Positions 1 through 42,871 of a DNA stretch of 42,871 bases are shown piece after piece. Within the stretch, counting starts at the first letter, position 1; every line of letters begins with the position of its first letter. The stretch covers positions 1 through 42,871 of the forward strand of contig CAMBSX010000004.1 of assembly GCA_945870655.1 (NCBI GenBank). Reading direction: 5' to 3'. The translations under genes and the position numbers were made by a program. Under the pieces are notes generated by a model that did no database searches, was not told where the DNA came from, and worked only from the letters and a program-made list of their open reading frames with translations. Source of the stretch: Chthoniobacter flavus (GTDB taxonomy: Bacteria; Verrucomicrobiota; Verrucomicrobiia; Chthoniobacterales; JACTMZ01).

Positions 1-354
1 CGGGACCTCGTGGAGGCGTCCACATTCGTGGCAGCGGATGCGTTTGAACTCCGGGGGGCGCCAGCGTTCATAGTATTCCCGCAGCTTGTCGATCTGCGGC
101 TCGTAGCGGAGGAGCCAGGGTTCGGCATGGCGGAGGGCGCGCCTTCCCAACGGGATGAGGCGCGCGGTCAGGGGGGCAAGGCGTTCACTCCAAGTAGTGG
201 TGGCCTTGGCCCGGGTGGCGGCGGGCGGCTTGCCGCCCAACACGAAATGGCCCCCGCAGGCCCGGCAGAAAGTGCTGATGACCCCCGGTGCTTCCTCCTG
301 TGAGGCCCCGCATTTCGGACAGGAGACCGCTTTTTTCGGTTTCCCAGGCGGCAT
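1..354 (-). CDS. Zinc-ribbon protein, truncated at left window edge; possibly the N-terminus of a zinc-ribbon bactofilin
   Basis: Not in the ORF track because it is open at the edge. Hand translation from the ATG at 354 gives MPPGKPKKAVSCPKCGASQEEAPGVISTFCRACGGHFVLGG...FKRIRCHECGRLHEVP, 118 codons without a stop, with CPKC, CRAC and CHEC motifs. It lies 15 nt downstream of the bactofilin gene on the same strand. Confidence 0.75.
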   Translation of the reverse strand, partial: MPPGKPKKAVSCPKCGASQEEAPGVISTFCRACGGHFVLGGKPPAATRAKATTTWSERLAPLTARLIPLGRRALRHAEPWLLRYEPQIDKLREYYERWRPPEFKRIRCHECGRLHEVP

Positions 355-369
355 GACAGCTCCGCCTTC

Positions 370-813
370 TTAGAGCAGACCTTTTTTCGGTTCGCCGCCG
401 GGCGTGCCGACCGGCGGTCGAGCGTCGGTGCGCGGGAGGGCAGATTTGTTGGGGCTGACTTCGGATTTGCCGACGAAGGTGGCGCCGTCTTCGATGATAA
501 TACGGCCGGCGCGGAGATCGCCGATAAGTTGGGCGGTGGCTTTGAGTTCGACGCGCTCGGCGGCGTCAATGTTGCCCTGGACGGACCCGTGGATGATGAC
601 GGACTTTGATTTTACTTCGCCCTGCACATTGGCGCTTTTGCCGACCGTAAGGGTAGCGTTGGATTGGATTTCGCCTTCAATTTTTCCGTCAAAAACCAGG
701 TCGTTTTGGAACTTGAGGGTGCCTTTGATTTCCACATCGCTGGAAAGGTGGTTGCGGTTCGTTCCGCCGGTGGGTGATTCGCTCATGGGATTGACGATAT
801 TGCTGAGATTCAT
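370..813 (-). CDS. Bactofilin / polymer-forming cytoskeletal protein (DUF583)
   Basis: Translation contains SDVEIKGTLKFQNDLVFDGKIEGEIQSNATLTVGKSANVQGEVKSKSVIIHGSVQGNIDAAERVELKATAQLIGDLRAGRIIIEDGATFVGKSE, a typical bactofilin beta-helix. Start is likely MNLSNIV at 813 or MSESPTGG at 786; the ORF extends to 858. Confidence 0.9.
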   Translation of the reverse strand: MNLSNIVNPMSESPTGGTNRNHLSSDVEIKGTLKFQNDLVFDGKIEGEIQSNATLTVGKSANVQGEVKSKSVIIHGSVQGNIDAAERVELKATAQLIGDLRAGRIIIEDGATFVGKSEVSPNKSALPRTDARPPVGTPGGEPKKGLL

Positions 814-830
814 TGTTTGAAGAAAGGCCC

Positions 831-858
831 AAGTTAATGGACGGGTGCGGGGTGTCAA
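831..858 (-). promoter_or_regulatory. Candidate sigma70-type promoter for the bactofilin gene
   Basis: Minus strand TTGACA (853-858), 16-nt spacer, TAACTT (831-836); 17 nt between the -10 and the ATG at 813. Confidence 0.5.
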
Positions 859-890
859 AAGGAAAGCAGACCGCGGCGGCGCTATCCCGG

Positions 891-907
891 GCCTGCGGCC
901 CGCAGGC
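891..907 (-). terminator. Candidate stem-loop terminator after the oxidoreductase gene
   Basis: GCCTGCGGCCCGCAGGC, 7-bp stem with 3-nt loop, one nt past the stop codon at 909-911; no T-tract. Confidence 0.45.
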
Positions 908-908
908 T

Positions 909-2309
909 TCAGCCGGCGAGTTCTTCGGCGGGGTAGGTCCAGATTTCGCTCAAGGTGGGGTGATAGTGGGGGATTTTGACAAACTCGGCGGCAGTCGCAC
1001 GGTAGCGCAGGGCGACGACGACTTCGTGGATGAGTTCGGAGGCGTGGGGCCCGACGACGGCACCCCCGAGGAGTTCACCCGTTTTATGGTCGGCGAGCAA
1101 TTTGACGAAGCCGTCGGTTTTGCCGTGGACGATGGATTTGCCATGGTCGTCGAAGGGGTAACTCGCCGCGGCGAAGTCGATCCCCAATTCGGTCGCTTCG
1201 CGTTCGCCCAGGCCAACCATGGCGGCCTCAGGTTGGGTGAAGACGGCGAACAGACGGAGGCGGTAGTCGATCGTTTCGAGGGGTTCGTTTTTGCCGCGCA
1301 GGAGCCGTGCCGCATTGCGGGCGGCGATCTCGCCCTGCTCGATGGCGATGTGGACAATTTCCAGTTTCCCGGTGACGTCCCCCGCACCGAAAATATGCGG
1401 GACGGAGGTCTGCTGGGTGTCCGTGGTGGCCAAGGGATGGCCGGCCGGCGTGTCGAGACCGGCGGCAGCGAGATCAAGTCCGGCAGTGGCGGCGTCGCGT
1501 CCGAGCGCGAGCAGAATTTCGTCCGCCTCAAGCGTCTCCTCCCGGTCGTGGTGCGCGACGCGCAACCATTTCCCGCCCACCTTGCGTCCGACTTGGAGGA
1601 TTCGGCCGCCTAAGACAAATTTGGTCCCGTGCCGCTCCATGCCGTGCTGCACCGCATCGGCCACATCGCGGTCCATCGAGCTGAGGATCTGCTTGCTGCG
1701 CTGGACAACGGTGACGTCCACGCCGAGGGCGCGGTGGTAGTGGGCCATCTCGAGCGCGACGGGCCCGGCACCCAAAACGAGGAGCGATTTTGGGGGATGC
1801 GGATTGTCCAACACGTCATCACTGACCAGTGGCCCGGCCTCCGTGAGTCCGGGTATGTCGGGATGGCGGATGACGGAGCCCGTGGCGACAAGAATGGCGC
1901 GGGCGGTGATGGTTTGTTCCCCGCCTTGGCGGAGGTGCACCGTCAATTTGTCCGGGCCGGTGAACCGGGCGTGTCCCCGAACGAGTTCGAAGCGTCCGTT
2001 CTCGAGTTGCCCGGCACGGTAGTCGGCAAACCCAGAAATGAGGCGCTTTTTGCGTTCGATGATTTTCGGCCCGTCGAATCCGGGATTTTCGGCATACAGC
2101 CCGAACTCCCCGGCTTCGCGCATATCCTGCAGCCGGTTGGCCGACTCGATGAGTGTCTTGCTCGGCATGCAACCGCGCAGAATGCATAGCCCTCCGAGTT
2201 CTTCGGAGCCGTCGATGACCGCAGTGCGGAGGCCTTCCCCGGCTGCTGTGCGGGCGGCGGCGTAACCCGCACTCCCGCCGCCGACGACGACAAAATCGAA
2301 TTCATTCAT
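909..2309 (-). CDS. Class I pyridine nucleotide-disulfide oxidoreductase (dihydrolipoamide dehydrogenase / mercuric reductase-like)
   Basis: FDFVVVGGGSAGYAAARTAA (FAD Rossmann), GGLCILRGCMPSK (redox CX4C), LLVLGAGPVALEMA (NAD site), HIFGAGDVTG, C-terminal HYHPTLSEIW His-Glu motif. Confidence 0.88.
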   Translation of the reverse strand: MNEFDFVVVGGGSAGYAAARTAAGEGLRTAVIDGSEELGGLCILRGCMPSKTLIESANRLQDMREAGEFGLYAENPGFDGPKIIERKKRLISGFADYRAGQLENGRFELVRGHARFTGPDKLTVHLRQGGEQTITARAILVATGSVIRHPDIPGLTEAGPLVSDDVLDNPHPPKSLLVLGAGPVALEMAHYHRALGVDVTVVQRSKQILSSMDRDVADAVQHGMERHGTKFVLGGRILQVGRKVGGKWLRVAHHDREETLEADEILLALGRDAATAGLDLAAAGLDTPAGHPLATTDTQQTSVPHIFGAGDVTGKLEIVHIAIEQGEIAARNAARLLRGKNEPLETIDYRLRLFAVFTQPEAAMVGLGEREATELGIDFAAASYPFDDHGKSIVHGKTDGFVKLLADHKTGELLGGAVVGPHASELIHEVVVALRYRATAAEFVKIPHYHPTLSEIWTYPAEELAG

Positions 2310-3978
2310 CCCGTATCTTGTAAACGCGGAAGTAGGGGTTGGCGAACACCGGTTGGAGGAAGTGGGGGATCTTGCCTCCGCGGGCCAAGCGGACGATCAG
2401 CGGGTCACGGGGTGCGGGGAGGCCGAGGAGTGCGGTGGAGGTTGACACCACGCGTTCCGGCGCATCGGTTACCACGTACTTTGCTTGCCGCAAGCGGAGC
2501 TGGGTGAGGGCCGTGGCATCGTCCTCGGAGAGAAAAAAACGCGCCGTGTCGACCGTGCCCGGGAGGCTTTGATGAGAAGTCCCCGCGACCATGGGTCGTC
2601 CGCTCTGCCGGGCCAGAGCGGGTGAGATCCACCACGGGGCCAACACGCCCCCGTGCGGTTGGCTGCGCAGGAAGTCGGCGGTTTGCGCGAGGAGCGCGGC
2701 TTCTGCTCTCGCCTCCTGCCGCCGCGCCATTTCCTGCGGTGACGGGAAAATGCGCGCCTCCCATGCCGCGGCGACCGGCCAGAGGCTGGCCGCAAAGACG
2801 AGCCAGGCCAGCCAAGGCTTGGCCAAGGGGCGGAGGATCCAGGGCAGGGCGAGACAGAAAACGGAAGCCAGCCACGGATTCCACCGCGCCTGCCAACCGG
2901 TCAAGACGGTGACTACGGCAAGAAGGACGAGAACGACGACTGCAAGGGGATCGCGGACTTTGCCATAGTTCCAGACGAGGAGGAGCGGCGCGGGGACAAG
3001 GAGCCATCCGGTCCAGGCAAACATGGCCTGAGGCGTGGCACTTTGCAGTTCGCCGAGCAGCGCGGCCCACCGGGGGAAAAACTCCTGCACGACCGGATCC
3101 GGCCAAGGATCACGGAATCCCTCCAAAGCCCACGCGGCGAGGGCGAGGCTTGCGGTGAGTAGCAGACCGCGTCGCCAGACGGCCGGGTAGGCTGCTTTGC
3201 GTAGAGCAACGGCCCGGGCGAGTTCCTGCGTGGCGAGCAGGACGAGCGGTTCGAACCAGGAAACCCAAAGAGCAAAGCCCCACAGGCTGGCGGAGGCCCA
3301 TGCCCAGGCCGGACGCGCCGTGCGGACAAACGCGAAATTGGCGGCGAGCGCGGTGACAGTCAGGGCAACGAGCAGCGATTGATGGTCGGGCCGTCCGAGG
3401 GCGAAGGCATGGGTGAGCGCCGGCGACACGGCGAAAAGAAACAGCATGGGTCCACGTGGTCGCAGGTCGATCTTACGGGACCAAAAAAAGAGAAAAAGCA
3501 AAGTAAGGAGCCCGAGGAGCGGCGAGACCCATGCGCCGGCCAGCTCGGGTGGACGGACAAAGATGCCCAAGGCCGCGATCAGATAATCCATCGGCGCGGT
3601 GGTATGCGGGACGGTGCCGGCGGGATGGTTTTCAAAATCGTGGGCGCGAACGATGGTGCCGGGTCCGGCGGCGACCAAGGCCGCACGCTGCATGCGGCTG
3701 TGGCAGTCGCCGTCGGCCAGCACCACGAGGATGTCGCCGTCGGCGAGGCGGACCATGACCTGGCCGCGATTCCAGGTAACCGCCGCGAAGAACAAGACGG
3801 CGAGCAAGAAGGCTCCGGCGAGGGGCGGGACGATTTTCGGCACGGGCGACATCGTGCGGGAGACGGTACGGGAAAAGCCAACCGGAAAAGACTCCCCGAG
3901 GTCCTTTCCGCTCTGGGCGGGCGTGCCGGAAGAAAGCATCGGCGTTTCCGCCTCCCGCGGCGAATTTCCCCCTCCCAT
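2302..3978 (-). CDS. Multi-membrane-spanning STT3/AglB-like (GT-C fold) protein; oligosaccharyltransferase-family homologue candidate
   Basis: Hydrophobic polytopic protein with DGDCHSRMQRA near the first external loop, LGRPDHQSLLV resembling the AglB/STT3 GxxDHH motif, and APWWISPALARQSGRPMVA at the position of the WWDxG motif. Confidence 0.55.
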   Translation of the reverse strand: MGGGNSPREAETPMLSSGTPAQSGKDLGESFPVGFSRTVSRTMSPVPKIVPPLAGAFLLAVLFFAAVTWNRGQVMVRLADGDILVVLADGDCHSRMQRAALVAAGPGTIVRAHDFENHPAGTVPHTTAPMDYLIAALGIFVRPPELAGAWVSPLLGLLTLLFLFFWSRKIDLRPRGPMLFLFAVSPALTHAFALGRPDHQSLLVALTVTALAANFAFVRTARPAWAWASASLWGFALWVSWFEPLVLLATQELARAVALRKAAYPAVWRRGLLLTASLALAAWALEGFRDPWPDPVVQEFFPRWAALLGELQSATPQAMFAWTGWLLVPAPLLLVWNYGKVRDPLAVVVLVLLAVVTVLTGWQARWNPWLASVFCLALPWILRPLAKPWLAWLVFAASLWPVAAAWEARIFPSPQEMARRQEARAEAALLAQTADFLRSQPHGGVLAPWWISPALARQSGRPMVAGTSHQSLPGTVDTARFFLSEDDATALTQLRLRQAKYVVTDAPERVVSTSTALLGLPAPRDPLIVRLARGGKIPHFLQPVFANPYFRVYKIRDE

Positions 3979-4120
3979 GGGGCGGAGGGGCGGTTGAAAT
4001 CATCAAGTGCCAAAATTTCACTCCCAGAGCCCTGCGTGGAAACTTGGGAGGGCGAATCGTTTACGGCTCGCTAAACTCACCATTTGCTGCTATTGCTATC
4101 CGCGCCAGTTACTTATCCGC

Positions 4121-5065
4121 ATGATGCTTCGCTCCTCCAGACTTCGCGCCCTTGGGATGCGGTCGGGCCTTAATTTTTCGCTGGTCAAGCAGATGTCCCT
4201 CGCCGGGTTGTTCTTGGGCATCTGCGCATCCCTTGTCCCTGAGGCTCAGGCAGGCACCTCCGGCTACCGGGGCCTAATTCTTGGCGACAGCCCCGTGGTT
4301 TACTACGAGTTTGAGGAGACGAGCGGCACCACGGCGTTTAATTCGGCCAATACCGGGAGCCGCTATGACGGCTCCTTCAATTTGAGTCGGGGGCCGATCG
4401 CCGTCAACCGGCCTAGTTTTGCCCAGGGTGGGGCCTCCTACGACTTCGGTGGGGGGGGTGACTACGGCGGGGTTATTGTGGCCTCGCCCTTGGCCAACTC
4501 GCTGACGGAATGGACGGTTTCATTGTGGGTCAGCTATGACAGCAGTAAAACGGCGGGGTCCAACTTTTTGTCCAACGACCAGCTTGGCTGGAATAACGAC
4601 GTGCTGATCGGTATCGGTCCCGAAGAGGGCACCGAGGTCGGACGAGGTCAGGTCGGGGTCGTCCAGCAGGGAGCCCCGGGTGCGGAGCGCGATTTCGCCG
4701 GTGCTCCGCTCACGGCTGGCAAGTGGCACCATATCGCTGTGACCGGAAGCACCGCTTCGGGAAAGCTTTCGCTTTTCATCGACGGTGTGCTTGCCGCCTC
4801 GGATGAGAACTTGGTCAACGGCGTCACCTTCAACGGGGCCGACGGCCTGGGCACGGCAAGCCTGAACATCGGAGCGTCTCGGACCGATGGCTTGCGGCCT
4901 TACGACGGGTTGCTCGACGAGTTGGCTATCTTTGACCACGTGCTGCCGCCGGAGCGGATCGCCGCCCACGCCGCGGCTGTCCCTGAGCCGGCCACCCACG
5001 CTCTGCTTGCCCTCGGTGCCTTGAGTATTGCCGGCTACGCCTTGCGTCGGCGCACGCGGAAGTAA
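4121..5065 (+). CDS. Secreted LamG/concanavalin A-like domain protein with PEP-CTERM sorting signal
   Basis: Signal peptide (LAGLFLGICASLVPEAQA), LamG-like segment (SPVVYYEFEETSGTTAFNSA...LSLFIDGVLAASDE...YDGLLDELAIFDHVLPPERIAAH), C-terminus VPEPATHALLALGALSIAGYALRRRTRK. Confidence 0.88.
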   Translation: MMLRSSRLRALGMRSGLNFSLVKQMSLAGLFLGICASLVPEAQAGTSGYRGLILGDSPVVYYEFEETSGTTAFNSANTGSRYDGSFNLSRGPIAVNRPSFAQGGASYDFGGGGDYGGVIVASPLANSLTEWTVSLWVSYDSSKTAGSNFLSNDQLGWNNDVLIGIGPEEGTEVGRGQVGVVQQGAPGAERDFAGAPLTAGKWHHIAVTGSTASGKLSLFIDGVLAASDENLVNGVTFNGADGLGTASLNIGASRTDGLRPYDGLLDELAIFDHVLPPERIAAHAAAVPEPATHALLALGALSIAGYALRRRTRK

Positions 5066-5244
5066 ACTTCCCCCGGATCGCAGAGAAAAACCCTCCAGCC
5101 CGGAATTCGACCGTGCCAGTTTTTCGGTGCTCGCGGACCCGGTGAAGAGACGTCGAGGCGCGGCGCTGGAGGCCTTGCCGATTTTCGCCGGCGGATCGCG
5201 ACAGTCCTCCGGCACCGGACGCGGTCCTGCTCGCCCGCTTATGA

Positions 5245-7926
<2,682 letters not shown>

Positions 7927-7939
7927 AAAATCCCGTCCC

Positions 7940-8989
7940 ATGCCCGCCAAAGCCGCCGAACCGAAAACAGAACTCGCCACCGACAAAGCGTCCTCCCAGC
8001 GCAACAAGAACCTCGATCTCGCCCTCCAGCAGATCGCCAAAGATTACGGCGATGGAGCCATCATGCGCCTCGGTGACCATTCGCAGACCAACATCGACGT
8101 CATTCCGACCGGCAACATCATGATCGACCGCGCGCTCGGCGTGGGCGGGGTCCCGCGGGGCCGCATTGTCGAGATTTACGGCCCCGAGTCCTCCGGCAAA
8201 ACCACCCTCACGCTGACCATCATCGCCCAAGCCCAAAAGCGCGGTGGACTGGCCGCCTTCATCGACGTCGAGCACGCCCTCGATCCGAAATACGCGCAGC
8301 GTCTCGGGGTCAATCTCGACGACCTGCTGGTTTCCCAGCCCAGCTCGGGCGAAGAAGCGCTCCGTATTTGTGAAACGCTCGTCCGTTCCAACGCGCTTGA
8401 TGTCATCGTGCTCGATTCGGTGGCCGCCCTGGTCACCAAGCAGGAATTGGAAGGTGAAATCGGAGATTCCACGGTCGGCGCACAGGCCCGCCTAATGAGT
8501 GCGGCCATGCGCAAACTCACCGCCCTCATTGCCAAAGCCCGGACGTGCTGCATATTCACCAACCAGATCCGCGAAAAAATCGGTGTCATGTTCGGCAGCC
8601 CCGAAACCACCCCCGGCGGCAAGGCACTCAAGTTTTACTCCAGCGTGCGCATGGATATCCGCCGCATCGGCGCCATCAAGCAGGGTGACGGCACGGTCAC
8701 TGGCAACCGCACCCGCATCAAAGTGGTGAAAAACAAAGTTGCCCCGCCGTTCACCGAGTCTGAATTCGACATCATGTACAACGAGGGTATTTCCAATGTG
8801 GGCTCGCTCATCGACATCGCCTTGGAAAAGGGTGTCATCGAGAAGCGTGGCAGCTGGCTCAGTTTCAAGGGCAACCAATTGGCTCAAGGTCGTGACGCGG
8901 CCAAAGAAGCGCTCAAGGCCGATGGAAATTTGTACAAGGAAATCGAGGAAGCCACGCTTGCCTCAATGAATGCGACCGAGGCAGCATGA
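7940..8989 (+). CDS. recA: Recombinase RecA
   Basis: [19 protein letters not shown] (Walker A), [90 protein letters not shown]. Confidence 0.98.
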
Positions 8990-9071
8990 CCGGTCAGGCC
9001 AAGACGTGCGGAATGCTCGTCGGGCCGGGTGAACCGGACACGTCCGCTGCGTGCCCCCGCCTCCACAGTTC

Positions 9072-10259
9072 ATGAATATCCACGAATACCAAGCCAAGGA
9101 GCTGCTGACCAAATTCGGCGCAGACAACCCGCGCGGCTCGGTTGCCCGCACGGCAGCCGAGGCGGAGAAAGTTGCCCGCGATCTCGGAACCGACTCGATC
9201 GTGGTCAAAGCGCAGATCCATGCCGGCGGGCGGGGCAAAGGCACTTTCACCAACGGGTTCCAAGGCGGGGTGCATCTCTGCAAGACGGCAGCCGAGGCCC
9301 GCGATATCGCGGGCCGGATGATCGGGCAGACGTTGGTCACCCATCAGACCGGACCCGGGGGACGTCTGGTCAACCAGGTGCTGGTGGCCGAATCGGTCGA
9401 GATCGAGAAAGAATTTTATTTCGCCATCCTTCTGGACCGCGCGACCGGTGCACCCGTTATTGTGGCCAGCCGCGAAGGTGGCATGGACATCGAGGAGGTG
9501 GCAGCCCGCAGCCCCGAAAAAATTCTCCGCGAAGCTGTTGACCCGGCGTTCGGCTTGCAACCTTACCAGACCCGCAAGCTGGCCCAAGAGCTCGGTTTCG
9601 CACCCGGCCAAACGCGCGCTGCCGGCAGGCTGTTTGCCGCCCTTTACCGCTGCTTCATCTCGTCGGACTGCTCGATGGTCGAGATCAACCCGTTGGTCCT
9701 GACCAAAGGCGGCGGGGTCCTTGCCTTGGATGCCAAATTCTCGTTCGACGACAACGCGCTTTTCCGTCATCCCGACATCGTTGCCCTGCGCGACATCGGC
9801 GAGGAGGACCCTCGCGAAGTGGCCGCTTCCGAACACCACCTAAGCTACATCGGATTGGACGGCAACATCGGTTGCATGGTCAATGGGGCCGGTTTGGCCA
9901 TGGCTACGATGGACATCATCAAGCATCACGGTGGCGATCCGGCCAATTTCCTTGATGTCGGCGGCGGCGCCAGCGAGGAGCAGGTGACCGAGGCCTTTAA
10001 AATTCTCCTTTCCGACGCGAAGGTGAAAGCAATCTTGGTCAATATTTTCGGTGGTATCATGAGGTGCGATGTCATTGCGCAGGGCGTCCTCAATGCAGTC
10101 AAAGCCGTGAAGCTCGAGATCCCGCTGGTCGTCCGTCTCGAGGGCACCAATGTCGAGCAGGGCCGCAAGTTGTTGGCCGAATCCGGTCTGCCCATCGTCA
10201 CCGCGACCGATCTTGATACTGCCGCCAGCGAAATCGTGAAGCTGGCCGCGAAAAACTGA
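9072..10259 (+). CDS. sucC: Succinate-CoA ligase (ADP-forming) subunit beta
   Basis: [17 protein letters not shown] start; ATP-grasp features [58 protein letters not shown]. Confidence 0.96.
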
Positions 10260-10307
10260 ATTTGTTTTATCTGTGTCAGCGGTGGTCAACCCTCTTCCTC
10301 TCTAATC

Positions 10308-11180
10308 ATGTCCGTTCTCGTCGATAAAAACACCCGCCTGGTTGTGCAGGGCATCACCGGTAAGTCCGGCGCCTTCCACACGCGCAACTGCATGGAATAC
10401 GGCACGAATGTCGTGGCCGGCGTCACTCCCGCCCGCGGCGGCGAGACATTCGACGACAAAGTGCCCGTCTTCGACACCGTGCACGAAGCGCGACGGGAGA
10501 CCGGCTGCAATGCCACCATGATTTTTGTCCCCCCGGAATTCGCGGCGGACGCCATCCTCGAAGCCGCCGATGCCGGGGTTGAACTGATTGTCTGCATCAC
10601 CGAGGGCATTCCGGTCATGGACATGATGCGGGTGAAAAAACTGCTCCAATCGAGTCCTTCACGCCTGATCGGTCCGAATTGTCCGGGCATCATCACTCCC
10701 GGTCAGTGCAAGATCGGCATCATGCCGGGCTACATTCACCAGCCGGGCCACATCGGCGTGGTCTCCCGCTCCGGCACGCTCACCTATGAAGCGGTCTGGC
10801 AATTGACCAGCCGCGGGGTGGGTCAGTCGACCTGCATCGGCATTGGCGGTGACCCGATCATCGGGACAACCACGCTGGACGCGGTGCAACTTTTTGCCGG
10901 GGATCCGGACACCCACGGAATCATCCTGATCGGCGAAATCGGCGGCAGCGCCGAGGAAGAGGCCGCCGCTTGGCTCAAAGTGCATTGTGACAAGCCGGTG
11001 GCCGGTTTCATCGCCGGGGCCACTGCGCCCCCCGGGCGCCGCATGGGCCACGCGGGTGCGATCATCTCCGGCGGCAAGGGCACGGCAGCCGCCAAGAAGG
11101 AGGCGTTGCGGGATGCAGGCATCGCCGTGGCGGAAACCCCCAGCACCATTGCCGACACCCTGCTGGCGGTGATGAAATAA
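10308..11180 (+). CDS. sucD: Succinate-CoA ligase subunit alpha
   Basis: [101 protein letters not shown]. Confidence 0.97.
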
Positions 11181-11234
11181 ATCGTTACCGGGAGGGACGC
11201 CCGCGGGAGTGGCGGTGGTCACCGGTCACCTATT

Positions 11235-11263
11235 TCCCAACGAGCGGTCCCCGCTGGTTGGGA
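11235..11263. terminator. Strong inverted repeat between convergent genes; candidate bidirectional terminator
   Basis: TCCCAAC-G-AGCGG-TCC-CCGCT-G-GTTGGGA: 12 pairs with one G/G mismatch and a 3-nt loop, located between sucD (+) and the 11307 gene (-). No poly-T. Confidence 0.45.
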
Positions 11264-11306
11264 GAAGTAGGACCGGAGTGGAAAGGGGCCAGGTAGCCCG
11301 GTGGGA

Positions 11307-11846
11307 TTAACCGCCGCAGGCGGCTCGGATCATTTGGACGAAGGCGGGTTCGGCTTTCTCGACCGTCGGGACCGGGCCGGTCATTTTGAGGTACACATCG
11401 CCGTTGGGGCTTTCAAGGATGGTACCAAGGAGGGCTTGGCCCTCGAGCGGGGTGGTTGCTTGACCCGGCATCCCGCTTTGAAACGTGCCGCGGGCGCGGG
11501 CGAAGGTAACCGGCACGGTGCCGATGGTCTCCTTGGCGGTGGCCGCGTTTTTGGAGTCGTTGTCGCCATCGAACTGGCCGAACCAGCGGTCGACATTTTG
11601 CTGCACGGTTCCGCCCTGACCCGGCCCGAAATGGAATACTGTGATGATGGCTTCTCCGGCTTCACCCGTTCCTTCGGGGCCCGGAACGCGCAACTCGGCT
11701 TTGCGCATGGGCGAGGACGGTGCAACGGAAATCCATCCCGCGGGCACGGCAAAAGTGAAGTCACCCGCGGTGAAAGACGGCGTTTCCTCCGCCCGCCCAA
11801 GGAAGGCGGACAGCAAGAGCGGGAGAAAAACGCGCGCGGCGCGCAT
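11307..11846 (-). CDS. Secreted hypothetical protein
   Basis: N-terminal signal MRAARVFLPLLLSAFLGRAEE; 179 aa; starts 3 nt after the rpsI stop, so likely co-transcribed with rplM-rpsI. Confidence 0.75.
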   Translation of the reverse strand: MRAARVFLPLLLSAFLGRAEETPSFTAGDFTFAVPAGWISVAPSSPMRKAELRVPGPEGTGEAGEAIITVFHFGPGQGGTVQQNVDRWFGQFDGDNDSKNAATAKETIGTVPVTFARARGTFQSGMPGQATTPLEGQALLGTILESPNGDVYLKMTGPVPTVEKAEPAFVQMIRAACGG

Positions 11847-11849
11847 GGC

Positions 11850-12239
11850 TTAACGTTTGGAGAACTGGAAGCGCTTGCGGGCACCGGGGCGACCGGGCTT
11901 TTTGCGCTCTTTCATCCGCGGATCACGGGTCAGAAGACCGTTCTTCTTGAGCTCGGGTCGCAGATTGGCGTCGAGCTTGAGCAGGGCCCGGGCAATGGCG
12001 AGGCTGGAGGCCCCGGCTTGGCCGGCAACGCCGCCGCCGGAGGTTTTCAGCGTGATGTCGACGTTTTGCTTGCGTCCGGCGAGTTCGAGCGGGCGCAACA
12101 CGGCGGTCTGCAGGGTAGTCGTCGGGAAGTAATCGTTGAATTCGCGTTTGTTGACTTCGATTTTGCCGGAGCCTGTTTTCAGGCGCACGCTGGCGACAGA
12201 GGTGCGGCGGCGGCCGGTGGCGGTGTGGACGTCGGACAT
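11850..12239 (-). CDS. rpsI: 30S ribosomal protein S9
   Basis: MSDVHTATGRRRTSVASVRLKTGSGKIEVNKREFNDYFP...GGGVAGQAGASSLAIARALL...LLTRDPRMKERKKPGRPGARKRFQFSKR. Confidence 0.97.
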   Translation of the reverse strand: MSDVHTATGRRRTSVASVRLKTGSGKIEVNKREFNDYFPTTTLQTAVLRPLELAGRKQNVDITLKTSGGGVAGQAGASSLAIARALLKLDANLRPELKKNGLLTRDPRMKERKKPGRPGARKRFQFSKR

Positions 12240-12241
12240 GA

Positions 12242-12673
12242 TCAGGGAATTTTGAGCTCTTTGGGTTGCTGGGCACCGTGCGGGTGGTCGGCGCCGGCGT
12301 AGACTTTGAGTTTGGTGAACTGGGCGCGGCCGAGGCGGTTGTGAGGGATCATGCCACGCACGGCGCGTTCGACGAGCAATTCGGGGCGGCGCGCCTGGCG
12401 CTTTTCGAAAGTTTCGCTTTTGTGGCCGCCGACGTATCCGGAAAAACTGGTGTACACCTTCGCCGTGGTTTTCTTGCCGGTCACGCGCACTTTGGAAGCG
12501 TTGATCACCACGACAAAATCGCCGGTGTCGCAATGCGGGGTGAACACGGCTTTGTTTTTGCCACGCAAGACGTCGGCTATTTTGGTCGCGATGCGCCCGA
12601 GGACTTGGTTTTCAGCATCCACAATCCACCAGCTGCGCTGGATTTCTTCGGCTTTGGCGGAAAAAGTTTTCAT
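12242..12673 (-). CDS. rplM: 50S ribosomal protein L13
   Basis: [59 protein letters not shown]...[40 protein letters not shown] at 12673; a GTG at 12688 is also possible. Confidence 0.97.
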
Positions 12674-12690
12674 GGCAAAATTGGCCACGC

Positions 12691-12719
12691 AGAATATGGG
12701 TCCGGCGGCAGGGTGTCAA
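12691..12719 (-). promoter_or_regulatory. Strong candidate sigma70 promoter for rplM-rpsI
   Basis: Minus strand TTGACA (12714-12719), exact 17-nt spacer, TATTCT (12691-12696), 17 nt upstream of the rplM ATG. Confidence 0.7.
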
Positions 12720-12772
12720 AAGCATTTCTCTATCTGCTTGACCCCTCATCCGGCGGGGGAAACGGTCCCCGG

Positions 12773-15319
12773 GTGCAGAAAAGGGAAAAGAACACTGTTG
12801 GCAGCCTCTGGGAGGAGGTTTTCCAGCCGGATGGCACGCCGCGCGAAATCTACCGCCCGATCCTCGATCTTGTCCTTTCCCTCCCGCGCGGCGAGACCAG
12901 GCTGATCATCGAGCGGCTAGAAGCCACGATGCGCGAGATGGGGGTGACCTTCGACATCACCCGGGACCGTCCGTGGGGCCGGCATCCGTGGTTCTGCGAC
13001 CTGCTGCCCGCGCTGTTCGGCGGGAGCGAGTGGGCGGAGGTGGCGGCGGGGGTGCGTCAGAGGCTGAAAGCCTTCGAACTCTTTCTGGACGATATTCATG
13101 GCGAGAAAAGCATCCTCCATGCGCAAGTCATTCCGGCCCGCGTCGTCTTGGGCAGCCCGTTTTTCCAGCGTCCGGCGGTCGGTCTGCCGCGGCCCGGCGG
13201 CGCGTTCCTCCATTTGTCCGGCCTGGCTCTGGTCCGGCGCCCGGACGGCCAGTTGGCTGTGGCGCATCACTACTGCAGCAACGCCTCGGGCATTTCTTAC
13301 ATGATGCAGAACCGTCGCGCGCTGACGCGTGTCTTTGCCGAAGCATTCCAGAACCATAATCCGCAAAGTATCGCGGACGTTCCAGTGTCCATTCTCGAGA
13401 CCTTTCGTTCGCTTGCGCCGCGCGGCGTGGACGAGCCGGTGGTGGCATTGCTCACGCCCGGGGCGGGCAGTCGCGCTTATTCGGAGCATGGTTTTCTCGC
13501 CCGCCGCATGGGTATTCCACTGGTCCAGGGGGGAGATTTGCTCGTCCTCGACGACCGGCTGTATTTGAAGAGTGTCTCCGGCTTGGAGCGCATTGATGTG
13601 CTCTACACGCGGGTGGCCGATGCCTGGCTCGACTCCATGGTCTTCCGCCGCGACTCGCTTCTCGGCGTGGCGGGTCTGGCCCAGTGCGTGCGCGAGGGCA
13701 CGGTTGCGGTGGCCAATGCGATGGGCAGCCAGTTGGCCGACGACCGCGCCCTTCTGCCGTTTTCCGGCCGGATCATCCGTTTTTATCTCGGGGAAGACGA
13801 AATCTTGCCGACCTTGCGCACTTGGTGGCTGGGTGACCTCGACCAGCGCGACCATGTGGTCGGGTCCCTCGCGGATTACGACATCCGTTCGCTCTACGGG
13901 GAACCTTACGTTTACCACGGAGGGAGCGGTAAGGCGGATGGGGCCAAGTTGCAGCGTCTTCTTCGTGACGAGCCGCAAAACTACGTGGCTCAGCCGCGCG
14001 ATACCGGCGCGGTCACCGTGTGCCTCGACCCCAAAGGCGGGCTCGATGACCGTCGACAAGATCACATTGTTTTCGCCCTGCGCGGCGCCTCCGGGGACTA
14101 TGAGGTGTTTCCGGGCGCCCTGACCCGCGTTTCGTCCGGGGAAAGCAGTTTCACTGCTTCGGAGCTGGGTGGCGGCAGCAAGGACACCTGGGTGCTGGCC
14201 ACCGACCATGAGGCCGGCGCCCGTCTCCCGGTCGTCAATCGCGCGGTTGAGATCCACGCCCCGCAAAGCCGCGTGACCAGCCGCGTGGCCGACTCGTTTT
14301 ACTGGCTGGGTCGTTACCTCGAGCGGGCGCAGAGTCTCTCTTACATGGTCGGCGTGGTCGAAAGCCTTGAGACCGAGGAACTCAACCGAGCCGAGCGCCA
14401 GCTCTACCGTCCGGTCTGGAATCGTGTGCTCCCTCCGCTCGAGAACCGCGAGACGGGGCGCAAGCGCGGCATTTCCACCGCACTCGAGCGCTACCATCTT
14501 GTGCTCAACCTTCGCGAGGAGGGCTCGGTCTGTAGTACGCTGCGCCGCGCCGTGCGTAATGCCGGTCAAATCATGGAGTGCCTGAGTGTTGAAGCCTACG
14601 GCGTGCTGAGCAATCTCGAGGGGCGCTTCAACCGCGCGCGGTTTCGTCCGGATGCCGACGAGGCCTCCCTTGCGCTGGCCACCCAGCGCTACAGCGCAGA
14701 GGCCACCTCGGGCATCGCGGAATTTTTCGGCATGGCGGAATCAACTATGCTGGCCGATCGCGGTTGGAATTTTTGTCTCCTCGGGCAGCAATTCGAGCGG
14801 GCAGCGATCACGGCGAATGCGGGGCTGACCATTTTCAAATCGATCGCGCGCCGGACGGAAAAAGCCCCGGACCCCGCCGGGCATGCGGTGGAAATCGAGT
14901 TGTCCGCCTTTCTCCGCCTGCTCGGGTCGCGCGACGCCTACCGGCGCGTCTACCAAATGCGCGCGGAGCCGGTCCCCGTGTTGAGCCTGCTGTACGAGAA
15001 TGCGGAGATGCCGCGTTCTGTGCTCCGTTGTCTCGGGCGCTGCCAGGACTTGCTCGGGCCGCAGGAGGATGATTCTCCCGGGATGACCCGCACGCGCGCA
15101 GCGCTCGATGCCACCAGGCAACTGGTAGCCGTGACGGAGTGGGCGTCTTATCTGCTGCCCGCGGCCATGGCTTCCGGTGAAGCGGGCGGGGGGGCTCAGC
15201 TTGATCCGGAGCACCTCGGCCGGTTGGTGGCCCTGCTCACCGAGATCAGCGAGCGGACTTACGCCATCCACGATGTCATCGCCGACGGATTCATCAACCA
15301 CCAGATCCTTCTCGACTGA
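12773..15319 (+). CDS. Circularly permuted ATP-grasp (DUF404/DUF407) fused to alpha-E domain (DUF403)
   Basis: N-terminal LWEEVFQPDGTPREIYRPILDLVLSL...GVTFDI, HGEKSILHAQVIPARV, HYCSNASGISYMMQNRRALTRV, LVQGGDLLVLDDRLYLK, then VTSRVADSFYWLGRYLERAQSLSYMV typical of alpha-E. The computed ORF runs back to 12266 through antisense of rplM; start placed at the GTG near 12773 (GTG 12713 is the alternative). Confidence 0.88.
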   Translation: MQKREKNTVGSLWEEVFQPDGTPREIYRPILDLVLSLPRGETRLIIERLEATMREMGVTFDITRDRPWGRHPWFCDLLPALFGGSEWAEVAAGVRQRLKAFELFLDDIHGEKSILHAQVIPARVVLGSPFFQRPAVGLPRPGGAFLHLSGLALVRRPDGQLAVAHHYCSNASGISYMMQNRRALTRVFAEAFQNHNPQSIADVPVSILETFRSLAPRGVDEPVVALLTPGAGSRAYSEHGFLARRMGIPLVQGGDLLVLDDRLYLKSVSGLERIDVLYTRVADAWLDSMVFRRDSLLGVAGLAQCVREGTVAVANAMGSQLADDRALLPFSGRIIRFYLGEDEILPTLRTWWLGDLDQRDHVVGSLADYDIRSLYGEPYVYHGGSGKADGAKLQRLLRDEPQNYVAQPRDTGAVTVCLDPKGGLDDRRQDHIVFALRGASGDYEVFPGALTRVSSGESSFTASELGGGSKDTWVLATDHEAGARLPVVNRAVEIHAPQSRVTSRVADSFYWLGRYLERAQSLSYMVGVVESLETEELNRAERQLYRPVWNRVLPPLENRETGRKRGISTALERYHLVLNLREEGSVCSTLRRAVRNAGQIMECLSVEAYGVLSNLEGRFNRARFRPDADEASLALATQRYSAEATSGIAEFFGMAESTMLADRGWNFCLLGQQFERAAITANAGLTIFKSIARRTEKAPDPAGHAVEIELSAFLRLLGSRDAYRRVYQMRAEPVPVLSLLYENAEMPRSVLRCLGRCQDLLGPQEDDSPGMTRTRAALDATRQLVAVTEWASYLLPAAMASGEAGGGAQLDPEHLGRLVALLTEISERTYAIHDVIADGFINHQILLD

Positions 15320-16179
15320 TGCGTTTCGAGATTCTGCACACGACCGACTACCGCTATGACGAGCCGGCCAGCGAGGCCTACGTCGAAGCGCGTCTGACGC
15401 CCCCGTCCAGGCCGACCCAGCGTATCGTCGCCCATGACCTGACCTTTCGCCCGGCGGGGCCGTCGTCGACCTACGTGGATTATTTCGGCAATCCGGCTTC
15501 GTTTTATTCGATGGTCAAACGCCACGATCATCTGCGGGTGAGCAGCAGTCTGTTGGTCGACACCTCGCCACCGCGGTTGCCTTCCGCGGCCCTCGATCTC
15601 ACCATCGGAGAGGCGCGCCAAATCCTTTCGTCGCTCGGCACAGATATCTTCGACTACCTGCGGGCTTCTTCGGCCGTGCCCACGGGGGGCGAGGCCACGG
15701 TTTGGGGACGGCGCTGGTTGCGGTCGGATGCCAAGCTGCACGCCGCTCTCGAAGAGCTCAATGGGGCGATCCACCGCGAGTTCCGCTACGAACCGGGCTC
15801 GACGGGAAACTCGACGCCGCTCGCGGTTATCTGGAAGGCTCGGGCTGGAGTTTGCCAGGACTTCGCCCACCTCATGCTCTCCGTGCTCCGCACCTCCGGC
15901 CTGCCGGCGCGTTACGTTTGCGGCTACATCGAGACCGATCCGCCCGAGGAGGGTCACCGTCTGACCGGGGCGGTCGCCACTCACGCGTGGGTCGAAGTTC
16001 TGGTTCCCGGGATGGACTGGGTTGCCCTCGACCCGACCAATGATCAATGGTGCGGCGAGCGCCATGTCGCGGTTTCCTTCGGGCGCGATTTTGCCGATGC
16101 CACACCATTGCGCGGGACATTCAAGGGTTGCGGCGGGCAAGATATGACCGTGAAGGTCCTGATGAAGCGCACCGTATGA
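15319..16179 (+). CDS. Transglutaminase-like domain protein 1
   Basis: MRFEILHTTDYRYDEPASEAYVEARLTP; catalytic triad context ARAGVCQDFAHLML, THAWVEV, ALDPTND. Overlaps the preceding stop. Confidence 0.92.
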   Translation: MRFEILHTTDYRYDEPASEAYVEARLTPPSRPTQRIVAHDLTFRPAGPSSTYVDYFGNPASFYSMVKRHDHLRVSSSLLVDTSPPRLPSAALDLTIGEARQILSSLGTDIFDYLRASSAVPTGGEATVWGRRWLRSDAKLHAALEELNGAIHREFRYEPGSTGNSTPLAVIWKARAGVCQDFAHLMLSVLRTSGLPARYVCGYIETDPPEEGHRLTGAVATHAWVEVLVPGMDWVALDPTNDQWCGERHVAVSFGRDFADATPLRGTFKGCGGQDMTVKVLMKRTV

Positions 16180-17021
16180 AACTCGCCATAAATTACCGGG
16201 CCGAATACAGCTACGGGCGCAAGGTCGGGCTTTCGCCCCATGTGGTGCGGCTTTTCCCGCGCGACGCCTTGCAGGCTCGGGTTGTCGCCATGGAATTCGA
16301 GACGAATTCCTCGGCCACCATCCACTGGCGTCATGATCTTTTCGACAACGTGGTCGCCCATTGCTTTTACCCACGGGAGGAGGATCATTTGCTCTACACG
16401 CTGCGGGCGGAGATCGCCATCGAGGTGCGTAATCCCTTCGGTTTCCTGCTGGATAGCCGCGCCCTGCAGTGGCCGGCCGAATACTCGGTGCGCGAACGCG
16501 AGTTCCTGGCCTCCTTCCTTGCCGCGGAAGACAGGGCCGATTTCCCGGCCGCCCTCCGGCCCATGCCGGGCTCTGAAATGGTCGGCGCACTGGTCGCCAT
16601 GAACCAGTGGATTTACGCCAACGTCGCCTACGAACGACGCGAAGATGGTGACGCGCATGCTTCGAAGGAAACCTTGCGGCTGCGCCGCGGAGCCTGCCGG
16701 GACACCGCTGTTTTGTTGGCCGCGGCCCTGCGCGCAGAGGGTCAGGCGGCACGTTTGGTCAGCGGTTATTTGTGGGAAAGTTCGAGCGACCCTGCCGAGC
16801 GCAAGGCCGACAGTGCGTTGCATGCTTGGACCGAGGTCTTTCTGCCCGGTGCGGGCTGGGTGGGGCTCGATCCTTCCAATGGGGTCCTCGTCGACCATCA
16901 CTACATCGCCACCGCCGTCGGCCTGGATTCTGCCGACATTGCACCGGTTTCCGGACTTTATTTCGGCAAGGAAGAAGTGCCCGGGACCTTGACCGCATCC
17001 CTCGGCATCACGCGCGCGTGA
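16176..17021 (+). CDS. Transglutaminase-like domain protein 2
   Basis: MKLAINYRAEYSYGRKVGLSPHVVRLFPRD; triad context RRGACRDTAVLLAAALRAEG, LHAWTEVFLPG, GLDPSNG. 4-nt ATGA overlap with the previous gene. Confidence 0.92.
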   Translation: MKLAINYRAEYSYGRKVGLSPHVVRLFPRDALQARVVAMEFETNSSATIHWRHDLFDNVVAHCFYPREEDHLLYTLRAEIAIEVRNPFGFLLDSRALQWPAEYSVREREFLASFLAAEDRADFPAALRPMPGSEMVGALVAMNQWIYANVAYERREDGDAHASKETLRLRRGACRDTAVLLAAALRAEGQAARLVSGYLWESSSDPAERKADSALHAWTEVFLPGAGWVGLDPSNGVLVDHHYIATAVGLDSADIAPVSGLYFGKEEVPGTLTASLGITRA

Positions 17022-17051
17022 CGGCCCTCACGGCGACTGTTAAAAGAAACC

Positions 17052-17660
17052 ATGTCCAGTCCCGGTCTGCTTCTTGCGGCGTTCTTTGCTTCCGGCCTGA
17101 ATCCGGAGATTGCTTGGTCGGACCGTTCCGGCTGGGAGGTCGTGCCCACGGCGGTTCTTTCGGGTGTCGGCGGCGCCTCCGCTTCCCCAAGCGAGGTGAG
17201 GGCCCGGTGGAATGACCAATGGCTCTTTTTTGAGTTCGTCTGCCGTGACATTGCCCTCGTCGCGCCGGGCCGCGCCGACGGTGAAGATCACTTCAGGATC
17301 GGCGATGTTGTCGAGGTGTTTGTCGCGCATCGCGGAAAACCGGACTATATCGAGCTCCACGCCACGCCGGAAGGTCGTCAAACCGTTTATGCTTTCCGCG
17401 ACTACCGTCGTGCCGCGGACGCTCCGGGCGGTATGGTGGTGCAGGCCGGCGGGACAGAAGGCGGCTGGCGCGCGGTCCTTGCCTTCCCTTGGGCGGCTCT
17501 GGGCGGAAAACCGGACCAAGATGGTCTGGAGTTTTTGGCCGGACGTTACGACTATGACCAAGTGGGCGGCCGGCCGGCTTTGTCCTCCTTTCCCGCCCAG
17601 AAGGGCAAACCTGACTTCCATGACCGCGCCCGTTACGCCCGGCTGATGCTGCGACCATGA
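17052..17660 (+). CDS. CBM9/DOMON-like domain protein
   Basis: VRARWNDQWLFFEFVCRDIALVAPGRADGEDHFRIGDVVEVFVAHRGKPDYIELHATPEGRQTVYAF...WRAVLAFPWAAL resembles CBM9-like beta-sandwich proteins. Confidence 0.7.
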   Translation: MSSPGLLLAAFFASGLNPEIAWSDRSGWEVVPTAVLSGVGGASASPSEVRARWNDQWLFFEFVCRDIALVAPGRADGEDHFRIGDVVEVFVAHRGKPDYIELHATPEGRQTVYAFRDYRRAADAPGGMVVQAGGTEGGWRAVLAFPWAALGGKPDQDGLEFLAGRYDYDQVGGRPALSSFPAQKGKPDFHDRARYARLMLRP

Positions 17661-18388
17661 AAGTGTTACTGCCGCTTGTTCTCCTCGCGACCGGCTGTTC
17701 GTCGGTCAGTGTGCTGCAGGAACGTGAAAATGCCGCCTTGGCCCCCTCCGCGCGGCCTGGGGTGCTGTATGTGCGTCCCTTTGAGGTGCGGCGCGGGGCG
17801 GAATTTGACGCGGCAGCGGCCAAGGCGAACGAGGATGTTCCGGCCAAGGTTGGCTCGTTGGTGGCCGACGGCATCATGTCCAAGGCCGGGGCGTGGGTTG
17901 CGCCGGGACGTCTCTTGGAAGCCGGCGCGGCCACACCGTCCGAGGGTCTGCTCGTGCGGGGAAAAATCCTCCGTTTGCGGCAGGGTAGCCGCGCTTTGCG
18001 CATGGCGGTCGGGCTCGGGGCCGGGCGCACCCGTTTGGAAACGTCGGTGCGTGTTTTTAATCTCGCGGCTTCGACCACTGAGCCATGGCTGTCGTTCGAG
18101 ACCACCGGCGGGAGCAACATGGAACCCGGGATAGCGGGTGCCCTCGTGCCCTCGCCGTTGACCATTCCGATCGCCGTGAGCGTGGCTAGCGGTGCGGTGA
18201 CCGCTGGCGCAATCGGCGCGAAAGGTGTCACTCAGGACGCCCTGCGCACGGGCCGGGTCATTGCCGCGGCCGTTCACGACAAGCTTGTGGCCGGTGGGCT
18301 GAGCGAAAGAGCGACCGGCGTGAAACGGGCCGGACGCCTCGCCACGCCGGTCGGCGAGATGTCACTTCCGGGGGTCGGGGCGGAGTGA
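17657..18388 (+). CDS. Lipoprotein, DUF4410-like
   Basis: Lipobox MKVLLPLVLLATGCSS; LYVRPFEV...LLVRGKILRLRQGSRALRMAVGLGAGRTRLETSVRVFN typical of DUF4410-like proteins; ATGA overlap with previous gene. Confidence 0.7.
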   Translation: MKVLLPLVLLATGCSSVSVLQERENAALAPSARPGVLYVRPFEVRRGAEFDAAAAKANEDVPAKVGSLVADGIMSKAGAWVAPGRLLEAGAATPSEGLLVRGKILRLRQGSRALRMAVGLGAGRTRLETSVRVFNLAASTTEPWLSFETTGGSNMEPGIAGALVPSPLTIPIAVSVASGAVTAGAIGAKGVTQDALRTGRVIAAAVHDKLVAGGLSERATGVKRAGRLATPVGEMSLPGVGAE

Positions 18389-18460
18389 CCGTCCTCGCGG
18401 TTGTGTTCTTCCGCCGGAAGTTTCCCGAGCGGGGAGCGTAGGCCCGACGGAGCCAGCTGT

Positions 18461-19360
18461 TCAGTGAAGCGAGGGCGGGTAGATCCCCGCCGCTACCAGA
18501 CCGGCAATGCTTGCTACCACCCGTGGACGATCCTCACGGTAGGTGACACCGAACCATTCGGCTGCGGTCGGAAGGACGCGCACGGCGGCAGAACCATCGG
18601 CAATCATCCCCGCCACGGCGGACGGAATGTAGCACTCGCTTCTCTCGCTCCCCCCCTCCTGCCCGAGGAAAGCTTCCAGTGCTTTTTTCAGGAGCGGGAA
18701 AATTTGCGGGGTGAACCCCCAAAAATTCATCGAGACACATGCTTCGGGGACAAAAGTCCGCTGGCCAGCTGCGACGATCCCGTCTGCTCGCCGGGCCAGA
18801 TCGGTCAACTCCTCGACGCCGAGCAGGAGTCCATCCGGGCCGACCTCGCAAATCCCGCGCGCCACGGTGCCGTGGTCGCTCAGTGTTTTGTCCAAACGGT
18901 AACCGGCCATGGCGAAGCGGGCCGGTTGGACGGAAGAATCAACGGTGGCGAGGAATTGACCGACCTGCCGGAAGGAATCCGGACCGTAGAAGTCATCCGC
19001 ATTGATCGCGGCAAAAGGTGCGGCGACGGCCTCGCGCGCGCACCAGATGGCTTGGGCGGTGCCCCATGGTTTGGTCCGCCCATCCGGGGGAACGAATCCT
19101 CCAGGCAAATCGTCAAGTTGCTGGAACGCGTAGACCACGGACAGTTTTCCTTCGTAGCGCGCGCCAATTTGGTCGCGGAAGTCTTTTTCCATTTCGCGGC
19201 GGATGAGAAAAACCACGCGGTCGAATCCGGCGCGGATGGCGTCGTGCACAGAATAGTCGAGAAGGGTCTCGCCGGCTGGTCCAACCGGGTCGAGCTGTTT
19301 GAGCCCGCCATAACGGGAGCCCAGACCGGCGGCGAGAACGAGGAGAGTGGGTGGAGACAT
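18461..19360 (-). CDS. Sugar-nucleotidyltransferase-like protein (NTP_transferase family)
   Basis: PTLLVLAAGLGSRYGGLKQLDPVGPAGETLLDYSVHDAIRAGFDRVVFLIR; AAINADDFYGPDSF. Confidence 0.85.
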   Translation of the reverse strand: MSPPTLLVLAAGLGSRYGGLKQLDPVGPAGETLLDYSVHDAIRAGFDRVVFLIRREMEKDFRDQIGARYEGKLSVVYAFQQLDDLPGGFVPPDGRTKPWGTAQAIWCAREAVAAPFAAINADDFYGPDSFRQVGQFLATVDSSVQPARFAMAGYRLDKTLSDHGTVARGICEVGPDGLLLGVEELTDLARRADGIVAAGQRTFVPEACVSMNFWGFTPQIFPLLKKALEAFLGQEGGSERSECYIPSAVAGMIADGSAAVRVLPTAAEWFGVTYREDRPRVVASIAGLVAAGIYPPSLH

Positions 19361-19371
19361 AAAGAATGAAT

Positions 19372-19399
19372 CCTATAATGATGCCGTCCGCCTCGGCAA
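19372..19399 (-). promoter_or_regulatory. Candidate promoter of the nucleotidyltransferase gene
   Basis: Minus strand TTGCCG (19394-19399), 16-nt spacer, TATAGG (19372-19377), 11 nt before the ATG at 19360. Confidence 0.35.
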
Positions 19400-19404
19400 C
19401 CGAC

Positions 19405-20373
19405 TTACGCCTCCGGCGCGGCTTCGCGGTGCAGTTCGTAAGCGTTGATGATTTTCTGCACGAGGGGATGGCGGACCACGTCCTTGCGGCTAAGGGAGCG
19501 GATAGCCAGGCCATCGACGTTTTGCAGCACTTCGACCGCCTCGAGCAGTCCGGAACGCTTGTGGCGGGGCAGATCGATCTGGGTGCGGTCGCCGGTGATG
19601 ACGCACTTGGAATCGTTGCCCAAGCGGGTCAGGAACATGAACATTTGTTCGGCGGTGGTGTTTTGCGCCTCGTCGAGGACGACAAAAGAATGGTTCAAGG
19701 TGCGTCCGCGCATGTAAGCCAGCGGTGCGATTTCAATGATGCCGCGGTCCATGAATTTTTGGATCTCATCCGTCTCAAGCATGTCGTAAAGCGCATCGTA
19801 AAGGGGCCGCAGATAGGGGAGGATTTTTTCCTCCAGCGCGCCGGGCAGGAAACCGAGCGCCTCGCCGGCCTCCACGGCGGGTCGGGTCAGAACGATACGG
19901 CTGACCTGTTCCTTTTTCAGAGCGGCCACGGCCATGGCCATGGCGAGGTAAGTTTTGCCCGTTCCGGCCGGGCCGACGCCGAAGACGACATCATGCTCGC
20001 GGATGGCGCGGACGTAATCGCGTTGTCCGGGCGTCTTGGGAATGACCGGCGCCTTGCGCAGCGAGCAGATAATGCGCTCGGCGGCTAATTCGGTGATGCT
20101 GCTATTGGGGACGCGGTCTTCGGCGGTTTGCAGGGCGAAGCGGAACTCCTGCCTGCCGATGGCGGCTCCGCTGCGGCGGGCTTCATCCAGTTGGGTGAAA
20201 ACTTTGGCGGCGCGGTCGGCATTGTCTTTTTCCCCGGCGATGCGGATCCACCCTTCGCGGGCGGCCACTTGCACGCCGAGACGCTGTTCCATCTCGCGGA
20301 GCAAACGCTCGTCGTTCTGGTATAGCGCGCCCGCTGCACGGGCATTGTCGAAATGGAGCGTGGTGCTCTCCAT
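19405..20373 (-). CDS. PhoH family ATPase
   Basis: VFGVGPAGTGKTYLAMAMAVAALKKEQVSRIVLTRPAVEAGEALGFLPGALEEKILPYLRPLYDAL; VVLDEAQNTTAEQMFMFLTRLGNDSKCVITGDRTQIDLP. Confidence 0.95.
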   Translation of the reverse strand: MESTTLHFDNARAAGALYQNDERLLREMEQRLGVQVAAREGWIRIAGEKDNADRAAKVFTQLDEARRSGAAIGRQEFRFALQTAEDRVPNSSITELAAERIICSLRKAPVIPKTPGQRDYVRAIREHDVVFGVGPAGTGKTYLAMAMAVAALKKEQVSRIVLTRPAVEAGEALGFLPGALEEKILPYLRPLYDALYDMLETDEIQKFMDRGIIEIAPLAYMRGRTLNHSFVVLDEAQNTTAEQMFMFLTRLGNDSKCVITGDRTQIDLPRHKRSGLLEAVEVLQNVDGLAIRSLSRKDVVRHPLVQKIINAYELHREAAPEA

Positions 20374-20382
20374 CTCAAGCGC

Positions 20383-20832
20383 TCATTTCCGCTGAAACCC
20401 GTAGACCAGAGCCCAACCGGTGCGCTCTTCGGGAGAGGAAATAATTTCGACGATCGCGTAGTAGGTTCCGGTCGACCGCGGTTTGATCTCGGCGTAGGCG
20501 AAGCGTCCGCGTTGCCAGGATTTGCTTTCGGCGAGGTTGCCCTCCGCATCGTAAATATTGACCCGCAAGGCGGCGCCGTTGATGTCGGTGGCGAGGAAGA
20601 ACATATAGCTGTTCCCGCGGAAAAGCTGGGCGGTGACCGCTTTTTTGTCGCCTTGGCCGAGGTCGCCGCCCCAGGCGTCCTCGCGGATGATCCAGCCGCG
20701 TTCGGCGTAGGGATTGGCCGCCTCGTAAGCGAAAGAAAGCGCATCGTCGACGAATGCACGGGCGCTCGTGGCGGCAAGCACGAGGACGAGCAGCGCGGCG
20801 GGCCAACGGAAACGGGAGGCAGGGCGGTTCAT
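20383..20832 (-). CDS. Secreted hypothetical protein
   Basis: [79 protein letters not shown]...; clear signal peptide. Start placed at 20832 rather than the long ORF extension to 21231. Confidence 0.8.
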   Translation of the reverse strand: MNRPASRFRWPAALLVLVLAATSARAFVDDALSFAYEAANPYAERGWIIREDAWGGDLGQGDKKAVTAQLFRGNSYMFFLATDINGAALRVNIYDAEGNLAESKSWQRGRFAYAEIKPRSTGTYYAIVEIISSPEERTGWALVYGFQRK

Positions 20833-20834
20833 GG

Positions 20835-21653
20835 TCAGCCGGCTTTGGCCCGAATGAGCTCCACCATCTGCGTGGCGAGGGCGTTGATTTCGGTCACGGT
20901 TTCCTCGGAAATTTCGCTGGGCTGCGACTTTTTGATCAGCGGACCGATGCGCCCGAGGGACTTGCGGATTTCGCCGACAAGCTGCTGGCGTCGCAGGCGC
21001 GGGGTCATTTGGTCGAGTTGGCGATTGAAATAATCGACCAGCATGGGTTGGTAGAGGAGTTCGGCGCGATCGCGGGAATATTTGTCCTTCACAATGGAGG
21101 TAAGCACTTCGGTGCCTCGCAGCCAGCCCCCGAGGCTGACCAGTTGGGCGAGTTGCGCGTCGTTCAATTCGAGCATGGCCTGATTGACATCTTGGAGGGC
21201 GCCGTCGAACTCCCGGCGCACGGCATTCCATTCGCGGGCATCGGCTTTCTCAATGATGCTGTTGCTTCGGGCCACGACGGATTTGCGGACGTTGATCGCC
21301 TCGGCCAGGGTAAGGACATTGCGGCCGATTTTTTTGACCCGCTCGCTGTCCTCGGCTTCCACCGCGACAAAGCCGTCGGCGATGACCGTGCCGAGGAGCA
21401 GGGCCACTTGGGCGCGGTTCGGGCTGGCCGGATAATTTTCTTCCGGCCCCAACTCTCCGCGCCAGTTCGGGTTGCCCAGTTTGTCGAGGACCGTAAAGAT
21501 TTCGCTCGGCACCGGGATGACGACACTATCAACGGTTTCGGCCGGGAATTGACCCAGATCGATGGTTTGGTCCGGTTTCTCCCCGAGGGCGGTGCTCAGG
21601 CAGAGGAGCAGGACAAAAAGGAGGCTTAGAATCACGGTTGCGGGAAATTTCAC
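20835..21653 (-). CDS. Secreted hypothetical protein
   Basis: GTG start (VKFPATVILSLLFVLLLCLSTALGEKPDQTIDLGQFPAETVD...), N-terminal signal, predominantly helical remainder; stop lies 2 nt upstream of the next gene's start. Confidence 0.78.
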   Translation of the reverse strand: MKFPATVILSLLFVLLLCLSTALGEKPDQTIDLGQFPAETVDSVVIPVPSEIFTVLDKLGNPNWRGELGPEENYPASPNRAQVALLLGTVIADGFVAVEAEDSERVKKIGRNVLTLAEAINVRKSVVARSNSIIEKADAREWNAVRREFDGALQDVNQAMLELNDAQLAQLVSLGGWLRGTEVLTSIVKDKYSRDRAELLYQPMLVDYFNRQLDQMTPRLRRQQLVGEIRKSLGRIGPLIKKSQPSEISEETVTEINALATQMVELIRAKAG

Positions 21654-21683
21654 TTGGGAACCCGGCAAGATAAAGCATAAAAA
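21654..21683 (+). promoter_or_regulatory. Candidate promoter of the heptose/KDO operon
   Basis: TTGGGA (21654-21659), 18-nt spacer, TAAAAA (21678-21683), 7 nt before the GTG at 21691. Confidence 0.35.
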
Positions 21684-21690
21684 GCCGGTC

Positions 21691-22707
21691 GTGGAACAAG
21701 TGCCCAGCGCCGCGCGAGTGCAGGAAATCATCGGAAGGATGTCCGGCCGCCGTATTCTCACGGCGGGCGACCTCATGCTCGACGAGTTCATCTGGGGCAA
21801 AGTGTCGCGCATTTCTCCGGAGGCGCCGGTTCCGGTGGTGGCGGTGGACCGCGAGACTTCCTACCCCGGAGGTGCGGCCAATGTGGCGCGCAACCTGCAT
21901 GAGTTCACGGCCCGGACCTCGGTCTTCGGTTTGGCCGGGGAGGATGCCGCGGGCGCGCGTTTGCGGGATCTTCTCGCTGCGGGGGGGATCGGCATGGAAG
22001 GTGTGGTCAGGCGGGAAGGGCCGACCACAGTGAAGACCCGCATTATCGCCCGCACCCAGCAAGTGGTGCGCGTCGACCGCGAATTGGCCGAACCGGCCGG
22101 TCCGACCCAGCGCCAGGCGCTGCTTGACGCGCTGGATGCGGCGCTACCGCAAGCTGATGGCGTTATCCTTGAAGACTACGGCAAAGGCTTTTTCGACGAA
22201 GAAATGTCGGGCGAATTCATTCGCCGGGCACGGGCCGCCGGTTGCGTCGTGGCCGTCGATCCCAATCCGGGCAATCCGCTGGCCTGGCGCGGTGCGACCG
22301 TGGTCAAACCCAACCGGCATGAAGCTTTCGCCGCAGCCGGTCTTCCCTGGAGCGAGCCGGCCTCGCATCCGCTGGAAGACAAACAACTGCTCGCGGCCGG
22401 GGAAATGCTCCTCGCCAAGTGGGAGGCCGACCAACTGCTCATCACGCTGAGCGAACTGGGGATGCTCCTCCTGACCAAGGATGGAGTCCGTCACCACACA
22501 CCGACCCGCGCGCGCGAAGTCTTCGATGTCTCCGGGGCCGGCGACACAGCCATCGCGCTCTACACGCTGGCCCTCTGCGCGGGCGCCACCCCGGTCGAGG
22601 CCTCCGAAATCGCCAACCACGCCAGTGGCGTGGTGGTCGGCAAGCTTGGCACGGCCACGCTCACGCCGGAGGAACTTTTCGCCAGTTTTGCAAACCATGC
22701 CCGCTGA
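21691..22707 (+). CDS. hldA: PfkB-family D-glycero-beta-D-manno-heptose-7-phosphate kinase
   Basis: ILTAGDLMLDEFIWGKVSRISPEAPVPVVAVDRETSYPGGAANVARNLHEF...TVKTRIIARTQQVVRVDRE...VVKPNRHEAFAAAG...FDVSGAGDTAIALYTLAL. Kinase domain only, no cytidylyltransferase domain. Confidence 0.88.
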   Translation: MEQVPSAARVQEIIGRMSGRRILTAGDLMLDEFIWGKVSRISPEAPVPVVAVDRETSYPGGAANVARNLHEFTARTSVFGLAGEDAAGARLRDLLAAGGIGMEGVVRREGPTTVKTRIIARTQQVVRVDRELAEPAGPTQRQALLDALDAALPQADGVILEDYGKGFFDEEMSGEFIRRARAAGCVVAVDPNPGNPLAWRGATVVKPNRHEAFAAAGLPWSEPASHPLEDKQLLAAGEMLLAKWEADQLLITLSELGMLLLTKDGVRHHTPTRAREVFDVSGAGDTAIALYTLALCAGATPVEASEIANHASGVVVGKLGTATLTPEELFASFANHAR

Positions 22708-23239
22708 GCGTCCTGCCGTGTTCTTCGATCGCGACGGCACCCTTATCCGCGAGGTGCACTACTGTGCCAAGCCTTCGCAAGTTCGGGCCTTCGATGGTGC
22801 ACCGGAGGCGCTGGTCAAGTTGGCCGAGGCCGGTTTTGCCCTGATCATCGTAACCAACCAGAGCGGCATCGGGCGCGGCTATTTCACCCGCCAAGATTAT
22901 CACCGGGTGCACGCAGAAGTGCTCGGCCAACTCCGGCCAGCGGAAATCACTGCTGCTTACCATGACGAAAGCACGCCTGACGCACCCAGCCCGCGCCGCA
23001 AACCGTCCGTAGCCATGTTGGAGGAAGCCGCCCGTGAGCACGGGTTGGACCTTGCGCGATCATGGATGGTCGGCGACAAAACCTCCGACATCGAGTGCGG
23101 TAAAAATGCCGGGATGCGCACCGTGTTGGTCGAGACCGGTCACGGCAAAGACCATTTGGCCTGCGGCGCCGACGCTATTACGACCGGCCTGGTCGGCGCG
23201 GTGGACTTCATCCTGAGGCAGTCATCATGTCGGAAGTAA
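22697..23239 (+). CDS. gmhB: HAD-IIIA phosphatase, probable D-glycero-D-manno-heptose-1,7-bisphosphate 7-phosphatase
   Basis: AVFFDRDGTLIREVHYCAKPSQVRAFDGAPEALVKLAEAGFALIIVTNQSGIGRGYFT...RRKPSVAMLEEAAREHGLDLARSWMVGDKTSDIECGKNAGMRTVLV; context hldA upstream, kdsB downstream. Confidence 0.8.
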   Translation: MPAERPAVFFDRDGTLIREVHYCAKPSQVRAFDGAPEALVKLAEAGFALIIVTNQSGIGRGYFTRQDYHRVHAEVLGQLRPAEITAAYHDESTPDAPSPRRKPSVAMLEEAAREHGLDLARSWMVGDKTSDIECGKNAGMRTVLVETGHGKDHLACGADAITTGLVGAVDFILRQSSCRK

Positions 23240-23958
23240 CCGTTGTCATCCCTGCCCGTTGGGCCTCGACCCGTTTTCCCGGCAAGCCCCTGGTCGCATT
23301 GCGCGGTAAACCGCTTGTCCAGCACGTTTGGGAACGTGCCAACCGCGCCAAACGTGTGGGGCGGGTCATCGTCGCGACTGACGACATGCGCATCGCCGAA
23401 GCTGCTTTTGCTTTCGGGGCGGAAGTGGCGCTGACCTCGCCCAAGCATCCGACCGGCACGGACCGGTTGGCCGAGGTTGCCGGAAAACTCAAATCTGCAG
23501 CTCTCATCCTCAATGTGCAGGGCGACGAACCTGACATCGCGCCGTCGACTATCGACCGTTTGGTCCGGGCTCTGCAGGACGACCCAGCGCTCGGCATGGT
23601 CACCGCGGCCAGCCCGGTGGCCGGTCCGGCCGATGTGCGGAATCCCCATGTGGTCAAGGTTGTCACCGACCTCGCCGGCCGGGCGCTTTACTTCTCCCGC
23701 AGTGTCATCCCGCATGACCGTGATGGACACCGCGGGATCCGGTATCTGCGCCACCAGGGCATCTACGGTTACCGCCGCGAGGTGCTCCTCGCTTTCGTGA
23801 AATGGAAACCCACGCCCCTCGAGCAAGCGGAGAAGCTCGAGCAACTGCGCGCCTTGGAGCATGGCATTGCCATCGGTGTTATTGTGGTGCGCCGCGGTTC
23901 AGTCGGGGTCGATGTCCCCGGCGACGTGGTTAAAGCGGAACGCGCCCTGCGCAAATAA
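23227..23958 (+). CDS. kdsB: 3-deoxy-manno-octulosonate cytidylyltransferase (CMP-KDO synthetase)
   Basis: TVVIPARWASTRFPGKPLVALRGKPLVQHVWERA...VATDDMRIAEAA...ALTSPKHPTGTDRLAEV...NVQGDEPDIAPSTIDRLV...GIYGYRREVLLAF. Confidence 0.95.
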   Translation: MSEVTVVIPARWASTRFPGKPLVALRGKPLVQHVWERANRAKRVGRVIVATDDMRIAEAAFAFGAEVALTSPKHPTGTDRLAEVAGKLKSAALILNVQGDEPDIAPSTIDRLVRALQDDPALGMVTAASPVAGPADVRNPHVVKVVTDLAGRALYFSRSVIPHDRDGHRGIRYLRHQGIYGYRREVLLAFVKWKPTPLEQAEKLEQLRALEHGIAIGVIVVRRGSVGVDVPGDVVKAERALRK

Positions 23959-25563
<1,605 letters not shown>

Positions 25564-25666
25564 GCGGGGAGATTTTGCCGAGGAGATAAGGACAAAACGA
25601 TGAGGAGGCTCGGGTTATGCTGTATCTCACGTCGTTTTTTCCGCTACCGTCTTCCAAACTGACTTC

Positions 25667-26623
25667 ATGAACCAACTCGACCAACTCAAGCAATTTACCA
25701 CGGTGGTCGCCGATACCGGCGATTTTGAAAGCATCCGGCAATTCTCCCCGCAGGACGCCACGACCAATCCTTCGCTCATCTTCAAGGCGGTCTCGCAGCC
25801 GGAATACACGCCATTGCTTGACCAGGCGGTGGCCGAGCGCGAAGGGGCGAGCCTGCCGCGCGCGGAATTGATCCCCGCCATCATCGATGATCTGCTGACT
25901 ATTTTCGGGGAGAAAATTCTGCAGATCGTGCCAGGCCGGGTTTCGACCGAGGTGGATGCTCGGTTGTCCTTCGACACTCCGGCCACCATTGAGAAGGCGC
26001 GCAAGTTGATCGGCTTGTATGAAAAGCGGGGAGTTTCCAAAGAGCGGGTGCTGATCAAGATTGCCTCGACGTGGGAAGGCATCCGCGCCGCCGAGGAATT
26101 GCACAAGGACGGGATCAACTGCAACCTTACGCTTCTCTTTTCACTGCCGCAGGCCATCGCCTGTGCCGAGGCCAAGGTGCGGCTCATTTCGCCTTTCGTC
26201 GGCCGCATCTACGACTGGTACAAAGCCAAAACCGGCCAGGAGTACACCGGCGCCGACGATCCCGGCGTGCAGTCGGTGCGGGTCATTTACAACTATTTTA
26301 AAAAATTCGGCTACGAGACGCAGGTCATGGGCGCGAGTTTCCGCAACACATCGCAGATCCTCGAGCTAGCGGGGTGCGATTTGCTCACTATCAGTCCGGA
26401 TTTGCTTGCCGAGTTGCAGGGCTCGGAGGCCTCCGTCACCCGCCAACTTTCGGTCGAGGAAGCCAAGGTGTCCGATCTTTCGAAGCTCGCCATGGATGAG
26501 AAAACCTTCCGCTGGATGCTCAACGAAGATGCGATGGGCACGGAAAAGTTGGCTGAAGGGATCCGCAAGTTCACCGAGGACATCATCAAACTCGAGGCCC
26601 TGATCGCCAAGCGGTTGGCCTGA
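25667..26623 (+). CDS. tal: Transaldolase
   Basis: [42 protein letters not shown]...[43 protein letters not shown]...[11 protein letters not shown]. Confidence 0.96.
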
Positions 26624-26656
26624 GACTTTCTCGCCCACCGGCCAGGAAGGGTGCTG

Positions 26657-26689
26657 GAGGAGAAGCGATCCCGCAGCGCTTGTCTCCTC
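26657..26689. terminator. Stem-loop between convergent tal and msrA
   Basis: GAGGAGA-AGCG ... CGCT-tg-TCTCCTC: 11 pairs with a 2-nt bulge and 9-nt loop; directly adjacent to the msrA stop codon (26690). Confidence 0.5.
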
Positions 26690-27289
26690 TCACTCTCGGC
26701 CCAGCCCCGCTGCTTTTTCGTCCAGCTTCTTGAGCTTCGGCCGGATGACCACTTGATTGTAGGGGTGCATCGGGTTCTCGCGGTAAAAATCCTGATGGTA
26801 ATCCTCCGCGGGGTAGAACTTGGTGAGCGGGCCGATTTCGGTGACGATGGGAGATTTGCTTTTGGTCTGCGCGCGGGTCTTTGATTCGTTGGCGATCCGC
26901 ATTTGGTCGTCGTTTTCCGTCAGGATAATCGAGCGGTATTGCGGGCCGGTGTCGGCCCCTTGACGATTGAGGGTGGTCGGGTCGTGCGCCTCCCAGAAAA
27001 GATCGATGATCTTTTCGTAGGAAATCTTTGCCGGGTCGTACTCTATTTGCACCACTTCGGCATGGCCGGTTTTGCCGGTCCCGATTTGTTCGTAGGTCGG
27101 GTTTTCGGTTTGTCCGCCGGCGTAGCCGGAGACAACGGAGATGATGCCGGGGAGGCGTTCGTAAACGGCTTCGACGCACCAGAAGCATCCTCCTCCGAGG
27201 GTGGCTGTTTCGGTTTTCATAGGCTCGGGATCCGCTTGGAGGGTTGCTGTCAGCGCGGCGACAAGTGCCGCGGCCAAAGGGGTTCTCAT
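26690..27289 (-). CDS. msrA: Peptide-methionine (S)-S-oxide reductase MsrA, with probable signal peptide
   Basis: [54 protein letters not shown]...[28 protein letters not shown]-terminal [19 protein letters not shown]. Confidence 0.95.
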
Positions 27290-27813
27290 TCTTTTGCCTC
27301 CGGCGCAAATTTGAGTGATACGGAATTGACGCAGTAGCGCAGGCCGCTGGGTGGGGGGCCGTCAGGAAAAACGTGACCAAGATGGGCGTCGCATCGGGCG
27401 CAGAGGATTTCCTCGCGGGTCATGCCGTGGCTGCGGTCAACTTCGGTGATCACATTTTCCTTGGCCACCGGTTGGAAAAAACTCGGCCAGCCCGTGCCGG
27501 AGTCGAATTTGGCATCGGAGCGGAAAAGAGGCAGGTCGCAGCAGACGCAGGAATAGACACCCGACTGTTTGGTGTCATGAAAGGCGCCGCAGAAGGGCCG
27601 CTCGGTGCCCTTGCCGCGGGCAACCTCGTAAACCTCACCATTACCCAGCTGGGCGCGCCATTCCGCATCGGTTTTGATCACTTTTTTCACAGCTTGTACG
27701 GGCAGATTGTTACCCATCTCGTCGAGCAAGACAACGTCCACGAGGGGTGCGGCGGATTCTTGGGCCGCGGCGGTGGTGAGGACAAGCAACGATAGGAGGA
27801 GGGCCTTGATCAT
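27286..27813 (-). CDS. msrB: Peptide-methionine (R)-S-oxide reductase MsrB, with probable signal peptide
   Basis: [33 protein letters not shown]...[35 protein letters not shown]-terminal [18 protein letters not shown]; 4-nt overlap with msrA. Confidence 0.95.
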
Positions 27814-27857
27814 GAAGGAATGTTGAGCGGGAGAGGGGTAAAGTCAAAGGCCGAAGG

Positions 27858-27878
27858 GCGCTCCCGCCGTCGGGGCGC
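27858..27878 (-). terminator. Stem-loop just after the ppk1 stop codon
   Basis: GCGC-t-CCCG-ccgt-CGGG-GCGC, 8 pairs with one bulge; 3 nt past the ppk1 stop (27882-27884); no T-tract. Confidence 0.4.
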
Positions 27879-27881
27879 GGG

Positions 27882-29951
27882 TTAGGCTTGGTCGGCGGCG
27901 CGGCGTTTGCGGCGCCGGGCGGCCTCGGCCAGAAATTCCTCCTGGGCGTCCCAAGGCGACTCGCCCGGAGGGACGGGGAGGTAGGATCCGTCGGGTTGGA
28001 GGATGCGGGCTTTGACGTTGTCCTTGGCGAAGGTGTCAATGATGTCCTGCACATGTTCCTTCATGCCCCTGGCTTCCACGGGGAAGACGGCCTCGACGCG
28101 GTGGAAGGAGTTGCGCTCCATCCAGTCGGCGCTGGCGATGAAGTAACGCGGATCCCCCGCATTCTCGAAACGATAGATGCGGCTGTGCTCGAGAAAGCGG
28201 CCGACAATGCTGCGCACTTCGATATTTTCGCTCACGCCGGGTAACCCCGGGCGCAGAGCACAGATGCCGCGGACGAGTAGTTGCACTTTGACCCCGGCGC
28301 GCGAGGCGCGGTAGAGGGCCTCGATGATTTCCTCCTGCACCAACGCATTGAGCTTGGCGTAAATCGCGGCCGGCTTGCCGGCGCGGGCATTTTCGATTTC
28401 ACGATCGATGAGCGAGAGGATCTCCTGATGCAGATGCCACGGGGCGACAAGCAGGCGGTTGGGTGGCGGTAGTTGGGATACGCCGGTGACCGTGTTGAAA
28501 AGGTTGGCCACGTCCTCGGTGATCTCGGGGCGTGCGGTGAAGAAGCTGAGGTCGGTGTAGAGCCGTGCGGTGGATGGATGGTAGTTGCCGGTGCCGAGAT
28601 GGACGTAACGGCGGATGCCGTCGTATTCCTTGCGCACCACCATGGCCATTTTCGCGTGGGTTTTCAGTCCGGCCACGCCGTAGACCACGTCCACGCCGGC
28701 CTCGCGGAGTTGGCGGGCCCACTTGATGTTGGCCGCCTCGTCGAAGCGCGCCTTCAACTCGATGGCCACCACGACTTGCTTGCCTTGCCGGGAGGCTTGG
28801 ACGAGCAGCGGGATGAGCGGCGAGTCGGAGCTCGTGCGGTAGAGGGTTTGTTTGATGGCCAGAACCTGCGGGTCTTCGGCCGCCTGACCGATGAAGTCGA
28901 GGACGGTCTGGAAGCTGTCATAGGGGTGATGGAGGAGGATGTCACCCTTGCGGATGTGGAAGAAGATATCGTGTTCCTCGCCAAGGCCGACGACGGTGAC
29001 GGGGGTGAAGCGTTTGTATTTGAGGTCGGGCCGGTCGAGTTCGGTGGCGACCGGCATGAGACGCACCAGGTTGAGGGGCCAGTCGACGCGGTAGACGTCT
29101 TCCTTGTCCAAACTGAAGATGTCGCAAAGGCGTTTGGTCAGCTCTTCCGGGGTATCATACACCTCGAGGCGGACGGCATTGCCGCGGTTGAGTTTGCGCA
29201 GCTCATCCTCGATGGCGCGGAGGAGGTTGCGGGCTTCTTCCTCGTCGACGTAGAGGTTGCTGTTGCGGGTGATGCGGAACATGTAAGCACCGCGAACCTT
29301 GACCCCGTGAAAGAGGCGCCCGACATGTGCTTGGATCAAATTGCCGAGGAAGATGAAGTCTTGGCCGTCGCCACCGTTCTCCGGGAAGGGCAGGAGTCGC
29401 GGGAGAATGCGCGGGATCTGGACAACGGCGAGATCGGTGCTGAGGTCGTCTCCTTCCAGCTCGACGATGAGGTTGAGGCTTTTATTGAGGAGTTGCGGGA
29501 AGGGGTGCGCGGGATCGATGGCCAGCGGAGTGAGCACGGGGAAAACCTCGCGCCCGAAGTAGTCGTCGAAGTGGGCGCGCACTGCCGGGTCGACGTCGGG
29601 GTAGTGGTGGAAGCGTACACCGTTCTCCGCGAGCTGCGGTTTGATTTGCTCGCGCCAGCAACCGTATTGCGCGGCAACTAGCTCGCGCACGCGGTGGAAG
29701 ATGGCGGCCAATTGCTGCGCGGCGGTCAGACCGTCCGGCCCGGTGGCTTGCGATCCGGCTTGGACGACTTGCTTGAGCCCGGCCACCCGAACCTCAAAAA
29801 ATTCGTCGAGGTTGGAGGAGACAATGCAGAGGAATTTGAGGCGCTCGAGCAGGGGAACGGCCTGGTCCTTTGCCTGATCAAGGACGCGGCGGTTGAACTC
29901 GAGCCAGCTGAGCTCGCGGTTGATGAAAAATTTGGGATCTCCCAGGTCCAT
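27882..29951 (-). CDS. ppk1: Polyphosphate kinase 1
   Basis: FFINRELSWLEFNRRVLDQA, LKFLCIVSSNLDEFFEVRVAGL, VLTPLAIDPAHPFPQLLNKSLNL, HHPYDSFQTVLDFIGQAAEDPQVLAIKQTLYRTSSDSPLI, HAKMAMVVRKE, YVHLGTGNYHPSTARLYTDLSFFT. ORF extends to a GTG at 29978; ATG at 29951. Confidence 0.97.
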   Translation of the reverse strand: MDLGDPKFFINRELSWLEFNRRVLDQAKDQAVPLLERLKFLCIVSSNLDEFFEVRVAGLKQVVQAGSQATGPDGLTAAQQLAAIFHRVRELVAAQYGCWREQIKPQLAENGVRFHHYPDVDPAVRAHFDDYFGREVFPVLTPLAIDPAHPFPQLLNKSLNLIVELEGDDLSTDLAVVQIPRILPRLLPFPENGGDGQDFIFLGNLIQAHVGRLFHGVKVRGAYMFRITRNSNLYVDEEEARNLLRAIEDELRKLNRGNAVRLEVYDTPEELTKRLCDIFSLDKEDVYRVDWPLNLVRLMPVATELDRPDLKYKRFTPVTVVGLGEEHDIFFHIRKGDILLHHPYDSFQTVLDFIGQAAEDPQVLAIKQTLYRTSSDSPLIPLLVQASRQGKQVVVAIELKARFDEAANIKWARQLREAGVDVVYGVAGLKTHAKMAMVVRKEYDGIRRYVHLGTGNYHPSTARLYTDLSFFTARPEITEDVANLFNTVTGVSQLPPPNRLLVAPWHLHQEILSLIDREIENARAGKPAAIYAKLNALVQEEIIEALYRASRAGVKVQLLVRGICALRPGLPGVSENIEVRSIVGRFLEHSRIYRFENAGDPRYFIASADWMERNSFHRVEAVFPVEARGMKEHVQDIIDTFAKDNVKARILQPDGSYLPVPPGESPWDAQEEFLAEAARRRKRRAADQA

Positions 29952-30011
29952 GGGCAGCCATGCAGTCTCCAGCCGCACCCCGGGAAAGACAAGAGAAAGG
30001 CGAGAGGTCCT

Positions 30012-30039
30012 TTGCCGCCGGTGTGGTGTGTGGTAGTGT
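30012..30039 (+). promoter_or_regulatory. Candidate promoter of the htrA/degP-like gene
   Basis: TTGCCG (30012-30017), 16-nt spacer, TAGTGT (30034-30039), 7 nt before the GTG at 30047. Confidence 0.3.
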
Positions 30040-30046
30040 GGACAGC

Positions 30047-31459
30047 GTGACGAGAGTTACGGCAATTTTCTTGGCGGTGTTTGGTCTCGTGGTCGGGGAG
30101 GCGTCCGGCAGCCCTGCGGCGCGCGCTCTCGGCAATGCTTTTGCCGACGTCTATGAGAAGGTGGCCCCTAGCGTGGTGGTGCTCGAGGTGACCAAGCCGC
30201 AGGGCGGGGACGACAACTTCGACTGGCAATCCCTCTTCGGCGCGCCGGGTGGTCCCCGTCGTCCGCGCGCCCAGGAGAGCGAGGGGTCGGGATTTGTCAT
30301 CGGGGCAGACGGCTACATTTTGACCAATGCGCATGTCATCGAAGGGGCCGACCCGGAGAACGGGGTGGTCGCGCGGCGCCAAGACGGCCGGCGTCTTCCG
30401 CTCAAAGTGGTGGGGGTGGATGAAAAGACGGATCTGGCGGTGCTCAAAGCCGAGGTCACGGATCTGCCGGCCGTCGAGTGGGGAGACAGTGACAAGATGC
30501 GGGTCGGGGAATTTGTCTGCGGCATCGGGGCACCGTTCGAGTTGGACTACACGTTGACCGCAGGAGTGATCAGCGCGAAGGGCCGGAGCAACCTGACCAG
30601 TACGGTTTATGAAGATTACCTGCAGACCGACGCAGCGATCAACCCGGGCAACAGCGGGGGCCCTTTGGTTGACCTTGACGGCAAAGTTATCGGGGTCAAC
30701 ACCCTGATCAACGGTCTGAACAGCAGCCTGAGTTTTGCCATCCCTGCGAAGCTGGCCCGGGCGGTGAGCAAGCAACTGATCGCGGGGGGGCGCGTGGTGC
30801 GACCGTGGTTGGGCATCCGCATCGAGACGCTCGCCGACCAACCGGCCCTGCAGAAAGTTCTCGGCTTGGACAATGGTGTGGTGGTGAGGGAAATTTTCGC
30901 CGACACGCCGGCGGCGCGCAGTGAATTGCAGCCTGCCGATGTGGTCGTCGATGTGGATGGCGAACCCGTGGCGAGTGCCCGTGATTTGCAACGAGCCGTC
31001 CTCAACAAAGGCATCGGCGCGACCGTCAATCTCAAGGTGTGGCGCCGGCAGGAGGGTGATTACCGGACGGTCCCGGTCCAAGCCGAGGAACTGCCGGCGG
31101 CACCCGGGACCAAGCAGGCGGCCGCTCGTTCTCGGCCGTTCCGCCCGCCTGTCCCCGGCAGCGAGGCGGCGGCAGATCCCTTCACCGCCTTTGGACTGCA
31201 GGTGCAAGATTTGCCCGATGAAGTTGCGGCGGAAATGTCGCTCCCCGCCGGCGGTGTCATCGTCACGCACATTGAACCGGGTGGTCCTGCCGCGCTGGCC
31301 GGATTGCAGCGGCGTGATGTCATCACCGCGGCCGGTGATGAGGCGGTTGGCAACAGCGAGGGATTGGCCGATGTGCTGGGTAATTTGGCCGAGGGCAACG
31401 GAGCGGTCTTGCTCGTCGAGCGCCAAGGCAAAGAAACGTACGCGATCCTTAAAAAGTAG
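30047..31459 (+). CDS. DegP/HtrA-type trypsin-like serine protease with two PDZ domains
   Basis: Signal peptide after the GTG start; GSGFVIGADGYILTNAHVIEGAD (His), DEKTDLAVLK (Asp), INPGNSGGPLVDLDGKVIGVNT (Ser); PDZ segments VVREIFADTPAARSELQPADVVVDVDGEPV and GVIVTHIEPGGPAALAGLQRRDVITAAGDEAV. Confidence 0.95.
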   Translation: MTRVTAIFLAVFGLVVGEASGSPAARALGNAFADVYEKVAPSVVVLEVTKPQGGDDNFDWQSLFGAPGGPRRPRAQESEGSGFVIGADGYILTNAHVIEGADPENGVVARRQDGRRLPLKVVGVDEKTDLAVLKAEVTDLPAVEWGDSDKMRVGEFVCGIGAPFELDYTLTAGVISAKGRSNLTSTVYEDYLQTDAAINPGNSGGPLVDLDGKVIGVNTLINGLNSSLSFAIPAKLARAVSKQLIAGGRVVRPWLGIRIETLADQPALQKVLGLDNGVVVREIFADTPAARSELQPADVVVDVDGEPVASARDLQRAVLNKGIGATVNLKVWRRQEGDYRTVPVQAEELPAAPGTKQAAARSRPFRPPVPGSEAAADPFTAFGLQVQDLPDEVAAEMSLPAGGVIVTHIEPGGPAALAGLQRRDVITAAGDEAVGNSEGLADVLGNLAEGNGAVLLVERQGKETYAILKK

Positions 31460-33344
31460 CGTTGAGGACCCGGCGCAGGGCGGCGACGGCTTCGACCGGG
31501 GCGATGCGCGTCATGCAACGGAAGTCGATCGGGCACTCGCGGCGGAAACATGGACTGCATTCCACTTTGTGGCGCAGGATCTGGTGGAAGTCTCCGAGCG
31601 GTGCGGTGAATTCCGGTTCGGTCGAGCCGAAAACGGCAACGGTCGGAATGCCGAGAAAGGCGGCGAGGTGCATGGTACCGGTGTCGTTGGTCAGCAAGGC
31701 ATCGCAGCTGGCCAGCTCGTCCATGAGTTGGTCGAGCGTGGTTTGTCCGATGCGGTTCGAAATGGTGCCGCTGCAGGCGTTGACAATGGTCTCGCCGGCC
31801 GCTTTGTCGCCTGGCACCCCGAAAAGAACCCAGGAGGCGGGTGAGTGCTTGTCGAATTCTTGCACGGCCGCGGCGAACCGTTCGGCCGGCCAGCGTTTGG
31901 CGGGTCCGTATTCCGCGCCCGGACACACCCCGATGCGCGGGGTCTTGTCCGGCGGTGTCCGTTCTGGCCCCCGCCGGAAGGTGGCGGCTTCGGGTCCGAC
32001 CGGAGCGCCGCAGAAAGCGACCAGCTTCCTGTAACGATCGGCATGGTGGCCGCCTGAGTCCGGAGCGAAGGACGGGATGCGTTTGAGCAACCAGCGGCGC
32101 CAATGCCCTGGGTATCCGACAATGTGGGGGATGCGGAGGGCGCGGGCCTCGAGCGCGGAGCGCAGCGAATTGGGAAAAAGAATGGCCGCGTCGAAGCTTG
32201 CCTCAACCCGCCGCGCCAAGGCGCGTGGAGACTCCCCCGGTTGAATTTCGATCACCTCGTCGACGGCGGGGACGCGTCGCCAGAGTGCGGCCAATTTGGC
32301 CGGAGTTAGGACAGTGAGGTGGAGATCGGGACGGCTCTTCCGGCATGCTTGCACCGCGGGAATGCTCATGACGGCATCGCCGAGCCAATTGCTCGAGCGG
32401 ATCAAAAGGCGGAAGGATTGGAGATCGGCAACCGCCTCTGCTTCGGGCGGATGGAATCCGCGCCGGGTGTGGCCCAAGAGGAAAGGGCCTGGGGTTTTCC
32501 ATCGGTTGTGGACCCAGAACCAATCCGGCGGCCCGGCTGAAATCTGGCGCTCGAGGGTGCGGTTGAGCTCGAAAGTGAGGCCCTCCACAGACTGGCCGCG
32601 CGGTTCGAAGGGGGGCTCAATGATGCAGCGCCAGCGCGCGATTCCGGTGGTATGGATGGCCACCGAGACAAGAGGTGCGCCGGTGCGCTCCGCGATGATG
32701 GCGGCCAGCGGCGAGGTGGACGCGAATTTGCGGAAGAGGGGGGTCCAAAGGGCGCCGTCTCCGGCATGCTGGTCGATCAGGATGGCAAGTACCCCGCCTT
32801 TTTCCACCAGATCGACCGCGTCAAGGTAGCCCTTGCGCCGGTCGAAGGTCCGCAATCCGAGCCGTTGCCGGCTGCGTTCAATCAGGCGGTTGATGTACTT
32901 GTTGCGCTGGGATTGGAAAACGGCCCCAACCGGAAATTCGCGGATGCGGCCGATGAGTTGCGCGTAAAGCTCCCAGTTGCCGATGTGGTTGATGGCCATG
33001 ACCACACCACGACCCTGTTCGAGGGTGGCGCGGAGAGCGGGGAGTCCGATCAGATCAACCCGGGCTTGCACCTTTTCTTCCGGCAAGCGGGCGAGTCGCG
33101 GCACGCTGAGCAGGTTTGCGCCTAGGGTGCGGAAGTGCTGCCGCACGGTGCGCCGGATTTCGCGATCGCTCATTCCCCCGCCAAAGGCGATGGCCACATT
33201 GCGCTGGGCCAACCGGCGGTAACCGGGGAGCACGGCCCAGGCGACCAGACCGAGAAGGCCGCCAAGCCGAAAGGCCAGCTTGAGGGGGAACCGGCCGAGC
33301 ACGGAAAGGAGCGCCAAGGCTAGCAAGTAAACCGCGTAATCCAT
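31449..33344 (-). CDS. Fusion: N-terminal LpxL/HtrB-like lipid A acyltransferase and C-terminal GT9 heptosyltransferase
   Basis: N-terminal GRGVVMAINHIGNWELYAQLIGR (HX4E acyltransferase motif), FQSQRNKYINRLIERSRQRLG, LIDQHAG. C-terminal FRLLIRSSNWLGDAVMSIPAVQACRKSRPDLHLTVLTPAKLAALW..., IGVCPGAEYGPAKRWPAERFA, CDALLTNDTGTMHLAAFLGIPTVAVFGSTEPEFTAPLG, CSPCFRRECPIDFRCM. Single 631-codon frame. Confidence 0.9.
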   Translation of the reverse strand: MDYAVYLLALALLSVLGRFPLKLAFRLGGLLGLVAWAVLPGYRRLAQRNVAIAFGGGMSDREIRRTVRQHFRTLGANLLSVPRLARLPEEKVQARVDLIGLPALRATLEQGRGVVMAINHIGNWELYAQLIGRIREFPVGAVFQSQRNKYINRLIERSRQRLGLRTFDRRKGYLDAVDLVEKGGVLAILIDQHAGDGALWTPLFRKFASTSPLAAIIAERTGAPLVSVAIHTTGIARWRCIIEPPFEPRGQSVEGLTFELNRTLERQISAGPPDWFWVHNRWKTPGPFLLGHTRRGFHPPEAEAVADLQSFRLLIRSSNWLGDAVMSIPAVQACRKSRPDLHLTVLTPAKLAALWRRVPAVDEVIEIQPGESPRALARRVEASFDAAILFPNSLRSALEARALRIPHIVGYPGHWRRWLLKRIPSFAPDSGGHHADRYRKLVAFCGAPVGPEAATFRRGPERTPPDKTPRIGVCPGAEYGPAKRWPAERFAAAVQEFDKHSPASWVLFGVPGDKAAGETIVNACSGTISNRIGQTTLDQLMDELASCDALLTNDTGTMHLAAFLGIPTVAVFGSTEPEFTAPLGDFHQILRHKVECSPCFRRECPIDFRCMTRIAPVEAVAALRRVLNATF

Positions 33345-33441
33345 GGGTAAATATTGTCACCGTATCGCGTGGCGCGCGGCGGCGGAAGGCTTTCGTCTCT
33401 TTGGGCGTGCCGGCTGCCGTCCCTGCAGCTAACATCCATCA

Positions 33442-33795
33442 ATGGCGCCACCCAAAGTTTATCGCGATCCTCAGCGTGGCCGCATCCTCTGGACCGGTAT
33501 TGTCATCGCCGTTCTGGTCCTTGCCGCCATTGTCCTGGCCACGGTTTCGCTCAATCGTACGATGCAAGGGGCGGGTTCTTTCACCGGAAAAATCATGGCC
33601 AAGGAATTTACCCCCGCCCCGGCGCGGGAAATCACGGTGGGAGCCGGCGGCCTGCAGAGCACGGACATTGACGGGGAGTATTTGTTCAAAGTGGAGACGC
33701 CGGACGGAAACCGCGTGTTCAATGTCTGGGTCGACCGCCGGGTTTACGAGGAGTACAAGGTGGGAGATCCTTACTACGTGATCCCGACCCCCTGA
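33442..33795 (+). CDS. Hypothetical protein with one transmembrane helix
   Basis: MAPPKVYRDPQRGRILWTGIVIAVLVLAAIVLATVSLNRTMQ...; good codon structure, isolated gene. Confidence 0.65.
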   Translation: MAPPKVYRDPQRGRILWTGIVIAVLVLAAIVLATVSLNRTMQGAGSFTGKIMAKEFTPAPAREITVGAGGLQSTDIDGEYLFKVETPDGNRVFNVWVDRRVYEEYKVGDPYYVIPTP

Positions 33796-33895
33796 AATGG
33801 GGCGGAAATCGAACGTCCGTCGGGTCAGGCTGTCTCTTTGATGAGGAAACAATCTCGGTCGGCTATCCGCCGGGCAGGAACCAGATGAAAAATTT

Positions 33896-34885
33896 ATGAG
33901 TCAATCAACGCATGAACTGAACGAACAGGTGCAACGCGGCAGCCAATGGGTGCAGCCGCTATTTTCCGAAGTGGGCAAAGTGGTGGTAGGACAGAAGCTT
34001 CTCGTCGAGCGCCTGATCATGGGTCTGTTGACCAATGGTCACGTCCTCCTCGAAGGCGTGCCCGGGTTGGCCAAGACACTGACTGTGCGCACCCTGGCCT
34101 CGTGCCTGCACACCGGTTTCTCACGCCTGCAATTCACGCCCGATCTTCTGCCTGCCGACTTGATCGGCACGCTGATCTACAACCCGCGGGACGGCGAATT
34201 TTCGACCAAACTCGGACCATTGTTTTCCAATCTTATCCTGGCCGACGAAATCAATCGCGCCCCGGCCAAAGTGCAGAGTGCCCTCCTCGAAGCCATGCAG
34301 GAGCGCCAGGTGACCATTGGCGACCAGACTTACAAATTGCCCGACCCGTTCCTGGTGCTTGCCACGATGAATCCTCTCGAACAAGAAGGCACCTACCAGC
34401 TGCCCGAGGCGCAACTCGACCGTTTCATGTTCAAGGTCCATGTCGGTTATCCCACGCGCACCGAGGAACGTGCCATCCTCGACGCCATGTCGACCTCCTC
34501 GCCGAAACTCGGGGTCAATACACTGGTCAGCCCGGAGGACATCATCTCTTCGCGTGAGATCGTCAATCGCATCTACGTCGACGACCGGGTGAAGGACTAC
34601 ATCGTGGATATCGTCTGGGCCAGCCGCCAGCCGCAGTCCCACGGCCTCAAGCTTGACGGGATGATCCGCTACGGTGCCTCGCCCCGTGCCACCATCTATC
34701 TCACCCTCGCGGCCAAGGCCCATGCGTTCCTCAATGGTCGCGGCTACGTCACGCCTCAGGACGTCAAATCTGTCGGGCCCGACGTACTGCGCCATCGCAT
34801 CGCGGTGAGCTACGAAGCGGAAGCCGAAGAAATGACCAGCGAGATGATCATCGAGCAAATCTTCGCCGGACTGCCGGTGCCGTGA
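33896..34885 (+). CDS. MoxR-family AAA+ ATPase
   Basis: VVVGQKLLVERLIMGLLTNGHVLLEGVPGLAKTLTVRTLASCLHTGFSRLQFTPDLLPADLIGTLIYNPRDGEFSTKLGPLFSNLILADEINRAPAKVQSALLEAMQERQVTIG. Confidence 0.97.
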   Translation: MSQSTHELNEQVQRGSQWVQPLFSEVGKVVVGQKLLVERLIMGLLTNGHVLLEGVPGLAKTLTVRTLASCLHTGFSRLQFTPDLLPADLIGTLIYNPRDGEFSTKLGPLFSNLILADEINRAPAKVQSALLEAMQERQVTIGDQTYKLPDPFLVLATMNPLEQEGTYQLPEAQLDRFMFKVHVGYPTRTEERAILDAMSTSSPKLGVNTLVSPEDIISSREIVNRIYVDDRVKDYIVDIVWASRQPQSHGLKLDGMIRYGASPRATIYLTLAAKAHAFLNGRGYVTPQDVKSVGPDVLRHRIAVSYEAEAEEMTSEMIIEQIFAGLPVP

Positions 34886-34890
34886 GAAGA

Positions 34891-34985
34891 GTGTTAAGCT
34901 TTAAGAGCTTAGGTCTTAAGGATCGCCGCCTCGGAAAGCGTGCGCGTCCTCTCTTTAAACTTACAAACTTACATACTTAAAACTT
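34891..34985. repeat. AT-rich imperfect inverted repeat in the MoxR-DUF58 intergenic gap
   Basis: Left arm GTGTTAAGCTTTAAGAGCTTAGGTCTTAAG (34891-34920), right arm CTCTTTAAACTTACAAACTTACATACTTAAAACTT (34951-34985); right arm has about 8-nt periodicity (AAACTTAC AAACTTAC ATACTTAA). Much more AT-rich than its surroundings. Confidence 0.6.
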
Positions 34986-34992
34986 CCGCACC

Positions 34993-35880
34993 ATGCAGGA
35001 CACCCGCGAGATCCTCAAAAAGATCAGACGCATAGAATTGCGCACCCGGCGTCTGGTCGACTCGATGTTCGCCGGGTCGTATCACAGCGTCTTCAAGGGG
35101 CGAGGGATGAATTTCGAGGAGGTGCGCGAATACACCCCGGGTGACGAGATCCGGTCGATCGATTGGAACGTCACCGCGCGCATGAACACGCCATTCGTCA
35201 AGAAATTCACCGAGGAGCGCGAACTGACCGTCATGCTGGTCGTTGATGTCAGCGCCTCGGGCAATTTCGGCAGCGTGACCACGAGCAAGCGCGAGTTGGC
35301 GGCGGAAGTCGCCTCGATCCTTGCCTTCAGCGCGATCCAGAATAACGACAAAGTCGGTCTCCTTCTTTTCAGCGACGAGGTCGAACTTTTCATCCACCCG
35401 AAAAAAGGCCGCCTGCACACTTTGCGGCTCATCCGCGAAATGCTCTTCTTCGAGCCGAAGCACCGCGGGACGAATCTGACCGCCGCGCTGGAATACCTCA
35501 ACAAAGTGGTCACCCGCCGCGCGGTGGTCTTCCTCATTTCCGACTTCATGGATGAGGGCTATTCGCGGCCGCTCGCCATCGCCGCCCGGCGCCACGACCT
35601 CATTGCCATTCCGGTGGTCGATCCGGGCGAGGAGGATCTGCCCGACGTCGGTCTTGTCACCTTGGAGGACCCGGAGACGGGCGAGCAAATCGATGTCAAC
35701 ACATCGAACCGTGCCTTGCGCGGCGCCTATCTGGCGCTGGAGGACCGCCGGAAAAAATCCATCGAGCAGGAATTTCGCAAGGTCGGCATGGACATGATCC
35801 CGCTGCGCACCAACGAGGATTATCTGCATGTCCTGCGCGCCTTTTTTGCCCGGCGTGAAAAACGCCGTTTTTCCGCCTGA
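34993..35880 (+). CDS. DUF58 domain protein
   Basis: RRIELRTRRLVDSMFAGSYHSVFKGRGMNFEEVREYTPGDEIRSIDWNVTARMNTPFVKKFTEERELTVMLVVDVSASGNFGS. Confidence 0.96.
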   Translation: MQDTREILKKIRRIELRTRRLVDSMFAGSYHSVFKGRGMNFEEVREYTPGDEIRSIDWNVTARMNTPFVKKFTEERELTVMLVVDVSASGNFGSVTTSKRELAAEVASILAFSAIQNNDKVGLLLFSDEVELFIHPKKGRLHTLRLIREMLFFEPKHRGTNLTAALEYLNKVVTRRAVVFLISDFMDEGYSRPLAIAARRHDLIAIPVVDPGEEDLPDVGLVTLEDPETGEQIDVNTSNRALRGAYLALEDRRKKSIEQEFRKVGMDMIPLRTNEDYLHVLRAFFARREKRRFSA

Positions 35881-35884
35881 ACCC

Positions 35885-36406
35885 ATGCCGCCCGTTGATC
35901 CCAACGCCGACCTCCTGCCGCACGAAATTGCCGGCCCGGTTTGGTATTTGCCCTATCCGTTGCCGGTCATGATCGCTGTCGCAGTGGTGCTTTTACTCCT
36001 GCTCGCGGCCGCGGCCTGGGCCCTGGTGCGCTGGAGGCAACGCAAAGCCCGTCGCATTCTGACTGCCCGCGAAACAGCGCTGGCGGCCCTCGCGGCGGCG
36101 CAAGCCCGCGCGATGGAGGTCCCGCCTTACCAGTTCAGCATCGAGGTTTGCGACGTGCTCCGGACTTACCTTGGAGCGGAGCATCACCTCCCGGCCACGA
36201 CCCAGACCTCCTATGAATTCCTGCAAACCGCGCGCAGCAGTGCGGTTTTCAACACGGAGCGATTGGCGGGGTTGGCTCGTTTTCTCGAGAAGGCCGACGC
36301 GATCAAATTCGCCCGGGCCGAGGCGAGCGGTGCGGACAATACCGAGTTGGCGGGTTTGGCCGGAGATTTGGTCAAGGAGGAGGTGTCCGATGCCGTCGCT
36401 GCCTGA
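35885..36406 (+). CDS. DUF4381-like membrane protein of the Bat operon
   Basis: MPPVDPNADLLPHEIAGPVWYLPYPLPVMIAVAVVLLLLLAAAAWALVRWRQRKARR...YQFSIEVCDVLRTYLGAEHHLPATTQTSYEFL; typical position between DUF58 and BatA. Confidence 0.75.
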   Translation: MPPVDPNADLLPHEIAGPVWYLPYPLPVMIAVAVVLLLLLAAAAWALVRWRQRKARRILTARETALAALAAAQARAMEVPPYQFSIEVCDVLRTYLGAEHHLPATTQTSYEFLQTARSSAVFNTERLAGLARFLEKADAIKFARAEASGADNTELAGLAGDLVKEEVSDAVAA

Positions 36407-37412
36407 CTTCTCCGCCCTCAGCTTTGTTTATCCGCAGCTGCTCTGGCTGCTTTTGCTTATTCCGCTCCTTGCCTGGTTGAAGGGCAAATTCGGGGGCACC
36501 CCGGGTGTGATGTTTTCCACCACGAAAACCTTGGCCAAGATCGGCGGTCGCCGCCGCTCACGCTCCGGGGACTTTCTCACCGGCTTGCTCTATCTCGCTC
36601 TCGTCTTTCTTATTCTCGCGCTGGCGCGGCCGCAATTGGGCAAGACGATCACCCGCACCCAGGCCAGCGGCGTCGATATCATGCTGGTCATCGACGTCTC
36701 CCGTTCCATGCTGGCCGAGGACTTCACCATCGGCGCACAGCGCGCCAATCGACTCGAAGCAGTCAAGCAGGTGACCGAAAAATTCATCGAAGGCCGTCCG
36801 AATGACCGCATTGGGATTGTCGCTTTTGCCGGGCGCCCGTATTTGGTCAGCCCGCTCACTTTGGACCACGATTGGCTGATCACCAACCTCGAGCGCATCC
36901 GCATCGGTTTGGTCGAGGACGGCACGGCCATTGGGTCGGCCCTCGCGGCGGCCTCCAACCGGCTCAAAGACAAAGAGGCCAAATCGAAAATCGTCGTCCT
37001 TCTGACCGACGGCGACAACAACATGGGCCGGGTCACACCATCGACCGCAGCTGAGGCGGCCAAAGCGCTGGGAATCAAAGTTTACACCGTCGGCTCGGGC
37101 AGTCGAGGCAATGCTCCGTTTCCTTTTGTTGATCCTTTCGGGCGCACGGTCTACCGCCAGATCCCGGTGGAATTCGACGAGGAGAGCCTCAAGGCGATCG
37201 CCGCCATGACCGGCGGCGAGTATTTCCGGGCGACCGACACGCAGTCGCTCCAGCGTATCTTTTCCGAAATCGACAAACTGGAAAAATCGGAAGTCGAAGT
37301 CCAAAAAGTCGCCCAATACCGCGATATATTCCCCTGGTTTGTGCTGATCGGAGCCCTCCTGCTCGCCGCGGAGACCTTGCTGGGACAAACACTATGGAGA
37401 CGTCTGCCCTGA
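36390..37412 (+). CDS. VWA-domain membrane protein (BatA-like)
   Basis: IMLVIDVSRSMLAEDF MIDAS motif, TDGDNNMGRVTP, N- and C-terminal TM segments; start ATG 36390 overlaps the previous gene. Confidence 0.93.
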   Translation: MPSLPDFSALSFVYPQLLWLLLLIPLLAWLKGKFGGTPGVMFSTTKTLAKIGGRRRSRSGDFLTGLLYLALVFLILALARPQLGKTITRTQASGVDIMLVIDVSRSMLAEDFTIGAQRANRLEAVKQVTEKFIEGRPNDRIGIVAFAGRPYLVSPLTLDHDWLITNLERIRIGLVEDGTAIGSALAAASNRLKDKEAKSKIVVLLTDGDNNMGRVTPSTAAEAAKALGIKVYTVGSGSRGNAPFPFVDPFGRTVYRQIPVEFDEESLKAIAAMTGGEYFRATDTQSLQRIFSEIDKLEKSEVEVQKVAQYRDIFPWFVLIGALLLAAETLLGQTLWRRLP

Positions 37413-39691
37413 CCTTTGCCCGCCCCGAGTGGCTTCATGCCTTGTGGCTTCTGCCCCTCGGCGTGGCGCTCTTTTGGTGGGCCGAGCAACGCCGGCGTGC
37501 ACTCGTTTCGCGCATCGTCGCACCCAAACTGCGTACCCTGTTGGCCGGCAGCACCAGCCCCTTCCGGCGCTGGTTGCGTGCAGCCTGCGTTCTCGGCGCG
37601 CTTGGGTTGCTCGCGGTGACCCTGGCTGGTCCGCAACTGGGCTATGACACTTTGGAAGTTCCCCACCGCGGGCGTGATGTTATTATCGCGATGGACGTCT
37701 CACGCTCCATGCTGGCCACGGACGTGGCGCCAACGCGCCTGCAGCGGGCCAAGCTGCTCGCGGAGGATCTGGTCGTCGAACTCGGGAGTGATCGGCTCGG
37801 TCTGGTTGCCTTTGCCGGCTCGGCCTTCTTGCAGGCTCCACTCACCTTGGACCACGGTGCGGTGCTTGCTGCGGTGGACGAACTCGACACGGATCTCATT
37901 CCCAAGGGCGGGAGCAACATCGCGGCGGCCATCCGAGCCTGTGAGGAGGCCTTCGGCAAAGCGGAAGGGTTTTCCCGGGCTATCGTCATCATTTCGGATG
38001 GTGAGGAACTCGATGCGGATGGCTTGGAGGCGGCGCGCCAGGCGGGCGCGGCCGGTATCCGCATCTTCACCGTGGGGGTCGGTTCCGAGGAGGGCTCGGA
38101 GATCCCGCTCGGCCCGGGCGAGTTCGTGCGGGACCAGTCCGGCAAGGTGGTTCAATCGCGCCTCGATGCCGGTCGCATGCGGGAGATCGCGGAAGTTACC
38201 GGCGGTTTTTATGTCCCGCTCGACGAGAGCGCTGCGCGGTTGTTGTCGACGGACGGCATCGGCCGGATGCAGGAAGTCGAGATGAGCAGCAGTGCTTCGC
38301 GTCGCCCGATCGAACGTTACCAATGGCCCCTGGGTGCTGCTGTCGCGTTGCTCTGCTTGCAAGCCTTGGTCGGCGAGCGTCGTCGCCGCCCCTTGGCCGC
38401 GCTGACTCTCTGGTTGTTCTCCGCTTCCTCCGGGTGGGCGTCCGGCCTCGACCAGTACAATGCCGGAAACTACGAGCAGGCCCGGCAGGAGTTTGAACAA
38501 AGACTGCGCATGGAGCCCGATGCCCCGGGTTTACAACTCAATGCCGGCACGGCGGCTTACCGGCTGCAGGATTACGGTAAGGCCTCCGAGTTCTTTTCGC
38601 GTGCGATGTTGGCCGACGATCCACTTTTGCGTTCCTCGGCGGAATTCAACCTCGGCAACACGCTTTTTCGTCAGGGTGAGGGCCAGAAAGACAAGGAGAA
38701 GAAAGTGACCGACTGGAAGGATGCCATTGCCAAGTACGAGGCCGCGCTGAAAACGCGCCCTGACTACACGGAGGCCAGGGAGAACAAAGAGCGCGTCGAG
38801 GAGTTGCTCCAACAGCTCGAGCAGGAGCAGCAAGAGCAAGACCAGAAGCAAGACCAGCAGCAGGACGGGCAAGAGAACCAAAAGGATCAGCAGCAGGGTG
38901 GCGGTCAAGACAAGGAGGACCAGCAACAGGGCGGCAGCCAGGACAAAAAAGACCAACAGGGCGGAGAGCAGGACAAGCAGGACCAAGAGCAGGATGGTGC
39001 GCAGGACAAAAAGGAGGAAGGAAAAGGTGATCAAAAGGAGGACCAGGCCTCGGCGGATGGAGGCAACGAGGATCAGGAGAAGAAGGGTGACCAGCCGCAG
39101 GATCAGCAACCGCAGGGTGGCGGCGACCAAAAGGACCAAAAGGACGAGCGGAGCGGCGGTGACCAAGACAACAAAGAGGGCAAAAAGGGGGACGAGAAAA
39201 AAGAGGAAGGTGACTCCGGCCGGCAAGAAGACGAGCAATCGCAGGGTGGCGGTGGACAGGAGAAGCGGGAGCAGCCGCAGGACGGAGATGAGGAGAAGAA
39301 GGAGCAACCACCAGATGGCCAAGGCGACGGGAAGGATCCCAAGCAGGCGGAGGGCGAACAGTCGGACGATGGTGAGGGCGGAGAATCCGGTGATTCGAGC
39401 CGAGGTGATTCCTCCGGTAGTCGCCCGGAATCTGCCCAATCCGGCGACCAACCCGCGCCTGTTCCGCCCCAAGGCGGGGAGAAAAAAGAGGGCGAATTAC
39501 GTGGCGGCGCCGGGGATGGCGGGGGCGAAGGACAAGACGCAGCGGTAACGGCAGCGGAGGCGGAAGAAGAAGTTGAGGGTCAAATGAGCGCCTCCCAAGC
39601 GCGGGCACTGCTGCGCTCCTTGCAGAGCGAAGAAGAACAAGTCGACCTGCGCGAACGTCGGACCTTCCAGGATGTCTCAAGAGACTGGTAA
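37394..39691 (+). CDS. VWA (BatB-like) + TPR (BatC-like) fusion with long hydrophilic Gln/Asp/Lys/Glu/Gly-rich tail
   Basis: VIIAMDVSRSMLATDVAPTRLQRAK (VWA), GLDQYNAGNYEQARQEFEQRLRMEPDAPGLQLNAGTAAYRLQDYGKASEFFSRAM (TPR), then QDKEDQQQGG-type tail and MSASQARALLRSLQSEEEQVDLRE C-terminus. Confidence 0.92.
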   Translation: METSALTFARPEWLHALWLLPLGVALFWWAEQRRRALVSRIVAPKLRTLLAGSTSPFRRWLRAACVLGALGLLAVTLAGPQLGYDTLEVPHRGRDVIIAMDVSRSMLATDVAPTRLQRAKLLAEDLVVELGSDRLGLVAFAGSAFLQAPLTLDHGAVLAAVDELDTDLIPKGGSNIAAAIRACEEAFGKAEGFSRAIVIISDGEELDADGLEAARQAGAAGIRIFTVGVGSEEGSEIPLGPGEFVRDQSGKVVQSRLDAGRMREIAEVTGGFYVPLDESAARLLSTDGIGRMQEVEMSSSASRRPIERYQWPLGAAVALLCLQALVGERRRRPLAALTLWLFSASSGWASGLDQYNAGNYEQARQEFEQRLRMEPDAPGLQLNAGTAAYRLQDYGKASEFFSRAMLADDPLLRSSAEFNLGNTLFRQGEGQKDKEKKVTDWKDAIAKYEAALKTRPDYTEARENKERVEELLQQLEQEQQEQDQKQDQQQDGQENQKDQQQGGGQDKEDQQQGGSQDKKDQQGGEQDKQDQEQDGAQDKKEEGKGDQKEDQASADGGNEDQEKKGDQPQDQQPQGGGDQKDQKDERSGGDQDNKEGKKGDEKKEEGDSGRQEDEQSQGGGGQEKREQPQDGDEEKKEQPPDGQGDGKDPKQAEGEQSDDGEGGESGDSSRGDSSGSRPESAQSGDQPAPVPPQGGEKKEGELRGGAGDGGGEGQDAAVTAAEAEEEVEGQMSASQARALLRSLQSEEEQVDLRERRTFQDVSRDW
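38836..39030 (+). repeat. Degenerate tandem repeat of about 33 bp (11 codons) within the BatB/C tail
   Basis: Translated units GGGQDKEDQQQ / GGSQDKKDQQ / GGEQDKQDQEQ / DGAQDKKEEGK. Confidence 0.6.
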
Positions 39692-41573
39692 GATGACCAC
39701 CTGCATGAATTCCGCTTCCCGCCTGCTTGCCGCCGCGGCCCTGTTCTTGCTCGTCGCCGGAACCGTGCGCTCTCAGGTTACGACTAGCCTGAGCTCCCAG
39801 ACCGGCCAAGTCGGTGTCCCGCTCCAGCTGCAATACCAATTCATCAACGTCGGCAAACCCGCGGACATGCCGCGCTCGATCATGGTCGATGGCCTGGACA
39901 TTCGCCTCACCGGCACCTCGCGCCGGGTGGAAATGGTCAACCTGCAGAGCACCTCGATATTTATCTACGCCTACACCATCATGCCAAACCGTCCGGGCAA
40001 TTTCACCATTCCGGGTTTTGCCGTGCAAGTCGACGGACGCCAAGTCCGCACCCAAGCGGCGAGCCTGCGTGTGGCCGGTCCGGACGGGGGCATGCCCCCG
40101 CCGCCGGGCCCCGGCGTGCAGCGCCCGATGCCGCAGCAGACACTTCCGTTGTCACGTCCGCCGTCCGGGCAGTCCTCCGCCCGCACCCCGCCGCGCACCG
40201 GCAACGGCGAACCCGCGCCTTATTACGGGGAGATCGTCATGGGCGAGAAAAAGACCGCTTATGTCGGTGAAGTGGTGCCCGTCGAGTTGCGCTTTTATTT
40301 TCGCGCCGACTGCCAGTTCGACAACTTACAGCGTCCGACCTTCGGGGGCGACGGGTTCACCGCCGCGCCGTTGAGTGAGCCCGAGCAGACGGAGCAATAC
40401 ATCGACGACGTCCGCTACAATATCGTTACCTTCCGCAGTGCGATCACCCCGGCGAAGAGCGGTCCGCTCGAGATCCCGCCTGCCCGGATGGAGGGACGCA
40501 TGGTTGCGCCCGGCGGTCCGGCCGGCCTTGATCCGTTCTTTGACCAATTTTTCCAGAATTTCCCCATGCCTGGGATTGGACGCGCGGAGAATATCCAGGC
40601 GACTACCAGCGAACGCCAACTTGACGTTCAGCCGCTGCCCAAAGAAGACCGGCCGGATAATTTCTCCGGTGCCGTCGGCCAGTTCACCATGGAAGCCTCT
40701 GCTGATCCGACGCAGGCTGGCGCGGGCGAACCGGTCACGCTCGCCCTCACGATCGAGGGCCGGGGCAACTTCGACGCGATGGGACCGCCGACCCTGATCG
40801 GTGCCGAAGGCTGGCGCTCTTATGCCCCGAAGGAATCTTTCGACGGCAATGACGCCATCGGTTTCGGGGGTACCAAAACATTCGAGGTGAGCATGGTCGC
40901 GCGGGAAGACCGGTCCGCCACGCCCGGTGCGGAGTTTTCTTATTTTGACCCCCTCAAGAAGAAATATGTCACCCTCAAGACCGAGCCGGTCGCGGTCACC
41001 GCGGCGGGCTCCGCTTCCGCGGCCGCAAGCACGGCAGCGGCCGGAGTGGAACGAGAAGATGCAGCGTCGCCCGCCGTGGCCCCGAATGATATCGCCGCAC
41101 CAGCTGCGGCCCTTTCCTCGGGTGGTCCGGACTTCCGTCCGTGGATCACTTCTGATTGGTTCCACCTGCTCAACTTTGCCGTCCTCGCCGCGGTCATCAT
41201 TTCCATCCCTTACCTCCTCTGGATGCGCCGGCGGGCGAAAAAGGATGCGCGGACCGTCGAGCTCGAGTTCTCGTTGCGAGCGGCCCAAGCCGCTTGGCAG
41301 AAAGCCACCGATCCGCGGGAGTTTTATGCCGCCGCCGGGCAATTCATGGTCGCGCGGCTGGCCTTGTGGGACGACACACCCGCGACTTTGGTCGACCCGG
41401 CCGAGGCCCTGAGGCGGCGGATTGCCGATCCCGCCGAGCGGCGCGAACTGCAATCCGTGTTGGCCAAACGCGACGAACTCCATTACGGACGGGCCAGCGG
41501 AGGTGCGCTCGACCCCGAAGAGCGGCGCCGTGTCACCGACCTGCTGGAAAAATTTGCCAAAAATCATGGTTAG
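39672..41573 (+). CDS. BatD family protein
   Basis: Signal peptide then QVTTSLSSQTGQVGVPLQLQYQFINVGKPADMPRS...YGEIVMGEKKTAYVGEVVPVELRFYF...GPLEIPPARMEGRM...; C-terminal TM WFHLLNFAVLAAVIISIPYLLWMRRRAKK. Start within the first codons is uncertain. Confidence 0.9.
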   Translation: MSQETGKMTTCMNSASRLLAAAALFLLVAGTVRSQVTTSLSSQTGQVGVPLQLQYQFINVGKPADMPRSIMVDGLDIRLTGTSRRVEMVNLQSTSIFIYAYTIMPNRPGNFTIPGFAVQVDGRQVRTQAASLRVAGPDGGMPPPPGPGVQRPMPQQTLPLSRPPSGQSSARTPPRTGNGEPAPYYGEIVMGEKKTAYVGEVVPVELRFYFRADCQFDNLQRPTFGGDGFTAAPLSEPEQTEQYIDDVRYNIVTFRSAITPAKSGPLEIPPARMEGRMVAPGGPAGLDPFFDQFFQNFPMPGIGRAENIQATTSERQLDVQPLPKEDRPDNFSGAVGQFTMEASADPTQAGAGEPVTLALTIEGRGNFDAMGPPTLIGAEGWRSYAPKESFDGNDAIGFGGTKTFEVSMVAREDRSATPGAEFSYFDPLKKKYVTLKTEPVAVTAAGSASAAASTAAAGVEREDAASPAVAPNDIAAPAAALSSGGPDFRPWITSDWFHLLNFAVLAAVIISIPYLLWMRRRAKKDARTVELEFSLRAAQAAWQKATDPREFYAAAGQFMVARLALWDDTPATLVDPAEALRRRIADPAERRELQSVLAKRDELHYGRASGGALDPEERRRVTDLLEKFAKNHG

Positions 41574-42327
41574 AAAACTTCTCCTTCCCCTCCTGCTCGC
41601 TGCCGCTACGGCCTCGGCCCAACCGGCTGATGAAAACTCGCTCTTCGAGCAGGGTAACCGGGCCTATGCCGAAGGCGACTATGCTGCGGCGCGCGAAGCT
41701 TATGAGCAGCTGGTCAAATCGGGTTCGCGCAATCCCGCGGTGTTCCTCAATCTCGGCCATGCCGATTACCGTCTGGGCCGCGAAGTGCCCGCCGCGATCA
41801 ACTACCGCCGGGCCCTCGCGCTCGATCCGGCCAACACCGCGGCCCGCAGCAGTCTCGAGCACGTGCTCGGCGAGCTCGGCGTGCCTGCACCCGGACTCGG
41901 GGCGGCGGAAATTGTCGGGCAATACATCCGCTTCGATCTGCTTGCCTTGATCGGCAGTCTGCTTTTTTGGGCCGGAACCATAGCCTTTGTCTTCGCCATC
42001 TTCTCCGTGGTGCGACGTCCGGGTTTGATCGCCGCCGGTGTGCTTGCCGCGGTGGTCGGGGCCACCTTGGTCGCGCTGTCCTGGGCCGGCGACTCGCGCA
42101 TCGCCTTGTCCAAGACGTCGATCATCGTGGGCGACGCAACCGATGCCCGCAGCACGCCGGCCGACAACGGACAAAAATTGGCCGACCTGCCGGTCGGCAC
42201 GCCGGTGCGGGTCATTGCCGCACGCGACGATTGGTCGCTCGTCCGCCTGCCGGTCGGCGTCGATGGCTGGGTGCGCAGCAGCGCGCTCGAACCGGTGTTC
42301 CCCGGAGCCGTGCCCGTTATTCCGTGA
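41566..42327 (+). CDS. TPR + SH3-like domain protein (BatE-like)
   Basis: MVRKLLLPLLLAAATASAQ signal; NRAYAEGDYAAAREAYEQLVKSGSRNPAVFLNLGHADYRLGREVPAAINYRRALALDPANTAARSSLEHV; C-terminal LADLPVGTPVRVIAARDDWSLVRLPVGVDGWVRSSALEPV. 8-nt overlap with batD. Confidence 0.9.
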   Translation: MVRKLLLPLLLAAATASAQPADENSLFEQGNRAYAEGDYAAAREAYEQLVKSGSRNPAVFLNLGHADYRLGREVPAAINYRRALALDPANTAARSSLEHVLGELGVPAPGLGAAEIVGQYIRFDLLALIGSLLFWAGTIAFVFAIFSVVRRPGLIAAGVLAAVVGATLVALSWAGDSRIALSKTSIIVGDATDARSTPADNGQKLADLPVGTPVRVIAARDDWSLVRLPVGVDGWVRSSALEPVFPGAVPVIP

Positions 42328-42871
42328 TCCGGCCCCTCATCTTGGCGCTCTTGGTCCTCTCCGTGGGGGAAGCCCGGGCCGACTGGCGGACCGAGGCCGC
42401 CGCGCTCCAGCCCGGACCTTACCCGCCCCCGCCAGATAATCTCCGGGCGCGCTACGTTTTCGGGTGGGGCGGATTCGAGGCGGCGGCCGCCGACGTGCGG
42501 CTCGAACGCGGGACCGGACGGACTTGGAATGCCACGGTGCGCGGCGGCACAACCGGTGTGGTGCGCAAGTTGTGGAAGCTCGACGCGGACTATGATGCGG
42601 AAGTTTCCGAGGACGGCTGGCGGTCCATCCAGTTCACCCTGATCGAAAAATACAAACGTTACCGCGTGACCGAGACGACCGAGTTCCGGCCGGGCGGCGT
42701 GCGCTCGCGCCGGGTCAATTCGAAAGATGAAGGCTCGGACCCGAAGTGGCTCAACTTTTATGTCGGCGGTCTGCGCGACATGGCCGGTGCTTTGCTCCTG
42801 GCCCGCAGTCAGCCCCTCGTCACCGGCGACACGCTCAAGCTCGCCGTCTTTCCCGGGGAGTGGATGTATCT
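42324..42871 (+). CDS. DUF3108-like exported protein, truncated at right window edge
   Basis: Not in the ORF track. GTG start overlapping the previous stop (GTGA): MIRPLILALLVLSVGEARADWRTEAAALQPGPYPPPPDNLRARYVFGWGGFEAAAADVRLERGTGRTWNATVRGGTTGVVRKLWKLDADYDAEV...LNFYVGGLRDMAGALLLARSQPLVTGDTLKLAVFPGEWMYL, open to the end. Confidence 0.75.
   Translation, partial: MIRPLILALLVLSVGEARADWRTEAAALQPGPYPPPPDNLRARYVFGWGGFEAAAADVRLERGTGRTWNATVRGGTTGVVRKLWKLDADYDAEVSEDGWRSIQFTLIEKYKRYRVTETTEFRPGGVRSRRVNSKDEGSDPKWLNFYVGGLRDMAGALLLARSQPLVTGDTLKLAVFPGEWMY

Follow-up and report, generated by a model that had tools for sequence, protein, structure and literature searches.

The gene on the minus strand at positions 2302–3843 of the window (the whole 42,871-nucleotide stretch that was analysed) encodes a protein that, judged by sequence profiles and a predicted structure, belongs to the STT3/AglB superfamily of GT-C proteins. 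STT3 enzymes are the textbook readers of N-X-S/T. The best reading of this protein, to which we give an even chance, is a periplasm-facing transferase that would take a glycan from a lipid carrier and attach it to an acceptor, probably a peptide, selected without an N-X-S/T pocket. The gene and its motifs are as follows.

2302..3843, minus strand: STT3/AglB-superfamily GT-C membrane protein, likeliest extent (513 amino acids; GTG start conserved in congeners)
3688..3714, minus strand: EL1 motif D44-x-D46-C-x-x-R50 (residues 44–52), from alignments
3379..3396, minus strand: GRPDHQ (residues 150–155), counterpart of GxxDHH, invariant in 79/79 homologues
3049..3060, minus strand: LLGE (residues 262–265), TIXE equivalent from alignments; family consensus TIGE
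2884..2886, minus strand: R320, aligned with the (pyro)phosphate-binding Arg (PglB R375) by alignment register
2620..2637, minus strand: P403-W404-W405-I-S-P408, at the position of WWDxG in ungapped register

The open reading frame taken as the gene in the first-pass annotation (2302–3978, minus strand, 558 amino acids) is present, though its start was placed too far upstream. Comparison of congeners indicates that the protein probably begins at the GTG at 3843 and has 513 rather than 558 residues, because five congeners share this codon (beginning 'VPKI') and in L002, one of the five, a stop codon immediately precedes it. An alternative start, the ATG at 3852, would give 516 residues. The motifs DGDCHSR, GRPDHQ, APWWISPALARQ and SGRPMVAG all occur in the sequence in the order originally described. 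Model helices and hydrophobicity suggest ~11 transmembrane helices, compared with 13 in STT3/AglB/PglB, and in the AlphaFold2 model the soluble domain after residue 393 is short (~120 amino acids).

The proposed STT3/AglB-like identity is borne out by sequence profile, profile–profile alignment and fold. The AlphaFold2 model (pLDDT 95.2, pTM 0.92) was compared with known structures by Foldseek, a check suggested at the outset for PglB and AglB, and the best 16 of 266 matches are all STT3 or AglB. E-values are 5.4e-13 for STT3 (7oci_F), 5.6e-11 for AglB and 1.1e-7 for PglB, followed by DPY19 (2.7e-7), ArnT (8e-5), AftD (8e-3) and PMT (0.055), so that ArnT and PMT lie far behind STT3 (about 5e-13). 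Placement in an unrelated GT-C clade such as PMT/ArnT, named at the outset as the refuting outcome, did not occur. The family profile also finds the C-terminal globular domains of AglB in the PDB (3vgp, 6e-6; 3vu0, 8e-6), adding the C-terminal core domain to the STT3-type fold, and HHalign places the family with bacterial STT3s at an E-value of 3.6e-22. TIGR04154 (archaeo_STT3) is matched by 75 of 79 members, with a best E-value of 2.7e-15; the window protein scores 16.5 bits against a cut-off of 450. No Pfam or NCBIfam model matches the family above cut-off, a Pfam search with PF02516 gave no match to it, and a search of the open-access literature found no description of it.

Most of the catalytic centre is conserved. 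All counts refer to 79 family homologues with identities down to 36%. D46, in the first DxD motif in EL1, aligns with the catalytic, metal-binding Asp of STT3/AglB (the GND Asp) in 78/79 sequences, a role described for AglB D47 (PMC8342417). D153 corresponds to AglB D161 and is invariant (79/79). Two residues further on, Gln155 stands in place of the metal ligand AglB His163, again in every sequence, so that the second DxD/DxE/DxH motif lacks one of its two metal ligands; sister clades A3 and A4 retain His at this position. At the TIXE-like positions the Glu (E265) is invariant, I or V is found in 71/79 and T in only 42/79. In AglB the sequon peptide pairs with the Glu of TIXE and with the TIXE main chain (PMC8342417). 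R320 is invariant, and the equivalent PglB R375 binds phosphate (PMC7226087). The near-invariance of D46, D153, E265 and R320 across these sequences points to selection on an active site. One distant member (L126, genome G270) has GRPRHQ, with the conserved Asp replaced by Arg, and is possibly inactive.

The sequon-reading position is where the family departs from STT3. The ungapped line-up reads VISWWDYGHWI in AfAglB, VLASWPYGHAI in L135, ILTHLDYGPEI in L130 and VLAPWWISPAL in the window protein. In this register, which is based on sequence and profile alignment, the W-W-D of STT3 corresponds to P403-W404-W405 and WWDxG is represented by P-W-W-x-S-P, with Trp405 in place of the Asp. The first-pass annotation was right that the WWD motif is degenerate and its Asp lost, although it took the WW of WWISP for the WW of WWD and thus read the replacement as Ile, one residue off. 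The family alignment proposed there as a check shows the W404-W405 pair to be invariant in 79/79 homologues and, like GRPDHQ, no chance resemblance. The DK/MI motif is also missing: the +3 position carries E, D or A instead of K, and MxxI is absent. Tyr468 of PglB contacts the N-acetyl group of the donor; in the same register it falls on Pro408. Since WWDxG, DK/MI and one metal ligand were looked for and are lacking, the protein should not be classed with the oligosaccharyltransferases, although it lies in the STT3/AglB superfamily.

Under the preferred reading, D46, D153 and E265 would position a divalent metal and R320 would hold the phosphate of a polyprenyl-linked sugar. The acceptor, probably a peptide, would extend along the TIXE-like strand, placing its nucleophile between D46 and E265 for attack on the anomeric carbon. 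It would be chosen by something other than N-X-S/T, because the pocket for Ser/Thr at +2 (WWD and DK/MI) is replaced by a hydrophobic A-P-W-W-x-S-P surface. The conserved catalytic residues and the TIXE-like strand thus suggest an active transferase with a lipid-linked donor, and the analogy with AglB, where TIXE pairs with the sequon through its Glu and main chain, favours a peptide acceptor. The Glu is no proof of this, since the uncharacterised A4 paralogues carry one too. Points against the reading as a whole are the change of the metal ligand H163 to Q155, the change of Tyr468 to Pro408, the lack of glycan-assembly neighbours and the failure of PF02516 to find the family. A narrower version, with less than even odds, is that of an STT3-derived bacterial protein glycosyltransferase with a sequon other than N-X-S/T, or with a different amino-acid acceptor, which the conserved A-P-W-W-x-S-P pocket would read.

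Homologues occur in 36 of 57 sampled relatives, usually as one copy per genome, and the named matches are Chthoniobacterales/Spartobacteria, Chthoniobacter flavus Ellin428 (copy at L063) among them. Sampling of the wider class gave matches in 58 of 286 genomes, three of them weak, at E about 1e-5, and the others between 4e-50 and 6e-227. In a separate sample, the class of G452, a bacterial STT3 (L170) is the best match, at no better than 2.5e-17. The clade has so far been seen only in Verrucomicrobiae. PF02516 detects no canonical STT3 elsewhere in the source genome, which is 88% complete, and the 57 sampled relatives yielded none either.

In the tree, a branch supported at 97/99 sets the PWWxSP clade apart. 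It holds 29 rows, 16 from Chthoniobacterales and 13 from elsewhere, and some of the distant ones have long branches. Outside the clade fall paralogues with DYG-like motifs and TIGR04154-type bacterial STT3s. A few members have variants of the motif, namely APYW (L118), ASWW (L120) and STWI (a second L120 copy). The two L120 genes (genome G071) lie in tandem, the second with STWIHSP for APWWxSP. The A4 paralogues are a second STT3-like family in Verrucomicrobiae; the member scanned has no significant Pfam match, and L130 carries two copies in tandem (e.g. L130:2001-3848, minus strand). Bacterial STT3-type proteins with an intact WWD also occur in the phylum (L136, L172), and L135:649-2781 (minus strand) matches TIGR04154 at 2.9e-86.

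The genes flanking the STT3-like gene in the window are as follows.

370..858, minus strand: bactofilin (PF04519)
909..2309, minus strand: pyridine nucleotide-disulphide oxidoreductase, dihydrolipoyl dehydrogenase-like (Pfam)
4007–5065, plus strand: LamG/PEP-CTERM gene, with PEP-CTERM and LamG domains

Open reading frame coordinates confirm the 8-nucleotide overlap with the oxidoreductase noted earlier, and the PEP-CTERM gene is indeed a divergent neighbour. The oxidoreductase lies between the STT3-like gene and the bactofilin(s) in 19 of 68 relatives. Bactofilins are cell-envelope scaffolds. One or more are found within 4 kb downstream in 42 of the 57 loci with enough sequence, and 52/57 genomes have bactofilin irrespective of the STT3-like gene, so that their adjacency is only suggestive of a link. 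In many loci a bactofilin with CxxC zinc-ribbon-like segments adjoins a plain one downstream of the gene (L063:11614-12426, L074:10163-11011). In relatives gyrB is usually about 0.1–0.35 kb from the gene, divergently in 26/51; in the source genome the PEP-CTERM/LamG gene sits between the two. This neighbour is peculiar to the source genome, and a functional link to it was rejected. Of the 36 genomes with the gene, 35 have exosortase, as do 12 of the 21 without it (Fisher p 0.00025); this was not read as evidence of a functional link, as the genomes lacking exosortase are concentrated in a few families and one of them has the gene. In more distant members of the family the gene comes after M16 peptidase and DUF1844 genes instead. 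Glycan assembly is not represented among these neighbours (gyrB, bactofilins, oxidoreductase, M16 peptidase, DUF1844), and bactofilin occurs almost throughout the order; the context is therefore no more than a hint of an envelope role. Elsewhere in the window, a 631-amino-acid open reading frame (31449–33344, minus strand) combines lipid A acyltransferase and GT9 heptosyltransferase domains.

The first-pass annotation offered two options, an oligosaccharyltransferase that has diverged to use another acceptor, or an acceptor that is not a protein, and as a pair these fit the evidence. A non-protein acceptor is a substantial possibility, though short of even: the same fold and chemistry would serve to add a lipid-linked sugar to a polysaccharide or lipid of the envelope, as in ArnT or AftD/Emb. 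It would suit the loss of the entire Ser/Thr+2 pocket, the short soluble domain (~120 amino acids after residue 393) and the bactofilins as the most conserved downstream neighbours (42/57). Against it, the family retains both the D46/E265 pair and the TIXE-like Glu, by which STT3 holds the amide of the acceptor Asn, the likeness to the folds of ArnT and AftD is much weaker (8e-5, 8e-3), and bactofilins occur in 52/57 genomes regardless of the gene.

The remaining explanations are weighed by the same residues and folds. STT3 homology and the conserved catalytic core would also be expected of an ordinary N-X-S/T oligosaccharyltransferase that reads its sequon with other residues. With WWD changed to PWW in the clade, E, D or A at a DK/MI Lys or Ile position, and WWDxG described as necessary for catalysis in oligosaccharyltransferases (PMC5131992), this is unlikely. 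It is very unlikely that the protein is a catalytically dead homologue retained as a scaffold; the His to Gln change and the loss of D153 in L126 would agree with that, and the near-invariance of D46, D153, E265 and R320 down to 36% identity speaks against it. A PMT- or ArnT-type protein with a coincidental likeness to STT3 would share the GT-C fold common to them all, and is exceedingly improbable given the order and E-values of the Foldseek matches, the AglB-specific C-terminal core match, the TIGR04154 matches and the HHalign result with bacterial STT3s.

If the protein glycosyltransferase reading is true, the family would provide a protein-glycosylation system for Verrucomicrobiae. More generally, it could act as a glycan transferase in soil and freshwater Verrucomicrobiae, for which no canonical STT3 appeared in the 57 relatives sampled. 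In this widespread bacterial clade the catalytic centre and TIXE-like strand are preserved while the acceptor pocket is rebuilt in one consistent way, which makes acceptor switching within the fold testable.

The closest known system is the catalytic subunit of oligosaccharyltransferases (AglB/STT3/PglB; PF02516, TIGR04154; CAZy GT66). It shares with the family the GT-C fold, the C-terminal core domain, the first Asp motif, the Asp of the second motif, the TIXE-like Glu and the phosphate-binding Arg. The family differs in having PWWxSP for WWDxG, no DK/MI, Gln rather than H/D/E as third residue of the second motif, a shorter C-terminal domain and scores below the PF02516 and TIGR04154 cut-offs. 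TIGR04154-type STT3s of Verrucomicrobiota (L135/L169, L170, L171) align over 435 columns, have GRPDHx as in the family and have likewise lost the WWD Asp (SWP, DWS), whereas they keep the His in GRPDHH, have a longer C-terminal domain and form a separate branch. The A4 paralogues (L129–L132), STT3-like proteins matched by HHalign over almost the full length (1.7e-32), differ in RPDHH and a mostly DYG-like WWD position, and form a separate clade (100/98). ArnT and PMT have the GT-C architecture in common with the family, with much weaker fold matches and no AglB core domain. DPY19 C-mannosyltransferases, whose GT-C fold is also related to STT3, match less well (2.7e-7) and are metal-independent, with no obvious metal-ligand residues. 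Like the activity proposed here, DPY19 reads a peptide acceptor without WWD (PMC10154233).
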